Part shown: positions 1 through 49,250 of the stretch, piece by piece
Position numbering within the stretch: the stretch's first letter is position 1
How the letters are laid out: every line of letters starts with the position of its first letter
Assembly: GCA_029776255.1 (NCBI GenBank)
Contig: JAKOTN010000099.1
Location: 1-49,250 of the forward strand
Direction: 5' to 3'
Source of the DNA: Pseudomonadota bacterium
GTDB lineage: Bacteria > Pseudomonadota > Gammaproteobacteria > Burkholderiales > Rhodocyclaceae
Length of the DNA stretch: 49,250 nt
Notes under the pieces: generated by a model
The model's input: the letters and a program-made list of their open reading frames with translations, nothing else
Told to the model about the DNA's origin: nothing
Database searches by the model: none
Program-made: the position numbers and the translations under genes

Positions 1-1
1 G

Positions 2-175
2 TGCTTGTCGATGGAGTGGTTTCGGAATCGCGTCGAAGCGAAAACCGTCATTGATCAATGGCGGCACCACTACAATTACATCCGGCCTCATTCGAGTCTG
101 GGCAACCAGACGCCGATGGCCTTCAAGAAGTTGTGTCTTTCAACCACGAAACCGGAAGCCATTTTCCAGGAATGA
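2..175 (+). CDS. IS3-family transposase (OrfB) C-terminal end, cut by window start
   Basis: Frame 2 reads as the end of an IS3-family DDE transposase and stops at 173-175. It contains the typical block W-F-R-N-R-V-E-A-K followed by an R-H-H-Y-N-Y-I-R-P-H-S-S-L-G motif and N-Q-T-P, which is the end of the integrase core in IS3/IS2-type OrfB proteins. The start and most of the catalytic domain lie outside the window, so I cannot say whether the element is intact. A candidate terminal repeat follows directly downstream. Confidence 0.85.
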   Translation, partial: CLSMEWFRNRVEAKTVIDQWRHHYNYIRPHSSLGNQTPMAFKKLCLSTTKPEAIFQE

Positions 176-180
176 GTGGT

Positions 181-201
181 CCGAAAAAATCCGGCAGGTC
201 A
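181..201 (+). repeat. Probable right inverted repeat of the IS3-family element
   Basis: Read on the minus strand from 201 the sequence begins TGACCTGCCGGATTTTTTCGG. It starts with TG like IS3-family ends and lies a few bases past the transposase stop. The left end is not in the window, so pairing cannot be checked. The exact boundary is inferred. Confidence 0.5.
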
Positions 202-505
202 TTCCGAGCACGGTGGCATTTGATTCAGTGAGCCTATCGAATATATTCCTTCTGCCGAAGCTGGGACAAACTACTATTGCTGTCAAATCGGGCAGGCAGT
301 AGCTGCCTGACTCACATTCATGCCCTTGCCGATTCCCGGGGCAATCCACCCCAGCCTTGCGTATGGCGGCGGGTTTGTACGGTTACACGGCAAGAATTGG
401 CGGAGGAGTTTGCTTGCCAATGATTTGTGGCAGGCCAAGCAATATTGGCCAGTGGAAAGAGTGAGGCGCGTTGTCGGCATGAAATTGCCGAACAGCGTTA
501 CAATA
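202..505. other. Intergenic stretch without a recognisable gene
   Basis: No reading frame here resembles a protein I know. The only clear structure is a perfect 7-bp palindrome with a 3-nt centre at 293-309 (CAGGCAG, TAG, CTGCCTG), which could form a small hairpin. It has no T-tract, so it does not look like a terminator. Confidence 0.4.
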
Positions 506-532
506 TTAAAAATAAACAGCACTTTAGTGCTG
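506..532 (-). terminator. Rho-independent terminator of tRNA-Leu
   Basis: On the minus strand the hairpin CAGCACTAAAGTGCTG (517-532) is followed by a T-rich run at 508-516. Its first arm starts within the CCA end of the tRNA gene (531-533), so hairpin and mature 3' end share bases. Confidence 0.75.
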
Positions 533-828
533 GTGCCTGGGACGGGAATCGAACCCGTAAGGCTTGCGCCGAGGGATTTTCGTCACACATCGGCTTTCGC
601 CGCCAGCCGCTGCTGTTCGTGCGCTGGACTATGCCTTCACCGTGGCGCCACGCGCTGTAGGTGCCCCCCGTCTAGTCTCTACACCTTCCTCTCGCGAGGC
701 TCGGCTCGGCGTTGCCTCGGCCCAAAGGCCAGGGGTTTCGCCGAATTTGAGGGGATTCACGCGGGCGCTTTCGCTTCCCGGTGCTCAATGTTCAAGTCCC
801 TTGTGTCTACCAATTTCACCACCCAGGC
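531..828 (-). tRNA. tRNA-Leu(UAA), interrupted by a group I intron
   Basis: The 5' exon is 794-828 (35 nt, starting GCCTGGG and ending GGGACTT). The 3' exon is 531-580 (50 nt, starting AAAATCCC, with T-arm GGGTTCGATTCCC, acceptor CCCAGGC, A and an encoded CCA). Joined, they give a normal 85-nt class II tRNA with anticodon stem AGGGA/TCCCT and loop CTTAAAA, so the anticodon is UAA. The exons are separated by 213 nt placed after U34, the first anticodon base. This is the position used by group I introns of cyanobacterial and plastid tRNA-Leu(UAA). The gene ends in a terminator at its CCA, and a promoter lies at 842-870. Confidence 0.93.
581..793 (-). ncRNA. Group I intron (IC3-like) in tRNA-Leu(UAA)
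   Basis: The intron is 213 nt, is preceded by the exon U34 and ends in G (base 581), as group I introns do. Core pieces can be read in order on the minus strand. They are a guide-like TTGAGC near 783-788; a P2 hairpin closed by GAAA (763-780); a P-like AAATTCGGCGAAACC (about 734-748); a Q-like GAGGCAACGCCGAGCC (703-718); an R-like GGTGTAGAGACTAGACGG (668-685); an S-like GAAGGCATAGTCC (626-638); and a P9-type hairpin GGC-GAAA-GCC near the 3' end. The P, Q and R blocks resemble those I recall from cyanobacterial tRNA-Leu introns. There is no room for a homing endonuclease. Self-splicing is inferred, not shown. Confidence 0.9.
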
Positions 829-841
829 AGCGAATCCTTGG

Positions 842-870
842 ATTTTACCTCAGTGCGCGCAACGCGTAAA
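842..870 (-). promoter_or_regulatory. Putative sigma-70 promoter of tRNA-Leu
   Basis: Minus strand: -35 TTTACG (865-870), 17-bp spacer, -10 TAAAAT (842-847). The mature tRNA begins 13 bases after the -10 box. Confidence 0.6.
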
Positions 871-930
871 ATGCGCGGAATATTTTGGATTTGCGTTGGG
901 CCTCGATTTAAGTTGCCCCACCTTGCTGTC

Positions 931-960
931 GTGCGGGTTCGATCCCGGCTCTGGGCACCA
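931..960 (+). pseudogene. tRNA 3'-end fragment (T-arm, acceptor strand and CCA)
   Basis: The sequence has a T-arm-like GCGGGTTCGATCCCGGC with one mismatched pair, then CTCTGGGC and ACCA, as at the 3' end of a plus-strand tRNA. No matching 5' acceptor strand is seen upstream, so it is a fragment, not a gene. It differs from the neighbouring tRNA-Leu 3' end. It may be a remnant of an integration site or of a deleted tRNA. Confidence 0.5.
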
Positions 961-1028
961 ATGGCGTGACACGTTTTTCTCGCTCATGTCCGCTCGGTTC
1001 ACTCATATTTGAAAACTGCGGGTCCCGG

Positions 1029-2611
<1,583 letters not shown>

Positions 2612-2617
2612 GCGGCC

Positions 2618-3472
2618 ATGGAAACCTCCGGGAGTTTGGTTGAAATCGGTGCCAATCGTTGTTTCGGTGGCTGGCATCGGCGTTTTCGTCACCATTCGGC
2701 GACCTTGCGCTGCGAGATGGTCTTTGCCGTTTATCTGCCGCCCCAGGCGGCGGATGGCCCGGTGCCGGCCCTGTATTGGCTGTCTGGTCTGACGTGCACC
2801 GACGAGAACTTCATGCAGAAAGCCGGGGCGCAGCGGGTCGCCGCCGAACTTGGCATCGCCATCGTCGCGCCTGACACCAGTCCGCGCGGTGCCGATGTGC
2901 CGGGCGATCCGGATGGGGCCTGGGATTTCGGTCACGGCGCCGGTTTTTATCTGAACGCGACGCAGGCGCCGTGGGCCACGCATTACCGGATGCACGATTA
3001 CGTGGTGCATGAACTGCCGGATCTGCTGGAGTCGCGGTTGCCGATCGATTCGCGGCGCGCGATTAGTGGTCATTCGATGGGCGGACACGGGGCCTTGGTC
3101 TGTGCCTTGCGCAATCCGGGACGTTACCGTTCGTTATCGGCATTCGCACCGATCAGTCACCCTTCGGCCTGTCCTTGGGGGCAGAAGGCCTTCTCGCGCT
3201 ATCTCGGCGAAGAGCGCGACGCGTGGCGCGACTGGGATGCATGCGAGTTGATCGCCATGGCGCGTGAACGGCTGCCTGTGCTGGTCGATCAGGGCGAGGC
3301 CGACGGCTTTCTCGCCGAGCAATTGCATCCGCAAGCATTGCGACAGGCTTGTGCCGCCGCCGGCCATCCGCTGGAACTGCGGTTACATTCGGGTTACGAC
3401 CACAGCTATTATTTCATCGCCAGTTTCATCGAGGACCATCTGCGTCATCACGCCACCGCGCTGGCTGCCTGA
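2618..3472 (+). CDS. fghA: S-formylglutathione hydrolase
   Basis: The 284-residue esterase-D-type alpha/beta hydrolase releases formate and glutathione from S-formylglutathione. The nucleophile elbow G-H-S-M-G-G puts the serine at residue 153. The later acid loop V-D-Q-G-E-A-D and G-Y-D-H-S-Y-Y-F give the Asp and His of the triad, and [12 protein letters not shown] near residue 54 is a family signature. The start lies six bases after the frmA stop. The two genes catalyse successive steps and are probably one transcript. Confidence 0.95.
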
Positions 3473-3506
3473 AGTCGGTGGATTTTATCGTTTGCGGATC
3501 GGTCGT

Positions 3507-5450
3507 TCATCCGCCAACAGCGACGACGCGATTGCGGCCACCGACCTTTGCTTGGTACAGCGCGGCGTCGGCGGCTTGCAGCAAGGCGTGGCTGCTCGTT
3601 TCGTTACTACTCGGGCTGGCCACGCCGATACTCAGTCGGACCGGAATGATCCGCTCCTCCCAGCGAAAGACGTGGCGCTCAACCATGGCCCGAAAGCGCT
3701 CGGCGATTTGCCGCGCGGCGCGTGGTGTCGCGTTGGGTAGCACCGCCGCGAATTCTTCGCCGCCATAACGAAACAACAGGTCCTCGGAACGGGTGGCGTT
3801 TTTCAATAAATCGGCGAGTTCCCGCAGTACGGCGTCACCGGCGGCATGTCCGTAAGTGTCGTTGATCTGCTTGAAGTGGTCTATGTCCAGCATCAGGCAC
3901 GCAATCGGCAGCGCGTTCGATTGAGCGAACACCCATTCGGCGGCGAGAAAGTCGAGTCCGTGCCGGCGGTTGGGCAGTTGCGTCAACGTATCCGTCAAGG
4001 CTTCTTGCAACAGGCGTCGGTGAGCGACGGCAAACTCGTCCGTGGAGCGCACAATGTCACGTCGCTCACGCTGTATTTCCTCCCGTAACAGCAACATCCT
4101 GGCGGCGGTATTCAAACGAATGCGCAGGGTGTGCGTGCTCAGCGGCTTGATCAGCACATCGTCGGCGCCTGCTTCCATGGCTTCAGCTATCATGTTTTCG
4201 CTCGCCTCCGGCGCCAGCAACAAGGCGTAACACTCCTTACCGGCAGCTGTTTGCCGCAGAAGACGGCAGAAGGTCGCCGGATTCAAACCGGCCATGCCCA
4301 TGTCGGCGATGACGATAGAAGCCGGTTGCCGCAGCACCTGTCGCAGGGCCGCCGCGTCGTTGCCCATCGACTGGGCTTGGAATCCCATGCTATGGATCTG
4401 TTCGGTAAGCAGCTCCAACTCCGCTGCCGGAATGCCGAGCAGTTGTATCGCACGGCATGGCGCCAAAGCTGGAGAATCGGCACCTGCGGCGCTGGCGCGC
4501 TGATTCGGTGGGCCGGCGACCAGGATCTCGGCAAACGGCGGTAGATCTCGGGTGTGAACGTGCAAAACGGCTCCCCAATCCCGCCATCGGCGCACGATCC
4601 GATCGACAATTTCGCTCAACCCCTCGCCGCCAATGCCTAAACGCGCGGCCCGGGTCAGTAGACTCGGTAGAAGACGCCAGCGCGTTTCTTCGTCGGCCAT
4701 GCACACCTGACCGAGAGCGCTTGCCAAATGCAGCGATTGGGTCAAGGTCTGCAACCGCGAGCCATCCGGGAAGCCGGCACGGTCCGGATCTTCATGATGG
4801 TAGGCAGCCTGGATCAGCAGCTCCGGCAGACCCCATTCGGCGAGCATGGTCGCGCCGATTTGCAGGTGATCCATATCGAAAGCCTGCTGCTCGAGTTCCC
4901 GCATGTCTTGCGCGGCTTGCCGGGTCTTGAACAGCAAGGTCGTGTAGTCGTCGGGCAACAACGAGGCCAGAGCCAGTTCGCCAATGCGTGCCAGCAAGCC
5001 AACGGTGAAGATTTCCTCCGCTGACATTTGCGCAAAACGGGCCAACTCCTGACAAGCGATGGCAGTGGCCAGCGAGTGACCCCAGAACGCGCCGTAATCG
5101 AAGGCGGCGCACAATCCGCATTTGTTGTTGGACATGATCGACAGCCCGACGACCATGTCGCGTACCCGAAATGCGCCAAGGGCCACGATGGCCCGTTGCA
5201 GCGAAATAATAGGCCGCGTGCGTCCGAAGGTGGCGGCATTGGCAATTTTCAGCAGTCTCCCGGCGATTGCCGGGTCCGACTGAACGAGACGCACAAGTTC
5301 CTGCACCTGAAAGTCGTCCCGCTGCATCAGCTTGATGATTGCGACGGCAACGCCTTCCGGCGAGGGGAGTTTTCCTGTCGCTTTCAGCGACTTATAGCGA
5401 ACGGGGTCGACAAAGCGAATCACGCGTGCCTCATGGCCTGAGTCTTTCAC
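3507..5450 (-). CDS. HDOD - receiver - GGDEF diguanylate cyclase
   Basis: The protein has 647 residues from a GTG start at 5450; another GTG nine codons later is also possible. An N-terminal HDOD domain (about 25-225) is followed by a receiver-like domain (about 345-455, with a phosphoacceptor-like Asp in I-A-D-M-G-M). The C-terminal GGDEF domain carries an intact G-G-E-E-F at 563-567 and an R-S-E-D inhibitory-site motif five residues before it. It should therefore make cyclic di-GMP and be product-inhibited. Fusion of HDOD and GGDEF suggests that a signalling input controls second-messenger output. It is convergent with fghA and stands alone; no partner kinase is nearby. Confidence 0.9.
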   Translation of the reverse strand: MKDSGHEARVIRFVDPVRYKSLKATGKLPSPEGVAVAIIKLMQRDDFQVQELVRLVQSDPAIAGRLLKIANAATFGRTRPIISLQRAIVALGAFRVRDMVVGLSIMSNNKCGLCAAFDYGAFWGHSLATAIACQELARFAQMSAEEIFTVGLLARIGELALASLLPDDYTTLLFKTRQAAQDMRELEQQAFDMDHLQIGATMLAEWGLPELLIQAAYHHEDPDRAGFPDGSRLQTLTQSLHLASALGQVCMADEETRWRLLPSLLTRAARLGIGGEGLSEIVDRIVRRWRDWGAVLHVHTRDLPPFAEILVAGPPNQRASAAGADSPALAPCRAIQLLGIPAAELELLTEQIHSMGFQAQSMGNDAAALRQVLRQPASIVIADMGMAGLNPATFCRLLRQTAAGKECYALLLAPEASENMIAEAMEAGADDVLIKPLSTHTLRIRLNTAARMLLLREEIQRERRDIVRSTDEFAVAHRRLLQEALTDTLTQLPNRRHGLDFLAAEWVFAQSNALPIACLMLDIDHFKQINDTYGHAAGDAVLRELADLLKNATRSEDLLFRYGGEEFAAVLPNATPRAARQIAERFRAMVERHVFRWEERIIPVRLSIGVASPSSNETSSHALLQAADAALYQAKVGGRNRVVAVGG

Positions 5451-5928
5451 GGATTATGCGGCAAAATTCGATTTATTGTTAAAATATACTTATAACTTTC
5501 AGTTTTAAATATGTTATTTGTTTTGTGATCGGTGTTGTCGATGGTTCTTTTTGGTCGTTGCCGACCTGGAATGTGCGGCGCCTTTCAAAAACTGGAAGTG
5601 CGGGAATCGTGCCGCGGTCGCGGTGGGTGGCGCGGAATGCCGGTTTCGAGCGGTGAAATATTGCTGTAGAATTATTCGCTTTTCGTGCGCGGAACCGAGG
5701 CGAGAACATCTGTCCGGCAGGGTTCGCTGGTCCGCGAGTTGGTCGCGAAAGCTTTTGAAAACCGAAAGCCGTGCGACGTAGTCCCGATTCTGAACGTTAG
5801 TCTGTACAGCGCACGATGATCGCCGGTGTTTTCGATCAGGCTGACAGCAGAGCACCACCCGGCCGCGCTGGTTCCCTCGACCAAGCTCGGGTCCAGTTAC
5901 CTTTGAGCCCGTATCACAAGGATTGTTA
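5451..5928. other. Intergenic region upstream of tig, AT-rich at its left end
   Basis: Bases 5460-5525 are unusually AT-rich for this window and may hold the promoter of the minus-strand GGDEF gene. A weak plus-strand promoter candidate for tig is TTTCGA (5644-5649), 17 bp, TAGAAT (5667-5672). Frames in this stretch do not resemble proteins. No tRNA or strong hairpin was seen. Confidence 0.35.
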
Positions 5929-7257
5929 ATGGAAACGAACGCCGCTACCACTGACGCCGAAGCCGTCGTCGCAAATCCTCTTGAGCGCCGCCTAGACTTG
6001 TCGCTGGCCATCGCCGATGTTGACAAGGATGTTGAACAGCGCCTGAAGCGTTTGAGCAAGAACATGAAAATGCCGGGCTTTCGCCCAGGGAAAGTTCCCG
6101 CCCACATCATTCGTCAGCAGTACGGCGACGAGGCGCGTAACGAAGCGCTCAGCGAATCGCTTGGTCGCTTGTTCAGCGATGCGGTCACCGCACAAAAGTT
6201 ACGGGTTGCCGGGGCGCCGCGTATCGAGGTCAAGGAGGGTGACGGCAGTTCCGCTCACATGGAGTTCACAGCGGTCTTCGAGGTTTTCCCCGAGATTGTG
6301 CTTGGCGATCTGTCGGCGGTCGACATCGAGCGGCCGACTCTCGATGTCGGCGCGGCGGAGATTGATGGCACGATCGATATTCTGCGCAAGCAACGGGTGC
6401 GCTATGAACCCGTGGACCGCGCGGCGGCCAATGGCGATCGGGTGAGTATCGATTTTCTTGGCAAGAAGGATGGCGAACCCTTCGCCGGTGGCCAAGGCAA
6501 GGATTATCGTTTCGTGCTCGGCGAGGGAAGAATGCTTGCCGATTTCGAGAGCGCGGTGGTCGGAAATGCGGTGGGTGAGAGTTGCTCGTTCGAACTGACT
6601 TTTCCGGCGGACTATTTTTCGAAGGAACTTGCCGGCCAGACAGTGACGTTCGATGTGACGGTCAACGAAGTATGCGAGGCCAATCTCCCGGAAGTCGATG
6701 CCGATTTCGCGAAAGCCTTGGGCGTGCCGGATGGCGATCTCGTTAATATGCGTAACGAAATCGAAGAAAATCTCCGCCGAGAGGTCAAGAAGCGTCTGCA
6801 GGCCAAGCTGTCCGGGCAAGTGATGGATGTTTTGTTGCAAAACAATCCGATCGATTTGCCGGGTTCACTGGTCAACCGTGAAATCGAGCGCCTGATGCAA
6901 TCCGCGAAGCAAGATATGGAGCAGCGCGGCATGAAAGTCAAGGACATGCCGATGCAACCCGAGTGGTTCTCCGAACAGGCCAAACGGCGGGTCGCGCTGG
7001 GCTTGTTGTTTGCCGAGATCGTTAAAACCCACGAATTGCAGGCCAAGCCGGAGCAGGTGCGGGCATTGGTCCAGGAGGCGGCGCAAAGTTACGAACATCC
7101 GGAAGATGTCGTCCGTTGGTACTATGCACAGCCGGAGCGTCTGGACGAACTGGAGGGCGCGGTCGTCGAGTCGAATGTCGTCGATTGGGTGCTTGGGCAA
7201 GCGAGAGTGGTCGACAAACCGGTGGTGTTCGGCGAACTGATGGGGCATCAGTCCTGA
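5929..7257 (+). CDS. tig: Trigger factor, ribosome-associated chaperone and peptidyl-prolyl isomerase
   Basis: The 442-residue protein binds the ribosome exit tunnel and folds nascent chains. The ribosome-binding signature G-F-R-P-G-K-V-P is at about residues 45-52. The FKBP-type isomerase domain follows ([10 protein letters not shown], then F-A-G-G and the F-E-L-T-F-P-A-D-Y block), and then the helical C-terminal chaperone domain. Length is close to that of E. coli Tig. The ATG at 5929 has AAGGA six bases upstream and is preferred over a TTG two codons earlier. It starts the conserved tig-clpP-clpX-lon order. Confidence 0.96.
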
Positions 7258-7286
7258 GACGGCGAAATTCGCGAGAAGGAAACGCA

Positions 7287-7916
7287 ATGCACATTCAGCA
7301 CGACAACAACTGGAACCCGCAGGCCCTGGGCTTGGTGCCGATGGTGATCGAGCAAAGCGGTCGCGGCGAGCGGGCCTACGACATCTACTCGCGTTTGCTC
7401 AAGGAGCGCGTTGTTTTCCTGATCGGACCGGTCAACGACGTGACCGCCAATCTGGTGGTGGCGCAATTCCTCTTTCTGGAAGCGGAAAACCCGGATAAAG
7501 ATATTCATTTTTATATCAATTCCCCTGGAGGGTCCGTCTCGGCGGGTTTGTCGATTTACGACACCATGCAGTTCATCAAGCCGGACGTGTCAACACTGTG
7601 CATGGGGCAGGCGTGTTCGATGGGTGCGTTTCTACTTACCGCGGGAACCAAGGGCAAGCGTTTTGCGTTGCCGAATTCACGTCTGATGATTCATCAACCA
7701 ATGGGCGGTTTTCAGGGGCAGGCGTCGGATATCGCCATCCACGCACAGGAAATCCTCGCCCTGCGCGCCAGGCTTAACGAGTTGATGGCGCACCACACCG
7801 GACAGGCCATCGAACGCATCGAACGCGATACCGATCGCGACAATTTCCTTTCGGCACAGGAAGGCGTCGACTATGGTTTGATCGACAAGGTGTTGGCCAA
7901 TCGGGATGCGATCTAA
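7287..7916 (+). CDS. clpP: ATP-dependent Clp protease proteolytic subunit
   Basis: The 209-residue serine peptidase forms the tetradecameric chamber of ClpXP. The catalytic triad is readable: Ser111 in G-Q-A-C-S-M-G-A, His136 in L-M-I-H-Q-P-M-G, and Asp185 in the R-D-T-D-R-D block. These match E. coli numbering for the precursor, including a short N-terminal propeptide. GAAGGA precedes the ATG. The gene lies 29 bases after tig and 53 bases before clpX, its partner unfoldase. Confidence 0.97.
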
Positions 7917-7969
7917 TTGCGTATCGCGGCCGCGCGAGTGCGGCTTGACAGTGTGTGAGGTAGGTCGGA

Positions 7970-9241
7970 ATGTCGGATAAGAAAAGTGGCAGCGAAAAAT
8001 TGCTGTATTGCTCGTTTTGCGGCAAGAGTCAGCATGAGGTGAAAAAGTTGATCGCCGGACCATCGGTGTTCATCTGCGACGAATGCATCGAACTGTGCAA
8101 CGATATCGTTCGCGATGAAATTGCCAGCGATCAAGGTGTCAAGAGCGCCACCAACGATCTGCCCACGCCGAAGGAAATCGCGGCGCTGCTCGATCAATAC
8201 GTGATCGGACAGGAGCAGGCTAAACGCATACTCTCGGTGGCGGTATACAACCATTACAAACGCTTGCGCCATTACGGAAAATCCACTGAAGACGTGGAGT
8301 TGGCCAAGAGCAATATCCTGTTGATCGGTCCGACCGGGTCCGGCAAGACTCTGCTGGCGCAAACCTTGGCGCGCATGCTCGACGTGCCATTCGTCATGGC
8401 TGACGCGACCACATTGACCGAAGCGGGCTATGTGGGCGAGGATGTCGAAAACATCATCCAGAAGCTGCTGCAAAAAGCGGATTACGATACGGAAAAAGCG
8501 CAGCGCGGTATTGTTTACATTGACGAAATCGACAAGATTTCGCGCAAGTCGGACAACCCGTCGATTACCCGCGACGTATCGGGCGAGGGCGTGCAGCAGG
8601 CGCTGCTCAAGCTGATCGAGGGAACTGTCGCCTCCGTGCCGCCGCAAGGCGGGCGCAAGCACCCGAATCAGGATTTCGTTCAGGTCGACACCACCAACAT
8701 TCTGTTCATCTGTGGCGGTGCATTCGACGGTCTGGAAAAGGTGATCCGCAACCGCTCGGAAGGCGGCGGCATCGGCTTTGGCGCCGAGGTCAAGAGCAAA
8801 GCCAACAAAAAGGCGATTGGCGAAGTGCTCCGAGGCGTCGAACCGGAAGATCTGATCAAGTTTGGCTTGATTCCCGAGTTGATCGGGCGCTTGCCGGTGA
8901 TTGCCACACTGGAAGAGTTGTCGGTTGCCGCGCTGGTGCAGATTCTCGTCGAGCCGAAGAACGCGCTGGTCAAACAGTACCAAAAACTGTTCGGCATGGA
9001 AGGTGTGCAACTTGAAATACGCCCCGCCGCGATGATGGCCGTTGCCAGAAAGGCCCTGGAGCGCAAGACTGGCGCACGCGGTTTACGTTCGATACTCGAG
9101 GCGGTGCTGCTGGATACCATGTACGAACTTCCAGGGATGGAGAATGTCACAGAAGTGGTCATCGACGAGAACGTCATTGTCGGCGATGCCAAACCGATCC
9201 TGATCTACGCGGATCAACCGAAGGTTTCCGGCGGCAACTGA
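7970..9241 (+). CDS. clpX: ATP-dependent Clp protease ATP-binding subunit ClpX
   Basis: The 423-residue AAA+ unfoldase delivers substrates to ClpP. The N-terminal C4 zinc-binding domain (C-S-F-C-G-K at residue 14, then I-C-D-E-C) comes first. Walker A G-P-T-G-S-G-K-T is at 120-127, Walker B follows in I-V-Y-I-D-E-I-D-K, and the G-Y-V-G-E-D pore loop is intact. A P-E-L-I-G-R-L-P segment and the C-terminal small AAA domain complete the protein. Sequence and length are ordinary for the family. Confidence 0.97.
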
Positions 9242-9262
9242 TGTGCTGGCCGCGGCGCGCGG

Positions 9263-9290
9263 CTTGAAATACGGGTTCATGCCTCCATCT
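9263..9290 (+). promoter_or_regulatory. Sigma-32 (heat-shock) promoter of lon
   Basis: CTTGAAA (9263-9269), a 13-bp spacer and CTCCATCT (9283-9290) match the RpoH consensus CTTGAAA / CCCCATNT at 14 of 14 specified positions except one. It lies about 35 bases before the lon ATG, and lon is a classic RpoH target. Confidence 0.75.
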
Positions 9291-9302
9291 GGAAGCATGA
9301 AC
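9275..9302. repeat. Perfect 8-bp inverted repeat over the lon promoter
   Basis: GTTCATGC (9275-9282) and GCATGAAC (9295-9302) are exact inverted copies 12 bases apart. The repeat brackets the -10 element, and the predicted start of transcription falls in its right arm. A protein operator is therefore more likely than an RNA hairpin. Confidence 0.6.
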
Positions 9303-9324
9303 TTTTACTTAAAGGGCACAATCG

Positions 9325-11745
9325 ATGTCTGCAACCCCCAAGCTGTCTACCGAAGCGGTCGAATTGCCGCTATTGCCATTGCGCGATGTGGTGGTGTTTC
9401 CGCACATGGTGATCCCGCTGTTTGTCGGACGGCCCAAATCGATCAAAGCCCTCGAAGTGGCGATGGAAGCCGGAAAAAGCATCTTGCTGGTGGCCCAGAA
9501 ACTCGCGGTCAAGGACGAACCGGAAGCCGAGGACTTGTACGGCGTCGGTTGCGTGGCGAACATTCTCCAGATGCTGAAGCTTCCCGACGGCACCGTCAAG
9601 GTGCTGGTCGAAGGGTCGCAGCGCGCTCGCCTGGAAACCATTGTCTCGCGCGACGAAATGTTCTTCGCCGATGCGCGGCCCGTATTGGTGGACGAAGGAC
9701 TCAATCACGAAGTTGAAGCGCTACGCCGGGCGGTGATCGCGCAATTCGATCAATACGTTAAACTGAACAAAAAAATTCCGCCGGAAATCCTGACCTCGAT
9801 TGCCGGCATTGAAGAGGCGGGCCGTCTCGCCGATACCATCGCCGCACATCTGCCGCTCAAGCTGGAGCAAAAACAGGAAATTCTCGAGATGTTCGACGTG
9901 CGTGCGCGTATCGAACGTCTGCTGGCGCAACTCGAAGCCGAGATCGATATTTTGCAGGTCGAAAAACGCATCCGTGGACGCGTCAAGCGACAAATGGAAA
10001 AGAGCCAGCGCGAGTACTATCTGAACGAACAGGTCAAGGCGATTCAGAAGGAACTCGGCGAAGGAGAAGACGGCGCCGATCTCGAGGAACTGGAAAAGAA
10101 GGTCAATTCCGCCGGCATGAGCAAGGAAGGGTTGGCCAAGGCGCAGTCCGAGTTTCGCAAATTGCGGTTGATGTCTCCCATGTCGGCCGAAGCGACTGTC
10201 GTCCGTAACTTCATCGAAACCTTGACGACGCTGCCATGGCGAAAGCGCACGCGGATCAGCAAGGATCTCGCGGCGGCGGGCAAGATCCTCGATACCGATC
10301 ATTGGGGTCTGGAGAAGGTCAAGGAACGCATCATCGAGTATTTGGCCGTGCAGCAGCGCGTTGACCGGCTCAAGGCGCCGATCCTTTGTCTGGTTGGTCC
10401 TCCTGGCGTCGGCAAGACCTCGCTTGGGCAATCGATTGCCCGTGCCACCGGTCGGAAATTCGTTCGCATGAGCCTGGGCGGCGTGCGCGACGAGGCTGAA
10501 ATTCGCGGTCATCGCCGAACCTACATTGGTTCGATGCCGGGCAAGATCCTGCAAAACATGAGCAAGGTCGGGGTTAAAAACCCCTTGTTCCTGCTCGACG
10601 AAGTCGACAAGATGGGGCAGGACTTTCGTGGCGACCCGAGTTCGGCGCTGCTTGAAGTACTTGATCCGGAACAGAACTCCACTTTTGTCGACCATTACGT
10701 CGAAGTGGAATACGACCTTTCGGAAGTGATGTTCGTTGCCACCGCCAATACGCTGAACATCCCGGCGCCGTTGCTCGACCGGATGGAAGTGATTCGACTG
10801 TCGGGTTACACCGAGGACGAAAAGGTTAACATCGCCCAACGTTATCTGTTGCCGAAGCAGATGAAAAACAATGGGTTGCGGGCTTCGGAGTTGACCGTTG
10901 CCGAGAGTGCCCTGCGCGATATCGTCCGCTATTACACCCGCGAGGCGGGTGTTCGTTCACTTGAGCGCGATATTTCAAAAATCTGCCGCAAGGTGGTGAA
11001 AACCCTGTTGCTTAGGAAAAGCCAGCAAAAGGTGGCGGTCAGCGCGCGCAATCTCGACAAATTCCTTGGCGTTCGCCGCTTCAGTTTCGGTATTGCGGAG
11101 CGTGCGAATCAGGTCGGGCAGGTTACCGGTCTGGCGTGGACCGAGGTCGGCGGTGAGTTGTTGACCATCGAAGCGGTTGTTCTCCCTGGTAAGGGTAAAA
11201 CCACGACTACAGGCAAACTGGGCGAAGTCATGCAAGAATCGGTGCAGGCGGCCTTGTCGGTGGTGCGCAAGCGCGCACAGTCGCTCGGTGTCGATCATGA
11301 TTTTTATCAGAAAAGCGACATTCATATCCACCTGCCGGAAGGAGCAATACCCAAGGACGGGCCGTCCGCGGGTGTCGGGATCTGCACGGCGTTGGTGTCG
11401 GTGCTGACCGAAATTCCGGTGCGCTGCGATGTGGCGATGACCGGCGAAATTACCTTGCGTGGAGAGGTGTTGCCGATCGGCGGGTTAAAGGAAAAACTTC
11501 TGGCCGCCGTGCGCGGTGGTTTGGCGCGGGTGTTGATTCCCGAGGAAAATGTTCGCGATCTGGCGGAAATTCCGGACAACATCAAGAACAAGCTCGAGCT
11601 TATCCCGGTACGGTGGATTGACCAGGTGCTCGAGCACGCGCTGGAACGCAAGCCGGAACCGTTGCCGTCCGATGAGGTTGCCGCGCCGGCGGTGGCGACC
11701 GGTGCATCCGATGGTAGCGCGCCGCAGGCGTTGATCACTCACTGA
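9325..11745 (+). CDS. lon: ATP-dependent protease Lon
   Basis: The 806-residue LonA has an N-terminal substrate-binding domain beginning L-P-L-L-P-L-R-D-V-V-V-F-P. Its AAA+ domain has Walker A G-P-P-G-V-G-K-T at 358-365, and the C-terminal protease domain has the Ser-Lys dyad: Ser681 in D-G-P-S-A-G, and a Lys in the L-K-E-K-L-L region after G-G. The length is somewhat over that of E. coli Lon, with a C-terminal tail rich in Ala and Pro. A heat-shock promoter and a strong terminator bracket it, so lon can be transcribed on its own in addition to read-through from clpX. Confidence 0.97.
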   Translation: MSATPKLSTEAVELPLLPLRDVVVFPHMVIPLFVGRPKSIKALEVAMEAGKSILLVAQKLAVKDEPEAEDLYGVGCVANILQMLKLPDGTVKVLVEGSQRARLETIVSRDEMFFADARPVLVDEGLNHEVEALRRAVIAQFDQYVKLNKKIPPEILTSIAGIEEAGRLADTIAAHLPLKLEQKQEILEMFDVRARIERLLAQLEAEIDILQVEKRIRGRVKRQMEKSQREYYLNEQVKAIQKELGEGEDGADLEELEKKVNSAGMSKEGLAKAQSEFRKLRLMSPMSAEATVVRNFIETLTTLPWRKRTRISKDLAAAGKILDTDHWGLEKVKERIIEYLAVQQRVDRLKAPILCLVGPPGVGKTSLGQSIARATGRKFVRMSLGGVRDEAEIRGHRRTYIGSMPGKILQNMSKVGVKNPLFLLDEVDKMGQDFRGDPSSALLEVLDPEQNSTFVDHYVEVEYDLSEVMFVATANTLNIPAPLLDRMEVIRLSGYTEDEKVNIAQRYLLPKQMKNNGLRASELTVAESALRDIVRYYTREAGVRSLERDISKICRKVVKTLLLRKSQQKVAVSARNLDKFLGVRRFSFGIAERANQVGQVTGLAWTEVGGELLTIEAVVLPGKGKTTTTGKLGEVMQESVQAALSVVRKRAQSLGVDHDFYQKSDIHIHLPEGAIPKDGPSAGVGICTALVSVLTEIPVRCDVAMTGEITLRGEVLPIGGLKEKLLAAVRGGLARVLIPEENVRDLAEIPDNIKNKLELIPVRWIDQVLEHALERKPEPLPSDEVAAPAVATGASDGSAPQALITH

Positions 11746-11769
11746 CCGTCACCGTCGTCGGGTACCCGG

Positions 11770-11815
11770 CCGTGCGGCGCGGCGCCTAGTTCGCCGCACC
11801 GCACGGTGGTTTTTA
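11770..11815 (+). terminator. Rho-independent terminator after lon
   Basis: CCGTGCGG (11770-11777) pairs with CCGCACGG (11799-11806), with further GC pairing inside, and is followed by TGGTTTTTA. It lies 25 bases after the lon stop. Confidence 0.8.
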
Positions 11816-11937
11816 TACGGTGCCTGGGTCTGTGCGGCTTAGGCAACGGCGCCTTTGTTTGGGGTCAACGGCGCTTGAAAACCGGAATGCCTGCCGATGT
11901 TCCAAGCAGGCTGTCGCCAAAAAATCCTGAGCGGGCT

Positions 11938-13248
11938 TCACAGCAATTCTTCCAGGCGCAGACGAATAATCCTGCCCTTGACCGCCGGTAGCGCTTCGAT
12001 ACCGACAATCGCCAGATCGATATTCTTCTCACGCGTCTTGTGGGTGAGCATGATGATGTCGGTCTGCTCCTCGCCTTCGTCCGGCTCGCGTTGAATCATG
12101 GCATCGATGGAGATGCCGTTGGCGGCCAGTAGACGTGTAACGTCGGCCAAGACGCCGGCGCGGTCCTCGACCCGCAGACGCAGGTAGTAACTGGTGACAA
12201 CCTCGGCGATTGGCAGAATGGCCAGATCCACCATCGCGTCGGGCTGGAAGGCGAGATGCGGCACCCGATGTTCAGGGTCGGCGGTGTGTGTGCGCGTGAC
12301 GTCGACCAGATCGGCGATCACGGCCGACGCCGTCGGCTCCGCACCGGCGCCTTTGCCGTAATAGAGCGTGGCGCCGACGGCGTCGCCCTTGACCAGCACC
12401 GCATTCATTGCACCTTCGACATTGGCGATCAGTCGCTTGGCCGGGATCAGGGTTGGATGCACGCGCAATTCCACCCCTTCAGGCGTGCGCTTGGTAATTC
12501 CCAATAACTTGATGCGATAGCCCAGTTGCTCGGCGTACCGGATGTCGGCGGCGTCGAGCTGGCTGATGCCTTCGATGTGGGCCTGCTCGAAGTTCATCGA
12601 GTTGCCAAAAGCGATTGCCGACATGATCGACAGCTTATGCGCCGCGTCAACGCCCTCGACATCGAAGGTGGGGTCCGCCTCGGCGTAGCCCAGTCGCTGC
12701 GCTTCCTTGAGCACGGCGGCAAAGGACAAACCTTTGTCGCGCATTTCGGAAAGGATGAAATTAGTCGTGCCGTTGATGATGCCGGCGATCCATTCGATGC
12801 GGTTGGCCGTCAGTCCTTCGCGCAGTGCCTTGATGATCGGAATGCCACCGGCGACGGCGGCTTCGAAAGCGACCATCACGCCTTTTTTCTGGGCGGCGGC
12901 GAATATCTCGTTACCGTGTTTGGCCAGCAACGCCTTATTGGCGGTAACCACATGCTTGCCGTTGGCGATAGCTTCCAGCACCAGTTCCCTGGCCAGATCG
13001 TAACCGCCGATCAACTCGATGACGATATCGACATCCGGGTCAGCGACGACGGCGAACGGGTCAACCGTTGCCCGGCAGCCACCGGCGGTGATTTCCCGAA
13101 TGCGTTCGATATTTCGGGCGGCGACCACGCTGATTGCGATCGGACGACCCGCGCGACGGGTGATTTCTTCCGCGTTGCGCTTGAGTACCGTGTAGGTGCC
13201 GCCACCGACGGTGCCGATTCCGAGAAGTCCAACGTTGATAGGTTTCAT
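11938..13248 (-). CDS. hom: Homoserine dehydrogenase
   Basis: The 436-residue monofunctional enzyme reduces aspartate semialdehyde to homoserine for threonine and methionine synthesis. It has an N-terminal nucleotide fold G-L-L-G-I-G-T-V-G-G-G, the catalytic-region motif G-I-I-N-G-T-T-N-F-I-L, and a C-terminal ACT domain from about residue 350 (Y-Y-L-R-L-R-V-E-D-R-A-G-V-L), which normally gives threonine feedback control. It is the last gene of the minus-strand alaC-alaA-hom group, 42 bases after alaA. The usual thrC partner is not downstream in this window. Confidence 0.95.
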   Translation of the reverse strand: MKPINVGLLGIGTVGGGTYTVLKRNAEEITRRAGRPIAISVVAARNIERIREITAGGCRATVDPFAVVADPDVDIVIELIGGYDLARELVLEAIANGKHVVTANKALLAKHGNEIFAAAQKKGVMVAFEAAVAGGIPIIKALREGLTANRIEWIAGIINGTTNFILSEMRDKGLSFAAVLKEAQRLGYAEADPTFDVEGVDAAHKLSIMSAIAFGNSMNFEQAHIEGISQLDAADIRYAEQLGYRIKLLGITKRTPEGVELRVHPTLIPAKRLIANVEGAMNAVLVKGDAVGATLYYGKGAGAEPTASAVIADLVDVTRTHTADPEHRVPHLAFQPDAMVDLAILPIAEVVTSYYLRLRVEDRAGVLADVTRLLAANGISIDAMIQREPDEGEEQTDIIMLTHKTREKNIDLAIVGIEALPAVKGRIIRLRLEELL

Positions 13249-13289
13249 GGCATGAGTTATTGAGGTTGAAAAAACACGCGAACAGGCGC

Positions 13290-14522
13290 TCAGGCGAGGG
13301 TGCCGGCGCGTCGGCGGTAAAGCGCGAGGAAACGCGCGATACGGGCGATGGCGTCTTGCAGATCGTCTTCATGCGGCAAGAACACCAGCCGGAAGTGATC
13401 GTGGGCCGGCCAGTTGAAGCCGGTGCCCTGGACCAGCAGCACGCGTTCTTTTTGCAGCAGTTCGGCGATGAATTCCTGATCGTTGGCGATCGGGTAGATC
13501 GCCGGATCGAGACGCGGAAACATGTATAGCGCCGCTTTCGGCTTGACGCAGCTGACGCCGGGGATGGCGGTGATCAACTGATGCGCGATATCGCGTTGAC
13601 GGCACATGCGGCCGCCCGGCGCGACCAGGTCGTCGATGCTCTGGTAGCCGCCGAGAGCGGTCTGGATGGCGTGTTGCGCGGGCACATTGGAGCACAGCCG
13701 CATCGACGCCAGCATGTCTAGACCTTCGATGTAATCGCGCGCCTCGCGCAGGTCGCCGGATACCACCATCCAGCCGGCTCGATAGCCGCAGGAGCGGTAA
13801 TTTTTCGACAAGCCGTTGAAACTGATGGTCAGCACGTCCTGCGACAACGAGGCGATCGCGGTGTGCTTGGCGCCATCGTATAAAACTTTGTCGTAGACCT
13901 CGTCGGCGTAGATGATCAAATTATTTTGCCGGGCGATTTCGATCAACTCGAGCAACACCTCGTCGGGGTATAGCGCGCCGGTCGGATTGTTCGGATTGAT
14001 CACCACCAGCGCGCGCGTGTTTGGCGTGATCTTGGCGCGCACATCGTCGAGATCCGGTAGCCAGCCGTTGTTTTCGTCACACAGATAATGCCGTGGCGTG
14101 CCGCTCGACAGGCTGACGGCGGCGGTCCACAACGGATAATCGGGCGCGGGCACCAGCACCTCGTCGCCGGTATTGAGCAAGGCGTTCATCGACAGTACGA
14201 TCAGTTCCGATACGCCGTTGCCGATGTAGATGTTCTCCAGCGTCACACCCTTGATGTTCTTCTGCTGGGTGTAGTGCATCACCGCCTTGCGTGCCGAAAA
14301 AATCCCTTTCGAATCGGAATAGCCGGCGGCGTTCGGCAGATTGCGAATCATGTCGAGCTGAATTTCCTCGGGGGAATCGAAGCCGAAGGCGGCGAGATTG
14401 CCGATATTCAGCTTGATGATGTGATGGCCTTCGTCCTCCATCTGCTTGGCTTTTTGCAGAACGGCGCCGCGAATGTCGTAGCAGACGTTATCCAGTTTTC
14501 TCGATTTGTATATGGGTTTCAT
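13290..14522 (-). CDS. alaA: Alanine aminotransferase (AlaA type)
   Basis: The 410-residue PLP-dependent class I/II aminotransferase resembles AlaA, which makes alanine from pyruvate and glutamate. The start K-S-R-K-L-D-N-V-C-Y-D-I-R-G and the substrate region L-N-I-G-N are typical. The PLP lysine is in F-N-G-L-S-K-N-Y-R and the cofactor-binding Arg in C-G-Y-R-A-G-W. GAGGCGA precedes the ATG. It is 20 bases after alaC and is probably translated from the same mRNA. The substrate assignment is from family similarity. Confidence 0.88.
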   Translation of the reverse strand: MKPIYKSRKLDNVCYDIRGAVLQKAKQMEDEGHHIIKLNIGNLAAFGFDSPEEIQLDMIRNLPNAAGYSDSKGIFSARKAVMHYTQQKNIKGVTLENIYIGNGVSELIVLSMNALLNTGDEVLVPAPDYPLWTAAVSLSSGTPRHYLCDENNGWLPDLDDVRAKITPNTRALVVINPNNPTGALYPDEVLLELIEIARQNNLIIYADEVYDKVLYDGAKHTAIASLSQDVLTISFNGLSKNYRSCGYRAGWMVVSGDLREARDYIEGLDMLASMRLCSNVPAQHAIQTALGGYQSIDDLVAPGGRMCRQRDIAHQLITAIPGVSCVKPKAALYMFPRLDPAIYPIANDQEFIAELLQKERVLLVQGTGFNWPAHDHFRLVFLPHEDDLQDAIARIARFLALYRRRAGTLA

Positions 14523-14541
14523 CGTCGTCGCCTCGTGCCGC

Positions 14542-15726
14542 CTAGAGCAGGCCGTCCTTCCTGAACATGTCCTTGATGCCGCGAATCGCCTGCCGCGTCC
14601 GCGCCTCGTTCTCGATCAACGCGAAACGCACGTGGTCGTCGCCGTACTCACCGAAGCCAACGCCGGGTGAAACCGCCACGCGCGCTTCGGTCAGCAGTTT
14701 CTTGGCGAAGTCGATCGACCCCATGGCTTGGTAGAACTCGGGAATCTTGGCCCAGATATACATCGAGGCCTTCGGCACCTCCACCGGCCAGCCCGCTTCG
14801 TGCAGGCCCTTGCACAACACATTGCGGCGAGCTTGATAGACTTGACGGACCTCTTCCACACAGTCCTGCGGACCGTCGAGCGCGATGACCGACGCCACCT
14901 GAATTGGTGTAAACGTGCCGTAGTCGTAGTAACTCTTGATGCGCGCCAGCGCCGCGCACAGTTCGGCGTTGCCGACCATGTAACCGACGCGCCAGCCCGC
15001 CATGTTGTAACTCTTGGACATGGTGAAGAATTCAACCGCCACCTCGCGCGCGCCCGGCACCTGCAAGATTGACGGCGCCTGGTAGCCGTCGAAGACGATG
15101 TCGGCGTAGGCCAGGTCGTGAACCACCAGAATGTCGTGCTGGCGGGCCAGCGCGACGACGCGCTCGAAGAACGCGAGGTCTACGCAACGCGCGGTCGGAT
15201 TGCTCGGAAAGCCGAGAATCAGCATTTTCGGTTTCGGAATCGACTCGCGGATGCCGCGTTCGATTTCCTCGAAGAAATCGACCTCCGGCGTCATCCGCAC
15301 CGAACGGATATCGGCGCCGGCGATGATCGCGCCGTAGATATGGATGGGGTAGGACGGATTCGGCACCAGCACCGTATCGCCGCGATCCAGCGTCGCCAGC
15401 ATCAGATGCGCCAGACCTTCCTTCGAGCCGATGGTCACCACCGCCTCGCTTTCCGGGTCCAGATCGACCGCATAGCGCCGCCGATACCAATCGCAAATCG
15501 CCTTGCGCAGGCGTGGAATCCCTTTCGAGATCGAGTAGCCGTGCGTGTTCTCGCGTAGCGCCGCCTGGACCAGCTTGTCAGTGATGTGTTGCGGCGTTGG
15601 ACCGTCGGGGTTGCCCATGCTCATGTCGATGATGTCTTCGCCCCGCCGGCGCGCGGCCATCTTCAGCTCACCGGTAATGGCGAAGACGTAAGGCGGCAGA
15701 CGCTTGATGCGGGAAAATTCTTTCAT
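14542..15726 (-). CDS. alaC: Alanine aminotransferase (AlaC type)
   Basis: The 394-residue class I/II aminotransferase begins [17 protein letters not shown], which is typical of AlaC. The PLP lysine is in [13 protein letters not shown] and conserved [10 protein letters not shown] lies near residue 50. An in-frame extension of 12 codons exists, but the ATG at 15726 is the conserved start. With alaA it gives two alanine-forming enzymes in a row, ahead of hom. No regulator is seen next to them. Confidence 0.88.
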
Positions 15727-15834
15727 GGTTGGCACTCGGGAAAGGGCAGACGCTAGGAACAATTCACTGGCCGAAAAGCTGGGATACGCGACAACCAGTC
15801 ACCGTCACTCGCCGAAGGCGACCGACAAAAAAGC

Positions 15835-15840
15835 TATAAT
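15835..15840 (+). promoter_or_regulatory. Consensus -10 box upstream of the Mth938-like gene
   Basis: TATAAT lies 33 bases before the ATG at 15873. No convincing -35 box stands 16-18 bp upstream. Confidence 0.45.
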
Positions 15841-15872
15841 CCTACTTTAACGTCCCCTGTGCCGCAATTTTC

Positions 15873-16244
15873 ATGAAGCTGCAGCTCGAAAAAAACGACA
15901 ACCTGAACACCGTCACCGCCTACGGCGAGGGCTACGTCAGCATCAACGGCATTCGGCACGACAGCAACCTGGCGATCACGCCGACACGCTTGTCGCTGAA
16001 GTGGACCGAGGCGACATTCGAAACGCTAACCGTCGCCGATGTCGCGTATCTCGCCTCGCTGGACGCTGAAATCATCCTGCTCGGTACCGGCAAGTCGCTA
16101 CGTTTCCCACGTCCCGAATTGCTGCGGCCACTGATCGAGGCGCAAAAGGGCTTGGAGGTGATGGATCTGGCGGCTGCCTGTCGCACTTACAACGTGCTGA
16201 TGGGCGAAGGGCGCAAGGTCGCCGCCGGTCTTCTGCTGTTTTGA
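15873..16244 (+). CDS. Mth938-like domain protein (DUF498)
   Basis: The 123-residue cytoplasmic protein belongs to the Mth938/NDUFAF3-like family. Typical traits are the early Y-G-E-G-Y-V-S-I-N-G segment, I-I-L-L-G-T-G-K-S-L-R-F-P near the middle, and the terminal R-T-Y-N-V-L-M-G-E-G-R-K-V-A-A-G-L-L-L block. Bacterial function is not established. It is preceded by a consensus -10 box and followed by a deacetylase gene in the same direction. Confidence 0.88.
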   Translation: MKLQLEKNDNLNTVTAYGEGYVSINGIRHDSNLAITPTRLSLKWTEATFETLTVADVAYLASLDAEIILLGTGKSLRFPRPELLRPLIEAQKGLEVMDLAAACRTYNVLMGEGRKVAAGLLLF

Positions 16245-16334
16245 CGCCACCGTTTGAACGGGCCATTGCCTGGGCGGGCTGCCGTTGCCTCTCTTTCGTC
16301 ATTCCTCATCGACTTTTCCGGATCGCGCGTGGCA

Positions 16335-17237
16335 ATGCAGTGTATCGCCCTCAAAATTGACGTGGATACCTGTCGCGGCGCGCTGGTCGGCGTTCCCGCG
16401 CTGGTCGACGTTCTTCAGCGGCATGCCGCCGGCGCCACTTTTTTCTGCGCCTTGGGGCCGGACCGTAGCGGTCGTCAAACACGCGCTGAGTCGCTGGTGG
16501 CCCACTATGGTGTGGGTACGCGCCTTCGCGGCGTGTTGCTGCCGGCTCCGGAGATTGGCCGGCGCGCCGCCGACACGCTGCGACACGCGCGGGACGCCGG
16601 TTTTGAACTCGCCATTCACGGCTGGGACCGCGCGCGGTGGGAAAACCTCGCGCCGGTTGCCGAGAACGCCTGGGTGGAAACGGAAATGGCGCGAGCCGGC
16701 AAGCGTTTCGAGGAACTCTTCGGCGAACCTGCTTTTGCGCACGGCGCGGCCGGGTGGCGGAGCAACCGTCATGCCTTGCGGCTGACGCAACGTCTCGGTT
16801 TCTGTTACGCCAGCGATTGCCGGGGACAATTTCCCTTCATTCCGGTTATCGATGGCGAAACCGTTTGTTGCCCGCAGTTGCCGACGACCTTGCCGACCCT
16901 CGATGAACGGCTCGCGCAACGCGCGACTTCACCGGAAGAGGCCGGTGAGCAGCTGCTGGCGGCTTCGGACAGTGTGGCGGGAGACCATGTATTCACCTTG
17001 CGCGCCGAGTTGGAAGGCATGAAATACCTCGATGTTTTCGAGCACTTGATCGGTGGCTGGCTGGCGCGCGGTTATCGACTCATTGCCTTGCGCGACCTGT
17101 TGGGCACGCGCAATATCGCGCAATTGCCGCGTCACAACGTCGTTTTCGGCACACTTCCCGGGCGTGCCGGACTGCGCATGTTGCAGGGTCCGCCGTTCCT
17201 TCGGGAAGGCGTGTCGGTGGTTGGCGAAGGCGAATAA
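16335..17237 (+). CDS. NodB-type polysaccharide deacetylase family protein (ArnD-like)
   Basis: The 300-residue protein (ATG at 16335) starts MQCIALKIDVDTC. The D-V-D at 9-11 is the metal-site motif of NodB-homology carbohydrate deacetylases; H-G-W-D follows near residue 95, and A-H-G-A-A-G-W-R matches the A-G-x-R-x motif of ArnD. ArnD removes a formyl group from undecaprenyl-linked Ara4FN in lipid A modification. No other arn genes are near, so the substrate is open. An upstream in-frame extension of 27 codons lacks the domain and was not used. A terminator follows directly. Confidence 0.8.
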   Translation: MQCIALKIDVDTCRGALVGVPALVDVLQRHAAGATFFCALGPDRSGRQTRAESLVAHYGVGTRLRGVLLPAPEIGRRAADTLRHARDAGFELAIHGWDRARWENLAPVAENAWVETEMARAGKRFEELFGEPAFAHGAAGWRSNRHALRLTQRLGFCYASDCRGQFPFIPVIDGETVCCPQLPTTLPTLDERLAQRATSPEEAGEQLLAASDSVAGDHVFTLRAELEGMKYLDVFEHLIGGWLARGYRLIALRDLLGTRNIAQLPRHNVVFGTLPGRAGLRMLQGPPFLREGVSVVGEGE

Positions 17238-17261
17238 AAAAAGCGGCCGCAGCCGCTTTTT
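17236..17261. terminator. Bidirectional terminator between convergent genes
   Basis: AAAAAGCGGC, CGCA, GCCGCTTTTT forms a perfect hairpin with an A-run before and T-run after. It serves the deacetylase gene on the plus strand and the Bax-inhibitor gene on the minus strand. Confidence 0.85.
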
Positions 17262-17278
17262 CGCAGGAGGCGTGCTTG

Positions 17279-17971
17279 TCAATCGCGGTCGCCGCTGAAG
17301 ACCATCAACAAATTCAACAGGTTGACGAAGACGTTGTAGATGTCGAGATAGACCGCCAAGGTCGCCGAAATGTAATTGTCTTCACCGCCGGTGACGATAC
17401 GGCTTATGTCGTAAAGGATATAAGCCGAGAAAAGCATCACCGCGATCGCCGAGATCGTCAGCGACAAGGCTGGAATCTGGAAGAAAATATTCGCCAGAGC
17501 CGCCAGCAGTACCACGATCAGGCCGATGAACAAGAACTTGCCGAGGAAACTGAAATCCTTCTTCGTCACCGTGGCCACCGCCGCCAGGGTGAAAAAGATC
17601 ACGCCGGTACCGCCAGCCGCCATGGCGATCAGTGAGCCGCCGTTATTGAAACCCAAGGCGACCTGCAAGATGCGCGACAACATCAGGCCCATGAAAAAAG
17701 TGAAACCGAGCAGCAGCACGACACCCATGCCACTATTCTTGGTTCGCTCAATGCCCCACATGAAACCGAACGCGATGCCCAGGAAGAGCAGGAAGGACAT
17801 CAGCGGCCGGCCGGGCAAGAAAGAAAATGCCGTCTGAACGCCGACAAGCGCGCCGATCACGGTCGGCGCCATTGACAAGGCCAGCAGCATGAACGTGTTG
17901 CGCAGCACCCGGTTCTGCTGCAAGGCCAATTCATGCGTGGCTTGATCGGTCATCTGAAACTGGGGTTGCAT
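17279..17971 (-). CDS. Bax inhibitor-1 / YccA-like inner membrane protein
   Basis: The 230-residue protein has about seven hydrophobic segments and the BI-1 family block near the end, Y-I-L-Y-D-I-S-R-I-V-x-G-G-E-D-N-Y-I, followed by L-A-V-Y-L-D-I-Y-N-V-F-V-N-L-L. E. coli relatives are YccA, which modulates the FtsH protease, and YbhL. Which one this is closer to cannot be decided by eye. It is a single-gene unit facing the bidirectional terminator. Confidence 0.9.
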   Translation of the reverse strand: MQPQFQMTDQATHELALQQNRVLRNTFMLLALSMAPTVIGALVGVQTAFSFLPGRPLMSFLLFLGIAFGFMWGIERTKNSGMGVVLLLGFTFFMGLMLSRILQVALGFNNGGSLIAMAAGGTGVIFFTLAAVATVTKKDFSFLGKFLFIGLIVVLLAALANIFFQIPALSLTISAIAVMLFSAYILYDISRIVTGGEDNYISATLAVYLDIYNVFVNLLNLLMVFSGDRD

Positions 17972-18223
17972 GTGTTTCTCCTGTATGTGGAATGACGACT
18001 ACGGCGCTAAGACTAATCATTTAGGCGGAAAGTTTCAATCGCCTACTGTCAGCATTTTGTCAGGTCATGCGAGGTGCCCGTCGTTATCGACAGCCGTGCT
18101 ATCATCTCGCCCGTTCCTGAAACCGGGGTTTCGCCAGAAGGTTGCCAGCTTGGCAGCCGAGCAAATCGTCAAGGCGTCTGGTAAGGTCGTCAGCTGCACC
18201 GGATTCCGGGCTGGCGGTGCGTT

Positions 18224-18262
18224 GGAGGTGTGGCAGAGTGGTCGATTGCACCGGTCTTGAAA
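18224..18262 (+). pseudogene. tRNA-Ser(UGA) 5' half, cut in the anticodon loop
   Basis: GGAGGTGTGGCAGAGTGG and the following bases match the 5' half of a typical proteobacterial tRNA-Ser(UGA) up to the anticodon loop CTTGAAA (18256-18262). The matching 3' anticodon strand (ACCGG), variable arm, T-arm and acceptor are missing; unrelated sequence follows at once. ATTCCGGGC occurs shortly before this fragment (18203-18211) and again before the intact tRNA (18276-18284). Confidence 0.8.
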
Positions 18263-18291
18263 GCAGTTGCATCTTATTCCGGGCAGAATTT

Positions 18292-18381
18292 GGAAGCGTG
18301 GCCGAGGGGTTTAAGGCAGTGCTCTTGAAAAGCACCGATGCAGGAATGCATCCGTGAGTTCGAATCTCACCGCTTCCGCCA
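18292..18381 (+). tRNA. tRNA-Ser(UGA)
   Basis: A complete 90-nt class II tRNA. Acceptor GGAAGCG/CGCTTCC with G and encoded CCA; anticodon stem GTGCT/AGCAC with loop CTTGAAA (anticodon UGA); long variable arm GATGCA-GGAA-TGCATC; T-arm GTGAG-TTCGAAT-CTCAC. It differs from the truncated copy 30 bases upstream in acceptor, D-arm and anticodon stem, so it is not a simple duplicate. It sits next to integrase remains. Confidence 0.96.
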
Positions 18382-18391
18382 GAATGCAAAA

Positions 18392-18415
18392 CGGCCCCAG
18401 ATCGGGGTCGTTGTT
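18392..18415 (+). terminator. Hairpin downstream of tRNA-Ser
   Basis: CGGCCCC (18392-18398) pairs with GGGGTCG (18404-18410) with one G-T pair and a 5-nt loop, followed by TTGTTG. The T-run is weak. Confidence 0.45.
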
Positions 18416-18433
18416 GCTGGTGCTGACAGTTGG

Positions 18434-18879
18434 CTACCGCGTTGGCTTGACCGTCTCGCCTACCCGTCGATAGACCTTCTCGGTTATCTCGTGCTCGGTG
18501 TGACCCAGCAGTTTGCTGGCGTGCCCCAAGTCCATTTCGCTGGCGGCCTTGGGCCGGATGTCGCGGAACTGGAATTCACTGATGCGAGTGGCCAGTTCCG
18601 TGTCACCGCTGCTGTGGCCACTTTGACGGCATCGCTCCGCGCATCGTCGAATCGGGTGCGCAGCGTCCATTGATTCAGCGCCTTGCCGGCCGGCGTGGCG
18701 ATCAGAAACAGGCTGACCACCTTGCGGTCGCGGGCCTTGGTGCGGTCGATGACCTTGCCCAACTCGGTGCGCGTGCCTTCATCGTCCAGCAGGACGCGCA
18801 GTTTCTTCTTGGTCTTGTTCTGCTGAACTTCGATGGCGCCATCCTTGATGTCGGCGAGGCGCTTCTTACCCGCTTGCAT
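18434..18879 (-). pseudogene. Tyrosine-recombinase integrase remnant (frameshifted, N-terminus missing)
   Basis: Two overlapping minus-strand frames together read as the C-terminal catalytic part of a phage-type integrase. The upstream frame (from about 18879) gives R-L-A-D-I-K-D-G-A-I-E-V-Q-Q-N-K-T-K-K-K-L-R. After a frameshift near 18600 the other frame gives F-R-D-I-R-P-K-A-A and L-G-H-A-S-K-L-L-G-H-T, then a V-Y-R-R active-site tyrosine region and the stop at 18434. The N-terminal arm- and core-binding domains are absent. Its end lies about 50 bases from tRNA-Ser, the usual place for an element that integrates in that tRNA. Confidence 0.85.
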
Positions 18880-19212
18880 GCACGCCGCGGCAGGCCGCGT
18901 GTCGTGCTCGCCAGTACCCTCCTATACGGCGGCAGTGTGGTGATCGTTGCCCCAACCGCCCAGCAACGCGAGTCATTGTTGCGCAGCGCCCGGGTCTGGC
19001 GCGATGAGTTTCCGGTCCCGCATATCCAGCAGGTCTGGCAGGCGAATTTTCAGGGGAAGGTCAGCGCCGGCGTGGTGCTTTCCGCGCACAAGCGGCGCGC
19101 AATACCCTGGCAGACCGAACCCACCAGACCAATGAAAGCTTTTCGCCAGGCGCTGGCACCGGGCGGAGGCGTTTTTTGCCGCATCCGGCGACGTTTGTGT
19201 ACGCTGCGGCGA
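18880..19212. other. Unassigned stretch, probably mobile-element debris
   Basis: A plus-strand frame through about 18900-19224 encodes an undamaged but unrecognised segment (V-V-I-V-A-P-T-A-Q-Q-R-E-S-L-L-R then Q-Q-V-W-Q-A-N-F). It has no plausible start of its own, runs on from the antisense of the integrase remnant and overlaps the end of the next gene. I take it as a leftover of a gene fragment. Confidence 0.3.
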
Positions 19213-21456
19213 TCAAGGCCGTAGCAAGATGGCGTGTGGCGTGTCGTCGGCTGGCCGCACGTGGCCGATGCGGGTGGCGTGGCGGTCGCCGCCGGCGTGC
19301 AGGGCGTTCAGGCAGGCGTCGGCCGTGGCCGCGGGGAGTGCGGCGAGCAGGCCGCCGGCGGTTTGCGGGTCGAATAGCAGGGGGTAGTGCGGGTGTCGCC
19401 GAACGGGCGGCGGCATCGCCAGTGCCGAGTCGGCGAGCGGCGGTTCGACGAGATCGGCGGCGGATGCGGCGCCGTCGAAAACCGGCAGGCTGCTCAGGTC
19501 GATTTCGACGCCGATGCCGGACGTTTGGCTCATTTCGAGCAGGTGGCCGAGCAGGCCGAGGTCGTTGAGGTGCCGGCAGGCGGTGGCGCCGTGCGCCCGC
19601 AGGCAGGCGGCGGCCGCGCGATCGGTGCGCTGCATGCTTTCCAGCGCGTCGTCCAGCCAGCGGCCGCGTGCGCGCAGCCGGGCGTGCGCGGCGAGGAGGG
19701 CGCCGGCGCCAATGGGTTTGGTGAGCAGCAGCACGTCGCCGGCGCGCCAGCCGTCCTTGCGCCTCGCGGCGCGTGGATCGTCGTCGCTCAGGCCTCCGAT
19801 GGTAAAACCGAGCGCCAGTTCCCGGCCTTCGCCGACCTGGGCGCCGGCCAGCGCACACGCCGTTTCATTGAGCAGCGATACCGCGCCGGCGAGCATCTGG
19901 AAGATTGTTTCTTCGGTCTGGCGATCCAGACCTGGCGGCACGGTGGCAAGGGCGGTCGCGGTGTGCGCCTCGCCGCCCATGGCGTAAACGCCGCCGAGCG
20001 CGTGATTGGCGGTGATGCGGCCGAACAGCCACGGGTCGTCGATGAAGGCGCGGATCGGGCCGACGATGTGCTGGATCGCTCGGCCGGATGGCGAGCGCAC
20101 GGTGCCGGTGCCGTCCGAGCGTCCGGCGGTCGGCCGCACGCTGGTCAGCGCCCGCGCGAGCGCCGAGGCTCCGATCTGGCGTCTGGCGTCGCCGCCACTG
20201 CCATCACGGCGTTTGGCAATCGCCGCCGTCGCCTGCGCCCGTTCGGTGTCGGTCAGCGCCAGGGGCGCGCCTGTCGTGCGGCCGGCGGCCGGTGGCGCCC
20301 GGAAAGCGGTGAACCGGTTCATGAAACGGCGATCGATCCACTCTTTCCAGCGCCAGAGCAGCTTGCCGCGCGCGTACAAGGCGCCGCGCGAGGCCACCGC
20401 GTGCCGGTCGCCGGTGCCGATCAACGCCAGCCAGCGCCGTTGCGGACGGTAGTCGCGCAGCGGCTGGCCGGTGAGCGCGCGGCGCAGATTTTCCGCCAGC
20501 GGTTTGCCCATGCGCACGGCGAAGACGCCGGCTTTTTCCAGCGGCCGCTCTCGCAGCGAGGCGCAATCGCCGGCGGCGAAAATCAGCGGGTCGGTTTCGC
20601 TTTGCAGGCTGGCGTGGATGCGGATGAAACCCCGTTCGTCGAGCGCTAGGCCGGTGTCGCGCAGCCAGGGCGCGCCGCCGGCCTGTGTCACCCAGACGAC
20701 TTCGTCGGCCGCGAACCACTCGCCTTGTCGCGTGCGTAGCGCGCCGGCGCCGACCTCGCTGACGTCGGCGCCGCAATGGACGACGACGCCGCGTTCCGTC
20801 AGGATTTTTTCGAATGCCCGCCGCACGGCGCGGTTATGGGTCGGCAGGATTCGCGAGTCGGCGGAGAAGAGATGAAAGCGCAAGTCCCCGGTCTCGCGGG
20901 CTTGGCCGCTTTGCTGGGCGATGATTTCCCTTCGCAGTCGGTGTTGCATCGCCAACAGCAACTCGACGCCGCCGGCGCCGGCGCCGACGACGGCGATGGT
21001 CAGCGGGCCGGCGGTGTGGTGGCGGATGCGTTCGAGCAGCGCCAGCCAGCGCTCGTTGAAACGGCGAATCGGTTTGACCGGAATGAGGTGCTCGCCGGCG
21101 ATCTGACCGAGCCGCGGCGTCGAACCGATGTTGATCGACAGCGCGTCGTAGTCAACCGGCGGCCGGTGGCGGCACAACACCCGGCGGGCGGACCGGTCGA
21201 TGCCGGTGACCTCGTCGCGGTAATAGCGCGCGCCGGCGAAGGCGGCCAGACGCCGCAGATCGATATGCACCTCGTCGAACGTGTAGTGCCCCGCCACGTA
21301 GCCCGGCAACATGCCGGAGTAGGGGGTGTCGGTATCGGTGCAGATCACCGTCAGGCGCAGTCCCGGCAGCGGCCGCATGGCGAAGCGGTACAGCACGCCG
21401 ACGTGGCTGTGGCCACCGCCGACCAGCACCAGGTCTCGCGCGACCGGCGTGCTCAC
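19213..21456 (-). CDS. NADH dehydrogenase-like / SelD-like fusion with degenerate SelD domain
   Basis: A 747-residue fusion from a GTG at 21456 that overlaps the stop of the kinase gene (GTGA). Residues 1-380 are a type II NADH dehydrogenase-like flavoprotein: V-G-G-G-H-S-H at 12-18 binds FAD, V-V-G-A-G-A-G-G-V-E at 156-165 binds NAD(P), and A-A-G-D-C at 294-298 closes the FAD site. Residues 410-747 follow the selenophosphate synthetase fold (I-D-D-P-W-L-F-G-R-I at 472, L-G-L-L-G-H-L near 633, Y-P-L-L-F-D-P-Q-T-A-G-G-L-L at 691). The Cys/Sec-Gly-Cys-Lys loop, which in fused proteins reads G-G-C-G-A-K, is here G-S-G-G-D-A-R-R-Q (419-427). The Mg/ATP aspartates appear as Gly466, Gly489 and His629. 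It is therefore unlikely to make selenophosphate. No selA or selB is in the window. Confidence 0.85.
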   Translation of the reverse strand: MSTPVARDLVLVGGGHSHVGVLYRFAMRPLPGLRLTVICTDTDTPYSGMLPGYVAGHYTFDEVHIDLRRLAAFAGARYYRDEVTGIDRSARRVLCRHRPPVDYDALSINIGSTPRLGQIAGEHLIPVKPIRRFNERWLALLERIRHHTAGPLTIAVVGAGAGGVELLLAMQHRLRREIIAQQSGQARETGDLRFHLFSADSRILPTHNRAVRRAFEKILTERGVVVHCGADVSEVGAGALRTRQGEWFAADEVVWVTQAGGAPWLRDTGLALDERGFIRIHASLQSETDPLIFAAGDCASLRERPLEKAGVFAVRMGKPLAENLRRALTGQPLRDYRPQRRWLALIGTGDRHAVASRGALYARGKLLWRWKEWIDRRFMNRFTAFRAPPAAGRTTGAPLALTDTERAQATAAIAKRRDGSGGDARRQIGASALARALTSVRPTAGRSDGTGTVRSPSGRAIQHIVGPIRAFIDDPWLFGRITANHALGGVYAMGGEAHTATALATVPPGLDRQTEETIFQMLAGAVSLLNETACALAGAQVGEGRELALGFTIGGLSDDDPRAARRKDGWRAGDVLLLTKPIGAGALLAAHARLRARGRWLDDALESMQRTDRAAAACLRAHGATACRHLNDLGLLGHLLEMSQTSGIGVEIDLSSLPVFDGAASAADLVEPPLADSALAMPPPVRRHPHYPLLFDPQTAGGLLAALPAATADACLNALHAGGDRHATRIGHVRPADDTPHAILLRP

Positions 21457-22898
21457 GACGGGCCCGCGGAACGTGCCGGCGTGGCGCTCGCCGGGCGCGG
21501 CAGCCGGAGGAGGAAGCACACCGCGTCGTCGCCGCAATGGACTTCGATCTCACCGCCATGAGCGCGAATGATCGAGCGGCTGATCGCCAGGCCCAGTCCG
21601 GCGCCTTCGCCGCCGCCGTGTCGCGACGGATCGGCGCGGTAAAAGCGGTCGAAAAGACGGGGCAGGTGTTCGGCGGCGATCGGCGGGCCGCTGTTTTCGA
21701 TGGCCACCGTCACTTCCTCGCCGACGGTGGCGATGCGCACCTCTATCCATCCCCGCGCGGGGGTGTGGCGGATGGCGTTCGACAGCAGGTTGGCCAGGGC
21801 GCGACGCAGCATCGACTTGTCGCCGCGGACCTCGCCCGCGCCGCACCGCGTCAGCCGCAGCATTTTTTCTTCGGCGAGCGCGTCGAAAAAATCGAACAGT
21901 TCGCCGACTTGCATCGCCAGATCGACCGCCGCGCGCCGTGGCACCAGCCGCCCGTTGTCGGCCTGCGCCAGAAAAAGCATGTCGCCGATCATGCGCGCCA
22001 GCCGCTCGTATTCCTCGGCGTTCGAGGCCAGCACCTCGCGATACGCCTCCGGGCGGCGGGCCCGGGTCAGGGCCACCTGCGTCTGGGTCATCAGATTGCT
22101 GATCGGCGTGCGCAACTCGTGCGCGAGATCGGAGGAGAAGTCTTGCAGGCGCTGAAACGACTCTTCCAGGCGGGCCAGCATGTCGTTCAGGGTCGCCGCG
22201 AGTTCGGCCAGTTCGGCCGGCACGGCGTCGACGCGCAGCCGAAAATCGAGGCGGCTGGCGGTGACGCCGGCCGCGCCCTGCCGCATCGTCCGCAGGGGCG
22301 CCAGTCCGCGCCGCACCGCCAGCCAGCCGAGAATGCCGACCAGGGCGGCGGCGAGGGCGACGACGGTCCACAGCGTTTGCTGAAAGCCCTGCATGAACTG
22401 CCGGTGGTGGGAAATATCCACCGCCACGGCGACGAGGACCGGCGCCGCGCCGGATTCTTCCGCCGGCAGGCGCGTGGCGAGGCCGCGCCACGGCCGGCCG
22501 TCGCTGTCCCAGGTTTGCAGGCGCGGCGCGGCCTCGCCGGGCGCCGGGAAATGGCGCAGCATCGCCGCCGGAAACGGCTCTTCCGGCGTCGCGAACAGAA
22601 TGTCGCCGCGTTGGTCCACGATCGCCATCGCCAGACCGTGATGGCCGACCAGCGAGTCGTCGACGTGCCGCCGCAAGGCCGGCAGGTCGGCCGGCAACCG
22701 TTGCCTGGCCAACAAATGGCTGGCCAGATGGATCTTGCCGTGCAGCAATTCCATGTCCTGTTCGATGAAGTGCCCTTCGACCGCCTGTGCGATCAGCAGG
22801 CCCAGTGTCAGCAGCACGGTGGTCGATGCCGCGGCGAACAGCAGCGTCAGCCGGGCGGTGAGCGACAGCCGTTGCCTTTTTCCTGCCGTGTCGATCAT
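21453..22898 (-). CDS. Sensor histidine kinase, CusS/heavy-metal type, without adjacent regulator
   Basis: The 481-residue membrane kinase has transmembrane segments at about 15-40 and 175-195 around a periplasmic sensor region, HAMP at about 195-250, and HisKA with His260 in S-D-L-A-H-E-L-R-T-P. The HATPase region follows, with the N box N-L-L-S-N-A-I-R-H-T and G-A-G-L-G-L-A. The segment N-L-M-T-Q-T-Q-V-A-L-T-R-A-R is typical of CusS/IrlS-type metal sensors. The ATG at 22898 is used; 110 upstream in-frame codons are low-complexity and overlap ppiC. CusS genes normally follow a cusR-type regulator gene, but none is here. The stop overlaps the next start by four bases. Confidence 0.88.
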   Translation of the reverse strand: MIDTAGKRQRLSLTARLTLLFAAASTTVLLTLGLLIAQAVEGHFIEQDMELLHGKIHLASHLLARQRLPADLPALRRHVDDSLVGHHGLAMAIVDQRGDILFATPEEPFPAAMLRHFPAPGEAAPRLQTWDSDGRPWRGLATRLPAEESGAAPVLVAVAVDISHHRQFMQGFQQTLWTVVALAAALVGILGWLAVRRGLAPLRTMRQGAAGVTASRLDFRLRVDAVPAELAELAATLNDMLARLEESFQRLQDFSSDLAHELRTPISNLMTQTQVALTRARRPEAYREVLASNAEEYERLARMIGDMLFLAQADNGRLVPRRAAVDLAMQVGELFDFFDALAEEKMLRLTRCGAGEVRGDKSMLRRALANLLSNAIRHTPARGWIEVRIATVGEEVTVAIENSGPPIAAEHLPRLFDRFYRADPSRHGGGEGAGLGLAISRSIIRAHGGEIEVHCGDDAVCFLLRLPRPASATPARSAGPS

Positions 22899-23136
22899 CG
22901 TCGGTCGTGCGGTCCTCGGGTTGTTTGTCGGTGGGTGTCGAGCGGGCGATGGTTGCGCGTTTTCTCGCGGACGACGCTTCCAGGGCGTCGATTGTAACAA
23001 CCGGCGGCGCGTGAACCCGTGAACCGGCGATGTTATCGGCGTCGGGACCACGCCGATCCGCGCGCGTCGGGCGGGTGGAATCGGGTGGCCGGATGCGAGC
23101 GGCAGGCGCGGGGAGAACGAAAAGGGCGGCGGTGGG
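22899..23136 (-). promoter_or_regulatory. Intergenic region with possible kinase-gene promoter
   Basis: A minus-strand TACAAT (22991-22996) could be the -10 of the kinase-NDH-SelD transcript, about 93 bases before the ATG. The -35 is not clear. No remnant of a response regulator gene was found. Confidence 0.3.
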
Positions 23137-23919
23137 TTAGCGTGGCGACGTGTCCAGCGCCAGGTCAACGCCTTCGACCACCGCTGCCGTCGCCAAGGCG
23201 TGCAGGTAGCGGCGAAGGGCGTTGACATGGGACTGACGGCGTAGCGCGACGGTCACGGCGCCGCGCACGGCGGCGAAATCTTGCGCCTCGCCGGCCTGCC
23301 GTTGTTGAACCTCGACGATGTGCAGGCCGAAGCGGCTGTGGACCAGGCGCGGCAAGACCCCCACATCGCCATGGCCGAAAATCGCCTGGGCGAATTCCGG
23401 CGCGCAGTCCTCGGCTTGTCGCCAGCCGAGCCTGCCGTCGTCGGCACCGCTCGGGCAGTTCGACAGGCGGCGCGCGGCGGCGGCAAATGTATCGCCATCG
23501 CCGGCGGCGGGTGCGCGCAGGTCGAGCAGCGTCGCCTGGGCGCGTTCGCGCAAGGCGGCGATATCCACCCCCGGCGTGATCGCGAACAGGATGTGTCGCA
23601 GCAGCGCGCGTTCGCCGCGCTGGAAGGCGGCCCGATGCGCGGCGTGGTAGCGCCGGCATTCGTCTTCCGACGGCTCCGGCACGTGCAGGCGGCTGTCGAG
23701 CAGGGACTCGATGGCGTCGACGGCGGCTTCGCCGAGCACGCCGTCGGCGGTGGAGCGGTCGCTATCGGCGAGCAGGCCCGCCGCTTGCGCGGCTTGCCGC
23801 AACAGTTCGTCGCAGGCGCGTTGGCGCAGTTCTTCGACGCTCAGTCTGTCGTCGGCGTCCTGGAGCGGGATGCCGTTGACGCGGGCGATGGCGCCGGCGT
23901 GAATTTCCCCGGTCGACAC
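23137..23919 (-). CDS. Parvulin-type peptidyl-prolyl isomerase of the nar operon
   Basis: The 260-residue protein starts at a GTG (23919) eleven bases after the narI stop, with GAGG in front; an alternative start at 23979 would overlap narI by 50 bases. The parvulin core runs from R-H-I-L-F-A-I-T-P-G through S-N-C-P-S-G and G-R-L-G-W to the F-G-L-H-I-V-E-V signature near residue 208. No signal peptide is visible, so it appears cytoplasmic. A rotamase gene after narI is known from several betaproteobacterial and pseudomonad nar operons, where it is thought to help nitrate reductase mature. Confidence 0.85.
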   Translation of the reverse strand: MSTGEIHAGAIARVNGIPLQDADDRLSVEELRQRACDELLRQAAQAAGLLADSDRSTADGVLGEAAVDAIESLLDSRLHVPEPSEDECRRYHAAHRAAFQRGERALLRHILFAITPGVDIAALRERAQATLLDLRAPAAGDGDTFAAAARRLSNCPSGADDGRLGWRQAEDCAPEFAQAIFGHGDVGVLPRLVHSRFGLHIVEVQQRQAGEAQDFAAVRGAVTVALRRQSHVNALRRYLHALATAAVVEGVDLALDTSPR

Positions 23920-23929
23920 GCGCCGCGCC

Positions 23930-24667
23930 TCAGCCGGCGGCGCCGCGCCGGCGCGGCAGATTCTGGTCGGCCGGGACATTGATGCGGCGACTTCTGACCA
24001 GTTGATAGGGGCGAAGCAGGTAGCCGACCGAGGCGAAGCCGCTCCAGACGTGCACCATGCGGGTGAATGGGAAAACCAGGAAGAGGCTCATGCCGAGGAA
24101 CATGTGCAGCTTGAACACCCAGTTAACGCCCTGCAGCAGGTCGGCGGCGCCGCTTTGGAAGGTGACGATGTATTGCGCCCAGCCAGCGAGCAGCAGCATC
24201 ACGCGACCGTCGAGGTGTTGGGCGGACAGCGGCAGGGTTACCAGGCCGAGCGCCAGTTGCAGCCATAACAGCGCCAGAATCATGATATCGCTGCTTTTCG
24301 AGGCGGCGCGGATGCGTGCGTCGCTCAGTCGCCGGTGCAGCAGGATGGAGACGCCGGCGAAACCGAGCAGGCCGGCGATGCCGCCCGAAACGATGGCCAT
24401 CAGTTGCTTGGCGCCGGCGGCCATGAAGGGTTCGTAGAGCGCGTGCGGCGTCAGCATGCCGACGAAGTGGCCAAAAAACAGAAACAGCACGCCAATATGG
24501 AACAGGTTGCTGCCCCAGCGCAGTTGTCCGCCGCGCAGGAGTTGCGAGGAATCGCTCTTCCAAGTGTATTGGTCGCGGTCGAAACGCAGCAGGCTACCCA
24601 GCAGGAAGACCGTCAGGCAGAGATAAGGGTAGTACCCAAAGAGAAAGGTATTGAGCCAGGCGTTCAT
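23930..24667 (-). CDS. narI: Respiratory nitrate reductase gamma subunit (cytochrome b)
   Basis: The 245-residue inner-membrane diheme cytochrome takes electrons from quinol and passes them to NarH. Five hydrophobic helices are visible. Heme ligands are His57, His67, His188 and His206, one residue off the E. coli positions. The ATG at 24667 overlaps the narJ stop (ATGA), giving coupled translation; a 40-codon upstream extension is ignored. Confidence 0.96.
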   Translation of the reverse strand: MNAWLNTFLFGYYPYLCLTVFLLGSLLRFDRDQYTWKSDSSQLLRGGQLRWGSNLFHIGVLFLFFGHFVGMLTPHALYEPFMAAGAKQLMAIVSGGIAGLLGFAGVSILLHRRLSDARIRAASKSSDIMILALLWLQLALGLVTLPLSAQHLDGRVMLLLAGWAQYIVTFQSGAADLLQGVNWVFKLHMFLGMSLFLVFPFTRMVHVWSGFASVGYLLRPYQLVRSRRINVPADQNLPRRRGAAG

Positions 24668-25407
24668 GGTTGAACTCCTTCCGGAGAGGATTGGCGAACG
24701 AAAGGGACGAAATGAACGGCTTGCGCCGGTGTGTGAGGGAGGTGGCCTGCTGACGCACAGGCGCCGAAGACCGGAGGTTCCGGCCAACTGGCCTCCAGCG
24801 GCGGCTCCGGTTTTATTTCCACGGCCCGCGTTTTCTCGCCGGCCAGTTCGACCAGGGCGCCGAGCGCCGCCGCATAGGGGCTGCGGCGTTTTTGCAGGGC
24901 GGCGAACAGCGCGTTCAGGATGTGCGCCGTTTCGCCGAGAAAGGCGCGCGCCTGCGCGGGGGGCCGTGTCGAGGCGAATTCCAGCACCGCCGGCAGGTAG
25001 TCCGGCAATTCGCCTGGCGCGAGATGGAAACCGGCCGTGGCGTAGCTTTGCGCCAGATCGATCATCGCCGGACCGCGTGCCCTGGAGTCGCCGTGCACGT
25101 GTTCGAAGAGGTGCAGCGAGGTGGCTCGTCCACCGTCGAACAGTTCGACGTAGGCGGCCTCGACCTGTAGCGGCGGTGTGTTGGCGATCCAGTCCAGCAG
25201 CGCCCGCAGTTCCGTTCGCCGCGTGTCGTCGAGCGCCTTTTCGGCGTCCAGGGCGGCGGCCATCGTCGCCAGTTGCCGGCGCGCTTCGGCGTCGGGATAG
25301 CTCAACAGGCGCGCCAGCGCGCGCAGTGTCCTGCCGGCGGCGGTGTCGACCGCCGGCGTGTCGGCCGGTGACCGTGTGGCCGGCGATGGCGAGGTGGTCG
25401 AGGGCAT
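24664..25407 (-). CDS. narJ: Nitrate reductase assembly chaperone
   Basis: The 247-residue NarJ/TorD-family protein inserts the molybdenum cofactor into NarG and holds NarGH before membrane docking. Recognisable pieces are L-A-R-L-L-S-Y-P-D near residue 32, the central Y-V-E-L-F-D-x-G-R-x-T-S-L-H-L-F-E-H-V-H-G-D-S-R-A-R-G motif, and L-P-D-Y-L-P. The N-terminus has a Ser/Pro/Thr-rich extension, and so does the tail. It starts three bases after narH. Confidence 0.95.
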   Translation of the reverse strand: MPSTTSPSPATRSPADTPAVDTAAGRTLRALARLLSYPDAEARRQLATMAAALDAEKALDDTRRTELRALLDWIANTPPLQVEAAYVELFDGGRATSLHLFEHVHGDSRARGPAMIDLAQSYATAGFHLAPGELPDYLPAVLEFASTRPPAQARAFLGETAHILNALFAALQKRRSPYAAALGALVELAGEKTRAVEIKPEPPLEASWPEPPVFGACASAGHLPHTPAQAVHFVPFVRQSSPEGVQP

Positions 25408-25410
25408 GGC

Positions 25411-26934
25411 TCAGATCTCCGCCTTGATCGGGATGGTGCGCCGTTTGCCGCCGCCGAACAGGCTGCTGTCGTTGCTGCCTTCCGAACAGCCGTTGCCGAA
25501 CGAGAAGCCGCAGCCGCCACGCACGTCGAAGGTGTTTTCGGCGTATTCGCGATGGCTGCTCGGAATGACGAAACGGTCCTCGTGGTTGGCGATGGCCATC
25601 ACCCGGTACATTTCCTCGACCTCGGCCGGCGTGATCCGCGCTTGCGCGAGGAGCGCCGGATTTGCGCGGCCGTCGACGTGTTTCTCGCGCTGATAGGCGC
25701 GCATCGCCAGCAGGCGTTCGAGCGCCCGCTCCACCGGCACGGTATCGCCGGCGGTCAGCAGATTGGCGAGATATTTGACCGGGATGCGCAGTTGCGAGAC
25801 ATCGGGAATCTCGCCCTTGCCACCGAGATGCCCGGCATTGGCGGCGGCGGTGATCGGCGACAGTGGCGGCACGTACCAGACCATCGGCAGCGTGCGGTAT
25901 TCGGGGTGCAGGGGCAGGGCGACTTTCCAGTCGACAGCCATCTTGTACACCGGGCTGTTGCGCGCGGCGTCGATCCAGGATTCGGGAATGCCGTCGAGAC
26001 GCGCCTGAGCGATGACCTTGGGGTCGTTCGGGTCAAGGAAAACCTGCAATTGCGCCGAATAGAGATTCAGGTCGTGCTCGACGCCGGCGGCTTGGGCGAT
26101 GCGGTCGGCGTCGTAGAGCAGCACGCCGAGGTAGCGGATGCGGCCGACACAGGTTTCCGAGCACACCGTCGGCTGTCCGGCCTCGATGCGCGGGTAGCAG
26201 AAGATGCACTTCTCCGCCTTGCCGCTCTTCCAGTTGTAGTAGATCTTCTTGTACGGGCAGCCGCTGACGCACATGCGCCAGCCGCGGCACTTGTCCTGGT
26301 CGATCAGCACGATGCCGTCTTCCTCGCGCTTGTAGATGCTGCCCGAGGGGCACGACGCGACGCAGGCCGGGTTCAGGCAGTGCTCGCACAGCCGGGGCAG
26401 GTACATCATGAAGGTGTTTTCGAACTGGCCGTAGATGTCCTTCTGGATGTCGTCGAAGTTCTTGTCCTTGCCGCGTTTGCTGAACTCGCCGCCCAGGATC
26501 TCTTCCCAGTTCGGTCCCCATTCGATTTTCTCCATCCGCTGGCCGGTGATCAGGCTGCGCGGCCGGGCGGTTGGCGCGGCCTTCATCGCCGGCGCCGATT
26601 GCAGGTGGTCGTAATCGAAGGTGAAGGGTTCGTAGTAGTCGTCGATTTCCGGCATGTTCGGGTTGGCGAAAAGGCGCATCAACAGCTTCCAGCGCGCGCC
26701 CTGCCGGGGTTCGATACGGCCGTCGGCCTTGCGCTGCCAGCCGCCGTGCCATTTGTCCTGGTTTTCCCAGTCCTTGGGATAGCCGATGCCGGGCTTGCTC
26801 TCGACGTTGTTGAACCAGGCGTATTCCATGCCCGGGCGGCTGGTCCACACGTTCTTGCAGGTCACCGAGCAGGTGTGGCAGCCGATGCACTTGTCCAGAT
26901 TGAGGACCATGCCGATTTGCGCGCGAATTTTCAT
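25411..26934 (-). CDS. narH: Respiratory nitrate reductase beta subunit (Fe-S protein)
   Basis: This 507-residue electron-transfer subunit carries four clusters. Cys16, 19, 22 and 26 (C-I-G-C-H-T-C-S-V-T-C) start the first set, with further sets in C-E-H-C-L-N-P-A-C, C-R-G-W-R-M-C-V-S-G-C and C-I-F-C. The Trp in C-R-G-W marks the 3Fe-4S cluster as in E. coli NarH. The ATG overlaps the narG stop by four bases; the 18 codons upstream are out of the family. Confidence 0.97.
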   Translation of the reverse strand: MKIRAQIGMVLNLDKCIGCHTCSVTCKNVWTSRPGMEYAWFNNVESKPGIGYPKDWENQDKWHGGWQRKADGRIEPRQGARWKLLMRLFANPNMPEIDDYYEPFTFDYDHLQSAPAMKAAPTARPRSLITGQRMEKIEWGPNWEEILGGEFSKRGKDKNFDDIQKDIYGQFENTFMMYLPRLCEHCLNPACVASCPSGSIYKREEDGIVLIDQDKCRGWRMCVSGCPYKKIYYNWKSGKAEKCIFCYPRIEAGQPTVCSETCVGRIRYLGVLLYDADRIAQAAGVEHDLNLYSAQLQVFLDPNDPKVIAQARLDGIPESWIDAARNSPVYKMAVDWKVALPLHPEYRTLPMVWYVPPLSPITAAANAGHLGGKGEIPDVSQLRIPVKYLANLLTAGDTVPVERALERLLAMRAYQREKHVDGRANPALLAQARITPAEVEEMYRVMAIANHEDRFVIPSSHREYAENTFDVRGGCGFSFGNGCSEGSNDSSLFGGGKRRTIPIKAEI

Positions 26935-29900
26935 GCCTGTGCTCCCTGGGCGTGCGTTGCCGGCGATTGCGCGGGGTCGTCCAGCCAATCGACCTTGGCC
27001 ATCTTGCGCACGACGACGAACTCGTCGCGGTTGGTGCCGATGGTGCCGTAGTAGTTGAAACCGTAGCTGAACTGGGCGTAGCCGCCGATCATGTGCGTGG
27101 GCTTGAGAACGACGCGGGTCACCGAGTTGTGAATGCCGCCTCGCGCGCCGGTGATTTCCGAACCCGGTGTGTTAACGATTTTTTCCTGGGCGTGATACAT
27201 CATGACCATGCCGGGATTGACCCGCTGGCTGACCACGGCCCGGGCCGCGATCGCGCCGTTGAGGTTGAACAGTTCGATCCAGTCGTTATCGACGATGCCG
27301 GCGGCCTTCGCGTCGTCCTCGCTCAGCCAGACGATCGGCCCGCCGCGACTCAGGGTCAGCATCAGCAGATTGTCGGTGTAGGTGGAGTGGATGCCCCATT
27401 TCTGGTGCGGGGTGATGAAATTGAGCACGATCTCCGGGTGGCCGTTGCGCTTCACGCCCCGGATACCGGCGGTGGTCTTGAGGTCGACCGGTGGCCGATA
27501 GCTGGCCAATCCTTCGCCGAAAGCGATCATCCACGGGTGGTCGAGGTAAAACTGCTGGCGACCGGTCAGCGTGCGCCAGGGGATCAGTTCGTGCACGTTG
27601 GTGTAACCGGCGTTGTAGGAGACGGTCTCGCTTTCGATGCCGCTCCAGGTCGGCGAGCTGATGATTTTTCGCGGCTGCGCCTGGATGTCGCGATAGCGGA
27701 TTTTCTCGTCCTCGCGATACAGCGCCAGATGCGTGTGGTCGCGGCCGGTCTGCTTGCCAAGCGCCCGCCACGCCTTGACGGCGACGTGACCGTTGGTTTC
27801 CGGCGCCAGTTGCAGGATCACTTCGCACGCGTCGATGTCGCTGTCGATCGTCGGCAGACCCCGCGAGACGCCGTCGGCAAGAACCCGGCCGCTCAGTTCG
27901 CCGAGTTGCCTGACTTCGTCCCGCGTGTTCCAGGCGATGCCCTTGCCGCCGTTGCCGAGTGTGCCCATCAACGGCCCGAGAGCGGTGAACCGTTTGAAAA
28001 CGTTCGGATAATCGCGCTCGATCACTTGCACCTGCGGCGCGGTCTTGCCGGGAATCAGATCCACCTCGCCGCGACGCCAGTCCTTGGCTTCGAAGGGCTG
28101 GGCCAGTTCCGCCGCGGTGTCGTGCATCATCGGCGTCAGCACCACGTCGCGTTCGACGCCGAGGTGGCCGACGCAGACTTCGCTGAACTCGCGGGCGAAG
28201 CCCTTGTAGATTTCCCAGTCGCTGCGGGCTTGCCAGGCCGGGTCAACCGCCGCCGACAGCGGGTGAATGAAGGGGTGCATGTCGCTGGTGTTGAGATCGT
28301 TCTTCTCGTACCAGGTGGCGGTCGGCAGCACGATGTCCGAATACAGGCAGGTGGTGCTCATCCGGAAATCGAGCGTCACCAGCAGATCGAGCTTTCCTTC
28401 CGGGGCGTGCGCGTGCCAGACCACTTCCGTCGGTTTGGCGCGGCGGCTGGCGCCGGGGGCGTCCGATTCGGTGCCGAGATCCGTGCCCTGCACGCCGTTG
28501 CTGGTTCCCAGCAGGTGTTTGAGGAAATATTCATGCCCCTTGCCCGACGAACCGAGGAGGTTCGAGCGCCAGACGAACATGTTGCGCGGCCAGTTGGCCG
28601 GGTGGTCGGGATCGCCGCAACTCATCCGCAAGGAGCCGTCCTGCAGCGCCCGGACGACGTACTCCTTGGCGTCGATACCCGCCGCCTCGGCGTCGCGGAC
28701 CACTTGCATCGGGTGCGTCTGCAATTGCGGTGCCGACGGCAACCAGCCCATCCGCTCGGCGCGCACGTTGTAGTCGATCATCGCGCCGGCGTACTTGGTT
28801 TTGTCGGCCAGCGGCGACAAAACCTCGGTCATGTCCAGTTTCTCGTACCGCCACTGGTCGGTGTGGGCGTAGAAAAAGCTGGTGGAATTCATTTGCCGTG
28901 GCGGGCGGCTCCAGTCCAGGCCGAAAGCCAGCGCCGTCCAGCCGGTCTGCGGCCGCAGTTTTTCCTGCCCGACGTAGTGCGCCCAGCCGCCGCCGCTCTG
29001 GCCGATGCAGCCGCAAAGCATCAGCATGTTGATCACGCCGCGATAATTCATGTCGCTGTGGTACCAGTGATTCATCGCCGCGCCGATGATGATCATCGAC
29101 TTGCCGTTCGTCCGGTCGGCGTTGTCGGCGAACTGTCGGGCGACGCCGATGATCTGGTCGCGCGGCACGCCGGTGATCCGCTCCTGCCAGGCAGGCGTGT
29201 AGGGGGTGTCGTCGTCGTGGTCGCGGGCCGCCCGCTCGCCGGGCAGGCCGCGGGCAATACCGTAATTGGCCGCTTGCAGGTCGAAGACCGTCGCCACCAG
29301 CGCCGTGCGCGGACCGTCGGCGCCAGCGAGCGTCAGCCGTTGCACCGGCACGGTGCGCAACAGCACCTCGCTTTGCGTGTTGTTCGGGAAATGTTCGCTG
29401 ACGATGCCGCCGAAGTAGGGGAGAGCGATCTCGGCGGTGGTCACCGTCGAGGCGGTGTCTTCGAGCAGCGACAGCCTGAGTTTGACCGGAAGGTTGTTTT
29501 CCGCCTCCATGGCTTCGAGGTTCCATTTGCCGATGTCGGAGCGACCGTCGGCGCCCCAGCGGAAGCCGATCGAGCCGTTCGGCAGGACAAGCCGGCCGCT
29601 GTCGTCGAAGGCGACGGTTTTCCATTCGGGATTGTTGTCCTGGCCGAAGCGGCCGTCGATGTCGGAGGCGCGGACATAGCGGTCGGGCACCAGTATCTTG
29701 GCGCCGTCCGGGGCGCTTTGCTCCTTGAGCAGCACCAGCAATGGCAGATCGGTGTAGCGACGGGCGTAGTCGTCGAAATAGGCGCTTTGCTTGTCGAAAT
29801 AGAATTCCTTGAGAATCACGTGCCCCATCGCCATCGCCACGGCGGCGTCGGTGCCCTGCTTGGGGTGCAGCCACAAATCGGCGAGCTTGGCGACTTCCGA

Positions 29901-30752
29901 ATAGTCCGGTGTCACCGCGACGGTCTTGGCGCCCTTGTAGCGCACTTCGGTGAAGAAATGCGCATCCGGCGTGCGCGTCTGCGGCACGTTCGAACCCCAG
30001 GCGATGATGAAGGTCGAGTTGTACCAGTCGGCCGATTCGGGAACGTCGGTCTGCTCGCCCCAGACCTGCGGACTGGCCGGCGGCAGGTCGCAATACCAGT
30101 CGTAGAAGCTCATGCACACGCCGCCGATCAGGCTCAGATAGCGGCTGCCGGCGGCGTAGCTGACCATCGACATCGCCGGAATCGGCGAGAAGCCGATCAC
30201 CCGGTCGGGACCGTATTTCTTGATGGTGTACACATTGGCGGCGGCGACGATCTCGTTCACTTCGTCCCACGTCGAGCGGACAAAGCCGCCCAGACCGCGC
30301 GCGCGCTGATAATCGCGGCGTCGGGCATCGTCCTGCACGATGTCGGCCCAGGCATCCACCGGGTCGTGCCGCTGGCGCGCCGCGCGCCAGCTCTCGAGCA
30401 GGCGGCCGCGCACCATCGGGTATTTCACCCGGTTGGCGCTGTACAGATACCAGCTGTAGCTGGCGCCACGCGCGCAGCCGCGCGGCTCATGGTTTGGCAT
30501 GTCCCAGCGGGTGCGCGGGTAGTCGGTCTGCTGGGTTTCCCAGGTGACGATGCCGCCCTTAACGTAAATCTTCCACGAACACGAGCCGGTGCAATTGACG
30601 CCGTGTGTCGAACGGACGACCTTGTCGTGCGCCCAGCGGTTGCGATAGGCGTCTTCCCAGGTGCGGTCCTCGCCGGTGACCACGCCGTGGTCGTCGGAAA
30701 ACGCCTCCTTCGGCGCAGCGAAGTACTTCAGTCGGTCGAGAAAGTGGCTCAT
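26931..30752 (-). CDS. narG: Respiratory nitrate reductase alpha subunit (Mo-bisMGD)
   Basis: This 1273-residue catalytic subunit reduces nitrate to nitrite on the cytoplasmic face. The FS0 cluster ligands are His50, Cys54, Cys58 and Cys93, and the molybdenum ligand is Asp222 in Y-C-D-L-P-P-A, all at the E. coli numbers. There is no twin-arginine export signal, as expected for the inward-facing NarG. The length is about 25 residues longer than the E. coli protein. AAGGAA precedes the ATG. It follows narK2 by 36 bases in the same operon. Confidence 0.98.
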   Translation of the reverse strand: MSHFLDRLKYFAAPKEAFSDDHGVVTGEDRTWEDAYRNRWAHDKVVRSTHGVNCTGSCSWKIYVKGGIVTWETQQTDYPRTRWDMPNHEPRGCARGASYSWYLYSANRVKYPMVRGRLLESWRAARQRHDPVDAWADIVQDDARRRDYQRARGLGGFVRSTWDEVNEIVAAANVYTIKKYGPDRVIGFSPIPAMSMVSYAAGSRYLSLIGGVCMSFYDWYCDLPPASPQVWGEQTDVPESADWYNSTFIIAWGSNVPQTRTPDAHFFTEVRYKGAKTVAVTPDYSEVAKLADLWLHPKQGTDAAVAMAMGHVILKEFYFDKQSAYFDDYARRYTDLPLLVLLKEQSAPDGAKILVPDRYVRASDIDGRFGQDNNPEWKTVAFDDSGRLVLPNGSIGFRWGADGRSDIGKWNLEAMEAENNLPVKLRLSLLEDTASTVTTAEIALPYFGGIVSEHFPNNTQSEVLLRTVPVQRLTLAGADGPRTALVATVFDLQAANYGIARGLPGERAARDHDDDTPYTPAWQERITGVPRDQIIGVARQFADNADRTNGKSMIIIGAAMNHWYHSDMNYRGVINMLMLCGCIGQSGGGWAHYVGQEKLRPQTGWTALAFGLDWSRPPRQMNSTSFFYAHTDQWRYEKLDMTEVLSPLADKTKYAGAMIDYNVRAERMGWLPSAPQLQTHPMQVVRDAEAAGIDAKEYVVRALQDGSLRMSCGDPDHPANWPRNMFVWRSNLLGSSGKGHEYFLKHLLGTSNGVQGTDLGTESDAPGASRRAKPTEVVWHAHAPEGKLDLLVTLDFRMSTTCLYSDIVLPTATWYEKNDLNTSDMHPFIHPLSAAVDPAWQARSDWEIYKGFAREFSEVCVGHLGVERDVVLTPMMHDTAAELAQPFEAKDWRRGEVDLIPGKTAPQVQVIERDYPNVFKRFTALGPLMGTLGNGGKGIAWNTRDEVRQLGELSGRVLADGVSRGLPTIDSDIDACEVILQLAPETNGHVAVKAWRALGKQTGRDHTHLALYREDEKIRYRDIQAQPRKIISSPTWSGIESETVSYNAGYTNVHELIPWRTLTGRQQFYLDHPWMIAFGEGLASYRPPVDLKTTAGIRGVKRNGHPEIVLNFITPHQKWGIHSTYTDNLLMLTLSRGGPIVWLSEDDAKAAGIVDNDWIELFNLNGAIAARAVVSQRVNPGMVMMYHAQEKIVNTPGSEITGARGGIHNSVTRVVLKPTHMIGGYAQFSYGFNYYGTIGTNRDEFVVVRKMAKVDWLDDPAQSPATHAQGAQA

Positions 30753-30788
30753 GTCGATTCCTTGGAGGAAAGAGTTGCCGATCGGCGA

Positions 30789-32447
30789 TCAGGGGTTGTG
30801 CACGTAGGCATTGGCGCGCAGGTAGAACCACCAGTTGAGCACCAGACACAAGGCGTAAAAGATGGCGAAGCCGTACATCGCGTATTCCGGCGTGCCGGCC
30901 TTGATCTGCTGGCCAATGACCACTGGTGCGATGAAGGCGCCGTAAGCGGCGATGGCCGAAGTCCAGCCGAGCACCGGGCCGGCTTGTTGACGGTCGAAAA
31001 TCACGCCGATAGTGCGGAAAGTGGAGCCGTTGCCGATGCCGCTGGCGGCGAAGAGCAGCACGAAAAGCAACATGAACAACGTGAAGTATTGCTCGGGATT
31101 GGCCGATTTGTAGGCCATCATCATCACGTGACCGACGGCGATCGACGCCGCGACCATGATCGCCGAGATCACCTGGGTGACGATCGAACCGCCTTTCTTA
31201 TCGGAAATCCAGCCGCCGATCGGCCGCACCAGCGCGCCGACGAAAGGGCCGATCCAGGCATAGGTCAGCGCCGACGGCGCATTCGGGTTTTTCAGCGTGT
31301 GCTGCATCGCGCCGGCCGCGTCGGGGAGGTGGCTGATGCCGAAAATCACCGTGATCGACAGCGGCAACGCCATCGAGAAACCGATGAAGGAGCCGAAAGT
31401 GACCACGTAGAGCAAGGTCATCGACCAGGTGTGCTTGTCCTTGAAAATGGCGAACTGCTTGGCGATATTCTCCTTCATCGTCCCGAAGGCGGTGAGTTTC
31501 ATCACCAGCAGCGTGCCGACCACGATCAGCGGCATCGCCAGCCACATGTTCAGCAGACCGAGGCCGGTCGGGGGCGGCAGGTAGAGATACAGTCCGACGC
31601 CGGCCGGCAGGAAGGACAGGGTGTACAGCCAGATGATCTTCAGAAATGCGGCGATCGTGCCGCTGGCGGTGTCGCCGACCGCCGGCGAAACCGTGGACAG
31701 ATTATTCATTCCGAACCAGCACAGGATCGAGAGCGGCAGCAGCGACAGCAGCCACGCAAAACCGGCGTTCTGAATGTAAGTCGGCGTGCCGGCAACGATC
31801 TTGCCGAGAATCCAGCCGCTGTCCTTGACCAGAATCATCGGCTCGCCGCCGAAAGCGCCGAACAGGCCGACGGTCATCACCAGCGGGATCACGATCTGCA
31901 TCGTCGTCACCCCGAAATTCCCCAGGCCGGCGTTCAGGCCGAGCGCGGTGCCCTGAAGGCGTTTGGGGAAGAAGGTGCTGATGTTCGACATCGAACTGGC
32001 GAAGTTGCCGCCGCCGACACCCGACCACAGCGCCATCAGTTGGAAGACCCACAGCGGCCAGTCCTTGTGCTGCAAGGCGATGCCGGTGCCGATGGCCGGT
32101 GCCAGCAGCATGGCCGTGGTCAGGAAAATGGTGTTGCGTCCACCGGCGAGCCGGATCAGGAACGAGGCCGGGATGCGCATCGTCGCACCGGCCAGCCCGG
32201 CGATGGCGGTCAAGGTGAACAACTCGGGCTGGCTGAACGGGAAACCCAGGTTGAGCATCTGCACGGTGATGATGCCCCACATGCCCCAGATGGCGAAGCC
32301 GCAGAGCAGGGCCGGCACCGAGATCCACAGGTTCCGGTAGGCGATTCTCTTGCCGGTGCTTTCCCAGAATTGGTCGTCCTCTGGACGCCAATCGGCGATA
32401 TCGACGGCGCTGGCGCGCGCCGGTGCGGCGGTATGCGGGTTGTGCAT
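30789..32447 (-). CDS. narK2: Nitrate/nitrite transporter, NarK2 type
   Basis: The 552-residue major-facilitator protein has the nitrate-signature glycine-rich segments G-V-G-G-G-N-F-A-S-S-M and A-A-S-G-I-G-N-G-S-T-F-R. These belong to the NarK nitrate/nitrite antiporter family. It is about 90 residues longer than E. coli NarK. The surplus lies mainly in a middle stretch (about residues 200-300) that holds additional hydrophobic segments. It probably exports nitrite against nitrate next to NarGHI. It lies between narK1 and narG. Confidence 0.92.
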   Translation of the reverse strand: MHNPHTAAPARASAVDIADWRPEDDQFWESTGKRIAYRNLWISVPALLCGFAIWGMWGIITVQMLNLGFPFSQPELFTLTAIAGLAGATMRIPASFLIRLAGGRNTIFLTTAMLLAPAIGTGIALQHKDWPLWVFQLMALWSGVGGGNFASSMSNISTFFPKRLQGTALGLNAGLGNFGVTTMQIVIPLVMTVGLFGAFGGEPMILVKDSGWILGKIVAGTPTYIQNAGFAWLLSLLPLSILCWFGMNNLSTVSPAVGDTASGTIAAFLKIIWLYTLSFLPAGVGLYLYLPPPTGLGLLNMWLAMPLIVVGTLLVMKLTAFGTMKENIAKQFAIFKDKHTWSMTLLYVVTFGSFIGFSMALPLSITVIFGISHLPDAAGAMQHTLKNPNAPSALTYAWIGPFVGALVRPIGGWISDKKGGSIVTQVISAIMVAASIAVGHVMMMAYKSANPEQYFTLFMLLFVLLFAASGIGNGSTFRTIGVIFDRQQAGPVLGWTSAIAAYGAFIAPVVIGQQIKAGTPEYAMYGFAIFYALCLVLNWWFYLRANAYVHNP

Positions 32448-32491
32448 GACGGTTCCGGGTAGAAAAGGCGTTGACGGCGGATTTGGCGGCC

Positions 32492-33751
32492 TCAGGGGTG
32501 CGAGCCGGCGTTTCGGGCATCGGCGGAGTCGATGAGCGGCATGCCGCGCACTTCGGTCAGGTACATCCAGATCAGCGACACCCAGACCACGCCGTACATC
32601 AGCATGAAAGCGCTGGAGCGGATGCCGGTCAGATCCATCAGCGCGCCGAACATGATCGGCAGGACGAAGCCACCGAGGCCGCCGGCAAGGCCGACGATGC
32701 CGGAAATGACGCCGATGTTCCGCGGGTACTCATCCGAGATGTACTTGAACACCGACGCCTTGCCGAAAGCCCAGCCGATTCCCAGAACGAACACCAGCGC
32801 GGTGAACAGGTAAACATTCAGACCGATGTGGAAGGATCTGGCGCCGTTGACCGTCATGATCGTGAAGTCGGTTTGCGGGTAGCTGAGCAGGAACAGGCAC
32901 ACCCAACTCAGCCACAACACCCACCAGGTGACCGAATGCGCGCCGAAACGGTCGGAAAACCAGCCGCCGATGGCCCGCAGCACGCCGCCGGGCAGCGAAA
33001 AACATGCCGCCAGCAGGGCCGCGGTACGGATGTCGAGACCGAACTCGCCGACGTAGTACTGCACCATCCACAAACTCATCGCCACGTAACCGCCGAAGAC
33101 GATCGAGTAGTACTGACAGAGCTTCCAGACCTTGGGGTCCTTGAGCGCCAGCAACTGTTCCCGCCACGTGATTTTCGAATCGACGAGGTGCGTCGGGTCG
33201 GAGTGGCTCATGAACCAGAAAATCAAGGCCGTGACCAGCATCGCTCCCGCGTACACCCGCGGCACCGCCGTCCAGCCGAACGCCACCAGCAGCGCCGGCG
33301 CGACGAATTTGTTCACCGCCGCCCCGGAATTGCCGGCACCGTAGATGCCCATGGCGAAACCCTGCCGCTCGCGGCTGAACCAGCGCGCCACGTAGGGCGT
33401 GCCCACCGAGAAGGAGCCGCCGGCCATGCCGACGAACAGGCCGAGAACCAGAAAGTGCCAGTAAGCGGTGGCGTAGGAGATCAGGAAAATCGGCGGCACG
33501 CACGCCGCCATCAAGGAAAAGAACACGATCCGGCCACCGTGCTTGTCGGTCCACATGCCCAAGGGCACGCGGATCAGCGAACCGGTCAGCACCGGCGTCG
33601 CCGTCAGCAGCCCGAACTCGGTCGCGTTGAGTCCGAGAGCGGTCTTGATCGGGATGCCGATCACGCCGAACATCATCCACACCATGAAACAGACGGTGAA
33701 CGCCAACGTGCTGACGAACAACACCGCCAGTCCTTGTCCTTTCGTGCGCAT
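32492..33751 (-). CDS. narK1: Nitrate transporter, NarK1 type
   Basis: The 419-residue twelve-helix major-facilitator protein has G-M-A-G-G-S-F-S-V-G-T and G-L-A-G-G-L-G-G-F-V, the two nitrate-signature stretches. The length and narK1-narK2-narGHJI order match the nitrate/proton symporter position of other nar operons. The ATG at 33751 has GGGGG in front. An ATG 27 codons upstream lies within the FNR box and is rejected. First gene of the operon. Confidence 0.92.
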   Translation of the reverse strand: MRTKGQGLAVLFVSTLAFTVCFMVWMMFGVIGIPIKTALGLNATEFGLLTATPVLTGSLIRVPLGMWTDKHGGRIVFFSLMAACVPPIFLISYATAYWHFLVLGLFVGMAGGSFSVGTPYVARWFSRERQGFAMGIYGAGNSGAAVNKFVAPALLVAFGWTAVPRVYAGAMLVTALIFWFMSHSDPTHLVDSKITWREQLLALKDPKVWKLCQYYSIVFGGYVAMSLWMVQYYVGEFGLDIRTAALLAACFSLPGGVLRAIGGWFSDRFGAHSVTWWVLWLSWVCLFLLSYPQTDFTIMTVNGARSFHIGLNVYLFTALVFVLGIGWAFGKASVFKYISDEYPRNIGVISGIVGLAGGLGGFVLPIMFGALMDLTGIRSSAFMLMYGVVWVSLIWMYLTEVRGMPLIDSADARNAGSHP

Positions 33752-33790
33752 GACGACAGCCCCCGCTTTGCCCCTGGAAGTGATTCGCTC

Positions 33791-33832
33791 ACGGTAGAGG
33801 AAAGCCGCCTTCGGAAAATTGATGCGAATCAA
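33791..33832 (-). promoter_or_regulatory. FNR-type box and promoter of the nar operon
   Basis: TTGATGCGAATCAA (33819-33832) is a perfect match to TTGAT-N4-ATCAA. Its centre lies about 30 bases before a weak -10-like TACCGT (minus strand, 33791-33796). This is the spacing of class II FNR-activated promoters (site near -41.5). The narK1 ATG is 68 bases downstream. It predicts induction when oxygen is low. Related regulators (Anr, Dnr) use the same box. Confidence 0.88.
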
Positions 33833-33981
33833 ATCCGAAAAATTCAGTTCCGGCGAGCGCGGCGCGGTGGTTGTGGCGATGAAAAAAACACGCCCTGAAA
33901 ATAGACATCGTTAGCGTCGGCGCGAAAGAGCGAAGACGGCTTTCTTTGCAATAGAGCCCGCCGTACAATAAGCTGCTTTTA

Positions 33982-34368
33982 ATGAACTCCTCTTCGGTCA
34001 TGCCTACCCCCCTTCTTCTCATCGTCGACGACAGCAAGATGTCGCGGCTGATGATCGCCAAGCATGTCGCCGAATTGCGCCCCGATTGGCGGGTCATCGA
34101 AGCCGTGAACGGCGAGGAGGCCTTGGCGATGGTCAAGCGGGAGCAGCCCGATCTGGTCAGTGTGGACGTCAACATGCCGGGCATGAACGGTTTGCAGGTG
34201 GCGGGCCACATTCGCATTCTCTTTCCGGATATCCGGGTGGTGCTATGCACCGCCAACATTCAGGAGGCGATGCGTACGGCGGCGGAAAAACTGCGGGTGC
34301 ATTTCGTGGCCAAACCGATCACACCGAAGGCCGTCGCCAGGATGGTTGAACTTTTCGAGTCGTCGTGA
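33982..34368 (+). CDS. CheY-like single-domain response regulator
   Basis: The 128-residue receiver has acidic Asp16 and Asp17, phosphoacceptor Asp62 in V-D-V-N-M-P-G, Thr90 and Lys111 in V-A-K-P-I-T, so all functional residues are present. There is no output domain. The start may instead be the ATG at 34000: a TACAAT box at 33964-33969 would leave only a very short leader for the first ATG. It is divergent from the nar operon and precedes a CheC-like gene, which suggests a phosphorylation and dephosphorylation pair. Confidence 0.9.
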   Translation: MNSSSVMPTPLLLIVDDSKMSRLMIAKHVAELRPDWRVIEAVNGEEALAMVKREQPDLVSVDVNMPGMNGLQVAGHIRILFPDIRVVLCTANIQEAMRTAAEKLRVHFVAKPITPKAVARMVELFESS

Positions 34369-34438
34369 CGATCGGTCATGCGGGGCGCGCATGGGTGCTC
34401 CGCGCTTCGGCCGGCATTTTCGAGGTTTCTGTCGGTAA

Positions 34439-35053
34439 ATGATTCAATTCAGCGAACTGCAGCTCGACGCCTTGGGGGAAGTGTTCAACATCGGTGTCGG
34501 GCGCGCCGCCAGCAGCTTGAGCGAGATCGTTCGCGACGAAGTGGAACTGTCGGCGCCCATGATCACCCTGGTGCCGGCCAGCGAGGTGGCCACCACCCTT
34601 CTGGGGTCCGAATTCAGCAAGATCAGCATGGTGACCGTCGATTTTTCGGGGCCCTTCGACGCGCGTTCGATGCTCATCTTTCCCGAGCGCAACGCCCTGG
34701 CGATCATCGGCAACATGCTGGAAGCCAGTCTGAGTCCCGAGGAACTGGCGGAATTCGAGCAGGAAGCGATGTGCGAAGTCGGCAACATCATCCTCAATGC
34801 CTGTATCAGCGCGCTGGCCGATCTCTTCGATGTGGAATTTCACGGTGGCCTGCCGGTGCATCACTTTGGCGACAGCGACTCCATCGCCGCCTTCGGCAAC
34901 AACTCCCGCGATGTGATCCTGGTGCTGGAGATCGATCTCACCCTGCGCCAGCAGCACATCAAGGGTAACTTGATGTTCCTGCTCAGTGTCAGTTCGTTGA
35001 GCAACCTTTTGGCGCACGTGGATCAATTCCTGATCAGGCAGGGGATGGCGTGA
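34439..35053 (+). CDS. CheC-like CheY-phosphate phosphatase
   Basis: The 204-residue protein has the two CheC/CheX/FliY-type active-site signatures E-x-x-N. The first is in L-G-E-V-F-N-I-G-V-G-R-A-A and the second in C-E-V-G-N-I-I-L-N-A. CheC proteins dephosphorylate CheY-like regulators. Having both signatures suggests two active sites. Its stop overlaps the GTG of the next gene (GTGA), so it is translated together with a diguanylate cyclase. Confidence 0.88.
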   Translation: MIQFSELQLDALGEVFNIGVGRAASSLSEIVRDEVELSAPMITLVPASEVATTLLGSEFSKISMVTVDFSGPFDARSMLIFPERNALAIIGNMLEASLSPEELAEFEQEAMCEVGNIILNACISALADLFDVEFHGGLPVHHFGDSDSIAAFGNNSRDVILVLEIDLTLRQQHIKGNLMFLLSVSSLSNLLAHVDQFLIRQGMA

Positions 35054-36021
35054 CCGCCGACGGATCGTTGGAGTTGCCTTTTCTCGACGCGTTGCAGGTC
35101 GGGGTCCTCCTGTTCGACCGGGAGGGCAAGCTGCTGTTCTGGAATCGCTGGTTCGCCAACCATCTCGAGAATGACCCCGGCGAGTTCGTCGGCCGTGCGC
35201 TCGTCGAGCTGTTTCCGGATCTGGTCGGCAGTCGGCTGGACACTGGTATCCGGCAGGCCATTCGTTCGCATTTGTCCTCCATGCTCACCCCTGGCCTCAA
35301 CCGCCCGCTGCTGCCGCTCTATTCCAAGCCGGCACGCGGCAAACCGGATCGCATGCAGCAGTTGATCCAGATCACCGCGCTCAGGCATCCGCGGGTGGCG
35401 TGCCTGGTTCAAGTGCAGGACATGACCGCCGCGGTACGGCGGGAGCGTCGGCTGCGCGTGCAATCCAGCCAGTTTCTCGACGACGCCTATCGTGACGCTC
35501 TCACTGGCGTCGGCAACCGGCGCCGCTTCGATCATGCCCTGGCCGACATGTTCCAGAAAGCGCAGGCGGCGGCAACGAGCCTTGGCGTGTTGATGATCGA
35601 TGTCGATTTCTTCAAGGTTTACAACGATGCGCACGGACATCAAAAAGGCGATGAGTGCCTGAAGCTGGTGGCGCAGACCATTCAACAAGGGCTGCGCCAG
35701 GTTCCCGGGGATCTGGTTTTCCGTTACGGCGGCGAGGAGTTCGCCGTCTTACTTCCCGGTGCCGACGAAAACACCGCCAGCGGCATCGCCGAACGGTTGC
35801 GCGCCCGTGTCCACGCGTTGGCGGTTACCTATGGGACGGCGTTGCCTGGCCGCACACTCAGCATCAGCATCGGCGTGGCGGCGCATATTCCCCTTTCCGG
35901 TCAGCGCGCCGAATCGATAGTCAAGTATGCCGACGCGGCCCTTTATCGCGCCAAGGACGACGGGCGGAATCGATGCCGGTGTTACCACGCCGGCAGTCCG
36001 CTTTTTCAACCCGTCGGCTGA
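35050..36021 (+). CDS. PAS - GGDEF diguanylate cyclase
   Basis: The 323-residue soluble protein starts at a GTG overlapping the CheC-like stop. A PAS-like sensor domain (about 12-125, with F-W-N-R-W-F near 30) is followed by a GGDEF domain with the active G-G-E-E-F at 227-231. The position of the inhibitory RxxD site reads V-P-G-D, so product inhibition is probably missing. This differs from the HDOD-GGDEF protein at 3507, which keeps the site. The operon suggests that CheY/CheC signalling and cyclic di-GMP synthesis are linked. Confidence 0.9.
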   Translation: MTADGSLELPFLDALQVGVLLFDREGKLLFWNRWFANHLENDPGEFVGRALVELFPDLVGSRLDTGIRQAIRSHLSSMLTPGLNRPLLPLYSKPARGKPDRMQQLIQITALRHPRVACLVQVQDMTAAVRRERRLRVQSSQFLDDAYRDALTGVGNRRRFDHALADMFQKAQAAATSLGVLMIDVDFFKVYNDAHGHQKGDECLKLVAQTIQQGLRQVPGDLVFRYGGEEFAVLLPGADENTASGIAERLRARVHALAVTYGTALPGRTLSISIGVAAHIPLSGQRAESIVKYADAALYRAKDDGRNRCRCYHAGSPLFQPVG

Positions 36022-36143
36022 ACACGCGCCGATTGTCGTTCGCCCAGCCGCCAACTTCGATGCGGCTCCGGTAGAATGCCGCCGGTCGGCACGGCTCGCT
36101 CGTCGTCGCGCCGCGCGACGGTGGTTTTTACCCGGATGGACAA

Positions 36144-37154
36144 ATGATCAGCAGCGAGGATCCTTTCATTATCCTGGGCGTGCGCCGACAGGCGTCGCTG
36201 CCGGAAATCAAGCGGGCATATCGCCGTCTGGCCATGCAGTGGCATCCCGACCGCAACCCTTCGATGCATGCCGAAAGCCAGTTCAGGCGGCTGCACGCCG
36301 CCTATGAAGCCCTGCTCGATCCGCAAGTTTTGGCGGCTTGGCGACAGGCACCAACCAGCGAAACCACGACCGCGTCGGCCAATGTCGACGATCTGACGCT
36401 GGCGCTGACGCTGACTCTCGAAGACGCCGCGTTCGGTTGCCAGAAAAATGTGACCTTGACGCACGCCGTTACTTGCACCGATTGCCAGGGCAGCGGGAAG
36501 ATCGAGCATGATCGATCCGTTCCCTGCGACACCTGCAGCGGTTGCGGCCGAATCGCTCGCCAGGGCGGGCGCACGGCGGTTTGCAGCGGTTGCGCCGGGC
36601 GCGGTTATCTGCGCGTCAGCCCTTGTCCGCGCTGCGTGTCCAGCGGTGTGCGGCGGGAGTCGCGGATTTTGATGGTGACCGTGCCGCCCGGCGTGCTGGC
36701 CGGCGAGAAGCTGCGGCTGGCCGGGCAGGCGCCGCCGCGTGAAGAGGCGGCGGGTGCCGGCGATCTTTACCTTGAAATCCATTTCGCCGATCACCCGTTG
36801 TTCGTTCTCGACGGCCGGGATCTGCATTGCCACGTGCCGGTGAGCATTTTCCGCCTCCTTGGCGGCGGTCGTTTCGATGTGCCGACCCTGCGGGGAACGA
36901 CGAAACTCGAATTGCCGCCCTTGTCGCGGCAAACCGTTCCCCATCGACTCGCCGGCCAGGGTTTTCCAGGCAATCGCAAGGCTGTCGCCGGCGATCTGCT
37001 GGTGCATCTGGAGAGTATTTTCCCGCAGGAACTGAGTGCCGACGACATCGCGCTTCTCGACCGTCTCGACACGTCGTTGGCGAGGGATGGCGAACGGCGG
37101 GCGCCGCCGCTGGCGCTGTGGGAAGAGCGCTTGCGCGCGCGTCGCCGACTGTGA
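36144..37154 (+). CDS. DnaJ-like co-chaperone without Gly/Phe linker
   Basis: A 336-residue type I J-protein relative. The J domain (6-70) keeps His-Pro-Asp at 34-36. The zinc-finger region (about 108-165) has four CxxC motifs: C-T-D-C-Q-G-S-G, C-D-T-C-S-G-C-G, C-S-G-C-A-G-R-G and C-P-R-C. The C-terminal peptide-binding domain follows. Between J domain and zinc finger there is a short Thr/Ala-rich stretch in place of the usual Gly/Phe-rich linker. DnaK, grpE and a canonical dnaJ are not nearby, so it is probably a second, specialised DnaJ. A TAGAAT box lies upstream at about 36072. Confidence 0.85.
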   Translation: MISSEDPFIILGVRRQASLPEIKRAYRRLAMQWHPDRNPSMHAESQFRRLHAAYEALLDPQVLAAWRQAPTSETTTASANVDDLTLALTLTLEDAAFGCQKNVTLTHAVTCTDCQGSGKIEHDRSVPCDTCSGCGRIARQGGRTAVCSGCAGRGYLRVSPCPRCVSSGVRRESRILMVTVPPGVLAGEKLRLAGQAPPREEAAGAGDLYLEIHFADHPLFVLDGRDLHCHVPVSIFRLLGGGRFDVPTLRGTTKLELPPLSRQTVPHRLAGQGFPGNRKAVAGDLLVHLESIFPQELSADDIALLDRLDTSLARDGERRAPPLALWEERLRARRRL

Positions 37155-37249
37155 TGACGGCTTTTTGAATGCAAGTTGACCGATGCGTCGGCCGCTTCCG
37201 CCGCTGCGCAGGGATCTGTCCGATCCCGGACCAGCGCAGCGGCGACGGC

Positions 37250-38338
37250 TTACAAGCGCCGTCCGAGCGCTGTCAGGTAGGGCAGGGCGACGAAAGGCCA
37301 TAAACTGGCCACCCAGCGGGTCAAACCGTTGAAATTGAGGAAATGCCCTTGTCGCCAAGTGGCCAGCGCGGCGTCCGAGTAAGGATTCGGTGGCGCCAGA
37401 TTGACCAGCGTGGTGCCACCCATCAGCGCGACGCCGGCCAGTGCGACGCGCAACGGGGCGGGCAGCAGCAGCATCAACCAGAGCAGCACGCTACCGAGCA
37501 GCAGACCAAGGCGCGCGCCTGGCGTCAGCCAGGACAGGGCATCGTGTGGCGTGACCAGCACGGCGGCGCCAAAGGCACGGATCGCCAGCGCCAGCACCAG
37601 GAACACCCCGAGGATCAGGTGCGGCGACGCGCGCTCGGATAGCAGCGTGCGCGCGAACAGGCCGATGGCGATGGTGTTGCAGACGATGACGCCGGTTTCC
37701 AGCACGAAGAACGACGGCGCGGCGTAGGGCACGGCGGGGGTCAGACCGAAGACGCTGCGCAGATCGCCGGCGCCGAAGAGCAAGGTTTCCGGCGACAGTT
37801 GCGTCAACAGCCAGGTGCCGAGAAGCACCAGCCCAAGGTCGACATAGGGAATCGGGGCCAGCAATTCCTGCTGTAATTGATTGAGGCGCCAGTAAATATG
37901 CTTGCCGTTCCATGCCGCCAACACGGCGCCGATGGCCGCGCCCAGGGTATTGCAACCCAGGTCGACATTCGACGGCACCCGGGAAGGCAGCCATGTCTGC
38001 AAGCACTCCATGCAGAAACTCAACAAGCCGCCAAGCAGCAGCGCGAGCACGGCCGCCGGCCAACGGCCGGGTAGTCCGCGCAACGCCAGTGCCAGCAGGA
38101 AACCGAGCGGCACGTAGGCGGCGATGTTTGTCCAAAGATCGAAAGCCGTCCAGTAACGCGGCCAGGCCGCGTCGAGATAGGCCAGTGGCGAAATGCCGAG
38201 ATCGCGCCAGTTGGCGAGCGGGTACAGGCTGGCGTAGACGATCAGCACCAGATAGGCGAGCGCCAGATAAAGCGGCAGTCGCGTCGGTCGCGTCGGCGGT
38301 GTCGCGTTGGGCGGCGGATTGGCAGGCAATTGCGCCAT
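37250..38338 (-). CDS. VanZ-like multi-pass membrane protein
   Basis: The 362-residue protein has about nine hydrophobic segments. The first half (about 20-150) fits the VanZ-like family: L-Y-P-L-A-N-W-R, then D-L-W-T-N-I-A-A-Y-V-P-L-G-F-L-L and S-x-x-M-E-C-L-Q-T-W-L-P-S-R-V-P-S-N-V-D-L-G. The second half is a hydrophobic extension I cannot assign. The role is unknown; VanZ relatives are linked to teicoplanin tolerance in Gram-positives, which is not informative here. Confidence 0.75.
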   Translation of the reverse strand: MAQLPANPPPNATPPTRPTRLPLYLALAYLVLIVYASLYPLANWRDLGISPLAYLDAAWPRYWTAFDLWTNIAAYVPLGFLLALALRGLPGRWPAAVLALLLGGLLSFCMECLQTWLPSRVPSNVDLGCNTLGAAIGAVLAAWNGKHIYWRLNQLQQELLAPIPYVDLGLVLLGTWLLTQLSPETLLFGAGDLRSVFGLTPAVPYAAPSFFVLETGVIVCNTIAIGLFARTLLSERASPHLILGVFLVLALAIRAFGAAVLVTPHDALSWLTPGARLGLLLGSVLLWLMLLLPAPLRVALAGVALMGGTTLVNLAPPNPYSDAALATWRQGHFLNFNGLTRWVASLWPFVALPYLTALGRRL

Positions 38339-38593
38339 TGGCGGGCAGCCTATCGTTTGAAAGTCGCCATTCTAGCAGCCTGTCGGAGCGGGCCGCGCCC
38401 GTGGCGAGAAGCGGGAAAGCGGCGCATTCATTGCCGTCATTCCGGAATGAATAAAACCACGATTCGCTTGAAACACGGGGAAAAAACGCTCGCGTCCCGA
38501 TTTTTCGCGCCGAACCCTCACGTTCGGCAGGCGACCCGCGCCTTGGTGGCCGGTTGACCGGAACAGACGTTTCGAGCCGCGCGCGAACCGCCC

Positions 38594-39247
38594 TTATTTG
38601 CCCGGCAGTACCGGCGTGCCCGTTGTTTTCGGCACATACTGTTGCAGGAATTCCGTGGTTACCGGATGCTGGTTTCGGGTGGCGTAGAACAGCGGCGTGT
38701 TACCGTCGCTGTCCTTGCCGCGAGGATCGGCGCCGTGCTCGATGAGGCTACGCGCGACTTTCGGCTGGCCGGTGGCCGCCGCCAGATGCAGCGCGGTCTG
38801 TCCAACCTCCGACGGCGCGTTGACGTCGGCTTTCTTTTCCAGCAACAGTTCCACCTCCTGGCGTCCGCCGGCGAGAACCGCCGCGTGCAGCGGCGTCATG
38901 CCGATGCGATCCTTGGCGTTGATCGCCGCGCCGCTGTCTATCAGTAACTCCGAGGCTTTGGTTCGACCATAGAACGCCGCCATGTGTAGCGGCGTTCTGC
39001 CGAGCGCATCGGTAACGTTGATGTCGGCGCCGCCTTCGAGAAGAAGTTTGATCTGCGCCAGATCGCCCCGGATGGCGGCCTTGGCCAGCGGCGAGGCGGT
39101 GGTCGGCGTGTCGTCGATGGCTTTCCCATGGGTGGTCGCGTCGGTTCTTGCCGCTGAGCGGCCGTCGGATTTTTCGCCGCAGCCGGGGAGGCCGAGCGAC
39201 AGCACGGCCAGGACAAATAGCGCTGCGCGAGGCACGGTTGTGATCAT
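38594..39247 (-). CDS. Ankyrin-repeat lipoprotein
   Basis: The 217-residue protein has a lipobox L-G-L-P-G-C with Cys23, so the mature protein is probably an anchored lipoprotein. After a spacer of about 30 residues come four to five ankyrin repeats: T-P-L-H-M-A-A, T-P-L-H-A-A, T-A-L-H-L-A-A, T-P-L-F-Y-A. Such repeats bind proteins; the partner is unknown. It is divergent from the isochorismatase gene, with 258 bases between the two that hold no other gene I can see. Confidence 0.85.
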   Translation of the reverse strand: MITTVPRAALFVLAVLSLGLPGCGEKSDGRSAARTDATTHGKAIDDTPTTASPLAKAAIRGDLAQIKLLLEGGADINVTDALGRTPLHMAAFYGRTKASELLIDSGAAINAKDRIGMTPLHAAVLAGGRQEVELLLEKKADVNAPSEVGQTALHLAAATGQPKVARSLIEHGADPRGKDSDGNTPLFYATRNQHPVTTEFLQQYVPKTTGTPVLPGK

Positions 39248-39505
39248 TGGCGAAATTCTCCTGCCGGAATATGGCGGTTGCCGAGTTGAATTTTGACGGG
39301 AGCGGCCTGCCGAAAGTCGGTCGTGGGGTTTCGATCCTTACGCCCGGCGACCGACCTCGTCGGTCTGGCCCGGGCGACGTTTCGGTGCTTGGCGACCCGT
39401 GTCGCGCATATTAACATCGCTGCCGACAGTGTTCCCGCCGTCGACAGCGGCCACCCGAGTGGGTGGATGACTCTTCCGGCGCGCGCTTCCTTGGGAGAAA
39501 AGCCG

Positions 39506-40048
39506 ATGTTGATGCGTATCGATCATTCCGTATTGTTGCTCGTCGATTTGCAGGAGCGCCTGCAACCGGCGATCCACGACGCCGAACAGGTGCTGGACGC
39601 CAGCCTGTGGTTGACGCGGGTGGCGCAGCGATTGGGCGTGCCGGTGATTTGTACCGAGCAATACCCGCGTGGCCTGGGACCGACGCTGCCCGCCCTGCGC
39701 GAACGGCTTCCCGACGGCTGCCTGCTCGAAAAAATCCATTTTTCGGCGCTTGCCGACGGCGCGCTTTTCAAGATGGCGGGTGGCGAACGACGGCAATTCA
39801 TCGTCGCCGGTACCGAAGCGCACGTTTGCGTGCAACAGACGGTGCTTGATTTGCTGGCCGCCGGACGACAGGTGTTCGTCGTCGACGAGGCCGTCGGCTC
39901 GCGCCGCCCCAGCGACAAGGCGTTGGCGCTGGAACGGATGCGCCGCCACGGCGCCGACGTGGTGTCGCGGGAAATGGTGGTTTTTGAATGGCTGCGCCAG
40001 GCGGGTAGCGCGCTTTTCCGCGAGATCAGCCGGGAATTCATCCGTTGA
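39506..40048 (+). CDS. Isochorismatase-family hydrolase (YcaC-like)
   Basis: The 180-residue cysteine hydrolase has a readable catalytic trio: Asp in L-L-L-V-D-L-Q-E-R-L, Lys in L-E-K-I-H-F-S-A and Cys in G-T-E-A-H-V-C-V-Q-Q-T. The family includes nicotinamidases and related amidases; the substrate is not predictable. The ATG at 39506 begins the conserved domain and a GGGAG lies upstream. The stop overlaps a possible TTG start of the next gene. Confidence 0.88.
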   Translation: MLMRIDHSVLLLVDLQERLQPAIHDAEQVLDASLWLTRVAQRLGVPVICTEQYPRGLGPTLPALRERLPDGCLLEKIHFSALADGALFKMAGGERRQFIVAGTEAHVCVQQTVLDLLAAGRQVFVVDEAVGSRRPSDKALALERMRRHGADVVSREMVVFEWLRQAGSALFREISREFIR

Positions 40049-40086
40049 CCGCTCCGCTCGCCGGCGCCGATCCGGACCCGTCGTCG

Positions 40087-40698
40087 ATGGTCGAGCATCG
40101 TCGGCCCACCCTCGAATTCTGGTTTGAATTCGGTAGCAATTACAGCTATCTGAGCGTGATGCGTATCGAGGCGCTGGCGGCGGCGCGCGGTGTGGACGTG
40201 CTGTGGCGGCCTTTCCTTCTCGCGCCGATCTTCCGCGCGTTCGGCTGGCAAACCTCGCCTTTCGTGCTGCAAAAGGAAAAGGGCGCGTATGTCTGGCGCG
40301 ACATGGCGCGCCTTTGTCGAAAGTACGGGCTGCCGTGGACCCGGCCGACAACTTTTCCGCGTTCCGCGATACTGCCGCTGCGCGTGGCGTCCCTTGGCGC
40401 CAGGGCGCCATGGATCGGCGAGTTCAGCCGGCGCGTCATGTTGCGCAACTTCGCCGACGACCGGGAGATCGACTCGCCGGCGGCGGTTGGCGACGTACTG
40501 TCGGCCATGGCCTTGCCCGCCGAAGAGATTTTGGCGGCGGCGCTTTCCGACAGCAACAAGAGCCGCTTGCGCCGGCAAACCGAAGAGGCCCGGCGCAACG
40601 GTCTTTTCGGGGCGCCGACGTTCGTGGTCGGCGACGAGATGTTCTGGGGTAACGACCGGCTCGACGATGCGCTGGATTTTGCCGTCGAACGGTCATGA
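40087..40698 (+). CDS. DsbA-like 2-hydroxychromene-2-carboxylate isomerase family protein
   Basis: A 203-residue thioredoxin-fold protein. The F-E-F-G-S-N-Y-S-Y-L-S motif near the start has Ser in place of the CxxC pair, as in glutathione-dependent isomerases of this family (kappa GST type). The segment F-G-A-P-T-F-V-V-G-D-E-M-F-W-G-N-D-R-L near residue 180 is diagnostic. ATG 40087 was chosen; a TTG at 40045, overlapping the upstream stop, is possible. No aromatic-degradation genes are near, so the true substrate is open. Confidence 0.85.
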   Translation: MVEHRRPTLEFWFEFGSNYSYLSVMRIEALAAARGVDVLWRPFLLAPIFRAFGWQTSPFVLQKEKGAYVWRDMARLCRKYGLPWTRPTTFPRSAILPLRVASLGARAPWIGEFSRRVMLRNFADDREIDSPAAVGDVLSAMALPAEEILAAALSDSNKSRLRRQTEEARRNGLFGAPTFVVGDEMFWGNDRLDDALDFAVERS

Positions 40699-41393
40699 GC
40701 GACTTGGTTTCGGCGGTCCAGGAACGGTTGTCGCCGTTGGCCGATGCCGACAAGGCGGAGGCGATGTCGGCTTACATGAAAGGGCAGTTCGTTTTCCTTG
40801 GCGTGCGGACTCCGCAACGCCGGCGAGCGACGGCGCCCTTGTTTCGCCAGTTTTTTCGCCAATTCGCCAATGAACGGCCGTTGGCGACGGCACAGGCACT
40901 CTGGGTGCTGCCGGCGCGCGAGTATCAGTATGTCGCCGTCGATTGGCTGCGTCGCCAAGCCGGCGAATTGACGGTGGACGATCTGCCCGCCCTCGAGGGA
41001 CTGGTTTTGAGCAAATCGTGGTGGGACACCGTCGACGGCCTGGCGGTGATCATTGGCGCTCTCGTCCTGCGCGAGCCGCGCCTGCGCTTGCGAATGGATC
41101 AATTGATCGTCGCGCCGCAGATGTGGCTGCGTCGCGTTGCGCTGCTGCATCAGTTGGCGAGCAAGGCGCAAACCGACCGACAACGGCTGTTCGACTATTG
41201 CCTCCGTTGCGCGCCGGAAAACGAATTCTTCATCCGCAAGGCCATCGGTTGGGCGTTACGGCAATACGCCAGGAGCGATCCGACGGCGGTAAGGCAGTTT
41301 CTGGCGGCGCATCGGGAGCGGCTTTCGGGGCTGTCGTATCGGGAAGCCAGCAAGGGTTTGGCGCGCCAACTAACGGCGGCGCCCCGGCTGTAG
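40695..41393 (+). CDS. AlkD-like DNA alkylation repair protein
   Basis: The 232-residue protein is built of helical repeats of the AlkD/HEAT-like DNA glycosylase family, which removes alkylated bases. Signals are Y-M-K-G-Q-F-x-F-L-G-V, K-S-W-W-D-T-V-D and E-N-E-F-F-I-R-K-A-I-G-W-A-L-R-Q-Y. The W-D-T-V-D segment contains the catalytic-region Trp and Asp. The start overlaps the preceding stop by four bases (ATGA). Confidence 0.9.
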   Translation: MSDLVSAVQERLSPLADADKAEAMSAYMKGQFVFLGVRTPQRRRATAPLFRQFFRQFANERPLATAQALWVLPAREYQYVAVDWLRRQAGELTVDDLPALEGLVLSKSWWDTVDGLAVIIGALVLREPRLRLRMDQLIVAPQMWLRRVALLHQLASKAQTDRQRLFDYCLRCAPENEFFIRKAIGWALRQYARSDPTAVRQFLAAHRERLSGLSYREASKGLARQLTAAPRL

Positions 41394-41483
41394 ACTGTCA
41401 AGGCGCTGTTTTCATTCTCATACCGGGCAATCGGGGCGGCGATTCGTAATGTGGCGCGTTTGTTGCGTTTGTTCTCTCGGCGC

Positions 41484-42986
41484 TCAATTCGATGCCTCCG
41501 CCATGCCTCCGCCCAAAGCACGGTAAATGGCTATGTAGCGAAGTTGCGTGCGCCCTTGGCTGGCGACGACGTCGCGTCGTGCCTGGATATCGGCCCGCTG
41601 GGCGTCGATCACGTTGAGGAAGTCGGCCAGCCCGGCGCGTTCCCTTGCTTGAGCCAGTTGATAGACGTCCGCGCTGCTTCGTGCCTTGGCGAGAAGCCGC
41701 TGCTGCCGTTCCTGTTCGGCGGCGTAGGCGGTCAATGCGTCATCGATCTCCTGCCAGGCTTTCAGCACGATACGCTGAAACTCGACGGCAGCTTCCTGCT
41801 GGCGCAATTCGCGGAGGGTGACAGTGGCTCGACGGCGTCCACCATCAAATACGGGAAGATCCAAGGTCGGTCCTATGGACCACGCCCGACTTCCCCAGTC
41901 GCCAAAGTGGCCCGCCGTGTAGGAATCAAACCCGGCGCGAGCGCCCAGGCGAATGCTCGGATACAACTGGGCCTGGGCTTCGCCGATGGCCGCCGTTGCC
42001 TGATGGAGTCGCGCTTCCGCCGTGCGGATGTCTGGTCGCCGACCGGCCAGATCCGAGGGGAGGCCAAGTTTGTATTCGGGCAAGGGGGTCGATGTTGAGG
42101 CGCGTTCAGCGCCGAGTTCCAGGGTCAGTTCGCCTGGATGTAGCCCCAGTAAAGCGCAAATGCTGTTTTTGGCCTGGGCTTCCTGCTCAAGCAGGGGCGG
42201 AATCTGCGCCTCGAGGTCCGCCAACTGCGCTTTTTGCCTTTCGACATCCAGGTCGTTGCCGAGTCCATGCTTATGCCTGGATTTCATCAGGGCTGTCCGC
42301 TCACGCAAGGTAACGATATCGTCGCGCGTCAGCTTCAACAGGCGCTGCGTGGTGCGTAGATCGACATAAGCCTGAGCAAGGTCGCTCGCAATCAAGAGTC
42401 TGGTTTGATCGAGCAGGGCCGCGGATGCCGCAACCTCCGCCTCCGCGCCTTCCACGGCCCGGCGAATCCGTCCCCACAAATCAATTTCCCAAGAGGCATC
42501 GACTCCCCCCTGATAAGACACGTAGGGTTCCGAAAGTGACTTGGCAATCGAATCACGGCTGTTGGGGGCGATGGTATCGAGAATGCGATCCCCGGCGGCG
42601 TACTCGCTCTGCCGCTGGCGTGCCGCGCTCCCTTGCAGTTTCAGATCCGGATACTGCCGCCCGACGGTCAGGTTGCGCTGCGAACGCGCCTGCTCATAGT
42701 GGAGCATCGCTGTCTTCAGGTCCGGATTTTCTTCCCGCAGCCGGACTTGCAGTTGATCGAGTATCGGATCCTGGAACGCACGCCACCATGTGCGCTCCGG
42801 TGCGCCCTTCGTCCCGGCGGCTCGCGGAAGTTCGCGGCTGGCGCTCGTCCATGCCGACCAGTCCGGCGGCGCCTTGACCGCAGGGGGCTGATGGTTTGGG
42901 CCGACGGCGGAACATGCCGACAGTACGAAGGCAGCGCACAGAAAAACAGGTGTGCGCGCTCGGCCAAAGATAACAGTCATGGTCAT
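41484..42986 (-). CDS. Outer-membrane efflux factor, NodT/OprM family lipoprotein
   Basis: The 500-residue protein has a lipobox L-S-A-C with Cys25, followed by G-P-N-H-Q-P-P. Two TolC-like repeats follow (D-L-K-T-A-M-L-H-Y-E-Q-A-R-S-Q-R and P-D-I-R-T-A-E-A-R-L-H-Q-A-T-A-A-I-G-E-A-Q). It would form the outer-membrane channel. It is the last gene of the exporter operon, ten bases after ybhR, and makes the set a complete trans-envelope system. E. coli ybhGFSR has no such gene. Confidence 0.92.
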   Translation of the reverse strand: MTMTVIFGRARTPVFLCAAFVLSACSAVGPNHQPPAVKAPPDWSAWTSASRELPRAAGTKGAPERTWWRAFQDPILDQLQVRLREENPDLKTAMLHYEQARSQRNLTVGRQYPDLKLQGSAARQRQSEYAAGDRILDTIAPNSRDSIAKSLSEPYVSYQGGVDASWEIDLWGRIRRAVEGAEAEVAASAALLDQTRLLIASDLAQAYVDLRTTQRLLKLTRDDIVTLRERTALMKSRHKHGLGNDLDVERQKAQLADLEAQIPPLLEQEAQAKNSICALLGLHPGELTLELGAERASTSTPLPEYKLGLPSDLAGRRPDIRTAEARLHQATAAIGEAQAQLYPSIRLGARAGFDSYTAGHFGDWGSRAWSIGPTLDLPVFDGGRRRATVTLRELRQQEAAVEFQRIVLKAWQEIDDALTAYAAEQERQQRLLAKARSSADVYQLAQARERAGLADFLNVIDAQRADIQARRDVVASQGRTQLRYIAIYRALGGGMAEASN

Positions 42987-42996
42987 TGCATTCCTC

Positions 42997-44127
42997 TCAT
43001 GTCAGCCGATTTCGGAACAGCCATGCGGCAACGGGAAGCGTTAGCGCGGCGATGACCAGCATCGGGACAAAATCCACCGCGATGTCCTGCCATCCGGCGC
43101 CCTCCAGATAAACCCGACGAACCAGATCAATCGCAAAACGCAACGGATTGGCGTAGGTCAGAACCTGTAGTGCGGGCGGCATGTTCCCAACGGGGGTTAC
43201 CAGCCCGGACAGCAGCATCAGTGGCATGAGCAGAACGAAGGCGTAAACCATCGCTTGGTGCATGTTCAACGACAGTGCCGAAATAGACAAACCGATGCCG
43301 ACGCAGGCCGTGGTGAAGGCGACGAGCCCGGCATAGAGCAGCACCGGCGATCCATGGAAGGGGATGCGGAACCAGAACAAAGCCACGCAAAAGACGATGC
43401 TGGCCTGCATAAGTCCGATGACGATCGCCGGCAGCGCCTTGCCCACCAGAATTTCCATGGGGCGTAGCGGCGTCACCAACAGTTGATCGAATGTACCTTG
43501 CTCGCGCTCGCGGGCCACCGACAAGGCGGCGAGTAGCAGCGTTTGCATCATGCTCAGCGAGGCAATCAGAGCCGGTACGATGTTCCAGCGCGACTCCAAA
43601 TTCGGATTGAACCAGGCTCTGATCTCCAGATTGACCGGCGGTCGAACCGCGTTGCGGAGGGAGGCGTTGAACTCATTGACGAGGGTGCTCAGATGGTCGG
43701 CGGCCATGTTGGCCGTCGTTGAGTTGCGTCCGTCAAGAATGAGTTGGAGCGGTGCGCTACCCGTCGAGGTCAATTGGGCATCGAAATCCGACGCAAAGTG
43801 CAGCACCAGAAGGGCATCGCCGTTATCAATGCTGTGTGCGATATCCGTCGCATTGCGGAGGTTGGCCGAGCGCTTGAAAACACCTGATCCGTCCAGACGG
43901 GCCAGCAGATTGCTTGAGGCAGTACCGTGACTCTCGTTCAGTACCGCATACCGGACATGGTTGAGGTCATAGGTGGCCGCGTAACCAAACATCAGCGATT
44001 GAATCACAATCGGTACCACGAGCACCACGCGGATGGCGGGATCCTTCAGAATCGCCCACACCTCCTTGCGAAACAGGAAGACCATGCGGCGCAGCGAGCC
44101 ATTGAGGGCAGCGAACAGGGGCATCAT
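42997..44127 (-). CDS. ybhR: ABC-2 type permease, YbhR-like
   Basis: The 376-residue membrane protein has one N-terminal helix, a large periplasmic region and five C-terminal helices. The ABC-2 motif region E-R-E-Q-G-T-F-D-Q-L-L-V-T-P-L-R-P-M-E-I-L-V-G-K precedes the helix block. It is the second permease of the exporter; the start overlaps the ybhS stop by four bases. Confidence 0.9.
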   Translation of the reverse strand: MMPLFAALNGSLRRMVFLFRKEVWAILKDPAIRVVLVVPIVIQSLMFGYAATYDLNHVRYAVLNESHGTASSNLLARLDGSGVFKRSANLRNATDIAHSIDNGDALLVLHFASDFDAQLTSTGSAPLQLILDGRNSTTANMAADHLSTLVNEFNASLRNAVRPPVNLEIRAWFNPNLESRWNIVPALIASLSMMQTLLLAALSVAREREQGTFDQLLVTPLRPMEILVGKALPAIVIGLMQASIVFCVALFWFRIPFHGSPVLLYAGLVAFTTACVGIGLSISALSLNMHQAMVYAFVLLMPLMLLSGLVTPVGNMPPALQVLTYANPLRFAIDLVRRVYLEGAGWQDIAVDFVPMLVIAALTLPVAAWLFRNRLT

Positions 44128-45281
44128 CGATCCAATGTCTTTTGTGTTCGTAAGCGCGCTCCCGTGATGAGCACAGCAAATTGCACGACGAGGATTGTCC
44201 AGTCGCGAACGATCAGATGGATGTTGTCGCCGGCCAGGAAACTCATCCGGGCCAACTCGACGTAATAAGTTGCCGGCAGAATCGAAGCGACTTTCTGGAT
44301 TCCCGTGGGTACGTTTTGGAGGTCAAAGAGGAAGCCGGAAAGCATGAGCGCCGGCAGGAATGTGGTGACGATGGCGATCTGGCTGGCCAAAAACTGGTTA
44401 CGGGCGGCGGCTGAAATGAGCAAGCCCAGACTCAGGGCAACCATCAGGTACAGCATCGAACTGACCATGAATACCCAAAGCGATCCGTTGAGCGGTACGT
44501 GGAAAAGAACCCGTGCGGCGACCAGGCAGAGCGTCAGTCCGAGCATGCCAACGGTGAAGTACGGAATGATCTTGGCGAGCAGGATTTCAAAAGTATGAAC
44601 GGGTGTGACGAACAAGGCTTCCATCGTGCCGCGCTCCCACTCTCGGGCAATCAGCATCGAGGTGAGAAATCCGCCGACGAGGGTCATGATGAGAACGATC
44701 AGCCCCGGCACCAGATACCAGGTGCTCGAATTGGCCGAGTTAAACCACAAGCGGCTAAGCACCTCAATACCGGGAACGGCGCTCATTCGCCCCGAGGTGT
44801 CTTGGCGATGTTTATTCCAGCCATTGATCGCTGCCGCGACGTACCCGCGCAGGCTGGCCGCCGTTGCCGCATCGGTACCATGGAGCACCAATTGGATGCT
44901 CCCGCGCCCCTGAGCCAGTTGGCGCGAGAAGTTCGCGGGAATGCGCACGATGCCATCGACTTGGCGTTCGCGCATCAGAGACTCGGCTTCAGCCATCGTG
45001 GTGACATAGCGCGGCGCGATGTAGTCGGAGCCGCGCAAACCGGCAACCACATCCCGTGCGGTCGGCGACCCGTCCTCGAGCACGATGACTACCGGCGCAT
45101 GCCGAATATCCAATGAAAGGCCATAGCCGAAGAGCAGGATGAGCAAGATGGGCAGGAAGATACCGATTGCCAGATTGCTCTTGTCGCGGAGCAATTGCCG
45201 AAACTCTTTGATGACCAAGGCCCGGAGGCGTCGGATGAACTGCCCGGCAAGGCGAGCAGGCGCGTTCATTGGTTGTTTCAT
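44124..45281 (-). CDS. ybhS: ABC-2 type permease, YbhS-like
   Basis: The 385-residue protein has the same plan as its neighbour: an N-terminal helix (I-G-I-F-L-P-I-L-L-I-L-L-F-G-Y-G), a periplasmic domain, then the motif W-E-R-G-T-M-E-A-L-F-V-T-P-V and five to six C-terminal helices. It pairs with YbhR to form the membrane channel. Its ATG overlaps the ybhF stop by four bases. Confidence 0.9.
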   Translation of the reverse strand: MKQPMNAPARLAGQFIRRLRALVIKEFRQLLRDKSNLAIGIFLPILLILLFGYGLSLDIRHAPVVIVLEDGSPTARDVVAGLRGSDYIAPRYVTTMAEAESLMRERQVDGIVRIPANFSRQLAQGRGSIQLVLHGTDAATAASLRGYVAAAINGWNKHRQDTSGRMSAVPGIEVLSRLWFNSANSSTWYLVPGLIVLIMTLVGGFLTSMLIAREWERGTMEALFVTPVHTFEILLAKIIPYFTVGMLGLTLCLVAARVLFHVPLNGSLWVFMVSSMLYLMVALSLGLLISAAARNQFLASQIAIVTTFLPALMLSGFLFDLQNVPTGIQKVASILPATYYVELARMSFLAGDNIHLIVRDWTILVVQFAVLITGARLRTQKTLDR

Positions 45282-47056
45282 ATCGAGGCATCCACGGGCA
45301 TGGCGCTCGCTTGGCGGTTTTGACGCCCCTTCTCGATGATGGCAAGGAACGCATCGTTCATGTTCGCGGCACCAGATGCCTGGGTGCGTACTTCATGAGG
45401 CGTGCCCAATGCCAACAGGCGTCCCGCATCCTGAATGACGATGCGGTCGCAATACTCCGCTTCTTCCATGAAATGCGTTGTCACAATGATGGTTGTCCCC
45501 TCCGCCGCAAGCGTCGTGATACGTCGCCAAAAGGCTCGCCGGGCCAACGGGTCGATGCCGCTCGTCGGTTCGTCAAGAAAAAGGATTTCCGGGCGATGGA
45601 TCAAGGCGGTGGCCATCGCCAGGCGCTGTTTGAAGCCTCCGGGAAGGTTGCCGCTACGCTCGTCTTTCTTCGTTTGGAGTTCGAATTCGTTGAGCGCGTG
45701 GTCTATGCGGGACTTCAGCTCAGACCCGTCCAGCCCATAGGCGCCGCCGAAGAATGTGAGGTTTTCGACGACCGAGAGATTTTCGTACAACGCGAATTTT
45801 TGTGACACGTAGCCGATGCGGGCGCGTGCCGCTGCCCTGGCGGTTCTCAAGTTGAAACCCGCAACTTCGAGGAAACCGCTTGTCGCCGGCAGCAGGCCAC
45901 AGAGCATCCGAAAAGTGGTTGTCTTGCCTGCGCCATTCGGCCCGAGCAGACCGAATATTTCACCACGACGCACACTGAATGAGGTGCTGGCGACAGCGGT
46001 AAATTCACCAAACCAGCGTACCAGGTCACGCACCTGGATCAATTCAGCGCTATCCGATCCTGCGCCTGCTCTTGCTTGCAAATTCTGTTGCCTGCGCGGC
46101 TGGACGAAATTGATTTGAGCGTTTTTCTCCCGCAGCAGCGTCATCACGCCATCTTCAAGCCGCGCTGGCGTCGCTTCGCAACGCACTCCCTGTAGCGCTG
46201 AGTCCAGGTCGCTGGTTTGGGTGTCCTTGGCACGAATAAAGCGCACGGCACCGCTTTCTGGAACTGCGTCCAGGACATTGGCTCGGTCATCAATCAGACA
46301 GGCTTGCAGTGTCCGCGCCAGAACACCTGTGGGGGGGTAGGCGATGAAACAACGTTCTTTCGCCAATCCGCACAGGTCCGCCGGTGTTCCTTCGGCGAGT
46401 ATTTTCCCTTCGGTCATCACAATGACGTGAGCGCAGCGTTCGGCCTCATCCAAATACGCCGTGCTGACAACGACCGGCAGTCCTTCTTCTTCGACCAGTT
46501 GTTGCACGATGCGCCAGAGTTCACGTCGGGAGAGCGGGTCGACGCCCACCGTTGGCTCATCGAGAAGCAAGAGCCTTGGGGAACGTACCAGGGTGCAGGC
46601 GAGTCCCAGCTTTTGTTTCATGCCACCGGACAAATTTCCCGCCAGACGACCGGTGAACGCCGCCATGTCGGTCATGGCCAGCATACGATTAAAGCGCTCC
46701 TTACGTTCATCCATGGAAACGCCATGCAGGTCGGCATAAAGATTGAGGTTCTCCATCACGCTCAAATCTTCGTACAGACCGAATTTTTGAGGCATGTAGC
46801 TGATGAGATCCTGTACTGCTTGAGGGTTGCTGGCGACATCGATTCCGAGCGTCCGAAGCATCCCGGAATCGGGTTTCATCAGTCCCGCGATCAACCGAAT
46901 CAGCGTGGTCTTACCGGCACCGTCAGGTCCGACAAGCGCGGTCAATTGGCCTTTGGGAATCGCAATGGAAATCGTGTTCAATGCCGGTCCGCCATTCGCC
47001 CCCTTGAACCGCTTGACGACGTCTGTTGCCTCGACGGTGAGTTCAATCCGGGACAT
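45278..47056 (-). CDS. ybhF: Tandem ABC ATPase, YbhF-like
   Basis: The 592-residue protein fuses two nucleotide-binding domains. The first has G-P-D-G-A-G-K-T-T near residue 43, signature L-S-G-G-M-K-Q and L-L-L-L-D-E-P-T, but its H-loop reads S-T-A-Y, with Ala for the usual His. The second has G-P-N-G-A-G-K-T-T, a variant signature L-P-G-G-F-K-Q, I-L-F-L-D-E-P-T and a normal T-T-H. The two ATP sites are thus not equal. It drives the YbhS/YbhR permease; YbhGFSR is linked to drug efflux in E. coli. Confidence 0.92.
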   Translation of the reverse strand: MSRIELTVEATDVVKRFKGANGGPALNTISIAIPKGQLTALVGPDGAGKTTLIRLIAGLMKPDSGMLRTLGIDVASNPQAVQDLISYMPQKFGLYEDLSVMENLNLYADLHGVSMDERKERFNRMLAMTDMAAFTGRLAGNLSGGMKQKLGLACTLVRSPRLLLLDEPTVGVDPLSRRELWRIVQQLVEEEGLPVVVSTAYLDEAERCAHVIVMTEGKILAEGTPADLCGLAKERCFIAYPPTGVLARTLQACLIDDRANVLDAVPESGAVRFIRAKDTQTSDLDSALQGVRCEATPARLEDGVMTLLREKNAQINFVQPRRQQNLQARAGAGSDSAELIQVRDLVRWFGEFTAVASTSFSVRRGEIFGLLGPNGAGKTTTFRMLCGLLPATSGFLEVAGFNLRTARAAARARIGYVSQKFALYENLSVVENLTFFGGAYGLDGSELKSRIDHALNEFELQTKKDERSGNLPGGFKQRLAMATALIHRPEILFLDEPTSGIDPLARRAFWRRITTLAAEGTTIIVTTHFMEEAEYCDRIVIQDAGRLLALGTPHEVRTQASGAANMNDAFLAIIEKGRQNRQASAMPVDASI

Positions 47057-47082
47057 GCGATGCCTTGGCTCGTTATCGTGTT

Positions 47083-48078
47083 TTAGAAGGTCAAACGCAC
47101 CGTGGCGGGCATCCCGAGGCGCAAGCGATCCTCTGGATCTTTCACCAGGACCCGTATTTCGTAGACCAGGCTTGTCCGCAGTTCTTCTGTTTGGACTTGT
47201 TTCGGCGTGAATTCGGCGACAGAGGAAATATAGCCAATCTCTCCGGGCAAGGATGCGCCCGCGAGTCCATCAACGCTCACTTTCGCCGCCATGCCCGGGT
47301 GGACACGGGCAAGCTGAACTTCATTCACATAGGCTCGAATCCATTTAGGCTGAACCAGGGCCAGTGCATAAACGGGTCTTTGAGGAGAGGCCATGTCCCC
47401 AGGTTCCGCAAGCCTTGAACGCACGATAGCGTCGCTTGGTGATTTGAGTTCTGACAATGAGATGCGGTGCTGTAACAGTGCGAGCGATTCTTCGGCGGCC
47501 TTTAGCTGCGCGGCGGCTTGTTCAATATCCTCGCTTCGCGGCCCGAGCTTGGTTAAGCGTAGCGCCTGGGCTTGATCTTTTGCTTTGGCGCGGGCCGCCC
47601 TCATCGCGCTCGCTGCGCGGTCCACGTCTTGGCGACTAACGCCTCGGCCTTGCGTTTCCTCGGTGATCGCCCGCATACGTTTGAAATCTTCCTCGGCGAG
47701 CTTGGCCTCGGCATCGGCAGCATCGGCGCGTGCCTGCGCCTGCGCGATTTCCTCAGGGCGAGAACCATTGCGCAGGCGGAGCAGAGTCTTTTTGTAAACA
47801 TCGACTTGGGCCTGAGCTTGCGCAGCCTGGTGTTCCAGTGTGCGGGCGTCCAGAACCGCCAGCACTTGCCCTGCCTTAACCTTGTTTCCCTCCTCCGCGC
47901 GCATCTCGACGATGCGCTCGCTGTCCTGAAACGCCAGTGCAATCTGCCGGATGTCGACGTTGCCCAGCAGGATTATGTCTCCCTCTTGCTCTGGTGCGGT
48001 GCTCCACCGCCAGCCACCCCAACCTACGGCAAGAAGCGCCAGCGCCAGTGCGCTCCAGGCAATGACTTTTCGGTTCAT
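47083..48078 (-). CDS. ybhG: HlyD-family membrane fusion protein, YbhG-like
   Basis: A 331-residue periplasmic adaptor with one N-terminal anchor helix (A-W-S-A-L-A-L-A-L-L-A-V-G-W-G-G). It continues with a barrel-sandwich segment (G-N-V-D-I-R-Q-I-A-L-A-F-Q), a long coiled-coil hairpin (about residues 75-215) and a beta-barrel domain. ATG 48078 has GGAGG in front; a nine-codon extension is ignored. It is the first gene of the operon and joins the permease to the outer-membrane factor. Confidence 0.92.
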   Translation of the reverse strand: MNRKVIAWSALALALLAVGWGGWRWSTAPEQEGDIILLGNVDIRQIALAFQDSERIVEMRAEEGNKVKAGQVLAVLDARTLEHQAAQAQAQVDVYKKTLLRLRNGSRPEEIAQAQARADAADAEAKLAEEDFKRMRAITEETQGRGVSRQDVDRAASAMRAARAKAKDQAQALRLTKLGPRSEDIEQAAAQLKAAEESLALLQHRISLSELKSPSDAIVRSRLAEPGDMASPQRPVYALALVQPKWIRAYVNEVQLARVHPGMAAKVSVDGLAGASLPGEIGYISSVAEFTPKQVQTEELRTSLVYEIRVLVKDPEDRLRLGMPATVRLTF

Positions 48079-48107
48079 TTTTAGCCTCCAGAAAGCGTGT
48101 CGCAACG

Positions 48108-48136
48108 ATTCTATTCTAATTCGATTTGAATTTCAA
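48108..48136 (-). promoter_or_regulatory. Exporter-operon promoter with inverted repeat in the spacer
   Basis: Minus strand: -35 TTGAAA (48131-48136), 17-bp spacer, -10 TAGAAT (48108-48113), then ybhG 30 bases on. The spacer holds AATTC-N5-GAATT (48118-48132), a good candidate operator for the divergent TetR-type regulator. Confidence 0.7.
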
Positions 48137-48142
48137 CAATGC

Positions 48143-48160
48143 TAAAATCAACCCATTGAT
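48143..48160 (+). promoter_or_regulatory. Possible regulator-gene -10 box and second inverted repeat
   Basis: TAAAAT (48143-48148) could be the -10 of the tetR-type gene. ATCAA-N4-TTGAT (48147-48160) is a perfect inverted repeat just after it and could be a second operator for autoregulation. Confidence 0.45.
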
Positions 48161-48182
48161 TGAATCGCTACTGGGGAAGTTC

Positions 48183-48833
48183 ATGGTTGAGCGAAAAAGA
48201 GTCTCGCGCGCTCACGGCGACGTTACACGCGCTCGGCTACTGGAGGCGGCTGGGCGGCTCTTTGCCCGTGGCGGTTACGCCGGAACGCCCAACAAGGATA
48301 TCTGCGAGGCGGCTGGCACCGATCTCGCCGCGATCAGCTACCACTTTGGCGGGCGCGACGGGCTGTATCAAGCAGTACTCCTCGAAGGGTACGGGCAGAT
48401 GATCAACCTCGAGCGCCTGACTGACATACGCGCCCGTCGTTGCTCAGGCGCGGAAAAACTGGCCGCGGCAATCGGCATGATTGTCGACGGATTGCACGGT
48501 GAGCGCAGCTGGCACGGGCGGGTTTTAGCACGGGAAATGATGGCACCGTCGGATCACTTCGCGGCATTGGTCAAAGACGGCGTAATGCCGCGATTCAAAT
48601 TAATGGCAGAGATTCTGGCAGAAATGACCGGGTTCGCTGCGAATGATCCCGCACTTCTTCGGTGTGTCCTGAGCGTCATCGCGCCCATCTTGATGATGCT
48701 TGTCATTGACCGCGAAATGCCAAGTCCATTTCAGGCGTTGCTGATGCAGCCGGCTGATGAACTGAAGAGGCACCTTGTCCATTTTGCGATGGCGGGATTA
48801 CTAGAAATCAAGAAATTGGGTACCCAAACGTAA
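48183..48833 (+). CDS. TetR/AcrR-family regulator, CecR (YbiH)-like
   Basis: The 216-residue repressor has an N-terminal helix-turn-helix: A-A-G-R-L-F-A-R-G-G-Y-A-G-T then I-C-E-A-A-G-T and Y-H-F-G-G-R-D-G-L-Y. Its C-terminal ligand domain resembles the YbiH/CecR type (H-G-R-V-L-A-R-E-M-M-A-P). ATG 48183 has GGGGAAG upstream; a 19-codon extension covers the operator region and is rejected. In E. coli cecR likewise borders ybhGFSR. Here it is divergent from the exporter and probably represses it. Confidence 0.9.
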   Translation: MVERKRVSRAHGDVTRARLLEAAGRLFARGGYAGTPNKDICEAAGTDLAAISYHFGGRDGLYQAVLLEGYGQMINLERLTDIRARRCSGAEKLAAAIGMIVDGLHGERSWHGRVLAREMMAPSDHFAALVKDGVMPRFKLMAEILAEMTGFAANDPALLRCVLSVIAPILMMLVIDREMPSPFQALLMQPADELKRHLVHFAMAGLLEIKKLGTQT

Positions 48834-49049
48834 CTTGCCGCCAACGAAAAAAGATCGACATCGCAACAACTTGTTGATTGAGTACCCAAACTGCTGTAAA
48901 TCGGCTGGCGGGTAGCCACCGCTTCGAATCGGTACGATGATGTTGTCGAGACGTTGATCAACCGAAGGAAATGGAGCGAAGCGATGGCCGTTCGAGCGGC
49001 GGCATTCGGGAATAAATGACCGGCTAATGATGATCACATTTTCTGCGGT
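48834..49049. other. Intergenic stretch between the regulator and the IS30 element
   Basis: A minus-strand frame starting inside the IS end runs through here but resembles no protein family I know. TACCCAAAC occurs at the end of the regulator gene and again about 60 bases on; nothing else stands out. Confidence 0.3.
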
Positions 49050-49077
49050 CGTAGACTCAACGTTGAAGTGCAACAAG
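49050..49077 (-). repeat. Terminal inverted repeat of an IS30-family element
   Basis: Starting near 49051 the bases GTAGACTCAACG and the later GAAGTGCAACA match the IS30 end (GTAGATTCAA, then AACGCAACA) at most positions. It lies next to the stop of an IS30 transposase, as expected for this family. Confidence 0.75.
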
Positions 49078-49079
49078 TC

Positions 49080-49250
49080 TCAGGACGCATGATAGATCTC
49101 CGCGGGGGTTCTAAAGCCATGTCGTTTCCTCGGGCGTGTGTTGAGTTCATTGGCGATCCAGTCGCATTCCTTTTGCGTTAAGCGCTTCATGCAGGTTCCC
49201 CTCGGCAGGTACTGCCGAATCAGGCCGTTCAGGTTCTCGTTGCTGCCGCG
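49080..49250 (-). CDS. IS30-family transposase C-terminal end, cut by window end
   Basis: The last 56 codons are in frame to the window edge. R-G-S-N-E-N-L-N-G-L-I-R-Q-Y-L-P-R-G-T contains the catalytic Glu of the DDE triad in its typical N-E-N context. N-E-L-N-T-R-P-R-K-R-H-G-F-R-T-P-A-E follows near the C-terminus. The rest of the element is outside the window. Confidence 0.93.
   Translation of the reverse strand, partial: RGSNENLNGLIRQYLPRGTCMKRLTQKECDWIANELNTRPRKRHGFRTPAEIYHAS

Follow-up and report, generated by a model that had tools for sequence, protein, structure and literature searches.

The tRNA-Leu(UAA) genes of cyanobacteria and plastids carry introns at a single position, directly after U34, which by their descriptions have a short P1 and a core similar to that of the intron analyzed here. 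A 2002 study is said to have found a group I intron in the tRNA-Leu(UAA) of a Pseudomonas isolate, and the cyanobacterial, plastid and Pseudomonas cases have been described as resident host genes; we know of no link between any of them and integrative elements. The available part of a further report gives putative group I introns in tRNA-Leu-TAA of Beggiatoa and Thiomargarita (PMC4853749), and an intron at this site in Proteobacteria is already known. As for phages, a 2014 review states, in the portion accessible, that all phage introns then observed lay in protein-coding genes, despite the many tRNA genes of phages (PMC3984707).

Two described systems provide the nearest parallels for the elements discussed below. 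In tRNA-dependent lysogeny, as set out in the available text of PMC10865867, actinobacteriophages replace the tRNA destroyed by their integration. Integrative and conjugative elements of the Tn4371 family, including ICE-KKS102-4677 and ICEbphKF708, have trb genes, a tyrosine integrase and the att core 5'-GATTTTAAG-3', and the accessible sections of the sources, one a review, have tRNA-Leu, named by the review, as the target of the family, with the site at its 3' end (PMC9960961, PMC6563109). Here we analyze a stretch of 49,250 nucleotides (the window) from a species of Accumulibacter, in which a tRNA-Leu(UAA) gene split by a group I intron lies beside the decayed half of a native, intronless copy.

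The split gene, its intron and the native site

With introns allowed, ARAGORN calls a tRNA-Leu(UAA) gene at c[531,828] whose 213-nt intron falls between bases 35 and 36 and whose joined exons form an 85-nt tRNA, complete in its arms and with the CCA end; without introns, the gene at 531-828 is not called (Table 1). The original prediction, made from the letters of the window, had given the tRNA identity, the insertion after U34, the intron length, a perfect 85-nt joined tRNA, a final G in the intron and a proteobacterial host, and each of these is borne out, the last base of the intron being G and the genome that of an Accumulibacter species. Its claim of a group I intron likewise holds, on a covarying core and a match to the covariance model RF00028 with E = 1.4e-5 in 701 bases searched. 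The covariance check that it had proposed thus came out in favor by expectation and by span, all 253 model positions being matched, and short by score, the 29.6 bits lying under the gathering score of 50. None of the 17 loci with an intron-split tRNA-Leu, the window's included, reaches that threshold, and these settings therefore overlook such genes; as ARAGORN without introns misses them too, genomes can seem to be without tRNA-Leu(UAA).

Table 1. Features around the split tRNA-Leu(UAA) gene, in window coordinates.
Feature	Position	Strand	Basis
tRNA-Leu(UAA) gene split by group I intron	531..828	-	ARAGORN, introns allowed
5' exon, 35 nt, ending ...GACUU (U34)	794..828	-	ARAGORN
Group I intron, 213 nt	581..793	-	RF00028, 29.6 bits; covarying P4-P9
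3' exon, 50 nt, starting AAAAUC, CCA encoded	531..580	-	ARAGORN
Terminator-like hairpin and T-rich tail directly 3' of tRNA	517..532	-	Consensus match and fold only
Promoter-like hexamers 5' of tRNA	842..870	-	Consensus match only
IS3-type transposase frame, 3' end, at contig edge	2..175	+	Translation
Integrated element end (attR side), includes ...TTTGCGTTGGGCCTC	829..904		Alignment with L118, L141, L190
Decayed 3' half of native intronless tRNA-Leu(UAA)	905..960	+	Starts at degraded core, GATTTAAGTT vs GACTTAAAAT
DUF1178 gene, marks native tRNA-Leu(UAA) site	1029..1469	+	PF06676, E 1.6e-42; ORF opens at 966

The fold was drawn by hand from the window (67 pairs, 12 of them in tRNA stems) and assessed on an alignment of 29 intron-bearing tRNA-Leu genes, 28 of them distinct. 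Paired cells amount to 88.4%, compared with 80.2% in shuffles and 28.6-44.1% in slid controls, and 33 pairs show change on both sides versus 17.6 in shuffles, a value matched by none of 500 shuffles; five of the 33 belong to the tRNA acceptor stem. All five pairs of P7 are paired in every sequence (100%) and three of them covary, with GACUA/UAGUC in the window and GAGCA/UGCUC in most others. Pairing reaches 98% in P4, 100% in P6 and 99-100% in P8, P9a and P9b, the range being 94-100% once P6a and P9 are included, while the weaker helices as drawn are P1 (50%), P2 (65%), P3 (59%) and P5 (83%). The low value for P1, whose columns are unpaired as aligned in 21 of the 28 distinct rows, comes from a one-base offset in the alignment; for P2 and P3, the other intron type probably calls for pairing in another register. 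The window intron thus has the conserved group I core of P3 (59% as drawn), P4, P6 and P7, together with the U-G pair in P1 and the terminal G of group I introns: the 5' splice-site U34 pairs with intron G8, and the final intron base is G in all 121 genes measured. Folded alone, the 5' splice-site stretch gives no stable structure. The intron is presumably self-splicing.

The native site was recognized from 20 congener loci chosen by exon-1 match, all of which have an intact intronless tRNA-Leu(UAA) followed by the DUF1178 gene, with tRNA-Gly(GCC) upstream within the stretch in 18. In the window a relic stands in this position, oriented head to head with the split gene, and its segment 913-960 is identical at 38 of 48 positions to the 3' half of a congener tRNA-Leu(UAA). 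Among the genome's own and congener tRNAs compared, a set that omitted genes whose called end lacks CCA, the 11 top-scoring matches of the relic are all congener Leu(UAA), by which the assignment of 915-960 to tRNA-Phe was rejected. A slot after Gly-Cys on contig C5 was also discarded as the native site, the true slot being the one that precedes DUF1178. The split gene aside, no native 5' half was found in the window genome at up to three mismatches to one congener-type stretch.

Whether the host depends on the split gene was assessed from the 41 tRNAs typed in its draft genome (30 as loci, 10 as stretches, plus the tRNA-Ser of the window). Their leucine members are CAA, CAG, UAG and GAG, and the split UAA gene is absent from the set because that tRNA search is blind to it. 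A second intact tRNA-Leu(UAA), named by the original prediction as part of what would refute it, was looked for and none is present among the 41. Tyr, Ile(GAU), Ala(UGC), Ser(GCU), Thr(GGU) and Gly(UCC) are absent from them as well; with at least six other expected tRNAs missing, the draft has gaps, and a hidden second Leu(UAA) is therefore possible. No second copy was found in either of two drafts, G000 (the window genome) and G102; apparent second copies in G103 and G104 both proved to be Leu(CAA), and one in G102 Leu(GAG). The prediction had made both UUA and UUG reading dependent on splicing, of which the first part probably stands, as UUA would need this tRNA, and the second does not, because UUG can also be read by the tRNA-Leu(CAA) present. 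UUA accounts for 26 of 13,323 codons in 31 long non-overlapping frames of the window, which were chosen greedily and of which some may not be genes, and the split tRNA would be essential for reading it. Separately, a tRNA-like sequence with the apparent anticodon UUA, which would read the stop codon UAA, occurs near the end of a short contig of the same genome (L026, G000:C170:8479-8550) and could reflect misfolding, a gene fragment or contaminating DNA.

Integrative elements with a split tRNA-Leu(UAA)

A pattern scan returned at least 118 contigs with a candidate split gene, their titles mostly Beta- and Gammaproteobacteria, and ARAGORN confirms an intron-split Leu(UAA) in at least 107 of the 118 contigs listed. 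The rarity in Proteobacteria that the original prediction had assumed does not survive these counts and the published Beggiatoa and Thiomargarita cases. By alignment and blastn, the block upstream of the window tRNA recurs at three of the loci, from Dechloromonas (L118), Azonexus (L141) and SKS4.bin47 (L190), which have introns similar to that of the window (92% identity with L190). Their junction reads ...TTTGYGTTGGGCCTTGA, then CTTAAAATC and an intact native tRNA-Leu 3' half, the Dechloromonas sequence before the core being slightly different. In the window this junction is present too, its core degraded and the element end about 90 bp shorter; blastn of 886-961, which includes the relic, gives 73.7% over 76 bp to L141 and 72.5% over 80 bp to L190.

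More of such an element is seen in the Azonexus contig, where the native 5' and 3' halves lie about 15.6 kb apart and enclose a prophage-like element in the anticodon loop. The element has a 370-aa tyrosine integrase at its far end and the split tRNA at its near (right) end, and also encodes a primase/ATPase and podovirus-like virion proteins (PHROG 684, PHROG 992, T7 gp14-like); its 15.6 kb fall short of the size usual for phages of this kind, and it is perhaps not complete. No intronless Leu(UAA) match was found in the Azonexus genome (28 of 28 candidates scored), the only genome in which both element ends were found. In a quick tree of 115 introns, from which rows with N, without called boundaries or duplicated were omitted, the window groups with L118, L141 and L190 and with L096, L129 and L135 (SH-aLRT 92, the clade not being starred). 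The latter three have similar introns and no half gene within 1.2 kb, and the Limnohabitans genome of L135 has, on another contig, an intronless tRNA-Leu 5' half beside an integrase 55% identical to that of Azonexus. In the window itself, nine Azonexus-element proteins used as tblastn queries revealed no phage gene; in the window genome, the largest virion protein had no match in a search run without a positive control, the integrases are only distant, and no left element end was found, leaving one end seen. What the window preserves is therefore a leftover and not a living element.

Viral collections were examined for the same arrangement. None of 10 IMG/VR relatives of the virion protein carries a split tRNA, some of the stretches being cut off short; no phage junction was found in the viral contigs, and the sole integrase relative among them (L294, 59%) has no tRNA in the 7.1 kb examined. 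Five viral contigs were rejected as cargo carriers (L283, L284, L285, L289, L290): their introns group with Achromobacter, and their integrases lie just past the 3' end of the tRNA with no half gene, an arrangement that suggests prophages beside a resident gene. L286 and L287 (a 5' half and an integrase, no intron) and L177 (an intronless gene) were chance matches to the pattern. In two IMG/VR tRNA-array contigs (L282, L288), a 684-nt group I-like intron interrupts tRNA-Leu(UAA) at this site and holds an antisense HNH endonuclease frame (PF01844), which makes this longer form possibly capable of homing.

A second class of element resembles the Tn4371 family. Among the matches listed, an orphan intronless tRNA-Leu(UAA) 5' half, cut at the anticodon loop, lies upstream of the split gene in 29 of 118 loci and a 3' half beside it in three (L118, L141 and L190); with a further 5' half that has one N inside (L170), the 5' halves total 30, all of which except L089 have in common an end with ...TGTCAA. 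Of five such loci scanned, trb transfer genes adjoin the tRNA in L086, L098 and L163, and other genes in L113 and L172; in L113 (SZAS-72, G048) an OLD/AAA ATPase and a UvrD-like helicase lie inside the element after the split tRNA (L113:325-3951), an arrangement that we take to resemble phage-defence cargo. A search for the right end gave one each in four of six genomes. The 160-bp end common to those four and A. regalis is 96-100% identical to the references in four and 90% in L256, and abuts the CTTAAAATC core and the native 3' half. The trb elements do not rebuild the native gene, and their split tRNA-Leu lies about 0.2 kb inside. All four right ends scanned (L253, L254, L255 and L236, the last being A. 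regalis) have a tyrosine integrase of 411-413 aa (PF00589) beside them, and at 26% identity over 285 residues the integrases of the two classes are distant relatives. In A. regalis, a congener of the window species, DUF1178 comes after the 3' half, which means that the element there struck the gene whose relic is seen in the window. The second class, of which the window is not a member, thus shows trb genes, a tyrosine integrase and the att sequence GATTTTAAG.

Since the loci had been found by way of the intron, elements with an intronless replacement would have escaped, and we therefore searched with the element's own end at no more than one mismatch. This intron-blind search returned three ends in 399 genomes of the order, a small sample, and none in 369 genomes of the class; each of the three is followed some 0.2 kb inward by a split tRNA, which in L293 ARAGORN labels wrongly although the sequence is plain. 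Nearness of an integrase discriminates poorly: one lies within 3 kb at 9 of 136 loci that have the split-gene pattern and at 1 of 41 intronless loci. Aeromonas caviae H58 was rejected as an intronless copy of the element, its gene being native and intronless. In L291 (G421:C21:30737), the orphan native half at the element end resembles the element's own replacement exon minus the intron, as if a second element had struck a replacement gene that had lost its intron.

Related sequences also occur outside these settings. The window genome has a second group I intron (G000:C42:411-755; L031, L073), scoring 35.7 bits with RF00028, in a tRNA of anticodon CAU; it is 268 nt long and placed before the anticodon by ARAGORN, and partial matches to the window intron elsewhere in many congeners may be this CAU-tRNA intron. 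A tRNA-Thr(UGU) called by ARAGORN (L041, G038:C8:810812-811102) has a 216-nt intron whose core matches that of the window. A plasmid scan gave 1282 records, most with a partial match. In the two plasmids examined, pCTX-M3 (L193) and pNCYU-29-69-1 (L194), an AAA ATPase gene, presumably TmrB-like, and the resistance gene aac(3)-II adjoin a related split tRNA-Leu that is present in part or for the most part, as if the region had come from a chromosome with a split tRNA gene.

Origin of the split gene in Accumulibacter

The split gene, its fold, the relic, the common junction, the two-ended Azonexus element and the second class are all visible in the sequences, and from them we infer both that the intron splices and the order of events that follows. 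A phage-like element would have broken the native intronless tRNA-Leu(UAA) of this Accumulibacter by integrating in its anticodon loop, where a core of about nine bases (GACTTAAAA) was the site. The element would have brought a complete tRNA-Leu(UAA), split after U34 by a group I intron, which took over UUA reading; with the rest of the element lost and the native 3' half in decay, the split tRNA would have remained as a fixed part of the host. We give a probability of roughly 0.82 to the window holding the remains of an element with this history.

Vertical inheritance would instead have an old split tRNA-Leu(UAA) kept here and lost in most relatives, as in cyanobacteria. It draws on the many Achromobacter species with related introns and no half gene within 1.2 kb, as inheritance inside that genus would yield, a pattern that extends to most of the 118 listed loci (Achromobacter, Cupriavidus and others), which may be long-resident, and on the conservation of the upstream block in the window, L118, L141 and L190. 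However, the split gene is present in only two of 28 Accumulibacter genomes, in sequences as unlike as 73% identity, whereas 20 others, chosen by exon match, have an intact intronless native gene, and identical 320-nt split genes occur in A. regalis and Stutzerimonas stutzeri. The relic by its presence already disfavors inheritance, which we consider quite unlikely.

Homing or reverse splicing, by which the intron alone entered a resident tRNA-Leu(UAA), is a very unlikely origin for this gene. The insertion site is constant in 121 of 121 genes, in part by construction of the search, and the 684-nt version with an HNH frame in two IMG/VR contigs indicates that homing may have occurred somewhere in the family; the window intron, however, is too short for the endonuclease frame found in that relative, and the resident gene is still present as a separate half or relic. 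Moreover, the exons travel with the intron: in 25 genomes that allowed both measurements, replacement 5' exons share a median of 30 of 35 bases with the native 5' half of their own genome and a median of 34 of 35 with the replacement 5' exons of others, and by this comparison the tRNA gene appears to move whole, exons and intron together. Local rearrangement, a tRNA-Leu duplication or inversion with IS activity and no integrative element, is hardly credible despite the IS fragment at 2-175 (of IS3 type by its motif) and a spacer shorter than in relatives, since three other genomes have the same junction, which in one of them closes an element that bears an integrase and for which both halves were found. 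The original prediction, which had offered rare transfer or inheritance, pointed partly in the right direction and undersold the case, as the whole split gene is carried by elements that break the native copy.

Possible role of the intron and relation to known systems

In both the Azonexus and trb elements, integration uses a short core and leaves the native tRNA gene unrebuilt, as in tRNA-dependent integration, and the element carries a tRNA of the same isotype; in the window itself just the degraded right end of an element is seen. In our reading, the split tRNA is cargo that replaces the gene destroyed by integration. The exons of all 121 genes measured join as GACTT followed by AAAATC, where the search pattern had demanded GACTT of most genes and had left AAAATC free, and in joining they recreate the integrase core. 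The intron may therefore, on this sequence argument, hide the replacement from re-integration; without it, the replacement would be a target of its own element and of the other class. That the intron is an anti-recombination device, used by two classes against their own and rival integrases and leaving behind many of the scattered tRNA-Leu(UAA) introns, is a proposal to which we assign even odds, the neutral alternative being that the elements merely captured a gene already containing the intron.

The replacement of a broken tRNA by element-borne split copies offers a cause both for the occurrence of group I introns at one exact spot in bacterial tRNA-Leu and for their spread without an endonuclease, and would mean that a group I intron may benefit its carrier. 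The split tRNA-Leu genes of one prophage-like element and of two tRNA-array contigs from IMG/VR also exceed the picture of phage introns confined to protein-coding genes given in the available part of the 2014 review (PMC3984707).

Searched by title and the start of the abstract, with subscription papers mostly outside its scope, the literature yielded no intron-split tRNA tied to an integrative element, and we have not seen in it the replacement of a broken tRNA by an intron-split one in two element classes. Beggiatoa and Thiomargarita are gammaproteobacterial and have, by description, the same split tRNA, given in the accessible part of the report without element context (PMC4853749). The Tn4371-family att sequence GATTTTAAG is the reverse complement of the CTTAAAATC core of the second class, but the second class cuts tRNA-Leu at the anticodon loop, whereas the review gives the 3' end; the word 'intron' occurs in neither of the family's papers, and in the portions available no replacement tRNA is mentioned (PMC9960961, PMC6563109). 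In the main text of the actinobacteriophage study, 'intron' appears once, in the reference list, and 'conjugative', 'proteobacteria' and 'self-splicing' are absent (PMC10865867). With the present elements, tRNA-dependent lysogeny would reach into Proteobacteria and take in conjugative elements: in contrast to the actinobacteriophage system, the hosts here are Proteobacteria, a phage-like and a conjugative class are both involved, and the supplied tRNA has its core split by a group I intron.
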